Shown here piece by piece: positions 1 through 64,000 of a stretch of DNA of 64,000 nt. Under the pieces are notes generated by a model. It did not search any database. It was given only the letters and a program-made list of their open reading frames with translations, and was not told where the DNA came from. Origin of the DNA: Taklimakanibacter deserti (lineage in GTDB: Bacteria; Pseudomonadota; Alphaproteobacteria; Rhizobiales; Aestuariivirgaceae); assembly GCA_003574785.1 (NCBI GenBank), contig QORU01000003.1:372001-436000 (forward strand), given 5' to 3'. Within the stretch, counting starts at the first letter, position 1. Each line of letters begins with the position of its first letter. Made by a program: the position numbers and the translations under genes.

Positions 1-1
1 C

Positions 2-403
2 GAGAATCCGACGGTCGCCGAGACTTTCCGCAAGGCGCTCGAGCGCCTGCCGAGCCGGCTCTTCGTCCATGCCATGACCGATCAGCAGCGTGCCTGCATC
101 ACGACCATGCTCTTGTCGCTGAAGGACGGCGATCGCGCCCAGATCTCGGTGCCGCTGATCGCGCAGGTCAATTGGGACGGCAAGCAACATGAATTGCGGG
201 TGCTGAAAGACAGCGACATGGAGCGCGGCAAGGCGATCGCCAACATGTTCGCGAGCCTCGGGCTCGATTTGAAGATCATCAACCTGACCAATATCTGGGA
301 CGGCGCGAAGAAGGTCCGGCCGAACACCTTCGAATTGTGGTTCGGCAATGCGCCGCTGCCGATCGTGTGCGGCGGCACCGCGCAGCCGGCGAAGACTCAG
401 TAA
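2..403 (+). CDS. Hypothetical protein, 5' end outside window
   Basis: The reading frame is open from the first complete codon at position 2, so the start lies before the window; a methionine at 74 is probably internal. The visible 133 residues are soluble, without signal peptide or membrane segment, and end in a short Ala/Pro-rich tail. I do not recognise the family. The last 7 bp overlap the end of the convergent YbaK-like gene. Confidence 0.55.
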   Translation, partial: ENPTVAETFRKALERLPSRLFVHAMTDQQRACITTMLLSLKDGDRAQISVPLIAQVNWDGKQHELRVLKDSDMERGKAIANMFASLGLDLKIINLTNIWDGAKKVRPNTFELWFGNAPLPIVCGGTAQPAKTQ

Positions 404-885
404 ACGTTGATCGTCACCGCCTGGGTCTTGGCTTGAAGCTCCTGCGGCTTGAGCCGCATCACGCAATGGGGCGTCCCGGCCGCGGTCCAGACATCGGCAT
501 AGGTGAGAAGATCTTCGTCCATATAGGTCTTGAGCGGCTGGGCATGGCCGAAAGGCGGTATGCCGCCGATGGCAAAGCCGGTCGTGCCGCGCACATAGGC
601 GGCATCGGGACGCGCCAGGCCCTCGCCGATCACTTTTGCCGCTTTACGCTCATCGACCCGATTCTTGCCCGAAACCAGCAGCAAATAGGGCGTGCCGGAA
701 TTGGCGCCCCGGAAGACGAGCGATTTGACGATCTGGCCGACCTCGCAGCCGCAAGCCTGAGCGGCTTCCTCTGCGGTACGGGTGCTGTCGGCCATGGTCA
801 TGATGTGAGGGTCGAGGCCCAGCTGTTTCGCGGCGTCCGCGACGCGCTGGGCGCTCGAAGGCAGTGGATTTTTCGAATCGGTCAT
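397..885 (-). CDS. YbaK/EbsC-family aminoacyl-tRNA deacylase
   Basis: A 162-residue single-domain protein of the YbaK / prolyl-tRNA-synthetase-associated family, whose members hydrolyse mischarged aminoacyl-tRNAs in trans. Family hallmarks are a stretch near residue 50 reading QIVKSLVF, a glycine-rich turn with SGKNRVD near 73, and the GGIPPFGH segment near residue 107, typical of the substrate pocket. Length is normal for a free-standing member. It is transcribed against the preceding gene and overlaps it by 7 bp. The exact tRNA substrate (Cys-tRNAPro or another) cannot be told from sequence. Confidence 0.88.
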   Translation of the reverse strand: MTDSKNPLPSSAQRVADAAKQLGLDPHIMTMADSTRTAEEAAQACGCEVGQIVKSLVFRGANSGTPYLLLVSGKNRVDERKAAKVIGEGLARPDAAYVRGTTGFAIGGIPPFGHAQPLKTYMDEDLLTYADVWTAAGTPHCVMRLKPQELQAKTQAVTINVY

Positions 886-990
886 GGCGTTGCTGGTGCG
901 GGAGTTGCAAGATGAGCGGAAGGCGCCAAGTTACGAGTCGTTGGCGGCCCGTTTTGGCACAGTTTGTTCATAGTCCGGGAGTTTTTTTTA

Positions 991-1533
991 GTGGTTTCCC
1001 CCTTGTCGACAAGAGTGCCGGGAGATCAGGGCTTAAGCGGAGCGCTTCGTCAAGCCCGCTTGGCCGAAGCTGCCCATTTCGAGGCCGTTCTCGATATCAG
1101 GGACGCCCAGACGCTGCGACTCCAGGTCCTGAAGGACGAACTCGCGCCGGCCATCCTGGCCAACACCGAGGCCGCGGCCTTCGTCGATCTGGCGCTGGTG
1201 CCGGGCGATCCGCCGCGCCTGTGGATCGACCTCATCACCTCGATCGTCATGGCGCCCGATCCGCGCACCTATCGGCTCGTCCAGGACGGCCCGGGAGGGC
1301 GCCAGACGCTGCTCGAGACCGCCGATCGGGGGGAGATGATCGACAGGGTGAAGCAGCATATCGCCCATCGCCTGATCGCCCGCGAGCGCGAGAAGACCGC
1401 GGTTGCGGCCGCACGACCCAAGCTCATCGGCTATTCGACCGGCGCCCTCGTCCTCGCCTGGCTGTCCGGATTCACCATCGGCGTGCTCGCCCTTTTCGTC
1501 GTGGGAATCCTGATTTCCCGGCTGAGTGGTTAA
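991..1533 (+). CDS. Hypothetical protein with C-terminal membrane anchor
   Basis: About 180 residues. I chose GTG 991 because a GGGAG ribosome site lies ten bases upstream; a TTG at 964 is a longer but weaker option. Residues 1-135 are a soluble, charge-rich region, and residues about 147-175 form one hydrophobic segment ending in a short basic tail, so the protein is probably tail-anchored in the inner membrane. No family recognised. It stands alone between the ybaK-like gene and the sphingolipid operon. Confidence 0.55.
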   Translation: MVSPLSTRVPGDQGLSGALRQARLAEAAHFEAVLDIRDAQTLRLQVLKDELAPAILANTEAAAFVDLALVPGDPPRLWIDLITSIVMAPDPRTYRLVQDGPGGRQTLLETADRGEMIDRVKQHIAHRLIAREREKTAVAAARPKLIGYSTGALVLAWLSGFTIGVLALFVVGILISRLSG

Positions 1534-1643
1534 CGGCCAACAGGCCTCGTTATATTCTGAAATACCTTTTGATTTTATGCTTCCCGGCCAACGCTGTTAG
1601 CTAGGCAACAGGGGAGTTCGGCGAATCTTGTCCATCCAGGGAT

Positions 1644-3518
1644 ATGGTTTCCGAAACTTTAGTAAAATCAAGAGGTTGGGATTTGCACGGAACGGTAGTC
1701 AAGGGCGGTTTGAGGCCGGGTGAAAGCGATTTTGGCCCGAAGCCTACCCCACATCGCAATCCAGTGCTGGCAAAAGTGCTCGGTGGGTTTGCCACTCTGA
1801 CCGCGGGTCTCGACTATGCGGCAAGGGGCGTCACCGGCTTCAATTTCTATTCACCGCGCGGCCAGCTCGAGCATGTGCTGACCTATCGCGAGCTGCGCCT
1901 CAGGGCGCTCCAGACGGCGCGCAAGCTTCTGGCCACCGGCCTCAAGCGCGGTGAGCGCGTGGCGGTCGTCGCGGAAACCAGCCCGGACTTCATGGCGGTG
2001 TTCTTCGGCTGCCAGTATGCCGGCCTCGTGCCGTGCCCGATGCCCTATTCGATGTATATCGGTGGTCGCGATGCCTATGTCGCGCGTATCGCCGGCATGC
2101 TGAAGACGGCCAAGGCCAGCTCGGTCATCGGACCTTTCGATCTCGCTTCCCATATTGGCGAGGCGGCGGAAATTGCCGGCACGGCGATCGTCATGACCTT
2201 CGACGAGCTCCAGGCGCAGCCGGAAAGCATCGAGAAGCTCAGGCCCTTCGAGGTCGACGACGTCGCCTATATCCAATATTCCTCGGGCTCGACCTCGAGC
2301 CCGAAAGGCGTGCTGATCACCCAGAAGGCGGTCGTCGCCAATACCCGCGGCATCCTGCGCGACGGCCTCGGCGTCACCAATGACGATCGCGCCTTCTCCT
2401 GGCTGCCGCTCTATCACGACATGGGGCTCGTCGGCTTCTGCCTGTCGCCGATGATGGGGCAGGTCACGGTCGATTATCTCTCGACGCCGTCCTTCGCCCG
2501 CCGCCCGGCGCTGTGGCTCAAGCTCATGTCGGAGAACCGCTGCACCATCGCCTATTCGCCGTCCTTCGGCTTCGACCTCGCCGCGCGCCGCATCAATGGC
2601 GAAGCGAAGACATTGGATCTGTCGGCCTGGCGGGTCGCCGGCATCGGCGGCGACATGGTGCGCGCCGATGTGCTCAATCTCTTTTCCGAGAAGCTTTCCG
2701 TCGCGGGCTTCGACGCACGCGCCTTCACGCCGAGCTACGGCATGGCCGAATCGACGCTCGCCATCACCTTCGCCGACCTGACCAAGCCGGTGAAGATCGA
2801 TACCGTCGATCGCCTGCACTACAAGCTCGCGCAGCGCGCGGTGCCGGCGAGCGACGAGCTCAAAGCGAGCCCGGAGCTGGTGCGCAGCTTCGTCGTGTGC
2901 GGCAAGCCGATCGCCGGCCATGAGGTCGTCATCCGCAGCGATGCCGGCGAGACGCTGGGCGAGCGCGAGATCGGTCATATCCTGTTCAAGGGCCCGAGCC
3001 TGATGGCCGGCTATTTCGAGAATACCGACGCCACGCAGGCGATCATGACCGCCGACGGCTTCATGGACACGGGCGATATGGGTTACTGGCTCGAAGACGA
3101 GCTTGTCATCACCGGCCGTGCCAAGGATCTCATCCTGCATAACGGCCGCAATATCTGGCCGCAGGACATCGAATGGGCGGCCGAGCAGGTCGAGCCCTTG
3201 CGCAGCGGCGATGCCGCCGCTTTCGCGGTCGAAGGCCCGGATAGCGATGACCACGTCGTCGTGCTGGTGCATTGCCGCCCGACGGACCCCGCGGAAATGG
3301 AAGAGCTCCGGCGCAAGATCGCCGCCATCGTGCATCAGACGGCGGGGGTCGATTGCACCATCGTGCTGGTGCCGCCCAAGAGCCTGCCCTTCACATCGTC
3401 GGGCAAGCTTTCCCGCGCCCAAGCCAAGGACGGCTATCTCGCGGGCGCGATCACCGAAATCTCGCCGCTGGCTCACCTGCCGCAGCAGTCCGAGGTGCGG
3501 CTCGAAGCCGCCCAATAG
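1644..3518 (+). CDS. Fatty acyl-AMP/acyl-ACP ligase of the ceramide operon
   Basis: A 624-residue adenylate-forming enzyme of the fatty-acyl-AMP ligase class. Visible core motifs are the phosphate-binding loop SSGSTSSPKG near residue 213, the class-typical WLPLYHDMGLVG near 252, SYGMAEST near 364, and DTGDMGY near 476. It lacks a fused carrier domain. Its partner is most likely the carrier protein at 4616, which it would load with a fatty acid. Gene order matches the Caulobacter ceramide locus, where an acyl-ACP synthetase (AasR) sits with cerR, an ACP and spt. I infer that it supplies the acyl chain for the sphingoid base or N-acyl group. First gene of a four-gene forward operon. Confidence 0.85.
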   Translation: MVSETLVKSRGWDLHGTVVKGGLRPGESDFGPKPTPHRNPVLAKVLGGFATLTAGLDYAARGVTGFNFYSPRGQLEHVLTYRELRLRALQTARKLLATGLKRGERVAVVAETSPDFMAVFFGCQYAGLVPCPMPYSMYIGGRDAYVARIAGMLKTAKASSVIGPFDLASHIGEAAEIAGTAIVMTFDELQAQPESIEKLRPFEVDDVAYIQYSSGSTSSPKGVLITQKAVVANTRGILRDGLGVTNDDRAFSWLPLYHDMGLVGFCLSPMMGQVTVDYLSTPSFARRPALWLKLMSENRCTIAYSPSFGFDLAARRINGEAKTLDLSAWRVAGIGGDMVRADVLNLFSEKLSVAGFDARAFTPSYGMAESTLAITFADLTKPVKIDTVDRLHYKLAQRAVPASDELKASPELVRSFVVCGKPIAGHEVVIRSDAGETLGEREIGHILFKGPSLMAGYFENTDATQAIMTADGFMDTGDMGYWLEDELVITGRAKDLILHNGRNIWPQDIEWAAEQVEPLRSGDAAAFAVEGPDSDDHVVVLVHCRPTDPAEMEELRRKIAAIVHQTAGVDCTIVLVPPKSLPFTSSGKLSRAQAKDGYLAGAITEISPLAHLPQQSEVRLEAAQ

Positions 3519-3570
3519 AGCGCCGAGCGGTCTCATGGAACCGCCTCGGCGCTCCATGTCTTTCTTTTGC

Positions 3571-3615
3571 GCATCGGATTATCCGAAAACCGCTTCGCAC
3601 TTTTCGGTCCGATGC
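3571..3615. repeat. Intergenic hairpin repeat, copy 1
   Basis: A divergent member of the repeat seen again at 14239 and 37610. Outer arms GCATCGGA (3571-3578) and TCCGATGC (3608-3615) are perfect complements, with an inner stem CCGAAAA / TTTTCGG. It sits between the ligase stop and the epimerase start, so the operon mRNA would carry this hairpin. Confidence 0.75.
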
Positions 3616-3641
3616 TCCAAACTTCATTTGGCTACGGGCCG

Positions 3642-4619
3642 ATGAAGGGGCCAATAGCACTCACGGGAAGCACCGGATTTGTCGGCCGGCATCTCACCAA
3701 GGCCCTGGCCGAAGCGGGCTTCACACTGCGCCTGCTGGTCCGCCAGGGACCTTATGATTGCGGCTTCGGCTCGGCCGAGACGGTCATCGGCACGCTCGAC
3801 GATGAAGGGGCGCTCAAGCAGCTGGTCGGCGGCGCATCGGCCGTCATCCATCTGGCCGGCGCCATCTCAGGCCCCGACCGCGAAGCCTTCTTCGCCGTCA
3901 ACACGCGCGGCACCGAGAAGATCGCCAAAGCAGCGATGGTTGCCGGCGTTCAGCGCTTCATCCATGTGTCGAGCCTCGCCGCGCGCGAGCCCGAAATCTC
4001 GGACTATGGCGCCAGCAAGCGTGCCGCCGAGGAGGCGCTCCTGGCGCTCAAGCCCAAGGGCCTACTGGTCATCAGGCCGCCCGTCGTCTATGGGCCGGGC
4101 GATCGCGCCACGCTGCCGCTTCTCGCCCAGTTCACCCGCCGCACCGCCTTCATTCCCGGCACGGCGCGGCTTCGCTTCTCGCTGCTCTATGTCGACGACC
4201 TCACGAAATATCTGATGGCGCGGCTCGCCGACGACGCGCAAGGCCTTATCGAGATCGATGACGGCAGGCCGCAAGCCTATGGCTGGCCCGATCTCCTCAA
4301 GATGGCCGCGCAAAGCGAGGGCCGTGAGGCGAGAGCGGTCTATGTGCCCAAATGGTTGCTCGAAAGCCTGGCCTGGCCGGTGGCGCTGATCGGATCGGCG
4401 CTCAAGCTTCGCGTGCCGTTGACGCCCGGAAAGGTGCGCGAGCTCTATCATCCCGATTGGGTGGCCCGTCCGACGCCGCCGCTGGCCCCGGACTGCATCG
4501 ACTTCACCGAAGGCTTTCGCCGCACGATCGCCTGGTATCGCGAGCAAGGGTGGTTGCCCGGCAAGGCCGGCGCCGATAGAAACGGGCAACCCAAGGCCTA
4601 TGGAGAGACGACGAAATGA
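3642..4619 (+). CDS. cerR: NAD(P)-dependent epimerase-type reductase, CerR-like
   Basis: A 325-residue extended SDR. The Rossmann glycine motif is TGSTGFVG at residues 7-14, and the active-site YxxxK is YGASK near residue 123. The chosen ATG at 3642 puts the glycine motif at the usual place; an upstream in-frame start at 3567 would lie within a repeat and add 25 non-conserved residues. In Caulobacter a syntenic epimerase-type SDR (CerR) reduces 3-ketosphinganine or the ketoceramide in bacterial ceramide synthesis, and I infer the same here. The stop overlaps the next start (ATGA), so translation is coupled. Confidence 0.8.
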   Translation: MKGPIALTGSTGFVGRHLTKALAEAGFTLRLLVRQGPYDCGFGSAETVIGTLDDEGALKQLVGGASAVIHLAGAISGPDREAFFAVNTRGTEKIAKAAMVAGVQRFIHVSSLAAREPEISDYGASKRAAEEALLALKPKGLLVIRPPVVYGPGDRATLPLLAQFTRRTAFIPGTARLRFSLLYVDDLTKYLMARLADDAQGLIEIDDGRPQAYGWPDLLKMAAQSEGREARAVYVPKWLLESLAWPVALIGSALKLRVPLTPGKVRELYHPDWVARPTPPLAPDCIDFTEGFRRTIAWYREQGWLPGKAGADRNGQPKAYGETTK

Positions 4620-4873
4620 CCGCCAGCGCCGACACATTCATGACCTTGTGTCAGCTGCTTGAGCCGTTCAATACGGCCAAGATCACGCTCAAACCCGAGA
4701 CCGACATCTCGGGCGACCTCAATATCGATTCCGTCTCGGTGATGGATTTCGTCATGGAAGTGGAAGATCACTTCAACATCGACATTCCGCTCAACGTTCT
4801 TTCCGAGACGCGATCGATCGCCGATCTCGTGAAAGTGGTCGAGGACCGTCTGGCAAAGGGGGGAACCCAATGA
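4616..4873 (+). CDS. Acyl carrier protein dedicated to sphingolipid synthesis
   Basis: An 85-residue acidic carrier protein. The phosphopantetheine attachment serine is S39 in a NIDSVSVMDF context, which departs from the DSLD of housekeeping AcpP and fits a specialised carrier. Coupled by 4-bp overlaps to the reductase before it and serine palmitoyltransferase after it. In Caulobacter the equivalent protein (AcpR) is needed for ceramide formation. I infer it carries the acyl group activated by the ligase at 1644 to the palmitoyltransferase. Confidence 0.88.
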   Translation: MTASADTFMTLCQLLEPFNTAKITLKPETDISGDLNIDSVSVMDFVMEVEDHFNIDIPLNVLSETRSIADLVKVVEDRLAKGGTQ

Positions 4874-6072
4874 CCGACCTGCTTGAGAAATACAAGGCGC
4901 TCGCCGAGCGCCACGAGCGCATGCTGTCCTTGGGCGTCAATGCCGTGGGCCTCACCAACGACCGCATATTGTCGCCGACCCGCGCCATCATTGCCGGGCG
5001 CGAAACCATCCTCGCCGGCACCAACAACTATATGGGCATCACTTTCGAGCCCGACTGCATCGCCGCGGGCCAAAAGGCGCTCGAGCTCTACGGCACCGGC
5101 ACGACGGGCTCGCGCATCGCCAACGGCTCCTATGCCATGCATCGCGAGCTCGAGCGCGAGCTCGCAAGCTTCCTCCAGCGCAAGCATTGCATCATGTTCA
5201 CCACCGGCTACCAGGCCAATCTCGGCATGCTGGCGGGCCTTGCGGGGCCCAAGGATACGATCTATCTCGACGCCGATTCCCATTCATCGATCTATGACGG
5301 CTGCACGCTGTCGGGGGCGAGGCTGGTGCGCTTCCGCCACAATGACGCGAGCGATCTCGACAAGCGCCTGGCGCGCGCCGAAGACGACGGCGGCAGGCTC
5401 GTGGTGCTCGAGGGCATCTATTCCATGCTCGGCGACCGCGCCCCCCTGGCCGATTTCGTCGAGGTGAAGAAGAAGCACGGCTTCCAGCTCCTGGTCGACG
5501 AAGCGCATTCCTTCGGCGTGCTGGGTGAGAACGGCCGCGGCCTCGCGGATGAGGCGGGGCTAGAGGACGATGTCGATTTCATCGTCGGCACCTTCTCTAA
5601 GAGCATCGGCGCCATTGGCGGCTTCGGCGCCGGCAACCATCCGCTGTTCGAGATGATCCGCTACGCCTCGAGGCCCTATATGTTCACCGCCTCGCCGTCG
5701 CCGGCGACGGTCGCGACCTCGCTCGCCGCGGTGCGCAAGCTGAAGGCGGAGCCCGAGCGGCGCAAGCGCCTCGCGCAAAATTCGGCGCGCCTTCATAACG
5801 GCTTCAAGGCGCTAGGCCTGACGCTGGGCTGCGACACGGTAAGCCCGGTCGTGGCGGTGAACTGCCCGGACGAGGTGTCGACGATCGCGATGTGGAACGC
5901 GCTCCTCAAGGCCGGCGTCTATGTCAATATCGCGCTGCCGCCGGGCACGCCCGCCAAGCAGTGCCTGCTCCGCTGCTCAGTCTCGGCCGCGCATACATTC
6001 GAGGAGATCGACCGGATCATCACGCTCTTCGGCGAAGTGGTGGCGCAAGGGCATTATAAGCAGGCGGTTTAG
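4870..6072 (+). CDS. spt: Serine palmitoyltransferase (alpha-oxoamine synthase)
   Basis: A 400-residue PLP enzyme that condenses L-serine with an acyl thioester to give 3-ketosphinganine, the committed step of sphingolipid synthesis. Visible motifs are GTGTTGSRIANGSYAMH near residue 75, DSHSSIYDG near 137, the cofactor DEAHSFGVLG near 211, and TFSKSIGAIGG, with the Schiff-base lysine at K244. Alpha-oxoamine synthases also include 5-aminolevulinate and 8-amino-7-oxononanoate synthases; the neighbouring carrier protein, CerR-like reductase, ceramide-synthase-like and lipid-kinase genes decide for SPT. The start overlaps the carrier stop by 4 bp. No membrane segment, as in other bacterial SPTs. 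Confidence 0.88.
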   Translation: MTDLLEKYKALAERHERMLSLGVNAVGLTNDRILSPTRAIIAGRETILAGTNNYMGITFEPDCIAAGQKALELYGTGTTGSRIANGSYAMHRELERELASFLQRKHCIMFTTGYQANLGMLAGLAGPKDTIYLDADSHSSIYDGCTLSGARLVRFRHNDASDLDKRLARAEDDGGRLVVLEGIYSMLGDRAPLADFVEVKKKHGFQLLVDEAHSFGVLGENGRGLADEAGLEDDVDFIVGTFSKSIGAIGGFGAGNHPLFEMIRYASRPYMFTASPSPATVATSLAAVRKLKAEPERRKRLAQNSARLHNGFKALGLTLGCDTVSPVVAVNCPDEVSTIAMWNALLKAGVYVNIALPPGTPAKQCLLRCSVSAAHTFEEIDRIITLFGEVVAQGHYKQAV

Positions 6073-6392
6073 CTTCGCGGGAATCCACGCCTTGAAGCGC
6101 TGAAGCCATGGCTGTCTGGCAGTTCGATTCCATCTCGTGCCCGAGGCGGGGGTCTTGCGGCGCCACGGGCGTATTCCGTTGACGGTTCCTAATGGCTCGA
6201 TCGATCACGAAAGCATGTGGCTGGACTTGCCTTTGCCGGGAATTGCCAGCTCGTCATTCGATCGCATATTGCCCAGGGCGATATCGTGGAGCCCGGATAT
6301 CGAGCAATGCGGACACGCGGAGTCGGATAGAGTTGATGTGACGAGAGAAAAAGACCGGATCGTCGATATTCTCGTCCGGATTGAATGTGCGG
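6073..6392. other. Intergenic stretch after spt, no clear gene
   Basis: About 320 bp lie between spt and a possible small gene. An overlapping frame from GTG 6339 would encode a cysteine-containing peptide with a CxxC-like cluster, but it competes with the better frame at 6393. Base composition becomes more AT-rich toward the right end. I see no strong terminator. Confidence 0.4.
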
Positions 6393-6617
6393 ATGAATGC
6401 GGTGCGATTTATCCAGACAATTGTAAAAATTGCGGAGGAAAACAGCCTGTTGATCCTGATGGAGAATGGATATCTGATCCGTCCGTCAGTGAACGGCATT
6501 CTGCGTGCAATACAAAAATCACCCGCTTTCAAGTTTGTCGAGAACCCTGAAATGTTCCTGAAGCAACTCGAACAATCGAAGGTCGGTTTTTCACCAAAGC
6601 GCAACTCATTACGCTGA
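6393..6617 (+). CDS. Possible small hypothetical protein or gene remnant
   Basis: About 74 residues from ATG 6393 (a TTG at 6381 is also in frame). The peptide has an ordinary soluble composition, with amphipathic helices and a run of hydrophobic residues near 18-25. Codon use is AT-richer than in the flanking operons, so it may be a fragment of acquired DNA. It ends 3 bp before the stop of the convergent gene at 6621. No family recognised. Confidence 0.3.
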   Translation: MNAVRFIQTIVKIAEENSLLILMENGYLIRPSVNGILRAIQKSPAFKFVENPEMFLKQLEQSKVGFSPKRNSLR

Positions 6618-6620
6618 GTG

Positions 6621-7499
6621 CTATTTAATGGCGCCGCGCCGCAAGAGCTGAGGCAGCAGCAAAAGGCCGGCGAAAACGGGATGGCGCTGCTGCCAGGGCG
6701 AGAGCGTGATTTTCCTGCCTGAGTGCCGCTCGATCTTCCATGCCGCATAGGAGGCGCCGCCTTCGAAGGTGAACGCCGCCTTGAGGAGCCTGGCCATGGA
6801 GAGCGCCTTGCCCTTCCAGCGGCGTTGCGGCCATGACACGGGCGGCACGTCCGACCGGCCCAGGAGACCGGCGACGCCGTCATAGAAGTCCGCATTGGCG
6901 GCGACAATCGCGCGGGCGCGCTCAGGTGCCTCGGGGCGCAATTCGGTGCGGTAGGTCTCGGCAAAGCCCCGCGCCCAGATGTCGGCGGGAGCGCTCCCCT
7001 GCGGCGCCGAGGCGAGCGCTGCGCGATACATGGTGATGACCGCATCGACGATGGCACTCACCACATGTTCGCGGTTGCTATCGCCCGCAACCTGGACGAG
7101 AGCCGCGGGCTGCGCGAAGCGGGCCCAGAAATAGGGGTTGGACGTCTCAGGTTTCATGCGCTCGGCAAACTGGGCGAGCGTCATGACGGCGTATTTGGCG
7201 CGCAACAGCCGCCCATCATGGAGCGTTTCCCCATAATACACATTGGGCGGCACGAGGCCGGCGAGAAAGCGGCTCAGGCGGTTGGCGCTAATATCTTTCG
7301 AGCGTTCCGTCAGGACATAGAGATCGATCAGCGATTCCTCAGGGCTGACGTCCCTGAGGCAGGAGCCATAAGCGAGGACCGCGGCAACCCCACTGTGGCG
7401 CGTCAGGATGTGGGCAGCCATGGCCCGGATGTCGGACGACAGCGGACGATCAAGATTTCGGGCGACAAGGGCTGCGATTTCAGCGGTCTGGCTCACCAT
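6621..7499 (-). CDS. Nucleotidyltransferase-fold protein of sphingolipid operon, CpgA position
   Basis: A 292-residue protein starting at ATG 7499, which overlaps the lipid kinase stop by 1 bp (TGATG). The N-terminal half has a pattern reminiscent of nucleotidyltransferase folds: AVLAYGSCLRDVSPEESLIDLYVL, i.e. GS followed by a D-x-Y strand, near residues 41-64. The usual paired DxD is only partly present, so activity is uncertain. The C-terminus has a short hydrophobic patch near residue 275. It is the last gene of the reverse operon, next to kinase and CDP-alcohol transferase genes, where Caulobacter carries cpgA of the ceramide-phosphoglycerate pathway. Whether it is a true CpgA orthologue I cannot establish. 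Confidence 0.7.
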   Translation of the reverse strand: MVSQTAEIAALVARNLDRPLSSDIRAMAAHILTRHSGVAAVLAYGSCLRDVSPEESLIDLYVLTERSKDISANRLSRFLAGLVPPNVYYGETLHDGRLLRAKYAVMTLAQFAERMKPETSNPYFWARFAQPAALVQVAGDSNREHVVSAIVDAVITMYRAALASAPQGSAPADIWARGFAETYRTELRPEAPERARAIVAANADFYDGVAGLLGRSDVPPVSWPQRRWKGKALSMARLLKAAFTFEGGASYAAWKIERHSGRKITLSPWQQRHPVFAGLLLLPQLLRRGAIK

Positions 7500-8452
7500 C
7501 AGCCGCAAACATAGGTGAATTCGAGGCCGGTTTCGAGCCGCAAGGGGGCGTCGTCCGGCGCTTCGAAGAATTCGCCGTCGATGACGAAGGGTATCCTGGT
7601 CTTGATCTCGAAGCTGCTGCCGGAGAGGCTCCTGGCGCCTTGCGGCACGGTCCGGTCCTCGCCGCCATACATCAGGGGCAGGAGCCAGCGGGCGATCGAG
7701 GGAACCGGGTAGGGGATGGTGGAGACCCTTATCGGCCCGTCCTTGCCGCCCCAGAAGGGCCGCGTGCCGAGAATGAGCTTGTCGAGCGTCGTCGCCAAGA
7801 GCATCAGATGCTGGTCGGCCAGCACGGTTTTACCGCCCTGCAAAAGGGTGATGTCATAGGGGCGATCGATACGCGTCGGATCGGCGGGATTGGCGGGGGA
7901 GAACAGGGATTTGGCGATTGCCGCGGCGAGCGTCGCGAAAGTCGCGAAGTCGCCCTTGAGGCCGACACGGTGAACCGCATCCTGGCAGAACACGGTCGCC
8001 TGCCAGATGGCGCCAGTGCCGAGGAACATGCCATGCCGGATCTTGCCGTCCTTCGGATTGGCCACCCGCAAGGTCGGCCTCTTCGCCAGAATCCGCGGCT
8101 GCCGGTTGGCGATGAAGTCCGCCTGGACTTTGACATTGCGGTTGCGGAAGCCGAGATCGGCGGCGGTCATATTGGTGGTGCCATGCGGCAGCAAGGCGAG
8201 ATGCGGGACAAAACCCGGCGCATAGCGCTCGGCGATCTCGGTCTGGATGGCCTGGACCGTGCCGTCACCGGAGCTGATGAAGAGCTCGCTCACCCGGGCC
8301 GCCGCCATCTCTTCCAGGAACGCGCCGAGCCTGGAAAAATCGTCGAGAATGCGGACGACGACATGCGTATCATTCTTGAGCAGGGAAGCGAGCTCGAGCC
8401 CTTTGCCGCTCGCCTTGCCGGACTGGGGATTGACGATGAGGCCGCGCGTCAT
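7499..8452 (-). CDS. cpgB: Ceramide/diacylglycerol kinase-family lipid kinase, CpgB-like
   Basis: A 317-residue DAGK-catalytic-domain protein. The N-terminal IVNPQSGKASGKG (residues 5-17), SSGDGTVQAIQTE (about 60-72) and LPHGTTNM (about 88-95) are the family's nucleotide-binding and catalytic motifs. It should transfer phosphate from ATP to a lipid hydroxyl. In Caulobacter the syntenic kinase CpgB phosphorylates ceramide, so I infer ceramide as substrate. ATG 8452 is chosen because it overlaps the preceding stop by 1 bp; a longer in-frame extension would be antisense-like arginine/proline-rich sequence. Coupled on both sides. Confidence 0.82.
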   Translation of the reverse strand: MTRGLIVNPQSGKASGKGLELASLLKNDTHVVVRILDDFSRLGAFLEEMAAARVSELFISSGDGTVQAIQTEIAERYAPGFVPHLALLPHGTTNMTAADLGFRNRNVKVQADFIANRQPRILAKRPTLRVANPKDGKIRHGMFLGTGAIWQATVFCQDAVHRVGLKGDFATFATLAAAIAKSLFSPANPADPTRIDRPYDITLLQGGKTVLADQHLMLLATTLDKLILGTRPFWGGKDGPIRVSTIPYPVPSIARWLLPLMYGGEDRTVPQGARSLSGSSFEIKTRIPFVIDGEFFEAPDDAPLRLETGLEFTYVCG

Positions 8453-9663
8453 CAGCTCTTCGCCATCCAGGATTCGAGCGGGCCCTGGCGCCTGGCGAGC
8501 AGCGCCTGGCCGAGTTGCAGGCCGTGCAGCACGAGGCAGATGACGGTCCACCAGGCCACCGCCAGGAGGCCCCAGTCGGGACGGCCCGCCAGGGTGAAAA
8601 CGGTCAGGATCAGGAGATTGGGATTGCGCCTGGCGGTGATCTGGCGAAACAGCGTATCGACCTTCCGCCAGATATGGATTTCAAGGCCGAGCCATTTGAT
8701 GGCGATGCCCTCCATCAGCCGCTGCAGGACATAGCCGCCGAGGATCGCCGTGATCACGATCCAGAAGGTTCGGGTGTCGAGCGCGAGGCCTGCCTGGGCG
8801 AGGCCCAGGGCCCAGGCGACATACCAGAAGGGCGGGTGCACGAGATCGAGCCCGTGATCGAAAACATCCCCCCACTTGCTGGAGGTCAGCGTGGTGCGGG
8901 CCAGCTTGCCGTCGACGGTATCGAGGAAGGTCATGAGCCACGCCGCTGCAAGACCCAGGCCAAAATGGCCTTCGAGGAAGAGCCAGAAGGCGAGGAACAC
9001 CAGCACCGCGCCCACGAGCGTCACCATGTTGGGCGTGATGCCGCGCGGCGCCAGCCACCGGGTCGCCATGAAAGCGGGCCTCGGCCATAGATGCTTGGTG
9101 ATGAGATCGGTGGCGCCCTTGTAGGTTCCCATGAACATGCGCCATTCGACTTCATGCCGGTTGGCGGGGTTGAGCCTGAAGGCATAGGGCGTCTCGCGCT
9201 TGCGCAGCGCCTTCCAGAACCTGGCGTCGAGCTCATCGGGGGTGCGCGCTGACAGGTGCAGGTCGGGCGATGGCTCGCGGCCATTCGCCAGGATGTCGGC
9301 GACCGCCTCGGCATGCCGGCCTTCAGCCTGGACGGCGAGCGCCATGGAGCCTTCAGCGCCATCGCCGGTGAGGAGAAGGCCGGACGGTTTCGCGAGTATC
9401 GGGATCAAAGGCTGGTCCAGCACCGCGTCCGCCCGGATGAAGATCACCGGGCCATTGTGCTGCCTCGCCGCATCGAGCGCGATCTCGTCCGTCACCTTCT
9501 CGCGCGCGAACTGCCGGCGCAGGCGCTCGACCGGGGTCAGCGCCCACAGGCGGATGCCGCTTTCGCCAATGAAGCAGAGCACGGGCCTTTGCGTCCGCTC
9601 CGGCACCGGTTCGGAAGCCGCGTCTTGGGAAGCGGTTGCTTGCGTCTCTTGCTCGGCCGTCAT
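8452..9663 (-). CDS. cpgC: CDP-alcohol phosphotransferase with N-terminal NTP-transferase-like domain, CpgC-like
   Basis: A 403-residue two-part protein. The C-terminal half is an integral membrane CDP-alcohol phosphatidyltransferase with the complete signature D-x2-DG-x2-AR-x8-G-x3-D-x3-D, in the segment beginning DTVDGKLAR near residue 245. The N-terminal 190 residues are soluble and resemble a degenerate nucleotidyltransferase, with no intact metal-binding DxD visible. It probably adds an alcohol-phosphate head group to a lipid or to a CDP-activated substrate in the inner membrane. Caulobacter CpgC holds the same neighbourhood position. Start ATG 9663 overlaps the lptG-like stop by 4 bp. 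Confidence 0.82.
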   Translation of the reverse strand: MTAEQETQATASQDAASEPVPERTQRPVLCFIGESGIRLWALTPVERLRRQFAREKVTDEIALDAARQHNGPVIFIRADAVLDQPLIPILAKPSGLLLTGDGAEGSMALAVQAEGRHAEAVADILANGREPSPDLHLSARTPDELDARFWKALRKRETPYAFRLNPANRHEVEWRMFMGTYKGATDLITKHLWPRPAFMATRWLAPRGITPNMVTLVGAVLVFLAFWLFLEGHFGLGLAAAWLMTFLDTVDGKLARTTLTSSKWGDVFDHGLDLVHPPFWYVAWALGLAQAGLALDTRTFWIVITAILGGYVLQRLMEGIAIKWLGLEIHIWRKVDTLFRQITARRNPNLLILTVFTLAGRPDWGLLAVAWWTVICLVLHGLQLGQALLARRQGPLESWMAKS

Positions 9664-10736
9664 ACGTGTTCGGTGCGGAAGGAAACAATGCCGGCGACGG
9701 CGGCGAGGCCCAATACCGGCGCCCAGGCGGCGAACCATGGTGTAACGAAGCCAAGCTCGCCCATGGTGACCGATATGCCGTCGACGATGAAGAACAGGAA
9801 GCCGAAGCCGATGCCGACGGCAAACATCACGCCGATGCCGCCGCCGCGACGGAAGCGCACGGCGAGCGGGATGCAGAGCGCGATCATAGCGAGAGCAGTG
9901 ACGAACAAGGTCAGCCGTTTGTGCCACCAGGTCTGATAGACCCAGGTGGGCCTGATGCCGAAGCCGGAATTCTCGATGAAATAGCCGAGGTCGTTCATGC
10001 TCATCTCTTCCGGATCGCCCGAGCGGGCGCCGGCCGCGGCCGGGCGGAAGGAGCCCGAGTAGATCATCTGGTCGAGCCGGTTCGGGGGAAGATTGTCGCG
10101 GTAATAGACCAGCACATTCGACAAGTGCCAGCGGTCCTGGCTGAGCACGGCGGTCTTGGCCATGATCTGCTCGCGCAACAGGCCGTTCTCGTCGCGCCGG
10201 AAGATGATGACGTCATCGAGCTTGGTGGCTTGCGCATTGGCGCCCCCGGCGCGCAGGATGTCGCGGCCGGCGCGCATCCATATGGGATCGCGCTTGCCTC
10301 CCACCTTAAGCTTCTTCTCGCCGTAATCGCCGATGCCCCATTCACGCAAGACCGGTGCCGCCCGCGGCACGGCCTGGTCGTTGAGCAGGAAGTGCAGGCC
10401 GCCGGCGAAAATGGCGAAAGGCAGAAGCATGAGCACGATGCGGAAGGGCGAGAGGCCGGCCGACCAGATGGCCGGCATCTCGTTGCGATAGCTGAGCTCC
10501 ATCAGGACGAGAAGCAGCGCGATCAGCACGCTGATCGGCAGGAAGGTCGCGAGCGTGGCGGGTGCCCGCATCAGGAAATAGGAGAAAACGACATTGGGAT
10601 CGCCGTTGCGCAGCGCCAGGATTTCCGGCGCATAGGTGACGATCTCGAGCGTGATCACGAAAATGGAAATGCCGACGAGGATGAAGATGAAGCGTATGAA
10701 CAGCATACGCGTCAGCATCCAGCCGAGGATCTTCAT
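9660..10736 (-). CDS. lptG: LptG-type permease inside the sphingolipid operon
   Basis: A 358-residue LptF/LptG (YjgP/YjgQ) family permease. It has membrane helices at about residues 12-33, 56-80 and 100-120, a large periplasmic beta-jellyroll domain (about 130-270), then three C-terminal helices. LptFG form the permease pair that extracts lipopolysaccharide from the inner membrane. Here the gene is coupled by ATGA overlap to the lptF-like gene and to cpgC, with no LPS-assembly gene (lptD, pepA, surA) nearby. I infer that this pair handles the sphingolipid, or both lipids. Start ATG 10736 fits the first helix. Confidence 0.85.
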   Translation of the reverse strand: MKILGWMLTRMLFIRFIFILVGISIFVITLEIVTYAPEILALRNGDPNVVFSYFLMRAPATLATFLPISVLIALLLVLMELSYRNEMPAIWSAGLSPFRIVLMLLPFAIFAGGLHFLLNDQAVPRAAPVLREWGIGDYGEKKLKVGGKRDPIWMRAGRDILRAGGANAQATKLDDVIIFRRDENGLLREQIMAKTAVLSQDRWHLSNVLVYYRDNLPPNRLDQMIYSGSFRPAAAGARSGDPEEMSMNDLGYFIENSGFGIRPTWVYQTWWHKRLTLFVTALAMIALCIPLAVRFRRGGGIGVMFAVGIGFGFLFFIVDGISVTMGELGFVTPWFAAWAPVLGLAAVAGIVSFRTEHV

Positions 10737-11953
10737 GCCGGATCTCCGTGCAGGATGCGCACCGCGATGCGGCGGAAGAACTGCCGCAGGACGTTGGCGA
10801 TGCGGTCGATGAAACCGTCGAGCCCGTCGGCCTTGAGCGTGAAGGCGGTCGTCCAGAACCGCCAGGCGGCATAGGCGGTAAAGATCAGGAAGGGCAGCCA
10901 CATGGTGAGCCAGGGCGATGTGCCATGCGCCTGGGTGGTGATCGCACCCTGCTCGATGATCTCGTTCAAGGCGACGAGCAGCACGAGGGCGATGCCGAAG
11001 CGATAGTTGCGCTGGTTGCGGCGCCGGCCGAGAGCGAAAGGCACCGCCAGGAATGGCAGCATCGGCAAGGTGAGTATGGTGACCAGCCGCTTGTGCAGTT
11101 CGGCGCGCATCTCGTCGGGTGTCGCCCCTTGCGGCGGATGATCCTGCTGGAGGATGAGCTCGGGCAGCGTCAGCTCCCGTTCATCGTCGCCGCGCGGCCT
11201 GAAGGTCTTGTCGGCGACCTGCCCGAGAGGGGTGTCGGCTATGTCGAAAGTGCTGACCGTCGATGCGGGCGGCGGCTGGCTGGAACCTGGGTCCGGCGCG
11301 CGATCGATCTGCAGGCGGTGGCCGTTCTCGAGGCGCAATACCGGCAACGGCGTATTGGTGTTCTGGATCAGCCGGCCCGTCGCCGCGGTCACCGTCTCGA
11401 GGCCGCCGTCGCCGCGGTTGTCGAAGAGGAAAATACGCTCGAAAGACCCGGCGGAGCGGTTGAGCTTGTCAAGGATGAAGGTGCGGGAGCGCGCCTGCAT
11501 GAAGATGCCTTCCTCGGCGAGATAGAAGACATCGACATTCTCCACATTGAAGACCACGGCGCGATATGCGTAGCGGCCATGCGGTTGCAGCCAGCCGACG
11601 ATGAGGATGGACAAAGCGGCGAGGATGAGCGACAGGATCGCCACCGGCTGGGCCAGGCGATGGAGTCCGATCCCCGAGGCGAGGAAGGCGTCGATCTCGC
11701 TGTCGCGCGACATCTTGTTGAAACTGTACAAGAGACCGAGAAAGAGCGCGGCCGGGATGGCGAGGCCCAGATAATGCGGCACAAGATAGGCCAGCATCTC
11801 GAAGACGACGCCGAAGGAGTTCTTCTTGCCCAGCGTCGTGTCGAGAAGGCGCACCATCCGCTCCGCCAGCAGCACGAGGAGGCCGATGGTGATCGATATC
11901 ATCAGCGGCTTGGCGAGCTGGCTCAGCACATAGCGGTCTACGATACGAAACAC
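10733..11953 (-). CDS. lptF: LptF-type permease inside the sphingolipid operon
   Basis: A 406-residue partner of the LptG-like protein, starting at GTG 11953, six bp after the HIT gene. It begins RIVDRYVLSQLAKP, a typical LptF opening, has three N-terminal helices, a periplasmic domain with a proline/serine-rich insert near residues 225-240, and three C-terminal helices. A basic amphipathic tail of about 30 residues after the last helix is longer than usual. It requires an ATPase such as LptB, which is not encoded nearby. Confidence 0.85.
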   Translation of the reverse strand: MFRIVDRYVLSQLAKPLMISITIGLLVLLAERMVRLLDTTLGKKNSFGVVFEMLAYLVPHYLGLAIPAALFLGLLYSFNKMSRDSEIDAFLASGIGLHRLAQPVAILSLILAALSILIVGWLQPHGRYAYRAVVFNVENVDVFYLAEEGIFMQARSRTFILDKLNRSAGSFERIFLFDNRGDGGLETVTAATGRLIQNTNTPLPVLRLENGHRLQIDRAPDPGSSQPPPASTVSTFDIADTPLGQVADKTFRPRGDDERELTLPELILQQDHPPQGATPDEMRAELHKRLVTILTLPMLPFLAVPFALGRRRNQRNYRFGIALVLLVALNEIIEQGAITTQAHGTSPWLTMWLPFLIFTAYAAWRFWTTAFTLKADGLDGFIDRIANVLRQFFRRIAVRILHGDPA

Positions 11954-11959
11954 GGTGCT

Positions 11960-12397
11960 TCAGCCTTTCGGCCAGTGATGACGAATGGCATCGCGCAGCC
12001 TCACTTGGGCCTCGGCGGGCAAGGTCGTGGCCTGAGCGAGACTGGGCTGCCCGGGCCAGCCGGCATCGGGGAACTCCGCCGCCTCGAAACGCGGCGGTTG
12101 CGCATAGCGCGGGATGATGTGGAAATGCACGTGCGGGTCGACCATCATGAGCATCAGATAATTGATCTTGTCATAGGCACTGAAGTTCCTCAGACCGGTC
12201 TCGATGCAATGCGTTACATGGGCCAATTCCGCAAAGGCTTGCGGCGGAATTTGGGAGAAGGCCGTCCAGTCTCCCTTGGCTCCCAGGATCAAGGATCCAA
12301 GGGTGACCTGCGCCGGTCGCAGCAGAACAACCCAGTGCTTGTAGTCTGCGATCAGGGTCTCGGGAAGGCCAAATTTGACGAGCGTGGCATTCGACAT
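11960..12397 (-). CDS. HIT-family nucleotide hydrolase/transferase
   Basis: A 145-residue histidine-triad protein with the catalytic motif HVHFHII (H-x-H-x-H) near residue 88. Such proteins hydrolyse nucleotide phosphoramidates or diadenosine polyphosphates, or transfer nucleotides. An AAGGGA ribosome site lies 12 bases before ATG 12397 and only two bases before ATG 12409, favouring the shorter form. It is second in the reverse sphingolipid operon, so a role in processing a nucleotide-activated head-group intermediate is possible but only inferred. Confidence 0.85.
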   Translation of the reverse strand: MSNATLVKFGLPETLIADYKHWVVLLRPAQVTLGSLILGAKGDWTAFSQIPPQAFAELAHVTHCIETGLRNFSAYDKINYLMLMMVDPHVHFHIIPRYAQPPRFEAAEFPDAGWPGQPSLAQATTLPAEAQVRLRDAIRHHWPKG

Positions 12398-12443
12398 AAT
12401 TTGTAACATTCCCTTACGTAATGATATAGCGATTTCCCGTTTT

Positions 12444-13358
12444 CTACAGCGTATAGGCAGGATCGGCTACAAAAGAACCCTGCTTGCCGTCCCACCGGCG
12501 CACCGTGACGCTCGTCGTCCAGGCGCCGTCCTGCCGGCGGATCTTATATAGGTACCAGGCGGCGGCATCGTAGGTGGCAAAGCCGGGGGAGGTCGCCGAG
12601 GGCGCCCCCATGAGATGGGCGGTGCCGAAAGGCGTCTTGAGGGCCGAGCGCCCATGCCGGTGATTGTGGCCATAAAGGACCAGATCGGCGCCGTGCTCCT
12701 CGATGATCCGCTTCAGGTCCTTGTCGTCGTCGAGCGCCCGGCGTCTCGGCGTCAGGCCCGGGACCGGCGGATGGTGAATCAGGATCACGCGATAGAAGCC
12801 GCGCTGGCGCAAATCCTGAAGGATCGGGCCCAGACGGTCGAGCTGATCCTGCCCCACACGGCCGCCGGCGCGGAAAAGCGATTGCGGCACGGCGCTCGAG
12901 AGGCCGATCAGGGCGATGTTGCGGCGCTGGCGGACGAAGGGGAAGAGCGCGTCCGGATCCACGGGATCGCGCGCCGATGCGAGCTTGATGTCCCCGGTCA
13001 TGTAGTCGGACCAGAGGCCGGCGCCCTCGGCCCAGGGAAAGGGGCGATAGGCGTCATGATTGCCGGGCACCAGCGTTATCCAATCGGCCGGGCCGAAAGC
13101 CTTGAGCCACTGGGCTGCCGCCACGAATTCCTGACGGAGCGCGATGTTGATGAGGTCCCCGGTCAGCGCCACGTGATCAGGCGATTGGGCCTTGATGTCG
13201 GAGATCATCGCCATGGCGATCACGGGATCATGCAGGAAACGCCGCCGGCGATGCCAGCTGATCTTCCCCAGCGCCCGTTTCCCCAGATAGTCGCGCCATG
13301 ATTCGGCCCTGGGCAAAGGGCCGATATGGACGTCGGAAAGGTGAGCCAGGGTGAACAT
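12444..13358 (-). CDS. Calcineurin-like metallophosphoesterase
   Basis: A 304-residue dinuclear-metal phosphoesterase with all core motifs: D-x-H (D9, H11), GD near residue 67, GNHD near 99, HH near 195 and GHNH near 231. No signal peptide, so cytoplasmic. First gene of the reverse operon that continues HIT - lptF - lptG - cpgC - cpgB - cpgA-like. It could hydrolyse a phosphodiester or pyrophosphate intermediate of the lipid head group, in the manner of UDP-diacylglucosamine pyrophosphatases, but the substrate is unknown. Confidence 0.85.
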   Translation of the reverse strand: MFTLAHLSDVHIGPLPRAESWRDYLGKRALGKISWHRRRRFLHDPVIAMAMISDIKAQSPDHVALTGDLINIALRQEFVAAAQWLKAFGPADWITLVPGNHDAYRPFPWAEGAGLWSDYMTGDIKLASARDPVDPDALFPFVRQRRNIALIGLSSAVPQSLFRAGGRVGQDQLDRLGPILQDLRQRGFYRVILIHHPPVPGLTPRRRALDDDKDLKRIIEEHGADLVLYGHNHRHGRSALKTPFGTAHLMGAPSATSPGFATYDAAAWYLYKIRRQDGAWTTSVTVRRWDGKQGSFVADPAYTL

Positions 13359-13435
13359 AAGGGATTAAGACAGTCTCGTTGACTTCCGGAGAATCGGGTG
13401 CGAATTGAGGTCCGCCGTTTTAGAGCCTTTCGGGT

Positions 13436-13464
13436 TTTGGTCGAATCCTTTTGATTCGAACAAA
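13436..13464. repeat. Near-perfect inverted repeat in divergent intergenic region
   Basis: A 12-bp arm (TTTGGTCGAATC) and its complement, with one mismatch, surround a CTTTT centre. It lies between the start of the phosphoesterase operon (13358, reverse) and the nucleotidyltransferase (13498, forward). It could be an operator serving both or a transcript hairpin. It is not followed by a T-run on the forward strand. Confidence 0.55.
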
Positions 13465-13497
13465 GCGGGGGCGGGGTGATCAGCGAGTTCAAGCATC

Positions 13498-14226
13498 GTG
13501 AAAGTCGTCATTCTTGGAGCAGGGCAGGGCAAGCGCCTCTTGCCGCTCACTGCCGAAGTCCCCAAGGCGCTCCTGGATATCGGCGGGCGTTCGCTCATCG
13601 GGCGTCAGATCGATGCCTTCGCGAGCTGCGGCGTCGGCGAATTCGTCGTCGTGACGGGCTATGGGGCGGGACGCATGGAAGAGGCCTTGTCCCAGATCGC
13701 GCGCGAAAAGCGCATCAGCATCAAGACCATCTTCAATCCGTTCTACGGCGTTGCCGACAACCTCGCCAGTTGCTGGATGGCGCGCCAGGAGATGAAGGGC
13801 GAGTTCATCCAGGTCAATGGCGACAACCTGTTCAAGGCGGATCTGGTGAAGGTCCTGCTCGAAGCACCACCGGCACCCGTCACCGTCGCCATCAATCACA
13901 AGCCCAATTATGACGCCGACGACATGAAAGTGATGATGGATGGCGAGAGGCTGACCGAGATCGGCAAGACCCTGCCGTCGGAGACCGTCAATGCCGAGGC
14001 CATCGGCTTCTATGTGTTCCGCGCGGAAGGGGCCAAGGCCTATGTCGAAACGCTGGACCGCGCCATGCGCGAGCCCTCGGGCCTCAAACAATGGTTCCCC
14101 GCCGCGGTCGGCATGCTGGCGAAACGCATCCCGGTCCACACGGTGGCGCTCGACGGCATCCAATGGTGCGAGGTCGATTTTCCCGTCGATCTGCAGCAGG
14201 CGCGCCAGCTCGTCTCAAGCTGGTAG
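13498..14226 (+). CDS. Sugar-phosphate-type nucleotidyltransferase, first of two
   Basis: A 242-residue nucleotidyltransferase of the glucose-1-phosphate thymidylyl/choline-phosphate cytidylyl type. It begins at GTG with VVILGAGQGKRLLPLT and PKALLDIGGRSL, the nucleotide-binding and catalytic-lysine segments; a metal-binding QVNGDNLF lies near residue 102. It should couple an NTP to a phosphorylated alcohol or sugar. Position within the sphingolipid locus suggests that it activates the head group, analogous to the nucleotidyltransferase (CpgD) implicated in Caulobacter ceramide phosphoglycerate. It is the only forward-strand gene between two reverse operons. Confidence 0.82.
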   Translation: MKVVILGAGQGKRLLPLTAEVPKALLDIGGRSLIGRQIDAFASCGVGEFVVVTGYGAGRMEEALSQIAREKRISIKTIFNPFYGVADNLASCWMARQEMKGEFIQVNGDNLFKADLVKVLLEAPPAPVTVAINHKPNYDADDMKVMMDGERLTEIGKTLPSETVNAEAIGFYVFRAEGAKAYVETLDRAMREPSGLKQWFPAAVGMLAKRIPVHTVALDGIQWCEVDFPVDLQQARQLVSSW

Positions 14227-14238
14227 AGTCTTTGTTCT

Positions 14239-14287
14239 GCGCATGATCTTTTCGGAAAACCGGTATCCACTTTTCCGGATCATGCGC
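14239..14287. repeat. Intergenic hairpin repeat, copy 2
   Basis: Perfect 10-bp outer arms GCGCATGATC / GATCATGCGC and an inner 7-bp stem CGGAAAA / TTTTCCG. It lies between convergent nucleotidyltransferase genes. The right arm supplies the TGA stop of the reverse gene at 14280. Same family as 3571 and 37610; I recall similar hairpins as common in Hyphomicrobiales genomes. Confidence 0.85.
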
Positions 14288-15062
14288 TTCTCGCGCGCAA
14301 AACTCTTTCCGCGAGTTCTTTGTCTTCAGGCTTGTCGACATCGACGGCCGCTTCCGCGAAGGGCATGAGCACCGGGCGGGCGGTGAGATCGAGGCGGCGC
14401 GAGGCGAGCGCAAAAGCGCTGTCGAGCGTCAGGGCACCGGTGAGGAAGCGCAGCAGCGCCACGGGGCCGAAAGCGCCGACCAGCCGCCAGGGCTGTTTGC
14501 GCAGCTTTTCCAGATCGTGCCAGAAGGCGAGCGCCTTGCGGGCGCGGGGCGATGTCAACGCGAAGAGATTGCAGCCCGAGACGCGATCGGGCCCGAATTT
14601 GAGATAGGTCCGCTTGGCGTCGGGGAAGCGCGCCAATATCGTCTCGGCGCGGGCGAGACCGGCTGCGAGATCGGCGCCCGACGTTGCCGCTTCGGCCAGG
14701 AAATACTGCAGCATCTCCGCGGTCAGGAGGGGATGATCGCCGGTGGTGATGGCCCAAGGAAACGCGGCGTTTTCCGGCAGCGCCGAGAGGGCCGAGCGCG
14801 CCGCGCTCTCGCCCGAAGCGAGGAATGCGACCTTCGCCGACAGGGGCCCCAGCGCTTCGTCGAGGAGCTTCCGGTTTTCGATCGAAACGGTGATCGAGGC
14901 GATTCCGGAAGACGAAAGCAGGGTGCTGATGACCCGTTTGAGCATCGGCTCGCCGCCGACCTCGACCAGGCATTTATGCGTGACGCCATAGGCCTTCGCC
15001 ATGGGATCGTCCGGCCCGCGACCGGCGGCGAGAACGAGCACATTCCAGCCGGGCGCCGTCAC
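14280..15062 (-). CDS. MobA-like nucleotidyltransferase, second of two
   Basis: A 260-residue NTP-transferase starting at GTG 15062, overlapping the ceramide-synthase-like stop by 4 bp. The N-terminal VLVLAAGRGPDDPMAK is the MobA-type nucleotide loop, KCLVEVGGEPML holds the catalytic lysine region, and TTGDHPLL near residue 105 is the metal-binding site. It is distinct in sequence from the transferase at 13498. The last four residues (RSA and stop) come from the intergenic repeat, indicating a C-terminus altered by repeat insertion. Probable role: activating a head-group precursor for the sphingolipid. Confidence 0.8.
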   Translation of the reverse strand: MTAPGWNVLVLAAGRGPDDPMAKAYGVTHKCLVEVGGEPMLKRVISTLLSSSGIASITVSIENRKLLDEALGPLSAKVAFLASGESAARSALSALPENAAFPWAITTGDHPLLTAEMLQYFLAEAATSGADLAAGLARAETILARFPDAKRTYLKFGPDRVSGCNLFALTSPRARKALAFWHDLEKLRKQPWRLVGAFGPVALLRFLTGALTLDSAFALASRRLDLTARPVLMPFAEAAVDVDKPEDKELAERVLRARSA

Positions 15063-16195
15063 GTGAGTCTTTTCTCGTAGATGCGATAGGTCTTGTATTC
15101 GGTCCCGCCCAGCGCCTGGATCATGCGGCGCATCGGCATGTTGTCTTCCAGGATCCACGACAATTCGGCATGCTTCGTGCCGCGGCCGAGATGATAGGAC
15201 CTGACCGCATCGATGACGGCGAGGGCGAGCGCCGAGCCCAAGGGCGTGCCATGATGCTTCCGGCGCACGCCCATCAGCGGCATGCGCACCGAGCGTGGCG
15301 GCCGCGCCAGGAGCCGCCAGGCGAGCCTGGCCCATCCGAAAGGCAGGAGCTTGCCGTCGAGGTCCCTGATCCAGTCATTCAGATTGGGAAGGCTGACCGC
15401 CATTGCGGCGGGCTCGCCCTTGTAGCTCGCAATGGCGATGTATTCGTCGCTCACCAGCAGCTTCAAGTTTTTTCCCAGCGCCGCGATCTCCTCATGGGTC
15501 ATCGGTACGAAGTCCCAATTCTCGGACCAGGCGTCATTGAAGATGTCGATGATGATGTTGATGTCGCGGTCGAGGTTCTTCTTGCTCAACGGCCTGATCG
15601 CGACATCGCCCGAGGTCTTGATCTTGTCGACCATGGCCTGCATGGCGCGCGGCAACGGCTTGAGACCGTCATAGTCATAGGCGAAGACGTCTTTCGCCTT
15701 GGTATAGCCGAGGTCTTCGAGATGCCGGGCATAATAGGGCAAGGCGTGCCCCATCATCATCGACGGCGGTGTTTCGAAGCCGGAAACGAGGAGGCCCATC
15801 TCGTCATTGATCGAGAAGTTGAACGGGCCGCGCACCGCCCCGAGGTCCTTCCGGCGCAGCCACGCTTCGGCGGCGGCGAGGAGGCTCGCGAAGACTTTCG
15901 GATCATCCACCGCATCGAGGAAACCGAACTGGCCGTGGCCATCGGGATGATGCTCGAGGCGCAGCCGGTCCCTTTGCGCCGAGATCCGGCCGACCGGCTT
16001 GTCATTGTCATAGGCAACGAAGAGCTGGACCTCGGAATGCCGGAAGTAGGGATTCTTGGCAGGATCGATATGCTCCTTGCGCTCGAGGTCGAGCGGCGCC
16101 ACCCAGTTCGGATCGTGAGCGAAAACCAGGTGGGGCACGCGCAGAAAGGCGCTCCTGTCCGCCTTGCCAGCCGCCTCGACCACCCTCAGGCTCAT
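15059..16195 (-). CDS. bcerS: GNAT-type bacterial ceramide synthase (N-acyltransferase), bCerS-like
   Basis: A 378-residue protein with duplicated GNAT-like folds. The N-terminal part holds FAHDPNWVAPLDLERKEHIDPAKNP-type sequence near residues 25-50, and the C-terminal part holds a GNAT-like SYHLGRGTKHAELSWILEDN segment near residues 335-355. The same family was shown in Caulobacter to N-acylate the sphingoid base, unrelated to eukaryotic ceramide synthases. ATG 16195 overlaps the ABC exporter stop by 4 bp. No membrane helix. Co-location with spt, cerR and ACP genes supports the assignment. Confidence 0.8.
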   Translation of the reverse strand: MSLRVVEAAGKADRSAFLRVPHLVFAHDPNWVAPLDLERKEHIDPAKNPYFRHSEVQLFVAYDNDKPVGRISAQRDRLRLEHHPDGHGQFGFLDAVDDPKVFASLLAAAEAWLRRKDLGAVRGPFNFSINDEMGLLVSGFETPPSMMMGHALPYYARHLEDLGYTKAKDVFAYDYDGLKPLPRAMQAMVDKIKTSGDVAIRPLSKKNLDRDINIIIDIFNDAWSENWDFVPMTHEEIAALGKNLKLLVSDEYIAIASYKGEPAAMAVSLPNLNDWIRDLDGKLLPFGWARLAWRLLARPPRSVRMPLMGVRRKHHGTPLGSALALAVIDAVRSYHLGRGTKHAELSWILEDNMPMRRMIQALGGTEYKTYRIYEKRLT

Positions 16196-17907
16196 GCGGC
16201 TCCGACCTTCCTGTCGACCTTGATGAGATGGCCGCGCTCGACCTTGTAGAGATCGGTCGCGATCTCCGCCCAGATCGGCCGATGGGTGATGGCGATGATG
16301 GTGTATCGACCTTGCAGCTCGATTATTTTCTCGCAAATGGCGGCCTCGGTCTCGGGGTCGAGCGCGCTCGTCACTTCGTCGAGGACGAGGAGCTTGGGCT
16401 TGGTCACCAAAGCGCGCGCCAGGGCGATGCGCTGGCGCTGGCCGCCGGACAATTTCGATCCCATGGCGCCGACCTCGGTATCGAGGCCGTTGGGCATGGC
16501 CATGATGAATTCACGCGCTCCGGCCTGGTCGAGCGCTTCCTCTATGTCCTTATCGCTCACCTGCTCATCACCCAGGACGAGATTGTCCCTGATCGTCATA
16601 TGCAGCAGGTTGAGCTCCTGCGGCACATAGCCGATCGCCTGCCGCCACTGCTTGATGTCGATATCGGCAAGCGGAACGCCATCCAGCGTGATGACCCCCT
16701 TGTCGGGCGTATGCAGGCCGGTGAGCAGATCGATCAATGTCGTCTTGCCCGCCCCCGATTGGCCCTGCAGCACCGTGATCGAACCCTTCTCGATCGCAAA
16801 GCTCACATTCCTGACGATCGGGGTCTTCTCATGCGCGAAGGTGACGTTCGCGAAACGGCATTCCTTGTCCAGCACCGGAGCACGCGTGCCGGTGTTGATT
16901 TCGCGCTGCGCATTCGCTTGTTCGATGAGCTGTTCGGTGCGGACATAGGCGCCCTCGTATTCCGCCGCCTGCTGCAGGAGCTTCTGCAGCTTGCTGATGA
17001 TCGAAACCACCTGAAAGAAGACGATTCCGAGCACAACGAGCGCGGCCAAGGATACATTGGCAACAGTGACCGCCAGATAGACGCCGAGACCGAGCGTCAA
17101 GGTGATCAGGAGCTCGCTTCCCTGGGTGAGGCCTTGACGGGCGACCTCGCGCGTGACCAGGGCTCGGCGCAGGCGTTTGAGGATCAGGCCCATCTGGGCG
17201 ACCAGCCGGTTGTAACGATCCATCGTCTTCAGCGGCTTGATGTTGCTCATCATGTCGGTGATGAAGATCGTGAGATCGGCGGTGCGGTCGGCGCGCTTGT
17301 AGCCGGCGCGCTGGGCGACCGTCACCAGCGAGTTGAGGCATGCGGCAATCGCCAGGCCGACGCCGATGCCGAGCAAAGCGAGCCGCCAATCGACCAGGAA
17401 GGCGACGATGCCGTAAATGACGCCCTGGATGGAAAACGCCATGATCTGGGCGGCGACGAGATAGGCCATGCCGGCATTGGCGGCGTCACCGCTCATGATA
17501 TTGGCGACACGCCCGGGCGGCATCTGCGTATAGAAACGCCAGCGCGCGCCGAACAAGGCCTGGATGAGCCTGCGTCGCAGAGCCGTCGAAACGCGCGCGA
17601 TCGCAACGCCGGCGTAAGATAGAGCAACGAAGGACAGCAGAGTCTTCAGGGAGAAGAAGATCACGACCACCAGGATGAGATTGGGCAAATTGGGGGTGAT
17701 GCCGAGGCCCGCCAGGAAATTGTGGATGAACGCCATGGCGGGCGAGCCTGCACCGGTTGTCATCCCACCGCTGGCAATCGACTGGATCGTCGGCAGAAGT
17801 GCGGTAATACTGATCGCCTCGGCGAAGCCGGAAAGAAGCAAGCAGAGCAACACGGCCCAGGGTCTGGTTCCCTCGGCCGACAGAAAGATACGGAAGACCT
17901 GTTTCAT
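16192..17907 (-). CDS. MsbA-like ABC exporter of the sphingolipid locus
   Basis: A 571-residue half-transporter: about six membrane helices (residues 15-300) fused to a nucleotide-binding domain. Walker A GQSGAGKTT, the signature LSGGQRQR, Walker B LLVLDEVTSALD and the switch histidine in THRP are all intact. First gene of the operon exporter - ceramide synthase - nucleotidyltransferase. MsbA-type proteins flip lipids across the inner membrane; by context I infer flipping of a ceramide or its phosphorylated form. Drug or peptide export cannot be excluded from sequence. Confidence 0.85.
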   Translation of the reverse strand: MKQVFRIFLSAEGTRPWAVLLCLLLSGFAEAISITALLPTIQSIASGGMTTGAGSPAMAFIHNFLAGLGITPNLPNLILVVVIFFSLKTLLSFVALSYAGVAIARVSTALRRRLIQALFGARWRFYTQMPPGRVANIMSGDAANAGMAYLVAAQIMAFSIQGVIYGIVAFLVDWRLALLGIGVGLAIAACLNSLVTVAQRAGYKRADRTADLTIFITDMMSNIKPLKTMDRYNRLVAQMGLILKRLRRALVTREVARQGLTQGSELLITLTLGLGVYLAVTVANVSLAALVVLGIVFFQVVSIISKLQKLLQQAAEYEGAYVRTEQLIEQANAQREINTGTRAPVLDKECRFANVTFAHEKTPIVRNVSFAIEKGSITVLQGQSGAGKTTLIDLLTGLHTPDKGVITLDGVPLADIDIKQWRQAIGYVPQELNLLHMTIRDNLVLGDEQVSDKDIEEALDQAGAREFIMAMPNGLDTEVGAMGSKLSGGQRQRIALARALVTKPKLLVLDEVTSALDPETEAAICEKIIELQGRYTIIAITHRPIWAEIATDLYKVERGHLIKVDRKVGAA

Positions 17908-17956
17908 TTGCGGTTGGCTTTACTGTGATTGCCCGCCCTCTTCAAGGACAGCCCAT

Positions 17957-18409
17957 ATGAGCCGCCTTCTTCTCCTGATGATGCAGCCCTGGTTCAGATT
18001 ACGGCGCGGCATGACGCTGGGCGTCCGTGCCGCCATATTCGACGACCAGGACCGTATCTTCCTGGTGCGGCATAGTTACGCCCCAGGCTGGCTTTTTCCG
18101 GGCGGTGGCGTCGAGCGGGGAGAAACGATCTATGATGCGCTCACCCGCGAAGTCGAGGAAGAGGGTGGCATCATCGTCGATGGGGCGCCCGTATTTCACG
18201 GCCTGTTCTCGAACGAGGCAAATTTCCGCGGCGATCATGTCGCCTGCTTCGTCATCCGCCGCTTTACCCGACGGGAGTGGAAGCCCGGCGTCGAGATCAA
18301 GGAGACCGGCTTCTTTCCGGTGACCGGCCTGCCGGACGGCACGACCGGCGGCACCCGCCGCCGGATCGAGGAGATCGTCACCGGCACGGCGCCGTCCGCT
18401 CTTTGGTGA
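17957..18409 (+). CDS. Nudix hydrolase
   Basis: A 150-residue Nudix protein with a complete box (GGVERGE-x7-REVEEEGGI) near residues 49-71. An upstream frame of about 94 codons is open but lies antisense to the ABC exporter, so I place the start at ATG 17957, 49 bp from the divergent exporter start. Substrate unknown; the family cleaves nucleoside diphosphates linked to another group. It could tidy nucleotide-activated intermediates of the neighbouring lipid pathway, but that is only positional inference. Confidence 0.82.
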   Translation: MSRLLLLMMQPWFRLRRGMTLGVRAAIFDDQDRIFLVRHSYAPGWLFPGGGVERGETIYDALTREVEEEGGIIVDGAPVFHGLFSNEANFRGDHVACFVIRRFTRREWKPGVEIKETGFFPVTGLPDGTTGGTRRRIEEIVTGTAPSALW

Positions 18410-18600
18410 GGGCGTGCCGGGTTGCCTGTTTACGAGGCGCATCGTCTGTGGTAAGGGCGCCGCCATGAAGCGGATGCTGCATATGCCCTTTGGCCTGCGA
18501 CGACGAGACCGGTCGGCGCTTTCGCGCGTTTAAATCGCTCCGGTTTCGCGGATCATCCGCTTGCTGGGGCCAGTCAAGTCTCAGACCGTCGGAATCCAAA

Positions 18601-19185
18601 ATGTCCACCATCCTCGTCGAAGCGGCTCTCGCCGCCGATCAATCGCACATAGAACACCTGCTCGATCTGGCCTTTGGCCTCGCCCGCTATGCCAAGACTT
18701 CCTATCGGCTCAGGGAAGGCAACACCGCCATTGACGGCCTGTCCCTGGTCACGCGTGAGCCGGGCTTCGGGCTTACCGGCGCCATCAGCTTCTGGCCGCT
18801 CAAGATCGGCGAAGCGGGCAGCGATGCCCTGCTGCTCGGCCCGCTCGCCGTCCATCCGGAGCGGCAGAATATCGGCATCGGGCGGGCGCTGATGCGGACC
18901 GGCCTCGACAAGGCGAAGGCGCTTGGGCAGCGGCTCGTCATCCTGGTGGGCGATGAGCCCTATTATGCGCGGGTCGGCTTCAAGCGCGTGCCCCATGACC
19001 AGATCGAGATGCCGGGACCCGTCGATCCGGATCGGCTGCTCTATCTCGAACTGACCGAGGGAGCGCTGACGCTGGCGAAAGGACTCGTGCTCCCGCCGCA
19101 CCGTTTCGAAGAACTGTCAGCGGCCTTCGCGATACCACATGGCGGCGAAGGCCATCAGCAGCAGGGCCAGAGCGCCCAAGGTTGA
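18601..19185 (+). CDS. GNAT-family N-acetyltransferase
   Basis: A 194-residue YhbS-like acetyltransferase. The acetyl-CoA-binding loop is GPLAVHPERQNIGIGRALM near residues 80-98, and YYARVGFKRVP near 121 is the usual C-terminal strand. Substrate unknown. The last 69 bp run antisense through the end of the large membrane protein gene at 19117; the terminal Gln/Gly-rich tail is therefore poorly constrained. Confidence 0.82.
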   Translation: MSTILVEAALAADQSHIEHLLDLAFGLARYAKTSYRLREGNTAIDGLSLVTREPGFGLTGAISFWPLKIGEAGSDALLLGPLAVHPERQNIGIGRALMRTGLDKAKALGQRLVILVGDEPYYARVGFKRVPHDQIEMPGPVDPDRLLYLELTEGALTLAKGLVLPPHRFEELSAAFAIPHGGEGHQQQGQSAQG

Positions 19186-21180
19186 GAACAGCGGCAGCTC
19201 GTGCACGGCGCGGACGCGATGGGCGTCGTTGGCCTTGAAGGCGAGCCAGCCGGAGCCCGCCATCTGGCGTCCGGCGTCGGCTTTGACGATGCGCGGCAGG
19301 GACGAATAATCCTCGAGCCAATAAAGGCCGCCGCCTGAGGCCCGCGCCGCCGGCGCCAGCTTGGCATCGGTCGCCACGGGATCGGCGGTCTCCTTGGGAT
19401 CGGCGCTGCCGATCGCGACCGCTGCCGTGAGCTTGCCGTCGGTCAGGCGGTGAATGCCGGGCTCGGTCACCGGCAGGTTGGCGCGCCACACGCCCGGCGT
19501 CACCTGGTGGAGTTCGACTTGTTTCGTCGTCCCTGATGGCAAGGTCACCGTCACCGGATCGGTCGTATCGGCCATGGTGCGGCGCTCGATCTGGATACTG
19601 TCATTGTCCTGCTTGCCGCTCAGATATTCCTCTTCGAGATCGGGCTCCTTCATCAGCCAATGGGCAAGGCGGCGCAGCAGCTCGGTCTGCGGTCCGCCGC
19701 CTTCGAAGCCGCGTGCCCACAGCCAGCCGTGATCGGAGAGAAGCAGCGCCAGGCGGCCCTGTTCCTCGCGCGAGAGAACAAGCAGCGGCTTGTCGTCGAG
19801 GCCCGACATGACAACCTCGCCCGCTTCCGCATCGGCATCGACCAGCCTGAACCAGCGGCCCCAATTGGGCGTAGCACCCTCGGCGCCCGGAAGCCCGCGC
19901 GTCACCGGATGGCGCTGGCCGCGCTCGGTGACATGCGGCTTGAACCCACCTTCCAGGACCTGGCCCGACGGCACGACCTGCAGCACGGCGTTGAGCGGCG
20001 TGTTGTAGAGTCCGTCCTCGGCGGCGAAATCAGGCCCTGCGGCAATCAGCACGGCGCCGCCGCGCTTCACGTAGTCGGCGATATTGGCGAGATACATCAT
20101 CGGCAGGATGCCGCGCCGCTGATAGCGGTCGAAGATGATGAGATCGAACTCGTCGAGCTTCTCGACGAAGAGCTCACGCGTCGGGAAGGCGATCAGGGAC
20201 AGTTCCTTGATCGGCGTGCCGTCCTGCTTCTCGGGCGGGCGCAGAATGGTGAAATGCACGAGATCGACCGAAGCATCCGCCTTGAGGAGATTTCGCCAAG
20301 TGCGCTCGCCCGGATGCGGCTCGCCTGAAACCAAGAGCACCCGCAAGCGGTCGCGAATGCCTTCGATGATGGAGATGGCGCGGTTGTTCTGCTCGGTGAT
20401 CTCGCCCGGCAGGGGATCGGCGATGATCTCGGTGATGTTCTGGCCGCCATGATCGACGAGCACCGGAAGCGACACGCTCTGGCCCGCCTGCACTTCGATA
20501 TTCTGCTCTTCGCCGTTGTTCGCCCGTATGGTGACGCCGATCGGACCCGGCGTGTTGCCGGTCTCATCGACCCGGAAGCGGACGGTCTGCTCCTTGCCGA
20601 CGATGCCGAAGCGCGGCGACTGCTCGATGACAATGCGCCGGTCGATCTCCTTGCGGCTGCCGGTGATGAGGCCGTGCAGCGGGGCATTGACGCCGAGCCG
20701 CGTCATGTCGGTAGGCACGTCATGGACCTGGCCGTCGGTGATGAAAACGGCGCCGGCGAAACGCTCCGGCGGCACTTCCGACAAGGCTTCGTTCAAGGCG
20801 CTGAACAACCTGGTGCCGTCATTCTCGGCCGAGACGTTGGAGGTGACGGAGACGACGCGCAGTTCGGTATTGCCGAGCCGGGCCACGGCCTGCTTGAGGT
20901 CGGTGAGCGCGCGCTCGGTGCGCTCGGTGCGATCGCCAAAGCTCTGGCTGCGGCTGTGGTCGACGACGGCGATCGCGATATCGGAAAGGTTCTCGCGATC
21001 CTCGTTGCGCAGGCTCGGATTGACGAGGGCCAGCAGCAGCAAAGCCAAAGCCAGGCTGCGCAAGAGCCAGCCGCGCCCGCGCGTCATCACCGTGATGACG
21101 ATGAAGACGAGGCCTGCCGCCAAAAGCGCTGCCAGAAATGGCCAGGGCAACAGGGGGGCGATGGTGAAATCCCAGTTCAT
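19117..21180 (-). CDS. Large membrane protein of MoxR/DUF4159 operon with amidotransferase-like fold
   Basis: A 687-residue protein with two N-terminal helices (residues about 8-30 and 36-54), a von Willebrand A-like region starting IAIAVVDHSRSQS near 70, Ig-like segments, and a class-I glutamine-amidotransferase-like region near 330-400 (LIIFDRYQRRGILPMMYL). One helix near the C-terminus re-enters the membrane. The domain between the helices is probably periplasmic. It is the last gene of the moxR - DUF58 - DUF4159 operon common in Alphaproteobacteria; the function of that operon is not firmly established. Start ATG 21180 is one base after the preceding stop. Confidence 0.75.
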   Translation of the reverse strand: MNWDFTIAPLLPWPFLAALLAAGLVFIVITVMTRGRGWLLRSLALALLLLALVNPSLRNEDRENLSDIAIAVVDHSRSQSFGDRTERTERALTDLKQAVARLGNTELRVVSVTSNVSAENDGTRLFSALNEALSEVPPERFAGAVFITDGQVHDVPTDMTRLGVNAPLHGLITGSRKEIDRRIVIEQSPRFGIVGKEQTVRFRVDETGNTPGPIGVTIRANNGEEQNIEVQAGQSVSLPVLVDHGGQNITEIIADPLPGEITEQNNRAISIIEGIRDRLRVLLVSGEPHPGERTWRNLLKADASVDLVHFTILRPPEKQDGTPIKELSLIAFPTRELFVEKLDEFDLIIFDRYQRRGILPMMYLANIADYVKRGGAVLIAAGPDFAAEDGLYNTPLNAVLQVVPSGQVLEGGFKPHVTERGQRHPVTRGLPGAEGATPNWGRWFRLVDADAEAGEVVMSGLDDKPLLVLSREEQGRLALLLSDHGWLWARGFEGGGPQTELLRRLAHWLMKEPDLEEEYLSGKQDNDSIQIERRTMADTTDPVTVTLPSGTTKQVELHQVTPGVWRANLPVTEPGIHRLTDGKLTAAVAIGSADPKETADPVATDAKLAPAARASGGGLYWLEDYSSLPRIVKADAGRQMAGSGWLAFKANDAHRVRAVHELPLFSTLGALALLLMAFAAMWYREGR

Positions 21181-21181
21181 G

Positions 21182-23977
21182 CTATTGCCCCAGCCTTTCG
21201 AGCAGTGCCGGGACATGCACCTGGTCGGCCTTGTAATTGCCGGTCAGGGCATACATCACGATATTGATGCCGGTGCGATAGGCGAATTCGCGCTGGCGGT
21301 CGCCGCCGGGCGATACCGCATAGAGCGGCTGTCCGCGGCCGTCCAGGGCCCAGGCCGCGGCATAGTCATTGGCGCCGATGATGATCGAGGTGACGCCGTC
21401 GGCATTGCCGGAGCTCGATGGGCCGCCTTCCCCCGTCTCGACCCAGAGCTGGCCGCGCTCATAGCGGCCGGGGAAGGATTGCAGGAGATAGAAGGCCTTG
21501 GTCAGCACGTGATCGGGCGGCACCGGCTCGAGCGGCGGGATGTCGAGCTTCTCGACGACGCGGCGCAAGGCGAGCGTCGCGCCCGACACTTCGCCCATGA
21601 GGCTCGAGAGATCGGCGCCGTCCTCGCGCGTGTCGAAGAAAATGGTGCCACCATTCTTGATGTAGGTGTTGAGCTTGGCGAGCGCGGCCGGCGACGGCGC
21701 CTGCGCATCGGGCAGGATCGGCCAATAGATCAGCGGAAAGAACACGATCTCGTCGCGGTCGAGATTGACGCCGACGGGCTCGCCGGGCTCGACGGAGGTC
21801 CGCTCGACCAGCATGCTGCCAAGGCCGGCCAGGCCCTGCCGGCTGGTCTCGTCGACCTGCGCATCGCCCGTTTCCACATAAGCGAGCCTGGTTTGCAGCG
21901 TGTTGCGCAAGGCAAACTGATCGGCGGCCGTGTCCTGGGCGCGCACGCTGTCGGGCGGCAGGACGGCGGCAAGCGCCAGGAGAATGATGACGGCAGCACC
22001 GGCGCTGCGGCTCCGGAGCCTCTGCCAGCTGCCGGCAAGCCACAAAGCGGCGATGCAGTCGATCAGGAAGAGCAGCGCCGCCAGGCCGAAGAGATAAGGC
22101 GCCAGCGCCACCGACGGCGCGCGCTCGATGCCGCGCAGCTTTGCCGCCGAGGGAAGGGCGCCCATGGGCTTGAGATCGCTTTCGCGCAAAGTGAGGTTGA
22201 TGGCGCGCTGAAGCCCGCCGCGATTATAGAGGCCGGCCGGATGCTCCGGGCTCGGTTGCGCGGAATCGATCTGGGCCGCCGCGATCGGTTGGGCATCGGG
22301 GGAAGGATCGGCGAAGTCGCCGGTGCCGGTCAGGACGCGACGCGGCGTGAAGGCCGCCTGGCTGGCGACCTCCTGGGTGCCCTTGTTCGCGCCGCTGCCG
22401 GCGCTCGGGGCGAGATCGAGTATGCGCCGCAACATCTCTACGAACATGCCAGATAACGGCAGATTCGACCAATCGGCATTGGCGGTGACATGGAAGAGGA
22501 CGATCATGCCTTTGCCGCGGCGCTCGGCGGTGACGAGGGGCGTGCCGTCGGCGAGACTCGCCCAGACCTTGGGGGTCAGATCGGCGGCGGGCTCGGCCAG
22601 CACCTGGCGGTTGACCAGGACGGAGCTGTCGAGGGTGATGCCGGCAAAGGGGCTGGATTCGGGGAAGGATTGCAGTGCCTGCGGTGTCTCCCAAGAAAGC
22701 GCCGACCCCAAAGCGCGTCCGCCTTCGCGCAAGGTGACGGGAATGAGCGGGTCCTGGGCCGCGGCCATGCGGGGGCCCGCGAAGCGCAGGAGCAGGCCGC
22801 CGCGCTCGATCCAGGCAGAGATCATATCCTGCTCGTCCTGCGGCAGCACGCCGATATCGGCCAAGGCCAGGACGGAAAGTCCGGCATCGAGCTGGTTCTT
22901 GAGATCGGCCGACTGCTTGGGCTCGGAGATCTCGGTATAGGGCTCGAGCGCGCGCGAGACATAATAGAGCGGCGACAGCAGCGGCTGCGCCGATTCAAGC
23001 GTGCTCCCCGCCATCAGGCTCACCGTCTTGCGACGCCAGCGATCATCGAGGAGATAGACGGCGGCGGCGCTGCGCTCGCCCGACAATTCGACCCGCTCGA
23101 CCTCGTTGCGCAATTCTAGCGGCAGATCGATGAACCCTTCGGCGCGCTGGGCATTGGAGCCGAGCGTGAGCGTGGTCTCGGCAAGGCTGCGGCCATTGCC
23201 GGCCAAAGCCCGGGCGACGACCTTCGCTTCCGGCGCGGCGGGCGGACGGAGAGCAGCGATCTTCAGGCGGCCGCTTTCGACCTGCGGCGCGGCAAGGGCA
23301 AGGGGCAAGTTGCCGGCTGGGGCGGCGATCACATCGAGGCTCGCCTTGCCGCCGGCGAGGCTCAGCAGGCCTTCGGCGAATGCGCCGGCCGAGCCGTGAT
23401 CGAGACCATCCGACAGCCAGGTGACGCTGAGGCCGCCGTCGCGATAAGTCTGCTTCAGGCGCGCGAGGAGGCCCAGGCGATCGGGTTGCAAGGCCTTGGG
23501 CTCGAGCGCGGTGATCCGGCTCAAGGCATCCTGAGCCGCCTGCGGCACCAGATCCGTCCCGCGAGTCGTGGGTGAGGTGGCCGCAACGGCGACCGGCACG
23601 CCCGCCTGCTGAGCCGACGCCGCCAGGTCCTGCAGGACCGCCAGGCGCGTGTCCCAGTCCTTCGCCGCCGCCCAGCTGTCATCGACGACGATCAGCAGCG
23701 GGTTGCCGGCGAGGCGCGGCGCATCGCTCGGCGCGAGGAACGGATGAGCGACCGCGAAAATCAGGAGGCTCGCAAGAGCAAGGCGCAGCAGCATCAGCCA
23801 CCAGGGCGTCTTGTCCGGCTGCTCCTCGCGCGGAATGAGCTCGAGCAGGAGCCGCAAGGGCGGGAAACGGACATGCTGCGGCTTGGGTGGCGTGAAGCGC
23901 AACAGCCACCAGATGACCGGCAGCGCCAGGAGCCCGGCAAGGGCCCATGGTGTCAGGAAGGTGAGGCCCTGCAGCAT
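21182..23977 (-). CDS. BatA-type N-terminus / DUF4159 C-terminus membrane protein
   Basis: A 931-residue protein. Residues 1-80 are the aerotolerance-regulator (BatA) N-terminal region with two helices (about 8-25 and 58-78). A von Willebrand A-like domain follows (LLIVVDDSWAAA near 95). After central Ig-like and amidotransferase-like segments there are two further helices (near 625-645 and 655-675). The C-terminal 210 residues are a DUF4159 domain containing FFPLIYWPILPD and GGTIFFDTRE. MIDAS residues in the A domain are incomplete, so metal-dependent adhesion is doubtful. TGATG coupling to the DUF58 gene. Confidence 0.82.
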   Translation of the reverse strand: MLQGLTFLTPWALAGLLALPVIWWLLRFTPPKPQHVRFPPLRLLLELIPREEQPDKTPWWLMLLRLALASLLIFAVAHPFLAPSDAPRLAGNPLLIVVDDSWAAAKDWDTRLAVLQDLAASAQQAGVPVAVAATSPTTRGTDLVPQAAQDALSRITALEPKALQPDRLGLLARLKQTYRDGGLSVTWLSDGLDHGSAGAFAEGLLSLAGGKASLDVIAAPAGNLPLALAAPQVESGRLKIAALRPPAAPEAKVVARALAGNGRSLAETTLTLGSNAQRAEGFIDLPLELRNEVERVELSGERSAAAVYLLDDRWRRKTVSLMAGSTLESAQPLLSPLYYVSRALEPYTEISEPKQSADLKNQLDAGLSVLALADIGVLPQDEQDMISAWIERGGLLLRFAGPRMAAAQDPLIPVTLREGGRALGSALSWETPQALQSFPESSPFAGITLDSSVLVNRQVLAEPAADLTPKVWASLADGTPLVTAERRGKGMIVLFHVTANADWSNLPLSGMFVEMLRRILDLAPSAGSGANKGTQEVASQAAFTPRRVLTGTGDFADPSPDAQPIAAAQIDSAQPSPEHPAGLYNRGGLQRAINLTLRESDLKPMGALPSAAKLRGIERAPSVALAPYLFGLAALLFLIDCIAALWLAGSWQRLRSRSAGAAVIILLALAAVLPPDSVRAQDTAADQFALRNTLQTRLAYVETGDAQVDETSRQGLAGLGSMLVERTSVEPGEPVGVNLDRDEIVFFPLIYWPILPDAQAPSPAALAKLNTYIKNGGTIFFDTREDGADLSSLMGEVSGATLALRRVVEKLDIPPLEPVPPDHVLTKAFYLLQSFPGRYERGQLWVETGEGGPSSSGNADGVTSIIIGANDYAAAWALDGRGQPLYAVSPGGDRQREFAYRTGINIVMYALTGNYKADQVHVPALLERLGQ

Positions 23978-24879
23978 CAGAAAGCTCTCGCCTGGTTGGC
24001 TCGGCTCTTCTCTCCGCCGATCAGCCCATGCAAGGCGTGCAGGATCCTGAGCGGCGGCTCATCGGTGCGATGGACCGCAAAGCTCCAGCCGACGCGCCGC
24101 GCAATGTCGCGCACCTGTGCGCGCTGTTCCTGGAACTTCGCCTGATAGGCCTCGCGCAGGCTCTCCGTCTTTCCGGCGATATAGGTGAGAGGCCCCGCCA
24201 TTTCCTCGAACCGGACGCGGCCCGAATAAGGCAAGGTCTCCTCGGCCGGATCGCAGACCTGCACGACATGGCCCGCGACGCCATTGGCGGCGATCGCACC
24301 CAAGGAGCGGGCGATACGATCGGGCTTCTCGAGGAAATCTCCGAACATCAGCACCGTCGAGAATTTCGGCAGCCTGACGGCGCCCGGCAGCGCGTCGGAC
24401 GCCGGTGCCGCGATCAATGTTTGCGCTAGCCGCAACAAGGCAGGACGGGAATGCGCCGGAACGAGATTCGTTCCTAAAAGCGAGACGCGCTCATTGGCGC
24501 GAATGGCGAGGCTCGCGACTGCGAGCGCCAGCAGCTTGGCCCGCTCGGCCTTGCCGACATTAGCGAGATGGGACTGGAAGGTCATGGAAATGGACGGCGA
24601 CACCCACAGCCACAAGGTATTGGCGGCCTCCCATTCGTTCTCGCGGATGAAGACGCGATCGGAGCGGGCCGAGCGGTGCCAGTCGATCTGCTGCACGTTG
24701 TCGCCGAATGAGTAGGGGCGATATTGCCAGAAGGTCTCGCCCGGGCCCGAACGCTTGCGACCATGCACACCGATGATCACGGTCGCGGCGATGCGATGCG
24801 CCTCGACGAGCAACGCCGGCAGCGCGCTCGACAAAGTCTCGGCGCGGTCATTGAGCGCGAGTGCGGCCTTATCCTGCAT
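23977..24879 (-). CDS. DUF58 domain protein
   Basis: A 300-residue soluble DUF58 protein, recognised by GRKRSGPGETFWQYRPYSFGD near residues 39-59 and IDWHRSARSDRVFIRENEWE near 64-83. DUF58 proteins accompany MoxR ATPases and often carry a cryptic von Willebrand A fold; they are thought to act as substrate or adaptor for the ATPase. It lies nine bp after moxR and is coupled to the BatA/DUF4159 gene. Confidence 0.88.
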   Translation of the reverse strand: MQDKAALALNDRAETLSSALPALLVEAHRIAATVIIGVHGRKRSGPGETFWQYRPYSFGDNVQQIDWHRSARSDRVFIRENEWEAANTLWLWVSPSISMTFQSHLANVGKAERAKLLALAVASLAIRANERVSLLGTNLVPAHSRPALLRLAQTLIAAPASDALPGAVRLPKFSTVLMFGDFLEKPDRIARSLGAIAANGVAGHVVQVCDPAEETLPYSGRVRFEEMAGPLTYIAGKTESLREAYQAKFQEQRAQVRDIARRVGWSFAVHRTDEPPLRILHALHGLIGGEKSRANQARAF

Positions 24880-24888
24880 CCAGCTCTT

Positions 24889-25887
24889 TCAGCTCAACCG
24901 CGTCTTCAGGCGGTCGATAACGCTGTCGATCGTCTCACCGTCGGCGCGCGCGCTGAAGGTCAGCGCCATGCGATGCCGGAACACCGGGCCGACAAGGGCG
25001 AGAACGTCATCGATGGAGGGCGACAGCCGGCCGCCGAGCAAGGCGCGGGCGCGGGAGCCCAGCATCAAAGCCTGGCTGGCGCGGGGCGACGGGCCCCAGC
25101 CGATCGTCTTGTTGACGAAATCATCGGCCTCCTTGCCGGGACGCGCGGCGCGCACCACCGACAGGATGGCATCGGCGACCTGCTCGCCGACCGGCATCAG
25201 GCGGACGAGATGCTGGATCTTCATCAACTCGCCCGAGGTGAGCACCGTCGGCGCTTCGTCTTCCTCGGTGCCGGTGGTGGCGAAGAGCATGCGCCGTTCG
25301 GCATCGAGCGCGGGATAGGGAATGTCGATCTCGACCAGGAAGCGGTCGAGCTGGGCTTCCGGCAAGGGATAGGTGCCTTCCTGCTCGATCGGATTCTGGG
25401 TGGCGAGCACATGGAAGGGCCGCGGCAGGTCGTGACGCACGCCGGCAACAGTGATGTGATGCTCCTGCATGGCCTGCAGCAGAGCGGACTGGGTGCGCGG
25501 GCTCGCGCGGTTGATCTCGTCCGCCATCAGCAACTGGCAGAAGACCGGGCCCGGGACGAAACGGAATTGCCGGCGCCCATGCTCGCTCTCATCCAGCACT
25601 TCCGATCCCAATATGTCGGCCGGCATGAGATCGGGGGTGAACTGGATGCGCTTTTCCTCGAGGCCGAGAACGCGGCCGAGCGTGGTCGCGAGCTTGGTCT
25701 TGGCGAGACCCGGTGCACCCACCAGGAGGCCGTGGCCGCCGGCCAGGATGGCGGTGAGGGAAAGATCGATGACCTCGGACTGTCCGAAGATCACCCGGCC
25801 TATGGCCTCGCGCACCTTCTCCAGGCGGCCGGCCATCTGGTCGAGTTCGGAAACAATGTGCTTGTCAGCTTCGTTGATGCTTGCCAT
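24889..25887 (-). CDS. MoxR-family AAA+ ATPase
   Basis: A 332-residue MoxR ATPase. Walker A is GAPGLAKT near residue 54, Walker B LLMADEINRASPRTQ near 118, sensor 1 ATQNPIEQEG near 159, and the C-terminal lid follows RASQALMLGSRARAL. MoxR proteins act as chaperones that insert metals or mature complexes, working with von Willebrand A proteins, which the next three genes supply. ATG 25887 is chosen because the upstream extension is the antisense of the DUF1285 leader. First gene of a four-gene operon. Confidence 0.88.
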   Translation of the reverse strand: MASINEADKHIVSELDQMAGRLEKVREAIGRVIFGQSEVIDLSLTAILAGGHGLLVGAPGLAKTKLATTLGRVLGLEEKRIQFTPDLMPADILGSEVLDESEHGRRQFRFVPGPVFCQLLMADEINRASPRTQSALLQAMQEHHITVAGVRHDLPRPFHVLATQNPIEQEGTYPLPEAQLDRFLVEIDIPYPALDAERRMLFATTGTEEDEAPTVLTSGELMKIQHLVRLMPVGEQVADAILSVVRAARPGKEADDFVNKTIGWGPSPRASQALMLGSRARALLGGRLSPSIDDVLALVGPVFRHRMALTFSARADGETIDSVIDRLKTRLS

Positions 25888-25989
25888 GGGGCTCACTATA
25901 GTTTGGGCCAAGCCAGTTGCGAAACTTAATCTGGTAGGCCAAATGCCGATTCCGTTAATGAAATCCTTGTGAACAAGCATGGCCTTATC

Positions 25990-26583
25990 ATGACCAAGCC
26001 GGCACGCGATCCGGGCAATCCGCTTTCTGGCCTCAAGGAGGCGGAAAAGGCCTCTGGCAAGAAGGGCTTGCCGCCCGTCCATTTATGGAATCCGCCGTTT
26101 TGCGGCGATATCGACATGCGCATCGCCCAGGACGGCCTGTGGTACTATCTGAACTCGCCGATCGGCCGTAAGCCACTGATGAAGCTCTTCGCTTCCGTGC
26201 TGCGCCATGACGAGGACGGCAAATACTATCTCGTCACGCCGGTGGAAAAATGCGGCATTCACGTCGATGACGCCCCCTTCGTGGCGATCCGGATGAGCGT
26301 CGAAGGCCGGGGCCGCGACCAGGTCATTTCGTTCGAGACCAATACGGACGACATTGTCACAATTGACGCGGCGCACCCGATGCGGGTGGCGGTCGAAGAT
26401 GGAACGGGGGGGCTCAAGCCCTATGTCCTGGTGCGCGGCCGGCTCGAGGCCCTCGTCGTCAGGGCACTCTTCTATGACCTCGTGGCGCTCGGCGTCGTCG
26501 AGGGCGAGTGGTTCGGGGTGTGGTCTTCCGGCCGCTTCTGGCCGATGCAGCGGGCAGCCGAGATCGGCGCCGTCCAGCAATGA
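25990..26583 (+). CDS. DUF1285 family protein
   Basis: About 197 residues of the DUF1285 family, typified by PPVHLWNPPFCGDIDMRIAQ near residues 30-50 and YYLVTPVEKC near 78. Function unknown; the fold is beta-rich and soluble. I prefer ATG 25990; a GTG at 25969 in the same frame is possible, and neither has a convincing ribosome site. It is divergent from moxR and starts a forward operon coupled by 4-bp overlaps with the Nudix, cca and DUF1176 genes, an arrangement common in Alphaproteobacteria. Confidence 0.85.
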   Translation: MTKPARDPGNPLSGLKEAEKASGKKGLPPVHLWNPPFCGDIDMRIAQDGLWYYLNSPIGRKPLMKLFASVLRHDEDGKYYLVTPVEKCGIHVDDAPFVAIRMSVEGRGRDQVISFETNTDDIVTIDAAHPMRVAVEDGTGGLKPYVLVRGRLEALVVRALFYDLVALGVVEGEWFGVWSSGRFWPMQRAAEIGAVQQ

Positions 26584-27215
26584 ACGATTTCAAGTTCGAC
26601 GAGGCGGAGTTCCGCCAGCGCGCCGCGACACGGCTCCTCGCCAGCGCGCCCGACAAAGTGGGGCGCAGCGACGACGACCTCAATCCCGATCTCCGGCTGA
26701 TCGACCCCGAGCTTCCGATACGCGCCGCGGCCGTGCTCGTTCCGATCGTGCTGCATGAGCCCGAGCTCACCGTCCTCCTCACCCAGCGCACCGACAGCCT
26801 CGCGAGCCATGCCGGGCAAGTTGCCTTTCCGGGTGGCAAGATCGATGAGGGCGACAAGGATGCGCTCGCCGCCGCCTTGCGCGAGGCCAGGGAAGAGACC
26901 GGTCTCGATGAAAATTATATCGAGCCCTTGGGCTTCCTCGATGCCTATCGGACGCGGACGTCCTTCGAGATCGTTCCGGTGGTGGCTTTGGTCAGGCCGG
27001 GTTTCGTTCTTTCACCGCATGAACAGGAGGTCGCCGCCATATTCGAGGTGCCGCTCCGTTTCCTGATGAGCGGTGAAAACCATTTGCGGCACAGCCGCCA
27101 ATGGCAGGGCAAGGAGAGATATTTCTACGCCATGCCCTATGGCGAGCGCTATATATGGGGCGCTACGGCCGGCATGATCATGAATCTCTACGACCGCCTC
27201 TATCGCGCGCCATGA
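26580..27215 (+). CDS. CoA pyrophosphatase (NudL-type Nudix)
   Basis: A 211-residue Nudix enzyme of the coenzyme-A diphosphatase group. The group-specific motif LLTQRTDSLASHAGQVAFP near residues 64-82 precedes a full Nudix box GGKIDEGDKDALAAALREAREE. It would cleave CoA or acyl-CoA to 4'-phosphopantetheine and 3',5'-ADP. Coupled to DUF1285 upstream and cca downstream by ATGA overlaps. Confidence 0.87.
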   Translation: MNDFKFDEAEFRQRAATRLLASAPDKVGRSDDDLNPDLRLIDPELPIRAAAVLVPIVLHEPELTVLLTQRTDSLASHAGQVAFPGGKIDEGDKDALAAALREAREETGLDENYIEPLGFLDAYRTRTSFEIVPVVALVRPGFVLSPHEQEVAAIFEVPLRFLMSGENHLRHSRQWQGKERYFYAMPYGERYIWGATAGMIMNLYDRLYRAP

Positions 27216-28435
27216 AGACAGCGCCATCGCTCAAGCACGAAGCCTGGCTCACTGACGGCGCCTTGCGGCGCGTGTTCGACGCGCTCGAGGCTGAGGGCGG
27301 CGAGGCGCGGGTCGCGGGCGGCGCCGTCCGCAATGCCCTCCTGGGCGAGCCCGTCAACGATATCGACATCGCGACCACGCTCGCTCCGCTGCGGATCATG
27401 CAGGCCGGAGACAAAGCGCGCCTCGGCGTCCATCCGACCGGCATCGATCACGGCACCATCACTCTGGTTGTCGGCGGCAAGCCCTTCGAGGTGACGACGC
27501 TGCGTGTCGATGTCGAAACATTCGGCCGCAAGGCCCGCGTCGCCTTCACCGACGACTGGCAGGCCGATGCGCTCAGGCGCGACTTCACCATGAACGCGCT
27601 CTACTGCTCGCGGAACGGGGAAATATACGATCCTACAAAGGGTTACGCGGACATCCTGCGAAAAAGAGTCAAGTTTGTCGGAAGGCCAGCCGAGCGCATC
27701 GAGGAAGATGCGCTGCGCATCCTGCGCTTCTTCCGCTTCCATGCCCGCTATGGCGCGGGCGCACCCGACCGTGACGGGCTCGCCGCCTGCGTGCGGCACA
27801 AGGCCAAGGTCAAAGGCCTGTCAGCTGAGCGTATTCGCCAAGAGCTGTTCAAGCTGCTTGAGGCGAAGCGGGCCGCCCCGACCATCAAGCTGATGGCATC
27901 GCGCAATGTGCTGAAGGTGCTGTTTACGCCGGCATCCGATCTCAATCCTCTGGCGCGCATGGCGAAGATCGATCAGGCGCTCGGGCTCGAGCCCGACGCC
28001 CTGCTGCGCCTGGTCCTGATGGCGAAAGATGCGCTTGCCTTGCGCGAGCGCCTGCGCCTCACCAATACGGAAATGCGCAGGCTCGAAGCGATCGCCCATC
28101 ACACCGGTGCAACGCCCCGCTTGCGCGAGCGTGAGCGCCGGGTGGTGCTCTACCATCTGGGGCGGGAGGCCTGGCGTGATACCGTGAGGCTCGCCTGGGC
28201 CAGATCGAAAGATCCGGCCGCGAGCCAGAAATGGAAGGACCTTCTGGCTTTTGCCGATCAGTGGCCGATCCCGCGCTTCCCGCTTACCGGCAAGGACCTC
28301 CTGGCGCATGGCCTCAAGCCAGGTCCGGCGCTCGGCCGTGAGCTCGACCGTCTCGAGGACTGGTGGATCGCCTCGGATTTTGTCGCCGACAAGGAAAGCC
28401 TCCTGCGCAAGCTGGAATTGGGGGAGTCCACATGA
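27212..28435 (+). CDS. cca: CCA-adding enzyme / tRNA nucleotidyltransferase
   Basis: A 407-residue class II polymerase-beta superfamily enzyme that completes the 3' CCA of tRNA. The head domain has GGAVRNALLG near residue 30 with the catalytic pair in NDIDIATT near 43, and RRDFTMNALY near 115. The neck region contains RFFRFHARYG and AERIRQELFKLL, used for base selection. It follows the CoA pyrophosphatase with a 4-bp overlap, a frequent alphaproteobacterial order. Confidence 0.9.
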   Translation: MKTAPSLKHEAWLTDGALRRVFDALEAEGGEARVAGGAVRNALLGEPVNDIDIATTLAPLRIMQAGDKARLGVHPTGIDHGTITLVVGGKPFEVTTLRVDVETFGRKARVAFTDDWQADALRRDFTMNALYCSRNGEIYDPTKGYADILRKRVKFVGRPAERIEEDALRILRFFRFHARYGAGAPDRDGLAACVRHKAKVKGLSAERIRQELFKLLEAKRAAPTIKLMASRNVLKVLFTPASDLNPLARMAKIDQALGLEPDALLRLVLMAKDALALRERLRLTNTEMRRLEAIAHHTGATPRLRERERRVVLYHLGREAWRDTVRLAWARSKDPAASQKWKDLLAFADQWPIPRFPLTGKDLLAHGLKPGPALGRELDRLEDWWIASDFVADKESLLRKLELGEST

Positions 28436-29451
28436 TGCAGCCGCTCCTGCGCGGGCTCACACTGATCATGGCTTTCGGCCTCCTTCCGGCGTTGGCCGTG
28501 GCCGAGGTCAAAACCGTACGCGACTGGACGGGCGACTGCGATGACGATCTCGCCTGCACGGCGACCGCTTCGGGGGCGGGCGGCATGGTCATGGGCGGCA
28601 CCGGCTACCAGTTGAGGTTCAGCCGGGCCCAAGGCGACATGTCCCAATGGTCGATGCGATTCTTCCTCAAGCATGTGCCGCAGCCGAAGGCCGATGGCGA
28701 AATGGCCATTTCCGTCGACGGCGGCGCGGCGTTCAGCTTCCATGAGGAATACGGCTATCTGCGCGATGCCGATGGAATCACCTTCGGCCTTGGCGGCGGC
28801 AAGGACCTCGACAAGCTCTTCGCCGCGGTCAAGAAAGGCCGGAAGCTCGAGCTTTCCTATGAGACGCCCGACGGCAAGGCGCAGAAGGAGAGCTTCTCTC
28901 TGTCCGGCCTCGCGGCGATCCTGCTGTGGATCGACGAGCAGCAGGACCGGGTGGGCAAATCATCGGAGATTTCCTCCCCGCCCGGCGTCGAAGGCGAGGC
29001 GAGCTTCACAGCACCGAAAGAGATCCGGGGCAAGATCGAGGCGCGGATAAAGTTCGATTGCGAGCCGCCCGTCCCCAACCGGCCGGACATCGAGAGCTAT
29101 CGTTTGCCCGGGGGCTACGCGCTCCATGTCGCGCCCTGCTTCGCCGGCGCCTACAACTTCACCCAGCTCTATTTCTTCCAGCGGCGCGATGATCTGCAGC
29201 TCATCTATTTCGCCGATTATTATGACGGCTGGAGCGGCACCAATCAGCTGTTCAATTCCGACTTCGATCCCAAGACGGGAAGGCTCGGCGCCTTCTACAA
29301 GGGTCGCGGCGTCGGCGATTGCGGCTCGATCGGGCAGTGGGTGTGGTCCGACACGTCCTTCAAGCTCGTCGAGTTCAGCGCCTGGCCGGATTGCGACAAC
29401 GGCAAGGGCAGCGACGACTGGCCCATCGTCTACAAGCGTCAAGCCAAATGA
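28432..29451 (+). CDS. DUF1176 secreted protein
   Basis: A 339-residue exported protein. A signal peptide covers the first 22-24 residues, with cleavage likely after ALA-VA. The mature part matches DUF1176, with paired cysteines (CDDDLAC near residue 38, and CEPP, APCF, GDCGS, PDCDNG further on) suggesting periplasmic disulfides. Function unknown. It starts 4 bp inside the end of cca. A downstream cupin gene follows after 12 bp. Confidence 0.8.
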   Translation: MMQPLLRGLTLIMAFGLLPALAVAEVKTVRDWTGDCDDDLACTATASGAGGMVMGGTGYQLRFSRAQGDMSQWSMRFFLKHVPQPKADGEMAISVDGGAAFSFHEEYGYLRDADGITFGLGGGKDLDKLFAAVKKGRKLELSYETPDGKAQKESFSLSGLAAILLWIDEQQDRVGKSSEISSPPGVEGEASFTAPKEIRGKIEARIKFDCEPPVPNRPDIESYRLPGGYALHVAPCFAGAYNFTQLYFFQRRDDLQLIYFADYYDGWSGTNQLFNSDFDPKTGRLGAFYKGRGVGDCGSIGQWVWSDTSFKLVEFSAWPDCDNGKGSDDWPIVYKRQAK

Positions 29452-29463
29452 CAGGAGCAAATC

Positions 29464-29829
29464 ATGGCGGACATCATCGTGATGAAGACGGCGGGAAAAT
29501 CGGCGCCCGAGGTCGAGAAGGGGCAAGGAGAGGGCGAGAAGCTCATCAAGGGGCCCTATAAGACCAAGACCTGGAACCATTTCACCGGCGAGGACGGAAG
29601 GCTCTATTCCGGCATCTGGGAATCGAGCCCCGGCAAGGTGAAGATCGACTACAAGGAATGGGAATTCTGCCACTTCATCGAAGGCAAGGCCGTCCTCACC
29701 AACGACAAGGGCAAGAAGTGGACGCTCAAGAAGGGGGACGGCTTCCTCATCCCGCCGGGCTTCAAGGGAACCTGGGAGACGGTCGAGAAGGTGAGGAAGC
29801 ACTATGTGATCCTCATGCCTAAAGCTTAA
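29464..29829 (+). CDS. Cupin-domain protein (DUF861-like)
   Basis: A 121-residue single-cupin protein. GIWESSPGKVKIDYKEWEFCHFIEGKAVLT and KGDGFLIPPGFKGTWE-type segments (residues about 50-80 and 90-105) mark the Cupin_3 group. The metal-binding histidine of motif 1 is reduced to one (H near residue 73), as in other members. Function unknown. Last gene of the operon beginning at DUF1285. Confidence 0.85.
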   Translation: MADIIVMKTAGKSAPEVEKGQGEGEKLIKGPYKTKTWNHFTGEDGRLYSGIWESSPGKVKIDYKEWEFCHFIEGKAVLTNDKGKKWTLKKGDGFLIPPGFKGTWETVEKVRKHYVILMPKA

Positions 29830-29985
29830 GCGACCGAAGGCAGGAAACAACAATATCTGTGATGCGGCGCCGGGTTCCGCAAGACCCGGCGCCAAACAAA
29901 TTTCTGTGCCCGTGGTGCTGGACGGCATGCGGCTTCCCCCCTATATCTGCCCCTGCGACACCTTCCGCCTAGGAGACACCACCAC

Positions 29986-31671
29986 ATGGCCGATGCTCCC
30001 AAGCCGAAACTCCAGCAGAAAACCGATGTTTCAGACGTGCTCACCGAAGCCGTCCGCCAGCGTCAGGCGGAAAGCAAGGCGGTGCGCCGGGAAGTCAGCG
30101 CCGATCCGCGCTTCGCCAATATCGCCGCCAATGCCTTCTTCAAGGTGATGTTCGCCGAGAACACCAGGCCCGAGGCGAAGCGGGCAGAAGTTGCAAAACT
30201 GCTCACCTTCGAAGGAACGAAGGAAGAGAACCGCGAGCGGATCAAGGAATTCGAGCTGTTCAAGGAATATCTCCAGAGCCAGCGCGAGGAAATGGCCCAG
30301 GAGATCATCCGGCTGACTGACACCGGCACCTTTGCCGAGCTGAAACAGGTCTATGACGACCTCAATACCTCGCTGGTCCAGTTCGACGAGAAGATGCAGC
30401 CGCTGACCGACATCATCGATGCGGTCTATACCTTGCGGACGAATGGGCTGACCCTCGAGGCGTTCCAGGAGATCCTGCGCGACAGGAAGCGCGAAGAGGA
30501 GCTCCTGCGCATCAAAGAGACCAAGCGGCAGGAATTCGACAAGCTCAAATCGTCGGTCGAGCAGATCCATTCCGATATCGCGGCCCTCGGCGAGAATCGC
30601 AGCTTCTTCGGCCTCGGTGGCGTCAAGGAAGAGGCCCGCATAGAGATCGCGCGCAAGAATTCGGAGCTGAAATGGGTCGTCGACACGCTGGACGGCCTTT
30701 CGGACGAGCTTGCCCAGCTCGACAAGCAGACGCCGACCGAAAGCGAGCTCGGCGAATATGCCGAGCAGAAGAAGAAGCTGCGCGAGCTTCTCGACATCAG
30801 CGCCGACGACCACAAGCAGCGCCAGAAGGACCTGGTCGACGCGGCCGTGAATTTCGTCAACACGGCCAAGACGCGGGTCGGCTCGGTGCGCGAGCATCTC
30901 GGCCAGATGAACGACCAGGTGGAGAACCTGTTCGATGCCAACAATATGATGGGCACCGTCTATGCCATCATGAATGAGGGCATCAAGGAAGCTTCCGGGA
31001 GCAACCAGAAGAGCAGGGATGCGCTGCAGCCGCCGGCCGAGGGCAGCGAAGACCTGATCGCCAAGATGGCACGCGAGCAGAAGAAGATGGCCATCGAGCA
31101 GCATATCACCATGCTCGACGCCTCCGCCGCCGACACGATGGCGACCTATGCCGACCTGACCTCGGGCGCCATCCGCATCAAGACGATGAAGGATGCCGTC
31201 GACCAGCAGGCGATCCGGGCGCGCACCATGCACAGCCAGGGCATTTCGGGCGTCGCCGACCGCTTGAGCGTGGTGCTCCAGGCCGTGTCCTCCGCCGCCT
31301 TGGGCGAGGCCTCGGCCATGGCCAAGGACACGCTCAATCAAATGGCGCAGAACACCAACAAGGTGGCGCAGAAGGAGAGCATCCGCATCGCCATGGGCAT
31401 CGAGGAGCAGAATACCGACCTCGCCAAGGCGATCGACGATCTGGGCGCCTATGGCGAGGTGGTGCGGGCGGCGACCAATATCACGCGCGAAGGCCTCTCC
31501 GACATGCGCAACAAGCTGGATGAGCTGAAACGGCTGGCCGAGGACGTGCAGGGCGACGTGCAGGATGCGATCGCCGTCAATGCCGACGTCGGACGCCCGG
31601 AAAGAGCGAAGGCGACCGCGCCGGCCGCCGGCGAGCCGATACCTTCGCCATTCAAGCTCGGGCGGCATTAG
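29986..31671 (+). CDS. Large coiled-coil protein, first gene of uncharacterised AAA+ operon
   Basis: A 561-residue protein with no signal peptide, membrane helix or cysteine. Residues about 85-330 and 340-530 are almost all charged or alpha-helical, with heptad-like spacing: long coiled coils broken near 330-345 by a short Ser/Pro stretch. Many Gln/Glu/Lys residues recall TelA-like or structural scaffold proteins, but I find no named motif. It ends 10 bp before the AAA+ gene and must be co-transcribed with it. A scaffold, or substrate, for the ATPase is the simplest inference. Confidence 0.8.
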   Translation: MADAPKPKLQQKTDVSDVLTEAVRQRQAESKAVRREVSADPRFANIAANAFFKVMFAENTRPEAKRAEVAKLLTFEGTKEENRERIKEFELFKEYLQSQREEMAQEIIRLTDTGTFAELKQVYDDLNTSLVQFDEKMQPLTDIIDAVYTLRTNGLTLEAFQEILRDRKREEELLRIKETKRQEFDKLKSSVEQIHSDIAALGENRSFFGLGGVKEEARIEIARKNSELKWVVDTLDGLSDELAQLDKQTPTESELGEYAEQKKKLRELLDISADDHKQRQKDLVDAAVNFVNTAKTRVGSVREHLGQMNDQVENLFDANNMMGTVYAIMNEGIKEASGSNQKSRDALQPPAEGSEDLIAKMAREQKKMAIEQHITMLDASAADTMATYADLTSGAIRIKTMKDAVDQQAIRARTMHSQGISGVADRLSVVLQAVSSAALGEASAMAKDTLNQMAQNTNKVAQKESIRIAMGIEEQNTDLAKAIDDLGAYGEVVRAATNITREGLSDMRNKLDELKRLAEDVQGDVQDAIAVNADVGRPERAKATAPAAGEPIPSPFKLGRH

Positions 31672-31681
31672 TCGAACCGCC

Positions 31682-33832
31682 ATGAGCTTCCTCACCCGGG
31701 GCGAGGACTATCTGGCCAAGGCGCCGAATTTCCGCCTGGTCGGACGCGAGGCCGAGCTCAAGAAGCTGTCGTCGATCCTGGTCAGGAACATGGCGAATTC
31801 CGTCCTCCTGGTGGGGCCGGGCGGCGTCGGCTGCACCGCTTTGTGCATGGGACTGCAGGCGATCAAGCGCGACCCCGATGCGCCCTTCGACATCGTCAAC
31901 AAGCGGTTCTTCTGGCTCGACACCGACGCGCTGTTCTCCTCCGGCGATCCCGTCAGCATCCGCGATTCGTTCCAGCGGATGATGGGCACGCTCGATCGCA
32001 CACCCGATTCGGTCCTGATCGTCGAGGATACCCGCGACTTCATCGAAGCGGCGCGCAACATCGGCACGCTGCATTTCATCAACGCGCTGTGCCTCGCCAT
32101 CAAGTCGAAGAAGGCGCAGGTCATCCTCGAGGCCCGCGACGAAGACCTCGACATCATCCTCAAGAGCCATTCGGATTTGCGCGAATTGTTCACGCTCGTC
32201 GACCTGGCGGAGCCCGAGGGCGAAGCGCTGTTCAAGATCGTCGCCGAGCGGGCAGAGCATCTGCATCAGTTCCACCGCATCAGGATCGCCGAAAGCGCCT
32301 TGCGCACGGCGATCGAGCTCACCTCCAAATACCGCTCGCGCGACGGCGGCATGAACCGCGCCCAGCCCGAGCGCGCCGTGTCGCTGCTCGACCGAGCGCT
32401 CGCCACCTACAGGCTCGGCGCCCACCGCCAGCCGCCCGGTCTCGCCGAAGCCGAGGCGGCGAAGCGGGCGGCGAAGACCGAAAAGCAGGCCGCCGAGGCG
32501 GACGCCCAGCTGGCGCAGATAGGCACGCGCTGGACCCAAAGCCAGGAGAAGATCAAGGCGCTCTACAAGCGCCAGCGCGACGGCGAGATCGCGGTCATCG
32601 AGCTCGAGGAGCAACTCGACAAGCAGATCGAGACGGAAGCTGAGGCGCGGCAATCGCCCGACAGCCAGGTCAGCGAGATCACCGGCCGGATCGCCAAATT
32701 CGCGCGCCTGGCCACGGGCGCGGGCCTCGAATCCGACGCGGTCCGCGACCTGCGTGAGCGCATCGGCAAGTTCCAAAGCGAGATCGCGACCAATCGGACG
32801 GCCTTCGACGCCTTGACCAAGGAGCTCAACGACCATCTCGAGCTCACGCGCGATATCGTGCTCAGGGAGTTCAGCCAGATCTCCGGCATCTCGGTGAGCA
32901 AGCTCAACGAGAACGAGCGCGAGAAGCTGCGCAATCTGGAAGCGGAGCTCAAGGTCCGGATCTTCGGCCAGGACCATGTCGTGCGCGTGCTGTCGAACGC
33001 GGTCAAGACGGCGCGCGTGGGGCGCCGCAACCAGGACCGGCCGCAGGCTTCCTTCATGTTCCTCGGGCCCTCGGGCGTCGGCAAGACCGAGATCGCCAAG
33101 GCGCTGGCGGCGAGCCTGCTCGATGACGAGAAGGCGCTGACCCGCTTCGACATGTCGGAATATATGGAGAAGCACGCCGTCGCGCGATTGATCGGGGCGC
33201 CCCCCGGTTATGAAGGCTTCGAGGCCGGCGGCATCCTGACCAATGCGATGCGCAAGAACCCGCTGCGCGTCCTGTTGTTCGACGAGATCGAGAAGGCCCA
33301 TCCCGACGTCTTCAACGTCTTCCTGCAGATCCTGTCGGACGGGCGGCTCACCGACAATGTCGGGCGCACGGTTTCCTTCTCCGAGTCGATCATCATCATG
33401 ACGACGAACCTCGGGCAACCGCATTTCCTCGATCCGAAGCTCAGCGTCGAAGAGGCGAATGCCGAAGCGATGAGGGAGGTCGAGAAGACCTACCGCTCGG
33501 AATTCCTCAACCGGTTCTCCGGCCGGCAGAACATCATCTGCTTCAACAAGCTCGATCTTCCCTCGATCGAGAAGATCGTGCGGCGCGAGTTCGACAGCAT
33601 CGACCGCACCTATGCCCAGGAAGGCATCAAGGTCGAGGTCGCCGAGGCGGATCTCAAGGCCTTCTGCAAGGCGCATTACGACCCGGCGATCGGCGCCCGC
33701 GGCCTGCCCGGCTTCATCCAGGCGAATATCGAGCCGATCATCGTCAATATGATCCTCGACAGCGACAAGCGCGGCAAGCTCGAGCTCGCCTACAATCCCA
33801 AGCGGGCCGTCTTCGAGATCAGGCAAACATGA
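31682..33832 (+). CDS. ClpB-like double AAA+ protein with degenerate first ATPase domain
   Basis: A 716-residue Clp/Hsp100 relative without the usual N-domain. D1 (residues 15-250) retains the VGRE opening and small-domain helices (PERAVSLLDRA), but Walker A reads GPGGVGCT (45-52), with cysteine for the essential lysine, and Walker B reads VLIVEDT instead of hhhhDE. A coiled-coil linker covers about 255-400. D2 is intact: Walker A GPSGVGKT (462-469), Walker B LLFDEIEK near 531, sensor 1 TTNLG near 571, arginine finger R611 in FLNRF, sensor 2 GARGL near 671. Predicted role: ATP-driven remodelling using D2 only. It overlaps the next gene by 4 bp. Confidence 0.85.
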   Translation: MSFLTRGEDYLAKAPNFRLVGREAELKKLSSILVRNMANSVLLVGPGGVGCTALCMGLQAIKRDPDAPFDIVNKRFFWLDTDALFSSGDPVSIRDSFQRMMGTLDRTPDSVLIVEDTRDFIEAARNIGTLHFINALCLAIKSKKAQVILEARDEDLDIILKSHSDLRELFTLVDLAEPEGEALFKIVAERAEHLHQFHRIRIAESALRTAIELTSKYRSRDGGMNRAQPERAVSLLDRALATYRLGAHRQPPGLAEAEAAKRAAKTEKQAAEADAQLAQIGTRWTQSQEKIKALYKRQRDGEIAVIELEEQLDKQIETEAEARQSPDSQVSEITGRIAKFARLATGAGLESDAVRDLRERIGKFQSEIATNRTAFDALTKELNDHLELTRDIVLREFSQISGISVSKLNENEREKLRNLEAELKVRIFGQDHVVRVLSNAVKTARVGRRNQDRPQASFMFLGPSGVGKTEIAKALAASLLDDEKALTRFDMSEYMEKHAVARLIGAPPGYEGFEAGGILTNAMRKNPLRVLLFDEIEKAHPDVFNVFLQILSDGRLTDNVGRTVSFSESIIIMTTNLGQPHFLDPKLSVEEANAEAMREVEKTYRSEFLNRFSGRQNIICFNKLDLPSIEKIVRREFDSIDRTYAQEGIKVEVAEADLKAFCKAHYDPAIGARGLPGFIQANIEPIIVNMILDSDKRGKLELAYNPKRAVFEIRQT

Positions 33833-34560
33833 GCACGCTGCGCGACGAGGTCGAAGCGCTCAAGAAGAAGATCGCGGACGAGTCCCACGAGAAAGACAAG
33901 GTCCATGCGCGGTCGTGGACGGGGCGCACCCAGTATAATCTGACCGCGCTGCATAAATTCGTCTTCCAGGTCGTGCTGGCGCTGAGCTGGATCTATGCGC
34001 ATGTGATCCGCCCCGTCGCCCGCATCCTGTTCAAGCCGGTCACCTGGCTGTGGCGGCTCTACCGCTTCCTGTGGGACAAGGCGGTTTATTATGAGGACGC
34101 CTATCAGAACCGGCAGTTCTCCAAGACGCGCGCCGGTATGTTCCTGCTCCTGTCGGCGGTTTTCGCCTGGTATGTCTTCGTCCCGCTGGTCGTCTTCATC
34201 TGCCATGCGCTCCTCTATTTCAGCACGGTCAAGCGCGACGAGATCGTCTATCTGACGAATTCCCAGGAGATCATACCGCATGAGAACGAGCATTCGGTCC
34301 AGGGCTGCCATGCGCTTCCCTGCACAGACCAGAACAGCATCTATTTCCGCATTCGCGCCAGCAATTTCAACGAGGCCTGGTCGATCCTGAGCGGCCGTGG
34401 CCTGTTCTATCCCGACTATGTCGCGGCGTCAGTGCCGGTCGCGATCAGCCACTGCAAGATCACCTCCTATGGCCTGCGCATCAAGCTTTTGATGCGCGGC
34501 CTCGATATCTATCCCGACCTGCTCAAGACCGAATGCACGCCGCTCAGCGAACAGCCTTGA
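33829..34560 (+). CDS. Membrane protein of the AAA+ operon
   Basis: A 243-residue protein. A charged N-terminal coil (1-28) precedes an aromatic amphipathic or membrane helix (about 43-66), a basic/aromatic linker and a clear membrane helix (about 103-130). The C-terminal 110 residues lie beyond the membrane, with four cysteines (C160, C165, C209, C236) that could form two disulfides, placing this domain in the periplasm. No family recognised. The ATGA overlap with the ClpB-like gene implies one complex, with this protein as membrane anchor. Confidence 0.8.
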   Translation: MSTLRDEVEALKKKIADESHEKDKVHARSWTGRTQYNLTALHKFVFQVVLALSWIYAHVIRPVARILFKPVTWLWRLYRFLWDKAVYYEDAYQNRQFSKTRAGMFLLLSAVFAWYVFVPLVVFICHALLYFSTVKRDEIVYLTNSQEIIPHENEHSVQGCHALPCTDQNSIYFRIRASNFNEAWSILSGRGLFYPDYVAASVPVAISHCKITSYGLRIKLLMRGLDIYPDLLKTECTPLSEQP

Positions 34561-34591
34561 ACCGGCTCGAGGAATTGATACAAGCGGCCGG

Positions 34592-35347
34592 ATGACCCGA
34601 TCCGTCCTCATCACCGGAGCGGCACGGCGCATCGGCCGGCGCATCGCTCTCGACCTCGCCCGCGACGGCTGGGCGGTCGCCATCCATTGCCATTCCTCGC
34701 GTGCCGATGCCGAGACGCTCAAGACGGAGATCGAGGCGGGCGGCGGACAGAGCGTGATCGTTCAGGGCGACCTTGCCCGCGCCGATGTGCCGGAGCGCCT
34801 GATCGCCGAGGCCAAGAACGCGCTGGGGCCGCTCTCCTGCCTCGTGAACAACGCCTCGCGCTTCGAGCCGGATGAGGCAAGCTCGGTGACGCTCGACAGC
34901 TGGACCGCCCATCTCGACACCAATCTGCGAGCCCCGGTCTTCCTGTCGCAGAGCTTCGCCGCGCAAGTGCCGGCGGAAGCGCAAGGCAATATCATCAACA
35001 TCATCGATCAGCGGGTGTGGAAGCTTACACCCAAATTCTTCTCCTACACCGCCAGCAAATCGGCGCTGTGGACGGTGACCCGGACGCTGGCCCAGGCGCT
35101 GGCGCCCAGGATCAGGGTCAATGCCATCGGACCGGGGCCGGCGCTGCCCAATGTGCGCATGGACGAGGAGGATTTCGCCCGCCAGGCCCGCCTGACGCTT
35201 CTGAAGCGCGGGACGTCGCCGGAAGAAATCTCGGCGGCGGTCAAATACATATTGTCATCGCCGGCGATGACCGGCCAGATGATCGTTCTCGACGGCGGCC
35301 AGCATCTGTTATGGCAGACGCGTGATGTCATGGATGTGAAGGAATAG
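34592..35347 (+). CDS. Pteridine-reductase-type SDR (FolM-like)
   Basis: A 251-residue short-chain reductase. The cofactor loop TGAARRIGRRIA (8-19) has the arginine pair typical of NADPH-dependent pteridine reductases. The catalytic set is D139-Y152-K156: the usual SDR serine is aspartate, exactly as in PTR1 and FolM enzymes. It should reduce dihydropterins (dihydromonapterin or dihydrobiopterin). The start of folB four bp downstream supports a pterin role. Confidence 0.85.
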   Translation: MTRSVLITGAARRIGRRIALDLARDGWAVAIHCHSSRADAETLKTEIEAGGGQSVIVQGDLARADVPERLIAEAKNALGPLSCLVNNASRFEPDEASSVTLDSWTAHLDTNLRAPVFLSQSFAAQVPAEAQGNIINIIDQRVWKLTPKFFSYTASKSALWTVTRTLAQALAPRIRVNAIGPGPALPNVRMDEEDFARQARLTLLKRGTSPEEISAAVKYILSSPAMTGQMIVLDGGQHLLWQTRDVMDVKE

Positions 35348-35350
35348 GCG

Positions 35351-35761
35351 ATGAGCGGGAAGGGCGAGGCCAAGATCACGCACCATGTGGCGAGCGGCAA
35401 AGCCCGCCTGCGCCATGTCTTCGTCAAGGACCTGATCGTCGACGCGCTCATCGGCATCTATCCGGAAGAAAAGACGACGCGCCAGAAGATCATCGTCAAT
35501 ATCGACCTCTCGGTGAAGGAAGGCGATAACCCGTTGAGCGACGACATCAAGAACGTCGTCAGCTATGAGATCGTGGTGAAGAAGGTCGAGGAGATCGTGG
35601 CGGCGGGTCATGTCGGTCTCGCCGAGACGCTGGCCGAGCTCATCGCAGCGGCGTGCCTGCGCGACAAGAGGGTGATGGCGGCGCGGGTGCGCATCGAGAA
35701 GCCGGACGTCATTCCCAATGCACGCAGCGTCGGCGTCGAGATCGAAAGACTCAGGGACTGA
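35351..35761 (+). CDS. folB: Dihydroneopterin aldolase
   Basis: A 136-residue FolB, with the family motifs DALIGIYPEEKTTRQKIIVNI near residues 31-51 and VSYEIVVKKV near 69. It converts dihydroneopterin to 6-hydroxymethyl-dihydropterin plus glycolaldehyde in folate synthesis, and often epimerises as well. A 20-residue basic N-terminal extension precedes the domain. It follows the FolM-like SDR by three bases, so both work in pterin metabolism. Confidence 0.9.
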   Translation: MSGKGEAKITHHVASGKARLRHVFVKDLIVDALIGIYPEEKTTRQKIIVNIDLSVKEGDNPLSDDIKNVVSYEIVVKKVEEIVAAGHVGLAETLAELIAAACLRDKRVMAARVRIEKPDVIPNARSVGVEIERLRD

Positions 35762-36007
35762 TCGCCTAGATCACGCACGTTTGTCTGCTACCGAGGCGAA
35801 AGCGGCTATTGTCGGAGACAGTTGCCATGTCGCGTAGGGGCCAAGAGCGGACGTTTACCGGAACGTTTATCGGAGTTAGCCCGCCCTGTGAAAAAGGTGT
35901 ATTGATGCAACCCCTCGACGATGGCCACTTTCGGCGAATCTTTACCACCGGCTAAGTCGCAGGCGGAGTGTGGGCGGCGATGCGTTTCAAGCGAAGGGAG
36001 AGGCGTC
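35762..36007. other. Intergenic region before the fibre-like gene
   Basis: About 245 bp with no convincing gene. Composition is mixed, and short direct motifs such as GGACGTTTACCGG and AACGTTTATCGG recur. It ends in an AGGGAG ribosome site used by the next gene. Confidence 0.4.
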
Positions 36008-37486
36008 GTGGCTCAAGTAAAAGGATTCGATCCGGCAATCAGTGGGCAGCAGCCCGAAGATATCAACGGAAATCCGGTCCCGGTCGGGGTTTGGGGTGAT
36101 TCCAACATAGGCGGCGGTGTGTTCGGCACGAGCGGAGTGCTGCCGCAAGGCACCAGCATTCCGATCGATCCACCGGCCGGCGTCGAGGGACACGGAGTAG
36201 ACGGCCCAGGCGTGGTCGGCCGCAGTCTTAACGACAGTGGCGTAGTCGGCGAAAGCCCCGGTGCGCCGGGAGTGCTCGCCCGCAGCATTACCGCGTCCGG
36301 ACTGCTCGGCGTGACATTCAGTCCCGACGATGGCTCGCAGGGAGTCTTCGGTTCTTCCACGACCGGCGGCAACGGCGTGACCGGTTTCGTCGGCGGCGCA
36401 ACGGGCACTATCGGAAGCAGCGTTCGCGGTATCGGTGTGCGCGGCACGACCGGCACCGGAGCGGCCGGTGTCCTCGGCCAAACCTTTGGTGGTAGCAGCG
36501 GCAGTCCGGGTCCGGCAGTGCTCGGCAGGAGCGATGTCGGCGTGGGCGTCAGCGGCTTCAGCGGGTCCACCGACGCCACCAAAGGTCTCACCTTCGGCGA
36601 AGGCTACGGCCACTCTTCTCTTCATTTCTCCGCCAAGTCGGGCGGCGGGGTGCTGGGTGTCAGCGTGCTAGGTAATGGCGTCGAAGGATTCACTTTCAGC
36701 TCCAGTCGCGACAAGCCCGACGTGGCGGCCGTGCGTGGCCAGAGTGCCAATGGCTTCGCTGGCCTCTTTGTCGGCAGGGTCCGCGTCACCGGGCATCTGC
36801 AGAAGGCCGGCGGCGGTTTCACCGTGGACCACCCGACGGATCCAGCGAACAAATACTTATCGCACTCGTTTGTCGAATCTCCAGAGATGCTCAACGTCTA
36901 TAGCGGCACAGTGACCACTAACCGCGCAGGCGTGGCCCGGGTGCGGCTGCCGGCGTATTTCGAAGCACTCAACCGCGACTTCCGTTATCAGCTCACCGTG
37001 ATCGGCGCGTTCGCCCGCGCCATGGTTTCCAAAGAGATCAAAGACAACGAATTCGAAATCCGGACCGACCCCGGCCGAGTGAAAGTCTGCTGGCAAGTCA
37101 CCGGGGTCCGCAAGGACGCCTGGGCCGAAGCAAACCGCTTGCCCGTTGAGGAGACCAAGCCGAAGGCGGAACGCGGCCGATATTTGCACCCCGAATTGTT
37201 CGGGAAGAAGGCCCGCGCCGTTCATCCCGTACCGGCCCCCCAGATACCCGATGCGCTGCCGGAAAAGCTGCGCGATCGGGCAGAAAAGACGCTGTACGAT
37301 CTGGCGAATGGGGGTGCCACCGGCAAGGATCTGCACGCGATCCTCGACCAAGCCAAACGTTCATTCGGCCAAGAAGCCGCAGCCGGGCGATCACGCTTCG
37401 AGATGCAGTGGCGCGTGGTGCAGGAAAGCCTGGAGGCTATGCCGATGGTGCGTCCGTCGGCGCCTAAGCGCAAGCGCAAGCGCTAG
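36008..37486 (+). CDS. Glycine-rich repeat, fibre-like protein with conserved C-terminal domain
   Basis: A 492-residue protein from GTG 36008, preceded by an AGGGAG ribosome site. Residues about 10-260 are low-complexity G/V/S repeats of the form GV-G-S or GVVG, suggesting a beta-helix or beta-prism fibre. Residues about 265-400 form a domain with DHPTDPANKYLSHSFVESPE and LNRDFRYQLT, which I have seen repeatedly C-terminal to such repeats in many phyla, of unknown function. A helical basic tail ends in Lys/Arg. No signal peptide or cell-wall anchor. Base use looks more even than in its neighbours, compatible with transfer. Confidence 0.75.
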   Translation: MAQVKGFDPAISGQQPEDINGNPVPVGVWGDSNIGGGVFGTSGVLPQGTSIPIDPPAGVEGHGVDGPGVVGRSLNDSGVVGESPGAPGVLARSITASGLLGVTFSPDDGSQGVFGSSTTGGNGVTGFVGGATGTIGSSVRGIGVRGTTGTGAAGVLGQTFGGSSGSPGPAVLGRSDVGVGVSGFSGSTDATKGLTFGEGYGHSSLHFSAKSGGGVLGVSVLGNGVEGFTFSSSRDKPDVAAVRGQSANGFAGLFVGRVRVTGHLQKAGGGFTVDHPTDPANKYLSHSFVESPEMLNVYSGTVTTNRAGVARVRLPAYFEALNRDFRYQLTVIGAFARAMVSKEIKDNEFEIRTDPGRVKVCWQVTGVRKDAWAEANRLPVEETKPKAERGRYLHPELFGKKARAVHPVPAPQIPDALPEKLRDRAEKTLYDLANGGATGKDLHAILDQAKRSFGQEAAAGRSRFEMQWRVVQESLEAMPMVRPSAPKRKRKR

Positions 37487-37554
37487 CGCTCGACTGCAAC
37501 GTCCCGCATCGTCTGCTCATGATACTGCTGTACAGATGATTGATACAGATCACG

Positions 37555-37584
37555 ATCACTTCAGGTCGGTCGACCTGAAGTGAT
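37555..37584. terminator. Perfect 14-bp inverted repeat between convergent genes
   Basis: Arms ATCACTTCAGGTCG and CGACCTGAAGTGAT flank a central GT, giving a strong hairpin with a four-base loop (GGTC). It lies 68 bp after the fibre-like gene and before the end of the pucR-like gene. There is no T-run, so it may be a factor-dependent bidirectional terminator or a protein-binding site. Confidence 0.6.
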
Positions 37585-37609
37585 AAACGTGTTCGGAATC
37601 TTATAATTG

Positions 37610-37657
37610 GCGCGTGATCGGACGGAAAACCGGTGCCCACTTTTCCTGATCACGCGC
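37610..37657. repeat. Intergenic hairpin repeat, copy 3
   Basis: Perfect arms GCGCGTGATC / GATCACGCGC with inner stem GGAAAA / TTTTCC, same family as 3571 and 14239. The right arm supplies the TGA stop of the PucR-like gene, giving the same C-terminal ARSA as the nucleotidyltransferase at 14280. Confidence 0.85.
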
Positions 37658-38954
37658 TACGTGCATCCGCTGCCGCGCAATCGGCGCCGAGCAGCAGCTC
37701 CGTCAGGTCGTGATAGCGTTGACCGTCGAGTCCGGTCAGCTCCCGGATGCGCTCGATCCGGGTGTAGACCGTATTCGGGTGTTTGCCGAGGATGCGGGCG
37801 GCCTTCTGCATATTCATGTCGGCGTCGGCGAGGGCACGTAAAGTCCGGATGAGAGCGCCGCCCGCCGCCCTATCCGCGTTGACGAGGAGCGCCACCCAGT
37901 TCGGGGCTGAGGATTTCACATATTCGGTGCCACGATGAACCAGCAGGCCGCGTATAGGCAGGCCTGCGAATTGCACGACGCGGTTCTCCACGTCGGCGAA
38001 ATCGAGAGCGATCGTCGCTTCATGCAGGGCTTTTGGGAGAAAGGACGTCGAGGGATGATCGGCGCTGACGCCGACAAGAACAGCCGGGCCCAGGACCAGA
38101 AGCATCGGGTGGATGCGCAGGGCGAGGTCGGCCTGCGGCGCCGTCCAGCCCGATTGCCGCCGTCTGGCCGAGACCACGGCGACCACAGCGTTGTTGCGCA
38201 TCCCGACGAGCATCCGGACCGGCAGGGCAGCCAGCGCTTGGGACAATGCATCGGCGATGCGCTCGGCGCGTGCCGGGTTCTCCATCTCGGCGGCGTTGAC
38301 GGGCTGAACGACGGCGATGCAATAGGCCTGGCGCTGCTCGAGATAGCCAGCGCGTTTCAAGAGCCGGGCGACACGGCCGTCTGATTCATCATAGCCGTTG
38401 AGGAGGATGTTGAAGAGCTCGCTGCGGCGATCCCCCTCGGCTTCCGCGAGCGCGCGCGTGTGATCGACATATTCGGCCGTGACGATGGAGCTGACGGTGT
38501 CGGTGTATTCGATGGCAAAGTCGGCGACCGCGGAGACCGCGTCTTCGAGGTTACTGCAGCCTGAGGCAAGGGCGGCATCGCGCATCCAGTGCGACAGGAT
38601 TCGATGGCCGCAGCGATAGGCGTGCAGGATCGCCTCGAGCGGAAATCGCTGTGCGGCGCGACGATGCGCATGGTCCTTGACGAAATCGAAGCCTTGGGCT
38701 TCGCCGCCCGCAAACAGCCGCCGGATTTCATCGATATGCTCGCACGTATGACGCGCGAGCTCCGGCACCACGTCGGGATTGCCTGAATTGGAGAACGCCG
38801 GAACTTCCGCCAGCACGGCGTCGCTGAGCATGCCGCTCATCTTTTGCAGGCTGCGCTCGAGGGGCTCTCGAGCGGCGGGAAGGACGCCGGTCTCGGCGAG
38901 CCGCTCCAGGGTCCGCCGAAACACCGCATATTCGGAAGGTCGATCGCCTGGCAT
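37650..38954 (-). CDS. PucR/CdaR-family transcriptional regulator
   Basis: A 434-residue regulator. The last 65 residues are the PucR C-terminal helix-turn-helix (MNMQKAARILGKHPNTVYTRIERIRELTG), typical of the family. The N-terminal 170 residues are helical, with no known sensor domain; the centre (about 185-330) resembles the GGDEF-like CdaR region. It is divergent from the small YCII-type gene. A perfect palindrome covers its start codon, suggesting autorepression. The C-terminal four residues derive from the intergenic repeat. Confidence 0.85.
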   Translation of the reverse strand: MPGDRPSEYAVFRRTLERLAETGVLPAAREPLERSLQKMSGMLSDAVLAEVPAFSNSGNPDVVPELARHTCEHIDEIRRLFAGGEAQGFDFVKDHAHRRAAQRFPLEAILHAYRCGHRILSHWMRDAALASGCSNLEDAVSAVADFAIEYTDTVSSIVTAEYVDHTRALAEAEGDRRSELFNILLNGYDESDGRVARLLKRAGYLEQRQAYCIAVVQPVNAAEMENPARAERIADALSQALAALPVRMLVGMRNNAVVAVVSARRRQSGWTAPQADLALRIHPMLLVLGPAVLVGVSADHPSTSFLPKALHEATIALDFADVENRVVQFAGLPIRGLLVHRGTEYVKSSAPNWVALLVNADRAAGGALIRTLRALADADMNMQKAARILGKHPNTVYTRIERIRELTGLDGQRYHDLTELLLGADCAAADARSA

Positions 38955-38971
38955 TGTGAAGTCTTCACAAT
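38953..38971. promoter_or_regulatory. Perfect 19-bp palindrome at the pucR-like start codon
   Basis: ATTGTGAAGTCTTCACAAT is a 9-1-9 palindrome whose left end overlaps the regulator's ATG. It is ideally placed to repress the reverse gene and may influence the divergent YCII gene. A second partial site (TTCACAGTGA) lies near 39030. Confidence 0.65.
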
Positions 38972-39071
38972 CGAAGGCGCAAATTTATCAGAATACCTGC
39001 CATGTTCAAGGGTTTATGCTGGTGATAATTCACAGTGAGGGACGCAAGCCAAAGCAGCGGAGGAGCAGCAC

Positions 39072-39386
39072 ATGGCGAAGTATCTGTTTGTCTATCATGG
39101 AGGAAAGCCGCCGACGGATCCTGCCCAGATCCAGGAGGTCATGAATGCCTGGGGCGCCTGGTTCGGTTCGCTCGGCGCCGCGGTGATCGACGGCGGCAAT
39201 CCTGTCGGCAAGTCGAGCACCGTCAGGTCGGATGGCTCGCTCGCCGACGGTGGCGGCGCCAATCCGGCAAGCGGCTACAGTCTGATCGAGGCGTCGAGCC
39301 TCGATGACGCGCACAAGAAGGCCAAGGGTTGTCCGCTGCTCAAGGCAGGCGGCACCATCGAGATCGCCCAGGCGATGGACATGTAG
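39072..39386 (+). CDS. YCII-related domain protein
   Basis: A 104-residue ferredoxin-like-fold protein of the YCII/DGPF group, recognised by the MAKYLFVYHGG opening, a W-x(3)-GSLGAAVIDGG strand and the SLIEASSLDDAHKKAKGCPLL helix. Usually of unknown function. A good GGAG site precedes ATG 39072. It is divergent from the PucR-like regulator and is its most probable target. Confidence 0.85.
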   Translation: MAKYLFVYHGGKPPTDPAQIQEVMNAWGAWFGSLGAAVIDGGNPVGKSSTVRSDGSLADGGGANPASGYSLIEASSLDDAHKKAKGCPLLKAGGTIEIAQAMDM

Positions 39387-39430
39387 GATTTGCGATACGA
39401 TGCAGGGGGACGCGAGGGCGTCCCTCTTAT

Positions 39431-40201
39431 CTACAACCCGCGAATACGGGCGCGCCAGCGCTTCACGATTTCCTCGGCATCGGCGCTGCCGCCGCCGACA
39501 TTGGCGCTGCGATAGATGTCGACATCGATGCCGCGCCGCGCCAGGTTGGCCACCGCTTCCGCCATGATCGCATTGACGATGAAGGCGCCGGATATGGTCG
39601 AGGTCGAGCCCATGCGCTTGTCGGAATTGGGAATGGTCAAACAGGCATCGCCATAGGGCGCGTGATTGTCGATGACGAGATCGGCGACCTCATGCAGCAT
39701 GCGCCCGCTCTTGTGGCGCGAGGTGACACGGGCGGCATGATCGCTCGAGGTTATGGCGATCGTCCTGGCGCCTTTCTCGCGGGCGAAGAGGGCGGCCTCG
39801 ATCGGAAAGGCGTTGCGGCCCGAATTGGAGGCGATGAGGACGACGTCCTTGGGGCCGATCGGATAGTCCTGCAGCACGACCCGGGCATAGCCTTCGAGCC
39901 GTTCGAGCACGGTGGAGCGATGAGCGCCCTGATGCAGCATGAGTGCCGGATCGAGGATCGCCTGGACCGGAGCGGCCCCGCCGGCGCGATAGAACACCTC
40001 CTCGGCGATCATGTGGGAATGACCGCTGCCGGTGACATAGACGAGGCCGCCTTGCGCCAGCACGTCGGCTATCCATTCCTGCGCCTTGGCCAGCTTGTCA
40101 CGCTGTGACGAAACCAACTCCTTCAGCATCGCGGTGATGCTGTCGTAATATTCGTCGGTCAGCGTCGTCATGCCGGTCGTGCCACCCCTCACATCATTCA
40201 T
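39431..40201 (-). CDS. SIS-domain phosphosugar isomerase-like protein
   Basis: A 256-residue SIS (sugar isomerase) protein, related to the UPF0309 type. Core motifs are GLVYVTGSGHSHMIAEEVF near residue 52 and VVLIASNSGRNAFPIEAA near 119. SIS proteins bind phosphosugars such as glucosamine-6-phosphate. It starts immediately after the GntR stop (ATG 40201; GTG 40207 is also in frame), so it is co-transcribed. Role with the GH84/ABC operon is inferred: isomerisation, deamination or etherase activity on an imported amino-sugar phosphate. Confidence 0.78.
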   Translation of the reverse strand: MNDVRGGTTGMTTLTDEYYDSITAMLKELVSSQRDKLAKAQEWIADVLAQGGLVYVTGSGHSHMIAEEVFYRAGGAAPVQAILDPALMLHQGAHRSTVLERLEGYARVVLQDYPIGPKDVVLIASNSGRNAFPIEAALFAREKGARTIAITSSDHAARVTSRHKSGRMLHEVADLVIDNHAPYGDACLTIPNSDKRMGSTSTISGAFIVNAIMAEAVANLARRGIDVDIYRSANVGGGSADAEEIVKRWRARIRGL

Positions 40202-40207
40202 CGACAC

Positions 40208-40972
40208 TCATTCCGTGATCTCGGCGATATATTCGTAGCGGTCGCCGCGATACCAGCTCATGGCATCTTCGAGCACATTGCCGGCGGCGCCATAGCCGAT
40301 GCGGTGGATGGCGAGCACGGCGGCACCGGGCTTGACGCCCAGATGCTCGGCAATGTCCGCCGGCACCTCGGTCGCCTTGAGGCTTTGCATGATGCGCCGC
40401 GGCCGCCCGCCCATCGCATCCATGCGGGCGTAGAGCGAACCCGTTCCGTCATAGTCGGCGCCGACCGCCTGCAGCGGGAAGATCGAACGGTCGAGGCCCA
40501 TCACATCGTCATCCACCTGGCGCAGGCGGGTGAGCATCATCATCTGCGTGCCGAAGGGCAGGCCGGTGCGAAAAGAGATGTCGGGGGGCACCGGCATCAC
40601 CTTGAGCTCGAGAATGCGCGAGGTGGGCTTGAGGCCGCGGCTCAGCATGTCATCGGTGAAGCCGGTGAGCCGGGTGATCGGCTTGAAGATGCGGTTGGCG
40701 ATGAAGGTGCCGGCGCCGGGACGCGTCGCCACATAGCCGTCCTTGGCCAGCTGCTCGAGGCTCTGGCGCAAGGTCGAGCGCGAGACACCGAGCTCATGCG
40801 CGAATTCGCGTTCGGGCGGCAAGGGCCGCCCGGCTCCCAAAGTGCGATCCTCGATCGCGGACGTCATCGCCATGACCAGCCGGATGCCGAGCGGGCCTGT
40901 CAAATTATCCATGCGGCGGCGGATTTCCTGAGTCTCAGTCATTGGCACCGGTTTGTGGAACTTGCTCACCAT
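40208..40972 (-). CDS. GntR/HutC-family regulator with UTRA domain
   Basis: About 254 residues from ATG 40972; starts at 41023 and 40942 are also possible, and none has a clear ribosome site. The winged helix (PPEREFAHELGVSRSTLRQSLEQLAKDGYVATRPGAGTF) is GntR. The UTRA-type effector domain (about 100-250) is the class that binds phosphosugars, as in NagR/DasR. Divergent from the ABC importer operon, hence its probable repressor. A perfect ATACCGGTAT palindrome lies just upstream of the chosen start. Confidence 0.82.
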   Translation of the reverse strand: MVSKFHKPVPMTETQEIRRRMDNLTGPLGIRLVMAMTSAIEDRTLGAGRPLPPEREFAHELGVSRSTLRQSLEQLAKDGYVATRPGAGTFIANRIFKPITRLTGFTDDMLSRGLKPTSRILELKVMPVPPDISFRTGLPFGTQMMMLTRLRQVDDDVMGLDRSIFPLQAVGADYDGTGSLYARMDAMGGRPRRIMQSLKATEVPADIAEHLGVKPGAAVLAIHRIGYGAAGNVLEDAMSWYRGDRYEYIAEITE

Positions 40973-40995
40973 AAGGTGATCCGATGCCGATGACA

Positions 40996-41005
40996 ATACC
41001 GGTAT
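40996..41005. promoter_or_regulatory. Candidate GntR operator
   Basis: Perfect palindrome ATACCGGTAT. A related ATACCAGTA occurs at 41179-41187, just before the ribosome site of the binding-protein gene. The two could be paired operators for the divergent GntR-type regulator. Short length makes chance possible. Confidence 0.4.
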
Positions 41006-41201
41006 GGTTTTGGAGCGCTCCATTTCGGCCCGGTAAGGTTGTGATATTGCATGATAAATTCAGAATATGTGAAGTATAACAACATGATGAGTTTACTTAT
41101 CGTAAGGGCAGAATATTTCCGGAAGATCATTATAAAACCCTGGACTAATACAGAGCAGTCCGATAGCATGCCAAAAACATACCAGTACGGAGGATGTGAT
41201 G

Positions 41202-42497
41202 ATGGCCAGGAAAGAGCGCGCATACAGGGCTTTTCCACTCTTGGCCCTGGGCTCGCTCCTCTTCGGCAGCATCGCCATCGCCACCCATGGCGCCGAAGCC
41301 GGCGAAGTCCGCATCACCCATTCGATCACCGGCGGCGCCCAGAAGGAGGCGCTCGACTCGATCATCGCCGATTTCGAGAAGGCCAATCCCGGCATCAAGA
41401 TCAAGCAGATCGTCTATGACGACGATCTCTATTCCGACACCGGCCTCATCACCCAGCTCAAGAGCTCATCGCCGCCCGAGATCTATTTCCAGTGGGCGGG
41501 TGCGCCCATCGGGCGCGATGCCCGCGAAGGCTTCGCGATGGATCTCACCGCCGCCATGGGCGAAGCGGGCTGGAAGGACAGCTTCATCGCGCCGGCCTTC
41601 TCAAGCCAGATGGGCGCCGTCAATGACGGCAAGCCCTATCTCGTGCCCATCACGCTCGATGTCACCAATGTCATCTGGTACAACAAGCAGCTCTTCAAGG
41701 AAGCGGGCATAGAGGCGCCCAAGGATTGGGCGGCGCTCGTCGATCTGACCACGAAGCTCTCGGGCTCCGGCAAAACGCCGTTCGTCATCGGCAATCAGGA
41801 ATTATGGCCGCTCGGAAACTGGGCATCGCATATCGCGTCCCGCGTCGTGCCGCCCGCCGATTACGAAGCGGCCTTCCGCCTCGATAAGCCCTTCAACACG
41901 CCCGACTTCGAAAAGGCCCTGACCCTCGTCGATGAATTGCGCAAGGCCCAGGGCTTCAACAAGGACATCGCCGGATTGGGCGCCGACCCGGCGATGAACA
42001 CCTTCTTCCAGGGGGCCGCCGTCATGCATCCGATCGGCTCCTGGCTCGTCTCCTCGGCGGCGGAGCTCGCCGACAAGGATTTCGACTATGACGAGTTCAA
42101 CACCCCGCTGATCGATCCCGCACATCCGTTGAAGGACAGCGTGATCGGCACGCTCACCGGTTTCGCCGTCGGCGCCAAGAGCGCAAATCCGCAAGAGGCG
42201 CTGACGTTCCTGCGTTTCTTCACCACCCCCGAAAACCAGGTCAAATGGGCCGAGGCCGGCAGCTTCAGCCCGGTCAAGGGCGTGATGGAAAAGGCCAAGC
42301 TCGACCCGAAGACGAAGGCCATGGCCGATCTTCTCAACACCGCCCAGTCGCTCGTGCCGCCGCCCGACACGACCTATCCGGTCGAAGTGGCGGAAGCCTA
42401 TTACCAGGCCGCGGCCTATGTGGCGGGCGGCGAAAAGACGCCTAAAGACGCGCTGATCTGGCTCGACGACCGCGTGAAAGGCATGCGCAAGCAGTGA
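41202..42497 (+). CDS. ABC sugar-binding protein (family 1)
   Basis: About 431 residues with a signal peptide (basic KERAYR, hydrophobic stretch, cleavage near AEA-GEV) and a typical carbohydrate-binding fold (DFEKANPGIKIKQIVYDDD, WYNKQLFKEAGIEAPKDW, GAAVMHPIGSW). Start codons ATG 41202 and 41199 are both near an ideal GGAGG site (41189-41193); 41202 gives the better spacing. Periplasmic receptor of the importer whose permeases follow, coupled by GTGA overlap. Substrate predicted to be an amino-sugar glycoside from the GH84 and SIS neighbours. Confidence 0.88.
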   Translation: MARKERAYRAFPLLALGSLLFGSIAIATHGAEAGEVRITHSITGGAQKEALDSIIADFEKANPGIKIKQIVYDDDLYSDTGLITQLKSSSPPEIYFQWAGAPIGRDAREGFAMDLTAAMGEAGWKDSFIAPAFSSQMGAVNDGKPYLVPITLDVTNVIWYNKQLFKEAGIEAPKDWAALVDLTTKLSGSGKTPFVIGNQELWPLGNWASHIASRVVPPADYEAAFRLDKPFNTPDFEKALTLVDELRKAQGFNKDIAGLGADPAMNTFFQGAAVMHPIGSWLVSSAAELADKDFDYDEFNTPLIDPAHPLKDSVIGTLTGFAVGAKSANPQEALTFLRFFTTPENQVKWAEAGSFSPVKGVMEKAKLDPKTKAMADLLNTAQSLVPPPDTTYPVEVAEAYYQAAAYVAGGEKTPKDALIWLDDRVKGMRKQ

Positions 42498-43423
42498 CCG
42501 GGAGCGGCTCTGGGAACCATTCCACGAACTCCGAAAGTGCGACAGGAGCGATAAGGGCCGGTACGACGGGAATACTCTTCGTCGTGCCGGCACTTGTCTT
42601 ATATGCGGCCTTCGTCCTGTGGCCGCTCGCATCTTCGATCTATTATTCGATGACCGACTGGGACGGCATCGGCCAGGCGCGCTGGATCGGCTTTGCCAAT
42701 TTCGAGCGCGCCTTCAGCGACAAGATCCACCTCGCCTCCTATCTCCATGTCAGCCTCTACATATTGGGCACGCTCGTCTTCGAGGTGAGCTTCGGCCTCT
42801 TCATGGCGGTGCTGCTCAACAGCGACCGGCCCGGCTTCGCGACACTGAGGGCGCTGTTCTTCTCACCCGTGGTCCTCTCCATGTCGGCGGCGGGCGTCCT
42901 GTGGACCTTCGTCTTCGACTACCGCACCGGCATCGTCAATGCCGCGCTCACCAATCTCGGCCTCGCCAGTTGGGCGCAGCCCTGGCTGTCGCAGCCCGCA
43001 ACCGCGCTCCTCTGCGTCATGCTGGTCTCGGGCTGGAAGTTCGCCGGCCTCTACATGATCCTGTTCTTCGCAGCGTTGAGGCGCATTCCGCGCCATCTCT
43101 ATGAAGCAGCACGGCTCGAAGGGGCCGGCGCCATCTGGTGCTTCTTCAAGATCACGCTGCCGCTCCTCAAGCAGAATGTCCTCGTCGCCGTGCTGCTCGC
43201 CGTCACCGGCGGCTTCGCCGGCTTCGACCTGTTCTTCACCATGACCGACGGCCAGCCCTACAATTCGACGGAAGTGCCGGCGACCTGGATCATGAAGCAG
43301 GCCTTCGACAATGATCAGCTGGGCTACGGCATCGCGCTCACCGTGATCCTCACCATCGTCGTCTGCCTGATCTCGCTCGTCTATCTGCGTTATGCGGAGC
43401 GGGGCCATGTCGTCGAATATTGA
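42494..43423 (+). CDS. ABC sugar permease, MalF-type
   Basis: A 309-residue permease with about six helices and the EAA loop YEAARLEGAGAIWCFFKITLPLL near residues 204-226. GTG 42494 overlaps the binding-protein stop by 4 bp. The first of two permeases in a carbohydrate uptake transporter-1 system. Confidence 0.9.
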   Translation: MTGSGSGNHSTNSESATGAIRAGTTGILFVVPALVLYAAFVLWPLASSIYYSMTDWDGIGQARWIGFANFERAFSDKIHLASYLHVSLYILGTLVFEVSFGLFMAVLLNSDRPGFATLRALFFSPVVLSMSAAGVLWTFVFDYRTGIVNAALTNLGLASWAQPWLSQPATALLCVMLVSGWKFAGLYMILFFAALRRIPRHLYEAARLEGAGAIWCFFKITLPLLKQNVLVAVLLAVTGGFAGFDLFFTMTDGQPYNSTEVPATWIMKQAFDNDQLGYGIALTVILTIVVCLISLVYLRYAERGHVVEY

Positions 43424-44249
43424 CGCTAGGCCAAGATCGTCCGGCGAATGGCTGCAATTCGGTCTCGGCAGCGGCATCGTCGCGGTGATGTGCTTCCCGG
43501 CGGTCTGGATGGTCTATTCGGCCTTCAAGTCCAATCGCGAGATTTTCCGCTCGCCTTTCGGGCTGCCGGCGGAATGGCGCTGGGAAAATTTCCTGAACGC
43601 GTGGAACGAAGGCGGGCTCGGCGCGCTTTTCCTCAACACCATCATCGTCAGCGGGGTTGCCGTGACCTTTTCCGTGCTCTTTGCCAGCATGGCGGCCTAT
43701 GCCTTCGCACGGCTGGAATTTCCCGGACGCCGCCTCCTGTCGCGGCTCTTCCTGGTGGGGCTCCTGCTGCCGCCGCCCGCCGTCGCCATCGCTCTGTTCA
43801 CGCAATTGAGCGCCCTCGGCCTCATCAACACCTTGTGGGCCCTCATTCTCACCAATGGCGCCTGGGTGCTGGCGCTCACCACCTATCTGCTCGGCGGCTA
43901 TTTCAAGACGCTGAAGCGCGAGATGGAGGAGGCCGCCCTGCTCGAGGGCGCCAACCGGTTCCAGATCTTCTGGTACGTGGTCATGCCGATGGTGAAGCCG
44001 GCGATGATCACCGTCGCCATTCTCAATGCCATCAATATCTGGAACGAGCTCCTGTTCGCGCTGCTGTTCATCAGCGACGACGACAAGCGCACGCTGCCTG
44101 CCGGCATCGTGCGCTTCTCGGGCTATCACTCGACCGATTACAGCCTCATCTTCGCGGCCCTCACCATCACCACCATACCGATCATGATCTTCTATTTCGC
44201 CTGCCAGCGGCATGTCATGCGCGGTCTCGTCGCCCAGGTCGCGGAGTGA
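43407..44249 (+). CDS. ABC sugar permease, MalG-type
   Basis: A 280-residue second permease with six helices and the EAA loop MEEAALLEGANRFQIFWYVVMPM near residues 173-195. ATG 43407 lies 17 bp inside the previous gene. The permease pair with 42494 is of the MalF/MalG kind. Its stop overlaps the start of the GH84 gene (GTGA). Confidence 0.9.
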   Translation: MSSNIDARPRSSGEWLQFGLGSGIVAVMCFPAVWMVYSAFKSNREIFRSPFGLPAEWRWENFLNAWNEGGLGALFLNTIIVSGVAVTFSVLFASMAAYAFARLEFPGRRLLSRLFLVGLLLPPPAVAIALFTQLSALGLINTLWALILTNGAWVLALTTYLLGGYFKTLKREMEEAALLEGANRFQIFWYVVMPMVKPAMITVAILNAINIWNELLFALLFISDDDKRTLPAGIVRFSGYHSTDYSLIFAALTITTIPIMIFYFACQRHVMRGLVAQVAE

Positions 44250-45625
44250 AAGCGAGCATGTTCTATAGCGGCGTCATCGAGGGGTTCTACGGCCGGCCAT
44301 GGTCAGGGGCGCAGCGCGTCGAGATGCTCGACTGGATCAAGGCCTCAGGCTTGAATGTGTTCGCCTATGCGCCCAAGGACGACATCAAGATCAGGGCGCG
44401 GTGGCGCGAGCTCTATGACGAAAGGGAGGCGAAGAGCCTCGCCGATCTCGCCCAGGCCGCCAAGGCGCGGGGCGTTGCGCTCATGGGCGCCGTCTCGCCC
44501 TGTCTCGACATCCGTCACGGCGATCCGGGTGAAGTCGAGGCACTCAAGCGCAAGCTCGGCCAGCTCGACGCCTTGGGCATGCGCCTTTTCGTGCTCCTCT
44601 TCGATGATGTCCCGAGCGTTCTGGGTGCCGAAGACCAAAGGCTTTTCCCGTCCTTTGCCGCGGCACAGACACATGTCGCCAACGCGGCGCATGATTTCGT
44701 GAAGGGGCTCGGCCCTGACCGCAAGCTGTTCTTCTGCCCGACCGAATATTGCGGGCGGATGGCCGGCGGCGATGTGCGCCGGTCGGCCTATCTCAATGAG
44801 ATCGGCGCCAGGCTCGCGCCCGGCATCGAGATCTTCTGGACGGGGCCTGAGATCGTGTCGGCGGAAATCACGGCCCAATCCTTGCATGAGGTAGCCCAGG
44901 TGCTCCGGCGCAAGCCGGTGATCTGGGAGAATTTCCATGCCAATGACTATGACATCCGGCGTGTGCATCTGGGGCCCTTGGGCGGGCGCAGAAACGACAT
45001 CGTGACCGAGATCTCAGGTTTCATCACCAACCCGAACAATGAATTCGAAGCCGATTTCCCGGCCGTCCATACACTGGGACAGTTCCTGAACGGGGTGTCC
45101 TATGACGAGACAACGGCGCTCAGCGCGACATGCCGGGCCTGGCGGCCAAGGTTTCGCTATGCCTCGTCGGATAAGGCACGGCTTCTCGATCAGGATCAGA
45201 TCGAACTGCTGGCCGATCTCCTCTACCAGCCGTTCCAGCCGGGGCCGCGATCGCGCGACATCGTGGCGACCGCGCGCCGCCTTCTCGCCGAAGCTCATGC
45301 ATCCGAGACCTTGAACTGGAAGAGGGGGCTCGCGACGATCCACGATTTCCTCAAGCGCGTCTCAAAACTCTTCGACGACCTCACCGAGATCGGAAATCGT
45401 GATCTCTTCTACACATTCCAGCCCTATCTGTGGGAATGCCGCGAGGAGCTTCTGACGCTCACCCACTATCTCGACTGGCTGGCGACGAAGCCCGCCAAGG
45501 ACGCGCATTTCCCGCACCACGATCGTCTGCCGAACACTTATAGGCAAGGTTTCGCCCAAGCCCTCCAACAACTCCTGCAGCGTGATCCCAATGGACATTA
45601 CACCCATGAATCTCGAGTCCTATAG
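44246..45625 (+). CDS. GH84 beta-N-acetylglucosaminidase (O-GlcNAcase-like), cytoplasmic
   Basis: A 459-residue hydrolase of family GH84. The N-terminal SGVIEGFYGRPWS (residues 8-20) and the catalytic aspartate pair D120-D121 in LLFDDVPS match bacterial and human O-GlcNAcases, which use substrate-assisted catalysis on the N-acetyl group. No signal peptide, so it acts inside the cell on imported material. The start is GTG 44246, coupled to the permease; an ATG at 44258 is possible. The C-terminal 160 residues are helical. The following gene encodes a GNAT protein, mirroring the second half of eukaryotic O-GlcNAcase. Confidence 0.87.
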   Translation: MKASMFYSGVIEGFYGRPWSGAQRVEMLDWIKASGLNVFAYAPKDDIKIRARWRELYDEREAKSLADLAQAAKARGVALMGAVSPCLDIRHGDPGEVEALKRKLGQLDALGMRLFVLLFDDVPSVLGAEDQRLFPSFAAAQTHVANAAHDFVKGLGPDRKLFFCPTEYCGRMAGGDVRRSAYLNEIGARLAPGIEIFWTGPEIVSAEITAQSLHEVAQVLRRKPVIWENFHANDYDIRRVHLGPLGGRRNDIVTEISGFITNPNNEFEADFPAVHTLGQFLNGVSYDETTALSATCRAWRPRFRYASSDKARLLDQDQIELLADLLYQPFQPGPRSRDIVATARRLLAEAHASETLNWKRGLATIHDFLKRVSKLFDDLTEIGNRDLFYTFQPYLWECREELLTLTHYLDWLATKPAKDAHFPHHDRLPNTYRQGFAQALQQLLQRDPNGHYTHESRVL

Positions 45626-46233
45626 CCTGCGTGCCGCGACGGCCGACGATCTTCCGGCACTTTACCGCGTGTGCTTGAGGACCGGCGATGCCGGCAAGGA
45701 CGCGACCCATCTCCAGGACGACCCGGACCTCCTGGGCGAGGTCTTTGTCGGGCCTTATGTGATGCTCGAGCCCGATCTTGCCTTCACGCTCCAGGGACCG
45801 CGCGGTCCCGCGGGCTATGTCCTGGGCGCCCTCGATACGAGGGACTTCAACAAGCGGCTCAAAACCCACTGGCTGCCGAGATTGCAGAAGCTGCACGCCG
45901 ATCCGGGCGAGGATTCAGGCCTTTGGCGGGGCAGCGACTGGGTGCGCCATGCGCTGCATCACCCATTCCTCGAGTTCCCGCCGGTGCTCCATCCTTACCC
46001 GTCGCATGTCCATATCGATCTCCTGACGGAAGCGCGCGGCCAGGGCATCGGGCGCCATCTGATGCAGACGATCCTGGAAGAGCTGGCGCGGCTCGGCTCG
46101 CCCGGCGTACATCTCCAGGTGAACCCGAAGAACGCCGCCGCCCAGTCCTTCTACCGCAATCTCGGCTTCATCCCCCTCTCGTCGGCCGATCTTCCGAACG
46201 ATACGCTGTTCATGGCGTATCGGTTCGAGGACG

Positions 46234-46250
<17 letters not shown>
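45591..46250 (+). CDS. GNAT protein adjacent to GH84 (OGA pHAT-like)
   Basis: A 219-residue acetyltransferase-fold protein. Acetyl-CoA-site motif EARGQGIGRHLMQTILEEL near residue 149, and NPKNAAAQSFYRNLGF near residue 180. It overlaps the end of GH84 by about 35 bp and the start of the ATPase gene by 17 bp. Bacterial proteins of this kind have served as models for the C-terminal pseudo-acetyltransferase domain of human O-GlcNAcase; the acetyl-CoA loop here looks intact. Possible role: N-acetylation or deacetyl-sugar handling. ATG 45606 is an alternative start. Confidence 0.82.
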
Positions 46251-47316
<1,066 letters not shown>

Positions 47317-47637
47317 GTCGGAACAGAAACTTACGAGCGCAAGCTCACAAACTGATACAAACTCAGCCATTGGCGATCGTGGTCTGGCTAGCGATCGAAG
47401 CTCAGGGGCTATCGACAGCGAATACCCCGCACGGCCATACGCCAGATCAAGTGGGCCATACTTAGCTGGGTGCCTTATGGTCTTAGGCGTCCCACAAATC
47501 GAGATTGAACGCCCAGACCCTCGGCCAGAGTACTGACATGGCGTTTCATTCCTCGAGATCGTCCAGGACAAGCCCTCCGCCGAAATCGGAAATGCACTGT
47601 CACCGAAATCCGAATCTCTGATTTAGCTCGGAAGGTT
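47317..47637. other. Gene-free stretch at edge of low-GC island
   Basis: About 320 bp, visibly more AT-rich than the operon to its left. I see no convincing gene, terminator or repeat. It may mark the left border of acquired DNA. Confidence 0.45.
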
Positions 47638-48885
47638 TCAATTCAGATCGCACCACTGGCCATCGACGCACATTATCACGTTGGAAAACAGGGCAGAAAA
47701 GCGGTTCGGATGCAGGGTATGAATGGGAACAACCATGCGTGCAGCAATACGATTTGCAAATTCCACCAAATCAGAAACATGCGCATGCCCGGAGGTATGC
47801 TGAATCTCAAAACCCATTCCATGCTTTTCGCACCACTTGCGCAAGTCGGGCTCCCCTCGATCAAGGTAGCCGGGCCAAAGCGACCAAATGAGCCGCCCAC
47901 CGCCTAAAGCTCCGATTTTTTCAACGTCATCAACCATCGACCCTCGAAACATCATTACCCACCGCTCTGGTGAAGCTCCAATTTCGGAAGAGTAGATTCG
48001 GCAACTACGGTACGGGTCGACAAGGTCGAACCTTCCTCCCCTGACTATTTGCAATTTTTGTCGCTTCGGCAAGAACACTCGGATCCCAGATGTGCCTGAG
48101 GACGGCATTGGCAAAGACTGTAGCGCTAGTCCATCGAGGATACCGGCCATGTAAACATCGACGATAAGCTGTCTGCCAGAGCGCAATGTCGCCTTGTAGC
48201 AAGTCACGAAGCGATCGATATTTTGCGCCGAGAAGCAGGCTAGTACTAAACCCTTTGTGCTCGAAATTGAAGCTGCGATGCTTGTTTCAAGCTGGGCCTC
48301 AGTTACCGGTTCGGGGTCCCATTGCCGCCCAATTACCGTTCCTTCCATCAACAACGCATCAACCTTATCTGGTGGCTGTGACAAAAAGGAATCGAAGGCC
48401 CAAGTCTTCCTACCGTGCGCGCGGAAGTCGCCACTGTAGAGCAGCCGTCGGCCGTCGGCTTCGACCAATACGCAGTAAGCATCGAACCCCGAATGATCCA
48501 TCAGGTAGGGCGTGACGAGGAAGGGCCCAATTCCAAGCGTTTCCCGGTTGCGGTAAATCGTGACCTTTTGAGGAAAAGCCTGTGTGGTGAATGGCGCAGC
48601 CGCGTTCAGCAGCTTGCGCGCTCCATCGCCCATGAATACCGGAATTGACGGGTGGCAGCTTGCCAACAATCCGTAGTGATCACCGTGCGGGTGGCTCAGG
48701 ACGATGCCGACAAGGTCCGGGTTGCTTCCATTCGCCAGTCCAGCGACAGGTGGCAGCAACTCCCTGTCAGGCCCATCAGCATCCAACGGCAAGCCCAGAT
48801 CGAGGAATAGCGATTTTCCGGCAGACTGCACCTCAACGCAGTTGCCGCCGATCTCTGTGGCGCCCCGGTGAATACGGAATCGCAT
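47638..48885 (-). CDS. Metallo-beta-lactamase-fold hydrolase, RNase J/beta-CASP-like
   Basis: A 415-residue MBL-fold protein. The metal motif is HPHGDH (H65, H67, D69, H70), YSGDF near 147 supplies the bridging aspartate, and HTSGHAHVSDL with VVPIHTLHPNRF near the C-terminus are the motifs that beta-CASP nucleases of RNase J type use. Start ATG 48885 gives the canonical MRFRIHRGATEIGG opening. Most likely a nuclease, although small-molecule hydrolase activity is possible. It lies five bp after the nuclease-like gene, so both form one transcript. AT-richer than the surrounding chromosome. Confidence 0.8.
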   Translation of the reverse strand: MRFRIHRGATEIGGNCVEVQSAGKSLFLDLGLPLDADGPDRELLPPVAGLANGSNPDLVGIVLSHPHGDHYGLLASCHPSIPVFMGDGARKLLNAAAPFTTQAFPQKVTIYRNRETLGIGPFLVTPYLMDHSGFDAYCVLVEADGRRLLYSGDFRAHGRKTWAFDSFLSQPPDKVDALLMEGTVIGRQWDPEPVTEAQLETSIAASISSTKGLVLACFSAQNIDRFVTCYKATLRSGRQLIVDVYMAGILDGLALQSLPMPSSGTSGIRVFLPKRQKLQIVRGGRFDLVDPYRSCRIYSSEIGASPERWVMMFRGSMVDDVEKIGALGGGRLIWSLWPGYLDRGEPDLRKWCEKHGMGFEIQHTSGHAHVSDLVEFANRIAARMVVPIHTLHPNRFSALFSNVIMCVDGQWCDLN

Positions 48886-48890
48886 CGCTC

Positions 48891-49688
48891 CTATCGCTGC
48901 CGCCTGGCGTCCAAGGCAGACAATACGGTAGCTGGTTCGGCACCGGGCCATGAGAACCATTGCGGGAATGCGTCAAAGCCAAAGGACAACAGCACCCCAT
49001 TTGCCTCGCCCAAGGCTTGCACGCCTTCTGTCAAGCCATTGGCTAGCCAGGACAGATTGAGGTCTCGATAGTAGGTAGATGGCGCAAGGACCGAAAGTCG
49101 CACATCAGAGGCCATGATGAGTGTTTTACCGCCATATCCCAGGATATCTCGATTCTGCCGACTGAGGAGCCACACCAATCCGTACTGCAGAATTTCGATG
49201 GCGGCGTAGAGTGGATTGTTGCTTCTGACCTTCAGTTCCACGAAGTCAAATGCGCCCGACCCGCGCTGATGCACCAGGTCGACCGCGCGTCTTCGATCTC
49301 CTGGCCCGACAATGAGCCCCGATGCGATAGGAATCTGATTGGACCAGTCGCGTCTGCGTTGAGCGACGGCAGCGGCTGTGACAGCGCGCTCTAGCGTAAC
49401 CTCAGGGCTGGCGTTGTGGGGAGAGATGTTCACCTTGGGATCGAACCAACGCCAATTCTCTACGGAGGGAAATCGCTCAAGCTCAGCAAGGCACGCGTGC
49501 CAGTTTGCTGATATTTGCGAGAACAATCCCGTCACAAGCGCGGGGCCGTCGAAATCGGAAACACCGCGCCTGTCCAGTTCCAGAACTGCAGACCAGTGGC
49601 GACAGCTTGTGATTCCGAGAAAGTCTGAGACGAAATGGTCAACCCCGTCGAACAGGGACAATCGAGTCGCGGTCAATTGTGAGCACAT
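48891..49688 (-). CDS. PD-(D/E)XK nuclease-like protein
   Basis: A 265-residue protein I do not recognise as a named family. It has a restriction-endonuclease-like signature: E100 in SPEVTLERAV, D137 in RAVDLVH, and E151-x-K153 in FDFVELKV, followed by a helix containing EILQYG, which is the usual order E...D...ExK plus Q/Y helix. It is in operon with the MBL-fold protein and is predicted to cut DNA or RNA. Low-GC base use, signs of transfer. Activity is inference only. Confidence 0.6.
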   Translation of the reverse strand: MCSQLTATRLSLFDGVDHFVSDFLGITSCRHWSAVLELDRRGVSDFDGPALVTGLFSQISANWHACLAELERFPSVENWRWFDPKVNISPHNASPEVTLERAVTAAAVAQRRRDWSNQIPIASGLIVGPGDRRRAVDLVHQRGSGAFDFVELKVRSNNPLYAAIEILQYGLVWLLSRQNRDILGYGGKTLIMASDVRLSVLAPSTYYRDLNLSWLANGLTEGVQALGEANGVLLSFGFDAFPQWFSWPGAEPATVLSALDARRQR

Positions 49689-49724
49689 GCTGCTTCGCCC
49701 ATCACCAAGCCAACGAGGAAACCT

Positions 49725-49753
49725 GTATTATATTACTGTCTATGAGGCAGCAA
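49725..49753 (-). promoter_or_regulatory. Predicted sigma-70 promoter of nuclease-MBL operon
   Basis: Reading on the reverse strand: TTGCTG (-35, 49753-49748), 17-bp spacer, TAATAC (-10, 49730-49725), about 37 bases before ATG 49688. The match is good in an otherwise GC-rich genome. Confidence 0.5.
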
Positions 49754-50437
49754 TCAGAGCAGTACTAGCGGTGATCGTTGCCCAGCGCCGTCATGTGATC
49801 GGTTCCCGGCTTTGGCCGCGCCGAACCTTTTCCGGCTCTCCCGTAGCAATTCTTGCGGCCGCAACAGCGGAAAGCCGGTGGCTGTTTTCGCGCCGGGACT
49901 TTTCGAGGCCCGATTCTTGCTCGGCATTCTGCTGACGGCGAACGCTCGAACCGATCTGTGTCGTTTTGAGCGTGTGTTGCGCGGGATGCCCCGTTGGCCA
50001 CCGCGCGCCCTGAGAACCCTGCCGGCAAGAGTGCCAACCTCCACCGGCAGGGTTTTCCTACCTCTTCAAGGCTTGCCCGGTGGATCACCTAAACGGCCCC
50101 GTATCGCATAACCATAAACAGGCGGCGAGATCGCGACCGCTGCTGTCCTCGCGAGAGGGGAAATCCGTGCCCGATAAAGCGATAGTCGCCCTTGAGCGAT
50201 TTGCGCCGGGCGCGTGTCCAAAGCCAATATGGAAAAAACAGGAGCGCACATTCGTCATGTGCGCCCCAGTCGCCGTCCGTAGATTTTCAACGCCCGCCGC
50301 CCGCGTTGTCTTCAAACGCTATCCGAATACCAAGGTGATCGCTATGATATGGATCACAAATTTGGAGTATCTTTCAGGCTTGCGATAAACAGCGACAGGG
50401 ACCGGGTATCGGTCGGATCGATGCAGGAGCCCCAATA
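49754..50437. other. Gene-poor stretch before Crp/Fnr regulator
   Basis: About 680 bp without a coding region I can defend. Open frames exist on both strands but have arginine/proline/cysteine-rich, antisense-type composition. The right end carries the FNR-like box. Confidence 0.45.
50344..50357. promoter_or_regulatory. FNR/FixK-type box
   Basis: ATGATATGGATCAC matches the TTGAT-N4-ATCAA consensus in all four core bases of each half (TGAT, ATCA). It lies about 80 bp before the Crp/Fnr-family gene, whose recognition helix (ENVSR) is of the type that reads this site, suggesting autoregulation or FNR control. Confidence 0.5.
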
Positions 50438-51121
50438 GTGACAGGATCCCCGCCGGCCAGATCGGCCATATTGCCGCGTCTGCCGGAACATCTGTCGAGA
50501 CTGCTTTTTGCGAGCGCGGAACCACGCCACCTCGAGGCCGGGGAGGTCCTCTTTGCCGCGGGAGATACCGGCGATGGCTGTTACCGGCTCGAGCGCGGCC
50601 TGCTCAAGGTCGTCATAAGCTCGCCACAGGGCGACGAGCGGATATTGGCCATTCTCAGGCCAGGCTCGATCGCCGGCGAGCTCGCCGTCATTGACGGGCG
50701 ACCCAGGTCGGCATCGGTCGTCGCCGTCAGGGCTTGCGGGCTGAGCTTCGTCAGCCACGCCCTTTTTGAGGAATGCACCCGGCAGCATCCCGAAATCTAC
50801 CGCTACCTCGTGAGCGTGCTGGCAGCGCGCCTGCGCGAGGCCGACGGCGCACTGGCCGCCATCAGCTTCATGACCGTCAAAGCGCGCCTGGCGCGTACCT
50901 TGCTCGAGCTTGGGGAACTGCTCGGTGAAAAAGATGGTACCGGGCAAGTCGTGATCCGTCACCGGATAGATCAGGGCGACCTTGCGGCGATGGCTGGGGT
51001 AGCGCGGGAAAATGTGAGCCGGGTCATCAGCGACTGGAAGCGGCGCAAGGTCATAACCTGGTCCTCAGGCTACTGTTGTCTCAGCGACACCACGGTACTC
51101 AAGCAAAGCGTGGATTCCTAG
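50438..51121 (+). CDS. Crp/Fnr-family transcriptional regulator
   Basis: A 227-residue regulator from GTG 50438, with an AGGAG site 8-9 bases upstream. Cyclic-nucleotide-binding-type beta-roll (about 20-130) and a C-terminal winged helix with recognition sequence VARENVSRVISDWKRRKVI near residue 187. It lacks the cysteine cluster of FNR and the full arginine pocket of CRP, so the effector is unknown. The E-x-x-SR recognition pattern is FNR/FixK-like. Isolated gene in a gene-poor region. Confidence 0.87.
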   Translation: MTGSPPARSAILPRLPEHLSRLLFASAEPRHLEAGEVLFAAGDTGDGCYRLERGLLKVVISSPQGDERILAILRPGSIAGELAVIDGRPRSASVVAVRACGLSFVSHALFEECTRQHPEIYRYLVSVLAARLREADGALAAISFMTVKARLARTLLELGELLGEKDGTGQVVIRHRIDQGDLAAMAGVARENVSRVISDWKRRKVITWSSGYCCLSDTTVLKQSVDS

Positions 51122-51652
51122 ACCGTGATGACTTGAAAAAGAGTCACTCGCAGGCTTGCCCGTCGGGACGAAAATTCCGCTTGACCTTGTGGGCCAAACG
51201 ATGAGATTTGGGAAATACCAGGATCGCAGTTGTTGCGCCCACGGCTCAAACCCGTGGGCGTTTCGATTCTGAAGCCAAGCTTGTGCTCAGACCGCAAGGC
51301 GCGGCGCAGTCTCGCCGGCATCGACATGGCCATGCCGCTCGTTTGCAACTCACCACGCACTACGGTACCTCATGAATGCCCGTCGACTCGGGAGCCTGAA
51401 TCGGTCTATGCCGACGTTCCTGGCTGAACAAGTCATCGGCATGCGAGCCCGCAGGTCGGGGACGACCCGCCGCTTGCGCCTTCAGGACGATCGTCGCCGC
51501 TCGCAGAAGGAAGCGGTCGCAATTGCAGGGCGGCGTGTTTCTGGAAGGTCCGCCCGTTGAAAGGTCAGGCCGGAGGATGAGGACACTGAGAAAGCTTTCG
51601 CCATTGGTGCGGCTTTCTCTTCCGTCACGTAAATACGGAGGCCATCGATCCC
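51122..51652. other. Gene-poor intergenic region
   Basis: About 530 bp. Contains the hairpin at 51236 and short open frames of poor quality. Nothing else recognised. Confidence 0.45.
51236..51263 (+). terminator. Hairpin resembling an intrinsic terminator
   Basis: A perfect 9-bp stem CGCCCACGG / CCGTGGGCG with a seven-base loop and three following T residues. It lies 115 bp after the Crp/Fnr gene and could end that transcript or be part of a small RNA. Confidence 0.5.
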
Positions 51653-52120
51653 TCAGACATAGGCGATGGAACGCCCGGCAATGACGGCCAGGATCCATAC
51701 GCTCGCCGAAATTCCCGCATGCCAGCGGGCCTGTGGCGGGACCGGCGGATGCATCAGGACGCGTTGCCTGGCGCGGTGATAGAGCGACAGATTTGTCAGC
51801 CCAATGATGATCAGGACCATCTTGACGAGGAAGATGGGATTGCGCCCGAAGGCCGTCGCTTCGGCGCTGAACATGACCGGTCCGCTGATCAGAAGAAGCG
51901 CAAGGCCGGTCGCAGCGACGCCGAGCGCCACGCGCGAGATGTTGCTCGCCATCTCGAAACGGTTGCGCAACAGGAGGATGTCGAAGACCAGGATGGCCCC
52001 GACCAGCATCGACGCGCCGACCACATGGGTCAGGTTGGCGAGCGGATAGAGCCAGATGGACCCGCGCGCGGCGAATCCCAAAGCAGAGAATTCGACACTC
52101 TGAAGGAATGCGTCCCACAT
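51653..52120 (-). CDS. Small four-helix membrane protein (DUF6644-like)
   Basis: A 155-residue integral membrane protein with four hydrophobic helices (near residues 28-50, 65-85, 95-115 and 135-153), rich in histidines at helix ends (NLTHVVGAS near 29, SLYHRARQ near 111), compatible with heme binding. It resembles the DUF6644 group, commonly beside DUF6152 genes as here. Function unknown. Confidence 0.75.
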   Translation of the reverse strand: MWDAFLQSVEFSALGFAARGSIWLYPLANLTHVVGASMLVGAILVFDILLLRNRFEMASNISRVALGVAATGLALLLISGPVMFSAEATAFGRNPIFLVKMVLIIIGLTNLSLYHRARQRVLMHPPVPPQARWHAGISASVWILAVIAGRSIAYV

Positions 52121-52185
52121 CAGCGCGCATCCCGGCGAAGTGGAATCACTTCGCCGAAAAGGATTCGCGCCAAATCAATATGTCG

Positions 52186-52232
52186 GAGCAAATCCTTATC
52201 GCCAAAGTCTTCAACTTTGGCGGGATTTGCTC
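52186..52232. repeat. Long imperfect intergenic hairpin
   Basis: Arms GAGCAAATCC / GGATTTGCTC and CGCCAAAGT / ACTTTGGCG form a 19-bp stem with a four-base bulge and a CTTCA loop. It lies between the DUF6152 gene stop and the membrane protein gene. I recall similar GCAAATCC-GCCAAAGT hairpins as dispersed repeats in Hyphomicrobiales; it could also attenuate the downstream gene. Confidence 0.7.
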
Positions 52233-52582
52233 TAGCGCATCTCATAGACCTTGCCGTCGACGGTGATGCGCTCGGCCCGCATCTCGTGCTCACGGCGGGT
52301 CGAAGGATAGCCTTCCGCCTTGATGACCGCACCGGTCTTCAGCATCTCCTCGCTCAAGCCGCGGCGCTGCATGCGCGAGATCGGCGCCAGGGTCACTTCC
52401 CAGGTCGCATTCTCGTATTTGAGCATCACATGGGCATGCGGGTTCTGCCAGGCCACCATCTCGACCGCCGCCTCGATGGTGAATTTCTTGGTCGAATCGT
52501 AGCTGCCCCAGCCGTGATGGGCCGAGGCGGCGATCGTCGCGGCGATGAGAAACAGGGAAGCGGCTGTCCATTGTCTCAGCAT
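52232..52582 (-). CDS. DUF6152 secreted protein
   Basis: A 116-residue exported protein: signal peptide (about 1-22, cleavage after ASA), then AHHGWGSYD, the hallmark of DUF6152, and WQNPHAHVML near residue 45. The GGAGG site five bases before ATG 52582 decides the start. The histidines near the mature N-terminus suggest metal binding. It is followed by a DUF6644-like membrane protein, its frequent partner. Confidence 0.82.
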   Translation of the reverse strand: MLRQWTAASLFLIAATIAASAHHGWGSYDSTKKFTIEAAVEMVAWQNPHAHVMLKYENATWEVTLAPISRMQRRGLSEEMLKTGAVIKAEGYPSTRREHEMRAERITVDGKVYEMR

Positions 52583-52682
52583 GCGATCCTCCATGGGCCG
52601 TCCTTCCCAACTTAATGCCTGACGCCTTTGCGGCAACGCGGAAGGACGGACCTCGCCGGATTGTGATGGCCTTGCTTTTTGC

Positions 52683-52698
52683 ATAAGTATCCGCTTAT
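52683..52698. promoter_or_regulatory. Candidate ArsR operator overlapping promoter
   Basis: Inverted repeat ATAAG-N6-CTTAT. It lies within a plausible promoter (TTGCTT -35 near 52671, 17-bp spacer, TTATAT -10 near 52695), so the ArsR protein could block its own transcription. Confidence 0.5.
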
Positions 52699-52707
52699 AT
52701 GATGGCC

Positions 52708-53022
52708 ATGATCGAAACCGAGATATTCCGGGCCCTGGCCGACCCCACCCGCCGCGCCGTCTTCGAGCGCGTCGCGGCGCGCGAGATGAGCGTCAGCGAG
52801 CTCAAAGGTCATTTCGCCGTATCGCAGCCCGCCATCTCGCAGCACCTGGCGGCGCTCAAGGTGGCAGGGCTTGTCAGCGAAAGGCGGGAAGGCCGTTTTG
52901 CCTATTATCGCGCCGAGCCGAAAGGCATGGCGCCGCTTCTGAGCTGGATCGAGCGCTACCGCGCCTTCTGGCCGGAGCGGGTCGAGAAACTGAAAGACGT
53001 TCTGAAGGGAATGAATCCATGA
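52708..53022 (+). CDS. ArsR-family transcriptional regulator
   Basis: About 104 residues. The winged helix spans RALADPTRRAVFERVAAREMSVSELKGHFAVSQPAISQHLAALKVAGLV. No arsenic or metal cysteine pair is present. In this family the pair ArsR + SRPBCC protein is common. I prefer ATG 52708 because the -10 element would place the transcript start there, which makes it leaderless; ATG 52699 or 52702 would lie in the -10 itself. Coupled to the next gene by 4 bp. Confidence 0.85.
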   Translation: MIETEIFRALADPTRRAVFERVAAREMSVSELKGHFAVSQPAISQHLAALKVAGLVSERREGRFAYYRAEPKGMAPLLSWIERYRAFWPERVEKLKDVLKGMNP

Positions 53023-53369
53023 GCAGCGAAACCAAGGTCGATGATGCAATCGTCACCGAATGCGATCTCGATGATGAGCCGGGCAAGGTGTGGCGGGCGC
53101 TGACCGAGCCTGAACTCACTGCCGCCTGGCTGGTGCCGGAGGATGTCGACTGCAAAGTCATCGAGGCCGAGCCCGAAAGGCTGTTGCGCTGCTCCTGGCG
53201 CAGCGATGAACGCGACGACCTGGGTAACAGGCTCGATACGGTCGTCACCTTCGAACTCAGTCCGATGGAGGGAGGCGGCACGCATCTGCGTATCGTGCAT
53301 GAAGGTTTTGCGATGGCGCGGGCCGCCAATGACAACAACAACACCACCATGATGATGAGGGCGGCATGA
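53019..53369 (+). CDS. SRPBCC (AHSA1-like) domain protein
   Basis: A 116-residue START/Bet v1-like lipid-pocket protein: [26 protein letters not shown] near residues 18-43 and [23 protein letters not shown] near 74-96. The domain is somewhat short at its C-terminus and ends in a run of Asn/Thr/Met. Function unknown. Middle gene of an ArsR - SRPBCC - ClpP operon. Confidence 0.85.
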
Positions 53370-53968
53370 CCAATTTCGTTCCGATCGTCGTCGAGCAGTC
53401 GAGCCGCGGCGAGCGCTCCTTCGACATCTTCTCCAGGCTCCTGCGCGAGCGCATCGTGTTCCTCAACGGCCCGATCGACGACAATGTGTCAGCACTCATC
53501 TGCGCGCAATTGCTGTTCCTCGAGGCCGAGGGCCCAGGCAAGGAAATCGCGATGTACATCAACTCGCCGGGCGGCGTGGTGACGAGCGGCTTCGCCATCT
53601 ACGACACGATGCAATATATCAAATGTCCGGTCTCGACCGTCTGCATGGGCTTCGCCGCCTCGATGGGGTCCTTCCTGCTGATGGCGGGCGAACCCGGCCG
53701 GCGCATCTCGCTGCCCAATGCCCGCATCCTGGTGCATCAGCCCTCGGGCGGCTTCCAGGGCCAGGCCTCCGACATCGAGCGCCATGCCGAGGATATCATC
53801 AAGATGAAGAAGCGCATGATCGGGCTCTATGCCAAGCACTGCAAGCGCAGTCCCGAAGAGGTCGAGCGCACCCTCGACCGGGACTTCTTCATGACGGCGG
53901 AAGAGGCCAAGGATTGGGGCCTCGTCGACCATGTCTATGCGGTGAGGATAGGCCAGGCCGCCGCCTGA
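53366..53968 (+). CDS. clpP: ClpP-type serine protease subunit
   Basis: A 200-residue ClpP with an intact triad S99 (FAASMGS), H124 (ILVHQ) and D173. The nucleophile context is GFAASMG rather than the usual GQAASMG. It retains [20 protein letters not shown], needed for strand-strand contacts between rings. It is not next to clpX; instead it overlaps the SRPBCC gene by 4 bp. It is probably a second, regulated ClpP paralogue, which cannot be proven without the rest of the genome. Confidence 0.9.
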
Positions 53969-54050
53969 ACTTGACGTTGGCGTCCTGCCAATTCCGGGTG
54001 GCCTATCGTGATATTTGCGGAAACCCGCTGGAATCACGATATTGGGCCCT

Positions 54051-55976
54051 ATGGACGAACCCAAGGACATCATCGCGGATGAGGCCGAGGAGGGCATGGG
54101 CGAGGGCCCGGGCCCCCATGTCATCCGTGCGCATCTGAAGACGCTGCCGAACCGGCCGGGCGTCTACCGGATGTTCGACGGCAAGGGCGACGTCCTCTAT
54201 GTCGGCAAGGCGCGCAGCCTGAAGAACCGGGTGGCGAGCTATATCAGGCTCGGCGGCCATACCAGCCGGATCGCCGCGATGATCTCGCTCACCGCCAATA
54301 TGGAATTCGTGACCACCGAGACGGAAGCCGAGGCGCTGCTCCTCGAGGCCAATCTGATCAAGAAATTGCGGCCGCGCTTCAATGTCTCTTTGCGCGACGA
54401 CAAATCCTTTCCCTATATCCTGATCCGCAAGGACCACCCGGTCGTCCAGATCGTCAAGCATCGCGGCGCCCGCTCGCACAAGGGCAGCTATTTCGGGCCC
54501 TTCGCCTCGGCCGGCGCCGTCAACCGCACCATCAACGCGCTGCAGAAGGCCTTCCTCCTCAGATCCTGCAGCGACAGCGTCTATGAGAACCGCACGAGGC
54601 CTTGCCTCCTCTATCAGATCAAGCGCTGCTCGGGGCCCTGCACGGGCGAGATCGAGCTCGAAGCCTATAGCGAGCTGGTGAAAGAGGCCGAAGCCTTCCT
54701 CAACGGCAAGAGCAAGACGGTGAAGGCCGATCTCGCCAAGCTGATGGAAGAGGCGTCCGAGAAGCTCGATTTCGAGAGCGCGGCACGCTATCGCGACCGC
54801 ATCCAGGCGATGAGCTTCGTCACCTCCGAGCAGGGCATCAACCCGCAAGTGGTGGACGAGGCCGATGTTTTCGGCCTCGCGCAAGAGGGCGGGCAGACCT
54901 GCATCCAGGTGTTCTTCTTCCGCGCCGGGCAGAATTGGGGCAACCGCCCCTATTTCCCGCGCGCCGACAAGTCATTGCCGGCGGCCGAGGTGCTGGGCTC
55001 GTTCCTGGCGCAGTTCTATGACGACAAGCCCATCCCGCCCTTGATCCTGCTCTCGCAGGAGATCGAAGAAAAAGAGCTGCTGGAGGAGGCGCTCGCGACC
55101 CATGCCGGCCACAAGGTCGAGATCGCGGTGCCGCAGCGTGGCGAGAAGAGGGCGCTCGTCGACCACGCCGTCACCAATGCGCGCGAGGCCATGGGCCGCA
55201 AGCTGGCCGAATCCTCCTCGCAGGCAAAGCTTTTGGCCGGCGTCGCCCGGGTCTTTGGCCTAGCCGAGCCGCCGCGGCGCATCGAGGTCTATGACAACTC
55301 CCATATCCAGGGCGCCCAGGCGGTCGGCGGCATGATCGTGGCAGGTCCGGAAGGCTTCCTCAAATCGCAATATCGCAAGTTTAATATCAGGGCCGAAGAC
55401 CTGACCCCAGGAGATGATTTCGGCATGATGCGCGAGGTTCTGACCCGCAGATTCGCGAGGCTCCTCAAGGAACATGGTGAACGGGAGCCCGCCAATGAGA
55501 CCAATCCCGACCAGCCGCAGGCCTGGCCCGATCTCGTGCTGATCGACGGCGGCCAGGGCCAACTCAATGCCGCGCGCGCCGTATTGGCCGATCTCGGTAT
55601 TGCCGATCTCTGTATCGCGGGTGTCGCAAAGGGACCAGACCGGGATGCCGGCCGGGAGCATTTCTATGTGCCGGAGAAGCCCTCCTTCATGATCGAGGCC
55701 CGCGACCCGGTGCTTTACTATATCCAGCGGCTCAGGGACGAGGCGCATCGCTTTGCCATCGGCAGCCACAGGGCCAAAAGGGCCAAGGCGATCGCGCTCA
55801 ATCCGCTTGACGAGATCGCAGGCATTGGCCCGACTCGCAAAAAAGCCTTATTGCAGGCTTTTGGATCGGCCAAAGCGGTGGCGCGGGCCAGCCTTGCCGA
55901 TCTGGCAAAGGTCGAAGGGGTGAATTACGCTCTGGCCCAGGCTATCTATGATCACTTCCACGAGGGCGGTCCATGA
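54051..55976 (+). CDS. uvrC: UvrABC excinuclease subunit C
   Basis: A 641-residue UvrC. GIY-YIG nuclease ([20 protein letters not shown] near residue 33), UvrB-interacting UVR motif ([23 protein letters not shown] near 230), central RNase H-like nuclease ([15 protein letters not shown] near 412; [13 protein letters not shown] near 495) and C-terminal helix-hairpin-helix pair ([19 protein letters not shown]). It incises DNA on both sides of lesions. ATG 54051 is preferred over an upstream TTG at 54015. First gene of uvrC - pgsA - moaD. Confidence 0.95.
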
Positions 55977-56581
55977 GCGATACGGTGACCAAACTGGCCC
56001 AGCAGGAAAGCCAGCGCCATGCGCTGAGCTTGCCCAATCTGCTGACCTACGGCCGGCTGGTCGCGGTGCCGGTCGTGGCGGGCCTCATCCTGTGGGGCGG
56101 CGATGTGGCGCGCTGGGCAGCGCTCGCCCTCTTCATCGCCGCGGCGATCACCGATTTCTTCGACGGCTATCTCGCCAGGCGCTGGGCCCAGCAATCGGCC
56201 TTGGGCCGCATGCTCGATCCGATCGCCGACAAGGTCCTGGTGGCCGTGGTGCTGCTGGTGCTCGCCGCCGACCGCACCATCGATGGCGCGCATCTGTGGG
56301 CGGGCATCATCATCCTGTCGCGCGAGGTGCTGGTGTCGGGCCTGCGCGAGTTCCTGGCGGAATTGCGCGTCTCGGTGCCGGTGACCAAGGTCGCCAAATG
56401 GAAGACCACCGTGCAATTGGTCGCCATCGGCTTCCTCATCGCCGGACCCGCCGGCGACAAGATCGTTCCCTATGTCAGCGAATTCGGCCTGTTCTGCCTG
56501 TGGATCGCCGCGGCCCTGACACTCTATACGGGTTATGACTATTTCCGTGCCGGCATCGGCCATGTGATGGACGACAAGTGA
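55973..56581 (+). CDS. pgsA: CDP-diacylglycerol-glycerol-3-phosphate phosphatidyltransferase
   Basis: A 202-residue integral membrane enzyme that makes phosphatidylglycerophosphate. The CDP-alcohol motif is [21 protein letters not shown] near residues 63-89, complete. It overlaps the uvrC stop by 4 bp, the usual alphaproteobacterial order. A second enzyme with the same signature (8452) serves the sphingolipid locus. Confidence 0.94.
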
Positions 56582-56832
56582 CAAAACTCCTTTATTTCGC
56601 CCGCATGCGCCAGATCATCGGCAAAGCGGAGGAAAACATCGCCATCCCGGCCGACGTCACGACCGTCAGTGGACTGATCGATTTCCTGAAAGGCCGCGAC
56701 GACGCCTATGCCTCGGCCTTCGCCGACCCGCGCATCATCCGCGCCGCCATCGACCAGGCGCATGCGCCGCTCGACGCCTCGATCGCGGGCGCGCGCGAGA
56801 TCGCTTTCTTCCCGCCGGTAACGGGGGGCTAA
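56578..56832 (+). CDS. moaD: Molybdopterin synthase small subunit MoaD
   Basis: An 84-residue ubiquitin-like protein ending in Gly-Gly, the site of thiocarboxylation. GTG 56578 overlaps the pgsA stop by 4 bp. Normally moaE follows; here a small membrane protein and a toxin-antitoxin pair lie instead, so moaE must be elsewhere. Confidence 0.9.
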   Translation: MTKLLYFARMRQIIGKAEENIAIPADVTTVSGLIDFLKGRDDAYASAFADPRIIRAAIDQAHAPLDASIAGAREIAFFPPVTGG

Positions 56833-56844
56833 CGGCTTCACCAC

Positions 56845-57033
56845 ATGCGGCGACTGTTGCGCGATCCGTTCCTATGGGGCTCGCTGCTGTTCATTGTCTT
56901 TTTTCCAGCCTTCGATTTCTACGTGCTGGAGAGCAACTATTACGACAACGGATCCTATTTCGGGCTTGTGTTTGTGGGGCTCATGGCTTGGGGCTTGTGG
57001 CTCCTCTGGCTGCTGACCTGTGGGAATCGTTAA
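56845..57033 (+). CDS. Small two-helix membrane protein
   Basis: A 62-residue protein with hydrophobic helices at about 9-27 and 40-58 separated by a Tyr/Asn-rich turn (ESNYYDNGSY). Twelve bases after moaD and probably co-transcribed. No family recognised. Confidence 0.5.
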   Translation: MRRLLRDPFLWGSLLFIVFFPAFDFYVLESNYYDNGSYFGLVFVGLMAWGLWLLWLLTCGNR

Positions 57034-57093
57034 CTCCCTTGAAGTTGCCTTCCAGATGGCCTATCTTACCTTTGTCTTACAGGAGTGAGGCGG

Positions 57094-57369
57094 ATGTCGG
57101 TGGCCGAACAACGCAAAACAAGGGTTTCCACCAAGGGGCAGGTCATTCTGCCCAAGGCTATTCGTGAGAAGCGGCGATGGAATGCCGGCACGGAGCTCGT
57201 CGTCGAAGAGACCCCCGAAGGTGTGCTTCTCAAGGCCGCCAGCCTCGTTCCGCGAACCGACCCGAAAAAGGTATTCGGAATGCTGGCCTACCGAGGTCGG
57301 CCCAAGACCATTGAGGAAATGAACGCCGGAGTCCTGGCGGAAGCAAAACGCCAGCATGATCGCGGTTGA
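57094..57369 (+). CDS. AbrB/MazE-type antitoxin (VapB-like)
   Basis: A 91-residue protein with a SpoVT/AbrB DNA-binding domain (TRVSTKGQVILPKAIREKRRW) and a C-terminal toxin-neutralising tail. AGGAG lies eight bases before ATG 57094. It overlaps the PIN toxin gene by 14 bp, typical of a coupled toxin-antitoxin pair with autoregulation. Confidence 0.9.
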   Translation: MSVAEQRKTRVSTKGQVILPKAIREKRRWNAGTELVVEETPEGVLLKAASLVPRTDPKKVFGMLAYRGRPKTIEEMNAGVLAEAKRQHDRG

Positions 57370-57745
57370 TACCAATATAGTCATCCGTTACCTGACGGGG
57401 GATCATCCCAAACAATCGGACAAGGCGCGCGCCTTGATTGAGGAGAATGACATCTTCTTGAGTCGTACGGTGGTGCTCGAATGCGAATGGGTGCTTCGCA
57501 GTGTCTACGGATATTCGGCACTTGAAGTATGCGAGGCTCTTCGGGCCTTTGCCGGCTTGCCAAGAGTATCCGTCGAAGACCTTGGAATGGTTGTTCAAGC
57601 TCTCGACCACGCAGAAAACGGCGTGGGTTTTGCCGACGCACTTCACCTTGCCGCGGCAAATAACTGCGATACTTTCGTGACCTTTGACCAGGATTTCATC
57701 AAGCGCGCCAAGCGTGCTGGCATCGACAAGGTCGCAACAGCGTGA
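57356..57745 (+). CDS. PIN-domain toxin (VapC-like ribonuclease)
   Basis: A 129-residue PIN domain with the acidic set D5 (AVDTN), E42/E44, D94 (GFADALHL) and D111/D113 (FDQDF). Such proteins cleave RNA, commonly tRNA or rRNA loops, when the antitoxin is lost. No disruption seen, so it is probably active. Confidence 0.9.
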   Translation: MIAVDTNIVIRYLTGDHPKQSDKARALIEENDIFLSRTVVLECEWVLRSVYGYSALEVCEALRAFAGLPRVSVEDLGMVVQALDHAENGVGFADALHLAAANNCDTFVTFDQDFIKRAKRAGIDKVATA

Positions 57746-57839
57746 TCGGCTTTTCCAAGTAGCGTCAGCTACGTTTTGGCGCCAATCGGAACCTCTCTCA
57801 CCTGCCTCGGTTGACGGCATAAGAGAGAGGAGGTTGATG

Positions 57840-58133
57840 ATGACCACAGCTTCCAAGAAACGCTGGTCGCAGCAGGTGACCGAGAAGAGCGACGCGCTCG
57901 ATCTCGACAAGGGCGTGTTCACCTGGAAGAATCCGAAACGCATCGCTGCCTCATTGAAGCGTTCGGCGGAGCACAGCAAGCGGCGGAAGGCGAGCGCCTT
58001 CCGCTCGGCCATGTCGATGCTGACCTTTTACGTCAATCGCGGCGGCAAGGATCTGCCAAAGGCACGGAAGGCGTTACTGGAGCGCGCCAAGGATGAGTTG
58101 CGGGCGCAATTCGGCCGCGCCCGCAAGGATTGA
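57840..58133 (+). CDS. DUF3175 small basic protein
   Basis: A 97-residue, strongly basic protein of the DUF3175 family: DALDLDKGVFTWKNPKRIAASLKRSAE and KASAFRSAMSMLTFYVNRGGKDL. GGAGG precedes ATG 57840 by six bases. It is probably a cytoplasmic nucleic-acid or stress-associated protein; function unknown. Ends four bp from the convergent ilvE. Confidence 0.85.
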   Translation: MTTASKKRWSQQVTEKSDALDLDKGVFTWKNPKRIAASLKRSAEHSKRRKASAFRSAMSMLTFYVNRGGKDLPKARKALLERAKDELRAQFGRARKD

Positions 58134-58137
58134 ATGA

Positions 58138-59025
58138 TCAGGCTGCCTTCTTCTTCGGCTGCACTTCGTCGAGATAGTCCGAGCGCAAAGTGCGGGTGAG
58201 ATCGCCCACCTTGAACTTGTAGGGGCCGATCTCGCCGACCGGCGTCACCTCGGCCGCGGTGCCGACGATGAAGCACTGGTCGAAGGTCTTGAGCTCGTCC
58301 GGCATGATGGCGCGCTCGACCACCTTGATCTGGCGCTTCTGGGCGAGACCCATGACGGTCCGCCTGGTGATGCCGTCAAGGAAGCAATCCGGCGTCGGCG
58401 TGTGGATTTCACCGTTCTTGACGAAGAAGATATTGGCGCCGGTGCATTCGGCCACCTGGCCGCGCCAGTCGAGCATCAGGGCATCGGCATAACCCTTGCG
58501 CTCTGCCTTGTGCTTGGAGATCGTGCAGATCATGTAGAGCCCGACGGCCTTGGCCTTCGACGGCGCCGTCATGGGATCAGGGCGGCGATATTCGGCGATG
58601 TCGAGCCGGATACCCTTTTCGAGCTGGGCCGGATCGAAATAGGCCGGCCACTGCCAGATGGCGATGGCGACGTTGATCTTCGTATTCTGGGCGGCGACGC
58701 CCATCATCTCCGAGCCCCGCCAGGCGATCGGGCGGACATAGGCGTCGGAAAAGCCCTGCCGCTTCAAGGTCTCGCGGCAGGCGGCGTCGATCTCGGCCAC
58801 GGTATAGGGGATTTTCATGTCGAGGATCTCGGCCGAGTCGAACAGGCGCTGAGTATGCTCGGTCAGCTTGAAGATCTCGCCGCCATAAGCGCGCTCGCCC
58901 TCGAAGACGCCGCTGCCATAGTGGAGACCGTGCGACAGCACATGGACCTTCGCATCCTTCCACGGCACGAACTCGCCGTTCATCCAAATAACGCCTTCGC
59001 GCTGGTCAAAAGGAACGATCGACAT
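58138..59025 (-). CDS. ilvE: Branched-chain amino-acid aminotransferase
   Basis: A 295-residue class IV PLP aminotransferase. The Schiff-base lysine is K159 in SKAKAVGLYM, the same number as in E. coli IlvE, with SHGLHYGSGVFEGERAY near residue 31 and ECTGANIFFVKNGEI further on. It catalyses the last step of Val/Leu/Ile synthesis. Divergent from the MarR-type gene. Confidence 0.93.
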   Translation of the reverse strand: MSIVPFDQREGVIWMNGEFVPWKDAKVHVLSHGLHYGSGVFEGERAYGGEIFKLTEHTQRLFDSAEILDMKIPYTVAEIDAACRETLKRQGFSDAYVRPIAWRGSEMMGVAAQNTKINVAIAIWQWPAYFDPAQLEKGIRLDIAEYRRPDPMTAPSKAKAVGLYMICTISKHKAERKGYADALMLDWRGQVAECTGANIFFVKNGEIHTPTPDCFLDGITRRTVMGLAQKRQIKVVERAIMPDELKTFDQCFIVGTAAEVTPVGEIGPYKFKVGDLTRTLRSDYLDEVQPKKKAA

Positions 59026-59184
59026 GGCTGGTCTCCCAATTTTCAGGCTGCCACGGGCATTTTTGCACGCAGCAACGGTTCGGCCTATATGTCATCACGG
59101 CTGTCCAAATTTTCGGCCACAATGACGCAACAAGGTTTCTTGCGACTGTGACGACTTGTAACAAACTTCGGAAAATACGTCAAT

Positions 59185-59688
59185 ATGGCTGACATAATTT
59201 CTGACCGTGATGCCAGCGACGAGGAGATCGTCAGCCTGATCGAGCTGTTATTCTTTGCCTATCGCGATTTCACCTCCGATCCCGACGCCATCCTCTCAGA
59301 ATGGGGCTTCGGGCGCGCGCATCACCGGGTGGTGCATTTCGTCGGCCGCAGTCCGGGCATGACGGTGGCCCAGCTCTTGAGCATTCTCGGCATCACCAAG
59401 CAGAGCCTTGGCCGGGTGTTGCGCGACCTGATCGAGAAGGACCTGGTCTATCAGCGTCCCGGCGACCTCGACCGGAGGCAGCGTCTCCTGTTCCTTACCA
59501 AGGAAGGCGAAAGCCTGCGCCTCACCTTGATGGCGCCGCAGGCGGAGCGCATCATCCGCGCGCTGAGCGAGGCGGGCGGTGAGACGGAACCCGGCTACCG
59601 CAAGGTGCTTTATCATCTGATCAGTCCGGAAAACCGCAAAGGTGTCAGTGAATGGCTCAGGACCCGCAAATCGCAGGCGAGGGAATGA
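59185..59688 (+). CDS. MarR-family regulator (PetP-like)
   Basis: A 167-residue winged-helix regulator: MTVAQLLSILGITKQSLGRVLRDLIEKDLVYQRPGDLDRRQRLLFLT is the DNA-binding region. It is the first gene of an operon with an OmpR-type response regulator (4-bp overlap) and a histidine kinase. Rhodobacter petP-petR has the same MarR/response-regulator pair, which supports a PetP-like name. Confidence 0.87.
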   Translation: MADIISDRDASDEEIVSLIELLFFAYRDFTSDPDAILSEWGFGRAHHRVVHFVGRSPGMTVAQLLSILGITKQSLGRVLRDLIEKDLVYQRPGDLDRRQRLLFLTKEGESLRLTLMAPQAERIIRALSEAGGETEPGYRKVLYHLISPENRKGVSEWLRTRKSQARE

Positions 59689-60368
59689 CCGAGAACAAGC
59701 CGCATATATTGGTGATCGACGACGACCGCCGCATACGCGAACTGCTGCAGTCCTATCTCGCGGATAACGGCTTCAGGGTCAGCGTGGCGCCGACCGCCGC
59801 GGTGGCACGCGAGAAGATGCGCGGGCTCGCTTTCGACCTTCTCATTCTCGATGTCATGATGCCGGGCGAGAGCGGGACGGCGCTGGCGCAGGCGCTGCGC
59901 GGCTCGCAAGAGAGCGTTCCCATCCTCATGCTGTCGGCGCTCTCGGAAATCGAGGACCGGATCAACGGCCTGATGGCCGGCAGCGACGACTATCTGCCGA
60001 AACCGTTCGAGCCCCGGGAATTGCTGCTCAGGGTACAGAACCTCTTGCGCCGGGCGGCGCCGCCGGTCGACCAGCGGATCGATGTACGCTTCGGCGAATG
60101 CCTGTTCAACGTGGCGCGCGGCGAACTCCGGCGCAATGGTGAGGTGGTCAAGCTGACGACGCGGGAGCGCGATCTGCTGCGGCTGTTCATCCAGAACGCC
60201 GGCCGGCCGATCACGCGCACCGAGCTCGCCCCCGATGGCGCGGAGGAGAATGCGCGTACCGTCGACGTCCAGATCAACCGGCTGCGCCAGAAGATCGAGG
60301 AGGATCCGTCCAATCCGGTTTATCTGCAAACGGTGCGCGGGGCAGGCTATACTCTCCATGTCGATTGA
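59685..60368 (+). CDS. OmpR-family response regulator (PetR-like)
   Basis: A 227-residue response regulator. Receiver domain with acidic pocket D12-D14, phospho-acceptor D56 (LILDVMMPG) and conserved lysine in DDYLPKPFEP; C-terminal winged helix (TTRERDLLRLFIQNAGRPITRTEL). Coupled to the MarR gene before it and followed by the kinase after 12 bp. Confidence 0.9.
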   Translation: MTENKPHILVIDDDRRIRELLQSYLADNGFRVSVAPTAAVAREKMRGLAFDLLILDVMMPGESGTALAQALRGSQESVPILMLSALSEIEDRINGLMAGSDDYLPKPFEPRELLLRVQNLLRRAAPPVDQRIDVRFGECLFNVARGELRRNGEVVKLTTRERDLLRLFIQNAGRPITRTELAPDGAEENARTVDVQINRLRQKIEEDPSNPVYLQTVRGAGYTLHVD

Positions 60369-60380
60369 GAGTGCAGGAAC

Positions 60381-61760
60381 ATGAGCGCCATCACCGAGAC
60401 CGACAAGAAGATCGAGCCGCACACGCTCTATTGGCGGTTCAACCGCCTGCTCGAGCGTTACCTGCCAGCCGGACTTTATCAGCGTTCGCTGCTCATCGTG
60501 GTGATCCCCATCGTGCTTTTGCAAAGCATCATGGTCGGCATCGTCCTCGACCGGCATTGGGACAGCGTGACCAAGGTCCTTGCCCGCTCCCTGGCGCGCG
60601 AAATCTCGCTGATCATCGAGCTCTATGACCGCACCGACAAGACGCCCAGGGCGATCGAAGACCTCAAGACGATGACGAATGACCGCTTGCGCCTGCGCCT
60701 CAGCGTCGAGCGCGATTCGGTGCTGCCGCTGCCGGTGCCGGCGCCGTGGCTGTCATTGGTCGACACCCGCCTCAACCGCTATCTCGATCACGAGACCGGC
60801 CGACCCTTCTGGATCGACAGCAGCAGCAATCCGGGTTTTGTCGAGATCCGCGTCGAAGCCGAGAAAGGCACGATCTTCCGCTTTCTGGCCGATGACGATC
60901 GAGCCTATGCGGCGAACACCAATCAGCTCCTGATCTGGATGTTCATTTCCTCGCTCATCCTCCTGGTCATCGCCATCATCTTCCTGCGCAAGCAGATCAA
61001 GCCGATCCTCGAGCTCGCCCATGCGGCGCGCGGCTTCGGCCTCGGCCATGATGTCAGCCACTTCGCGCCGCGCGGGGCGGCGGAAGTACGCCAGGCGGCA
61101 CAAGCCTTCCTCAACATGAAGGAGCGCATCGAACGCCATGTCGAGCAGCGCACCGCCATGCTGGCCGGCGTCAGTCACGACCTGCGCACCATTCTCACCC
61201 GCTTCAAGCTCGAGCTCGCTTTCCTCGGCGACAATGCGAAAGTGACGGCGCTCAAGGGCGACGTCGAGGAAATGCAGACGATGCTCGAAGCCTATATGAA
61301 CTTCGCGCGCGGCGCCGGCGGCGAGAAGGCCGAAGCGCGCAACATCGCGGAAATCATCGAAGGCGCGGCGAAGACCGGCGCCCGCCCGCATTCGAAGCTG
61401 AAGATCGACGTGGCGCAGGATCTCATCGCCAAGGTCAGGCCCAATGCGTTCCGGCGGTTGATCGTCAACCTGATCGCCAATGCCGCACGCTACGGCGAAA
61501 TGATCGCCGTGGTGGCGAAGACCCGGCGCAACCGCTTGCGCATCACGGTCGACGACAATGGTCCGGGGATTCCGGCCAATATGCGCGAGGACGTGTTCCG
61601 GCCGTTCTTCCGGCTCGATGAGGCGCGCAACCAGGACGAGGGTGGGACCGGGCTCGGGCTTGCGATCGCCCGCGACATCGCCCGTTCGCATGGCGGCGAC
61701 ATCAAGCTCGAGGAAAGCCCGCTCGGCGGCCTGCGCGCGGTGGTGGAGATCCCGGTTTAG
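60381..61760 (+). CDS. Sensor histidine kinase, EnvZ-type
   Basis: A 459-residue kinase. Membrane helices at about 34-56 and 184-203 enclose a periplasmic sensor of about 130 residues; HAMP follows, with the phospho-acceptor H266 in the H-box VSHDLRTILTR, N-box NLIANAARYGE near 365, and G-box EGGTGLGLAIARDI near 418. It should phosphorylate the response regulator encoded just upstream. Its stop overlaps the convergent membrane protein gene by 4 bp. Confidence 0.92.
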   Translation: MSAITETDKKIEPHTLYWRFNRLLERYLPAGLYQRSLLIVVIPIVLLQSIMVGIVLDRHWDSVTKVLARSLAREISLIIELYDRTDKTPRAIEDLKTMTNDRLRLRLSVERDSVLPLPVPAPWLSLVDTRLNRYLDHETGRPFWIDSSSNPGFVEIRVEAEKGTIFRFLADDDRAYAANTNQLLIWMFISSLILLVIAIIFLRKQIKPILELAHAARGFGLGHDVSHFAPRGAAEVRQAAQAFLNMKERIERHVEQRTAMLAGVSHDLRTILTRFKLELAFLGDNAKVTALKGDVEEMQTMLEAYMNFARGAGGEKAEARNIAEIIEGAAKTGARPHSKLKIDVAQDLIAKVRPNAFRRLIVNLIANAARYGEMIAVVAKTRRNRLRITVDDNGPGIPANMREDVFRPFFRLDEARNQDEGGTGLGLAIARDIARSHGGDIKLEESPLGGLRAVVEIPV

Positions 61761-63292
61761 GCCGCGACCTGTTGGGGACTGTAAATTCCGGGATAGAGAG
61801 CCTTCAATCCCGGCACGCGCGCAAAGGCGTCGAGCACCGGCGCCATCGCGGCGCGCACGGCGTCGAAGTATGGCTTTGGATTATTCGCGAAGTCGGCGCT
61901 GACGCGGTGCTGAGCCTCGGTTTCGATGGCGGCAAGATGCTCCGTCACCCTCTCGCCATAAATGCGCTGATAGTCGGGCAGCAGCGCCTCACGAATCCTG
62001 GCGAGCGACGGCTCAGCGGACTGGGTTATGGCTCTTGCATACTCACGCCGGAAGCGCGTGATCATGGCGCCATGCGCGACTTCGCCCGATACCCTGTGCA
62101 CGTTGAACACAGTGCGGGCTCCCTTGGCATCCTCGCGTTCCAGCGTCATGAGGCGTTTGGATGGATCGTAAGTGGTCTTGACGAGCTGGAGCCATGGCAG
62201 CGTGAAGTGCGAGGGATGCTGCAGGGTGCGTGCGAGCAATGCATATTGTGCCGGCGGCAAATCGCGCTCGACGGTGCTCGAGGCGTCCTTGGCAAGGCCG
62301 ATGAGCGGCTCCAGCGGTCCGGCGGCCTTGGCGATAATGTCGACGGCTCCGGACTGGGCGACTTTGCGCAGCGTCGCGGTGGAGAACAGCGGCTCGTCAG
62401 GCAGTTGCGGCAGGAAGACGAAGCCGGCTTCGGTGGCATAGAGAACACCGTCGACAGGAGAGGTTCCTTCCGGACCGGCCATGAGGGGGCTTACCGTCCA
62501 GGCCTCGTCCAGATCGGCCGTGGCGATGGCGCGCTCGGTCATGTCCGGAGGGTCGGCAAGCTTGGGCACCTCGTAGACTTCGACCGGCCCGTCGGCAGCC
62601 GCCGCCATCACGGGCTGCGGCGCCGGAGCCTCCATGTCGAGAGCAAAAGCGCCAGGCAGCACGCGCAGCGCGATATAGCTCGCGGCTGCCGCAGCGCCTG
62701 GCAGAAGCAGGCCAAATGCGAAGAGGGGTGTCCAGTCGCCGAGCGCGTCCGTCATGGAGAGGAGAAGGGCCGGCACCAGCGCCAGCGCCCCTGCGCCCCA
62801 GCCGAAATACTTCACAAAATTGCCGACCGTGCGTTTGGCTTCGTTGGCCCTGGCGGCTTCGGCAAGCTGCTCCTCGGGCGTCCACACCTCGCCCAGGGAA
62901 TAGGGGAAATCGGTCGCGGCGACGAGCTCGCGGTCGACCCGCATATGATGAACGAGCCCGAGGATGATCTGGTAGATGCCCCAGAACACCAGCAAGACGC
63001 TGACGATGCCGAGCGCCGGAATGGTGCCAATGACGATCAAGAAGAAGATCGCCCCGGCGACGAGCGGAAACAGCCCGAAAGTGACATGCTCCCGGCCGGC
63101 TCTGCGGTGACGCAGGGAGTTCTCGAAATCGAGATAGCGCAAAGCGAGCGGCGCCAATCCGGGATCGAGGCCATTGTGGCGAAAGTCGTCGGCAAGCTCA
63201 TTGCGCCGCACGCCGCTCGCCATGACTTGCTTGGCGTGGGCGCGCGCCAGACGCAGCTGGTCTCTGTCGGGTATGCCGGGATCTGTGCTCAT
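61757..63292 (-). CDS. Hypothetical multi-helix membrane protein
   Basis: A 511-residue protein. Four hydrophobic helices (near residues 72-90, 96-113, 165-182 and 190-210) follow a soluble N-terminus. The C-terminal 290 residues are soluble, with a helical middle. No family recognised. I prefer ATG 63292 over an upstream TTG. It may be co-transcribed with the TPR gene at the window's right end. Confidence 0.65.
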   Translation of the reverse strand: MSTDPGIPDRDQLRLARAHAKQVMASGVRRNELADDFRHNGLDPGLAPLALRYLDFENSLRHRRAGREHVTFGLFPLVAGAIFFLIVIGTIPALGIVSVLLVFWGIYQIILGLVHHMRVDRELVAATDFPYSLGEVWTPEEQLAEAARANEAKRTVGNFVKYFGWGAGALALVPALLLSMTDALGDWTPLFAFGLLLPGAAAAASYIALRVLPGAFALDMEAPAPQPVMAAAADGPVEVYEVPKLADPPDMTERAIATADLDEAWTVSPLMAGPEGTSPVDGVLYATEAGFVFLPQLPDEPLFSTATLRKVAQSGAVDIIAKAAGPLEPLIGLAKDASSTVERDLPPAQYALLARTLQHPSHFTLPWLQLVKTTYDPSKRLMTLEREDAKGARTVFNVHRVSGEVAHGAMITRFRREYARAITQSAEPSLARIREALLPDYQRIYGERVTEHLAAIETEAQHRVSADFANNPKPYFDAVRAAMAPVLDAFARVPGLKALYPGIYSPQQVAA

Positions 63293-63314
63293 CTCCAACC
63301 TCGCCGTCGGTCAT

Positions 63315-64000
63315 TCATTGTGGAGGCGCCGCAAGTGCAGCATCGAAGGCCCGCAGCTGCTCGCGGAAATAATCGTCATAGGCCGTATGCCCCGCCGATC
63401 TGTAGACATCCCAGGCGGCTTCGGTCGCTTGCCGTCCATCCAGAATCATTCGCCGGTCACCGTTCATGAGGCCGAGCGTAAGCAATGCCGAGCCCAGTCT
63501 GCTCTGGGTCGTGGCCCAATGCAGCGGCGCATCCTTGCGTGTCTGAACGGTAAGAGCGGCCCGATAGGCCGCTACCGCCTCGGAGAAAAGGGCTGTGTCG
63601 CCTTGACGCTCGGCCAATATCGACAAGACATTGCCGAGATTGGTCTGCGTTGCGGCCCATTTCAGCGGTACGTCAGTGCGTCGCCATACGGTAAGCACCG
63701 CGTCATAGGCCGCGACCGCTTTGCGCAGAGAGCGCGTGTCGTTTTCCTGTTCGCCGATCATTCGCAAGGCCGAGCCGAGATTGTTCTGCGCGGTGGCCCA
63801 ATTCAGAGGTGCCGTCTTGGGCGTCAGGACAGTCAGAGCCGCCTCATAGGCTTTTACTGCATCGCGAATGGACGTCGTGCCGCTTTCCCTTTCATTCAAT
63901 CTCGTAAAGGCATAGCCGAGATTGCTTTGGGTCAAGGCCCAATCGAACGGCAAGCGTTCAAGCGTCCGCACGGTGAGGGCCGCCTCAAAGGCCGTCACCG
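63315..64000 (-). CDS. TPR-repeat protein, 5' part outside window
   Basis: Open to the window end, so the N-terminus is missing. The visible 228 residues contain repeats of a 47-residue unit: AVAAYxAALTV, then PLxWAxTQxNLGxAL, then a stretch ending in NDT or GDT. It is a tetratricopeptide-type superhelix for protein-protein contacts. The C-terminal 45 residues are unrelated to the repeat. Probably a scaffold protein in a larger multi-domain protein. Confidence 0.85.
   Translation of the reverse strand, partial: VTAFEAALTVRTLERLPFDWALTQSNLGYAFTRLNERESGTTSIRDAVKAYEAALTVLTPKTAPLNWATAQNNLGSALRMIGEQENDTRSLRKAVAAYDAVLTVWRRTDVPLKWAATQTNLGNVLSILAERQGDTALFSEAVAAYRAALTVQTRKDAPLHWATTQSRLGSALLTLGLMNGDRRMILDGRQATEAAWDVYRSAGHTAYDDYFREQLRAFDAALAAPPQ

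Follow-up and report, generated by a model that had tools for sequence, protein, structure and literature searches.

A conserved three-gene module of a half-dead Hsp100-type ATPase, a helical protein and a membrane protein in bacteria and jumbo phages

Three adjacent genes of Taklimakanibacter deserti, located within 64,000 nucleotides of contig QORU01000003.1 (positions 372,001 to 436,000, here called the window), form one conserved unit beyond chance and encode a helical coiled-coil protein (P1), an Hsp100-type ATPase (P2) and a membrane protein (P3). The motor belongs to a familiar type, its partners do not, and the trio is undescribed as a system in the literature searched (listings and the beginnings of abstracts), being only loosely named in the Agrobacterium jumbo phage Atu_ph07. 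This bears out the sequence-only reading, which recognised no characterised system with this composition. As to function, a remodelling machine is favoured here, with phage exclusion and virion or envelope assembly as the main rivals. The features of the locus are compiled in Table 1.

Table 1 Features of the trio in the window (aa, amino acids; AF, AlphaFold; D2, second AAA+ domain of P2)
Feature	Position	Strand	Basis
P1: 561-aa helical coiled-coil protein	29986-31671	+	ORF list; no known family
P1 C-terminal tail SPFKLGRH, candidate recruitment peptide	31645-31668	+	conserved F/PF; low-confidence linker before tail
P2: 716-aa Hsp100 with two AAA+ domains, without N-domain	31682-33832	+	ORF list, Pfam, NCBIfam, 1qvr alignment
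Walker A of the first AAA+ domain of P2 (GPGGVGCT), Cys in place of the catalytic Lys	31814-31837	+	Lys absent in 34/34
P2 second Walker A GPSGVGKT, intact; predicted motor (D2 ring)	33065-33088	+	Lys in 34/34
P3: 243-aa membrane protein	33829-34560	+	ORF list; relatives; AF model
Likeliest membrane-spanning helix of P3, residues 106-124	34144-34200	+	hydropathy, charge in 29 homologues
P3 beta domain, OB-like, with Cys160, Cys165, Cys209 and Cys236; presumably outside	34219-34557	+	

P1 and P2 are separated by 10 bp, whereas P3 starts inside the stop codon of P2 (4-bp overlap, ATGA); rechecking of the ORF coordinates reproduced the positions, the gene order and the 10-bp and -4-bp junctions reported earlier. 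Upstream of P1, a cupin-like gene ends at 29829, and a short-chain dehydrogenase-like gene (34592-35347) follows on the same strand 31 bp 3' of P3, both names having been read from the sequence by eye. The GC content of the trio (59-65%) is like that of its surroundings (60-68%) and, hence, composition does not indicate a recent arrival. AT skew reaches +0.18 to +0.20 across most of P1 and P2 (window positions 29000-33500), the most positive value within the 20-44 kb stretch. Positions 35921-37486 encode a 521-aa protein in which glycine-rich GVxG-type repeats are numerous and the C-terminus is charged.

When 84,980 species genomes were scanned with a profile of P1, at least 31 P1 loci emerged (numbered with the prefix L), a lower bound since the scan was limited to two peptide patterns. 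Their hosts are alpha- and gammaproteobacteria as well as one delta-labelled metagenome-assembled genome (MAG). P2 follows P1 in all 29 loci with a continuing contig (those of L005 and L016 stop soon after P1), P3 follows P2 in all 28 testable loci (the contig of L029 ends too), and order and strand of the genes are identical in every testable locus. The search for a conserved neighbourhood proposed with the sequence-only reading thus found all three genes in each of the 28 testable loci; within the collections searched, P1, P2 and P3 stood together rather than apart, and no strong profile match linked all three to a known secretion or stress system. On two MAG contigs, those of L004 and L029, P2 is broken into two ORFs. 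Distant P3 proteins were assigned via linked BLAST matches plus position, six of them having no direct match to the window P3 at 1e-4. Pairwise identities over 28 trios correlate between the proteins, with Pearson coefficients, uncorrected for shared ancestry, of 0.93 (P1-P2), 0.83 (P2-P3) and 0.78 (P1-P3), the Spearman coefficients involving P3 being low (0.38 and 0.47) for the same trios. In the family of the genome carrying L001, P1 and P3 profiles matched the same four of 60 genomes, one of them the search centre; the search centre was also the one genome matched by both among 289 of the class, where scoring covered the best few first-look candidates of each genome, and the one genome with P1 among 150 of the order. 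Given these sparse matches, the trio looks rare and sporadic. No P1 match was obtained in 72,556 plasmid records.

P2 is assigned to the Hsp100 proteins by its C-terminal half, which exceeds the Pfam cut-offs for AAA_2 (191.1 bits, cut-off 27) and the ClpB D2-small lid (44.8 bits, cut-off 21.9), together with the intact motifs of D2. Among solved structures, P2 comes closest to the ClpB of 1qvr, the alignment comprising P2 residues 19-696 and starting at ClpB residue 172; hence, the N-domain is missing, as had been noted before. The ATPase had also been called half-dead, and this agrees with 34 aligned sequences (28 bacterial ones including the window, six viral), in all of which the Walker A Lys is absent from the first AAA+ domain (D1) and present in D2. 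In D1, this Lys is replaced by Cys (25 sequences), Val (five) or Ile, Ala, Leu and Arg (one each), and the catalytic Glu of Walker B by Asp (33) or Asn (one). Moreover, as read off the 1qvr alignment, the patterns that mark the pore loop and Arg finger in ClpB are missing from D1 of the window P2. In contrast, D2 retains Lys, the Walker B Asp-Glu, the Arg finger and the sensor-2 Arg in 34/34 and the pore Tyr in 33/34 sequences (Phe in one). With D1 motifs lost and D2 motifs kept, half of the P2 motor is predicted to be dead throughout the family as sampled. Curated models likewise uphold the earlier statement that this is neither a ClpB nor a ClpV locus: P2 reaches 413.7 bits against a ClpB cut-off of 1232.1 (TIGR03346) and 329.3 bits against a ClpV/TssH cut-off of 884.95 (TIGR03345), and it scores well under the NCBIfam cut-offs for ClpA, ClpK and ClpG. 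A ClpB with two competent ATPase rings is rejected as well, both catalytic D1 residues being lost in 34/34. Compared to the disaggregase ClpB, P2 is alike in having two AAA+ domains, a stretch of about ClpB length between them, and the D2 motifs and lid, but differs by the missing N-domain, the lost Walker A Lys and Walker B Glu of D1 and its constant partners P1 and P3.

For the window P1, no Pfam or NCBIfam model scored above cut-off, no PHROG matched at E <= 0.01, and a PDB search with its profile gave nothing at E <= 0.001, the four rows obtained up to E 1 looking like chance matches. An AlphaFold2 model from a 47-row alignment is helical nearly throughout, with a mean pLDDT of 74.9, low confidence at residues 1-17, 29-36, 471-501 and 525-550 and pLDDT < 50 at 525-550; its fold matches none above background for helical proteins. 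The 25 aligned relatives share 47-90% identity. P1 ends in a short C-terminal tail: in 38 sequences (32 bacterial ones including the window, six viral), a Phe occurs within the last 12 residues of all and PF in 33, the preceding residues being unconserved. A tail conserved in this manner is the kind of peptide expected to recruit a partner, and we infer that P2 could be this partner. P1 was rejected as a member of the TelA family (PF05816), which is absent from the four Pfam families at E <= 1; comparison of its profile with ten TelA proteins gave E 0.11 and 0.043 by direction, versus 0.078 and 0.12 for reversed-sequence controls. Alignment with Escherichia coli PspA by hhalign, with a single sequence as target, returned a probability of 0.3 over 19 columns. 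In Motilimonas eburnea (L008, 5005-6624), a second, diverged P1 copy with 31% identity to the window P1 lies upstream of the trio, a stop codon falling inside the wider match from the genome search.

P3, for which 24 aligned relatives share 40-87% identity and the AlphaFold model has a mean pLDDT of 90.0, had been described as a two-helix membrane protein with four cysteines outside. Its membrane nature and the four cysteines after the helix stand, but hydropathy and charge in 29 homologues make two helices doubtful. The segment near residues 106-124 is more hydrophobic than an earlier stretch in 27 of them (the exceptions being L010 and L015), this earlier stretch is mostly weak (also exceeding 1.6 in L006), and the linker joining them carries a net positive charge in 29/29. 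A positive linker and a weak first stretch fit a cytoplasmic N-terminal half and, hence, P3 probably crosses the membrane once, N-in/C-out, rather than with two helices. L010 and L015 speak against this topology, and so does a faint likeness to EI24/CysZ (PF07264) over two helices. The window P3 is rejected as a member of that family, scoring 25.3 bits over its helical half at a cut-off of 32, and six of 25 P3 members match it at E <= 0.1; a distant link is possible since three relatives among the 120 listed bear a precomputed PF07264 label. The beta domain is a weak candidate for a five-stranded OB barrel; Foldseek returned no match at E <= 0.001. All four cysteines are present in 23 of 29 bacterial P3 proteins, in a shifted version in L030, and none of the four in five. 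In the Atu_ph07 protein, Cys160 and Cys165 are both lost with Cys209 and Cys236 kept, as two disulphide-bonded pairs would behave; alternatively, the cysteines could form a metal site.

The trio also occurs in jumbo phages, which the sequence-only reading had missed. Among 50,697 phage records, P1 was found in Atu_ph07 (two records of one phage) with 43% identity over 87%. There, gp493 corresponds to P1, the next gene gp492 (AUZ95251.1) to P2 (51% identity over 98%) and gp488 to P3 (39% identity). While gp493 and gp488 are annotated as hypothetical, gp492 bears the labels 'ClpB', 'ClpA' and 'ATP-dependent protease'; it falls into the same family as the window P2, as does phrog_4871, which the latter matches with E 4.3e-179. 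In IMG/VR, six contigs carry the full ordered trio (L034-L038, L054), bringing the viral trios to seven, and a fragment (L057) holds the end of P2 plus P3; up to a few small genes are interposed between the trio genes in some phages. A T4-type major capsid protein and terminase are encoded on three of the six records tested (Atu_ph07 and contigs of 247 and 176 kb), the other three being pieces of 54-97 kb that are viral by IMG/VR assignment, with the 92-kb contig L054 outside this test. Using a P2 HMM, four full-length viral P2 proteins from new loci scored 902-1101 bits versus 487-507 for real ClpBs, three of the four belonging to the training set and L054 (902 bits) lying outside it. Two proteins just downstream of the trio on the 176-kb contig (L037, 14395-15804 and 16306-17427) match mostly unnamed or 'ATPase' PHROG families, and L037 and L038 have two genes of about 313-338 aa in common upstream of P1. 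Other viral contigs (L059-L065, L069, L114) encode Clp proteins of about 670-735 aa with an intact D1 Walker A and, by length, without the usual N-domain, which share 26-38% identity (best segment) with the query and form a separate phage Hsp100 group.

In the accessible parts of the published descriptions, gp492 is listed as ClpB among seven Clp proteins of Atu_ph07 (PMC6102473), and a jumbo-phage review treats AUZ95251.1, identical to gp492 by accession, as a ClpA chaperone that may serve as translocase for unfolded proteins or aid virion assembly (PMC7824862). For a related Sinorhizobium phage, six Clp ORFs are given (PMC11242549). Nowhere in the accessible parts of these three sources is gp492 tied to gp493 and gp488.

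With three ClpB outgroups, the P2 tree contains a 12-row clade (support 99/100) of six phage copies, the four-member window clade, Dongia and Plastoroseomonas, in which Atu_ph07 and Plastoroseomonas are long branches of unsure placement. Going by the starred branches of this tree, the module must have switched between phage and bacterium at least twice. When P1 and P2 were put into separate trees with seven phage copies, the window clade again fell among phage copies, the support inside these trees being weak. For the joined P1 and P2 data, forcing a single phage clade costs 26.6 log units at an AU p of 0.055, and a placement of the window copy within the phages is therefore favoured, not proven. 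As the copy in the window clusters with those of phages, the module has crossed between phages and bacteria, and these trees indicate that the chromosomal copy in the window represents a lineage exchanged with jumbo phages.

Genes next to the bacterial trios were examined as a set of 115 of 116 listed proteins, comprising up to three ORFs of at least 100 aa per side at 24 of 31 loci and excluding a 1591-aa protein of L026. Flanks are common mainly to close kin, and close relatives of the window keep the same surroundings. Among the 25 of 82 matched Pfam families listed, none occurs in more than four of the 115 proteins and none is a type VI secretion family; likewise, the 25 of 33 PHROG families listed include no phage structural family. 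The neighbours thus seem to offer no consistent hint on function. A PADLOC scan of the same 115 proteins matched 18 families, including mad2-like (four proteins), PDC-M72A (two), ankyrin (two), AbiEi (one) and AbiEii (one). In a Rhodobacteraceae MAG, a DUF6088/AbiEi-like gene (L023, 7059-7652) adjoins the trio. For the trio itself, P1 gave two PADLOC matches (E 0.013 and 0.049) and P3 none, whereas the matches of P2 are generic because two ordinary ClpBs give the same ones. With no specific PADLOC match, the trio was rejected as a known anti-phage defence system.

Our preferred reading, held tentatively and at somewhat below an even chance, is that the operon encodes a self-contained, membrane-anchored Hsp100 remodelling module acting on P1. 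The sequence-only reading had likewise proposed a remodelling machine anchored in the inner membrane, P1 serving as its putative scaffold or substrate. P1 would assemble into rods or a coat on the inner membrane and recruit P2 through its C-terminal F/PF tail. The D2 ring of P2, as sole active ring, would then pull or thread P1 or P1-bound clients, so that the assembly is dismantled or rearranged. P3 would tether the complex to the membrane through its cytoplasmic helical N-terminal half, and its disulphide-bonded domain may read or contact the periplasm. The likely purpose would be upkeep or reshaping of the envelope under stress, useful to the bacterium and to a giant phage during infection. 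Two known principles invite comparison. ClpV/TssH is an Hsp100 dedicated to the disassembly of a partner assembly, VipA/VipB of type VI secretion, from which the trio differs by the low P2 score, the helical P1 and the lack of type VI families among the Pfam families listed. The ESCRT-III/PspA and Vps4-type plan combines a helical polymer, a C-terminal recruitment motif, an AAA+ ATPase and a membrane. The trio would be alike in working principle, not by shown homology: P2 is Hsp100-type and not Vps4-like, and the single-sequence comparison detected no similarity of P1 to E. coli PspA. Compared by description only, the nearest plan in the literature searched appears to be that of PMC11237479, which in its accessible part reports PspA next to a protein whose two AAA+ domains include an inactive N-terminal one.

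Alternatively, the trio could be a phage exclusion or defence module, by which jumbo phages bar competitors from the infected cell and of which bacteria keep copies for protection. In this case, P3 would detect or obstruct entry at the membrane, and P1 would be switched on or off by P2. Its occurrence in jumbo phages, sporadic in bacteria, the grouping of the window copy with phage copies and the membrane location predicted from P3 hydropathy fit this idea, but little defence context among the 115 neighbours, PADLOC matches of P2 as generic as those of ordinary ClpBs, and unchanged surroundings in the window's close relatives make it unlikely. Improbable to a similar degree is an assembly or export chaperone, in which P2 would unfold or insert clients brought by P1 and passed to P3, building a phage virion or fibre or a bacterial envelope structure. 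This would make use of the intact D2 threading ring and of the translocase or virion-assembly role suggested for gp492 (PMC7824862, as far as accessible), but no phage structural family lies near the bacterial loci among the PHROG families listed. Furthermore, in the accessible part of PMC6102473, which reports 131 virion proteins, none of the three clusters of virion proteins named for Atu_ph07 (CDS 31-76, 170-215 and 284-329) includes the trio. A general stress disaggregase variant of ClpG/ClpL type, with the two co-transcribed proteins incidental, is very unlikely: P2 is an Hsp100 with about ClpB-length spacing of its AAA+ domains, but it has constant partners, a dead D1 and no N-domain, and stays well under the ClpB, ClpG and ClpK cut-offs.

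The favoured remodelling machine would, in a further-reaching and doubtful version, represent a new class of membrane-bound Hsp100 exchanged between jumbo phages and bacteria. It would build and take down helical coats at the inner membrane in ESCRT-like fashion, though with an unrelated polymer and motor, and the host envelope would thereby stay intact while a giant phage infects the cell. For Atu_ph07, the finding means that the protein labelled 'ClpB' or 'ClpA' belongs to a three-part module rather than being a general chaperone acquired from elsewhere. Should P1 prove to be a polymer that P2 dismantles, the trio would be a further independent case of AAA+-driven disassembly of a large coat, besides ESCRT-III/Vps4 and VipAB/ClpV.
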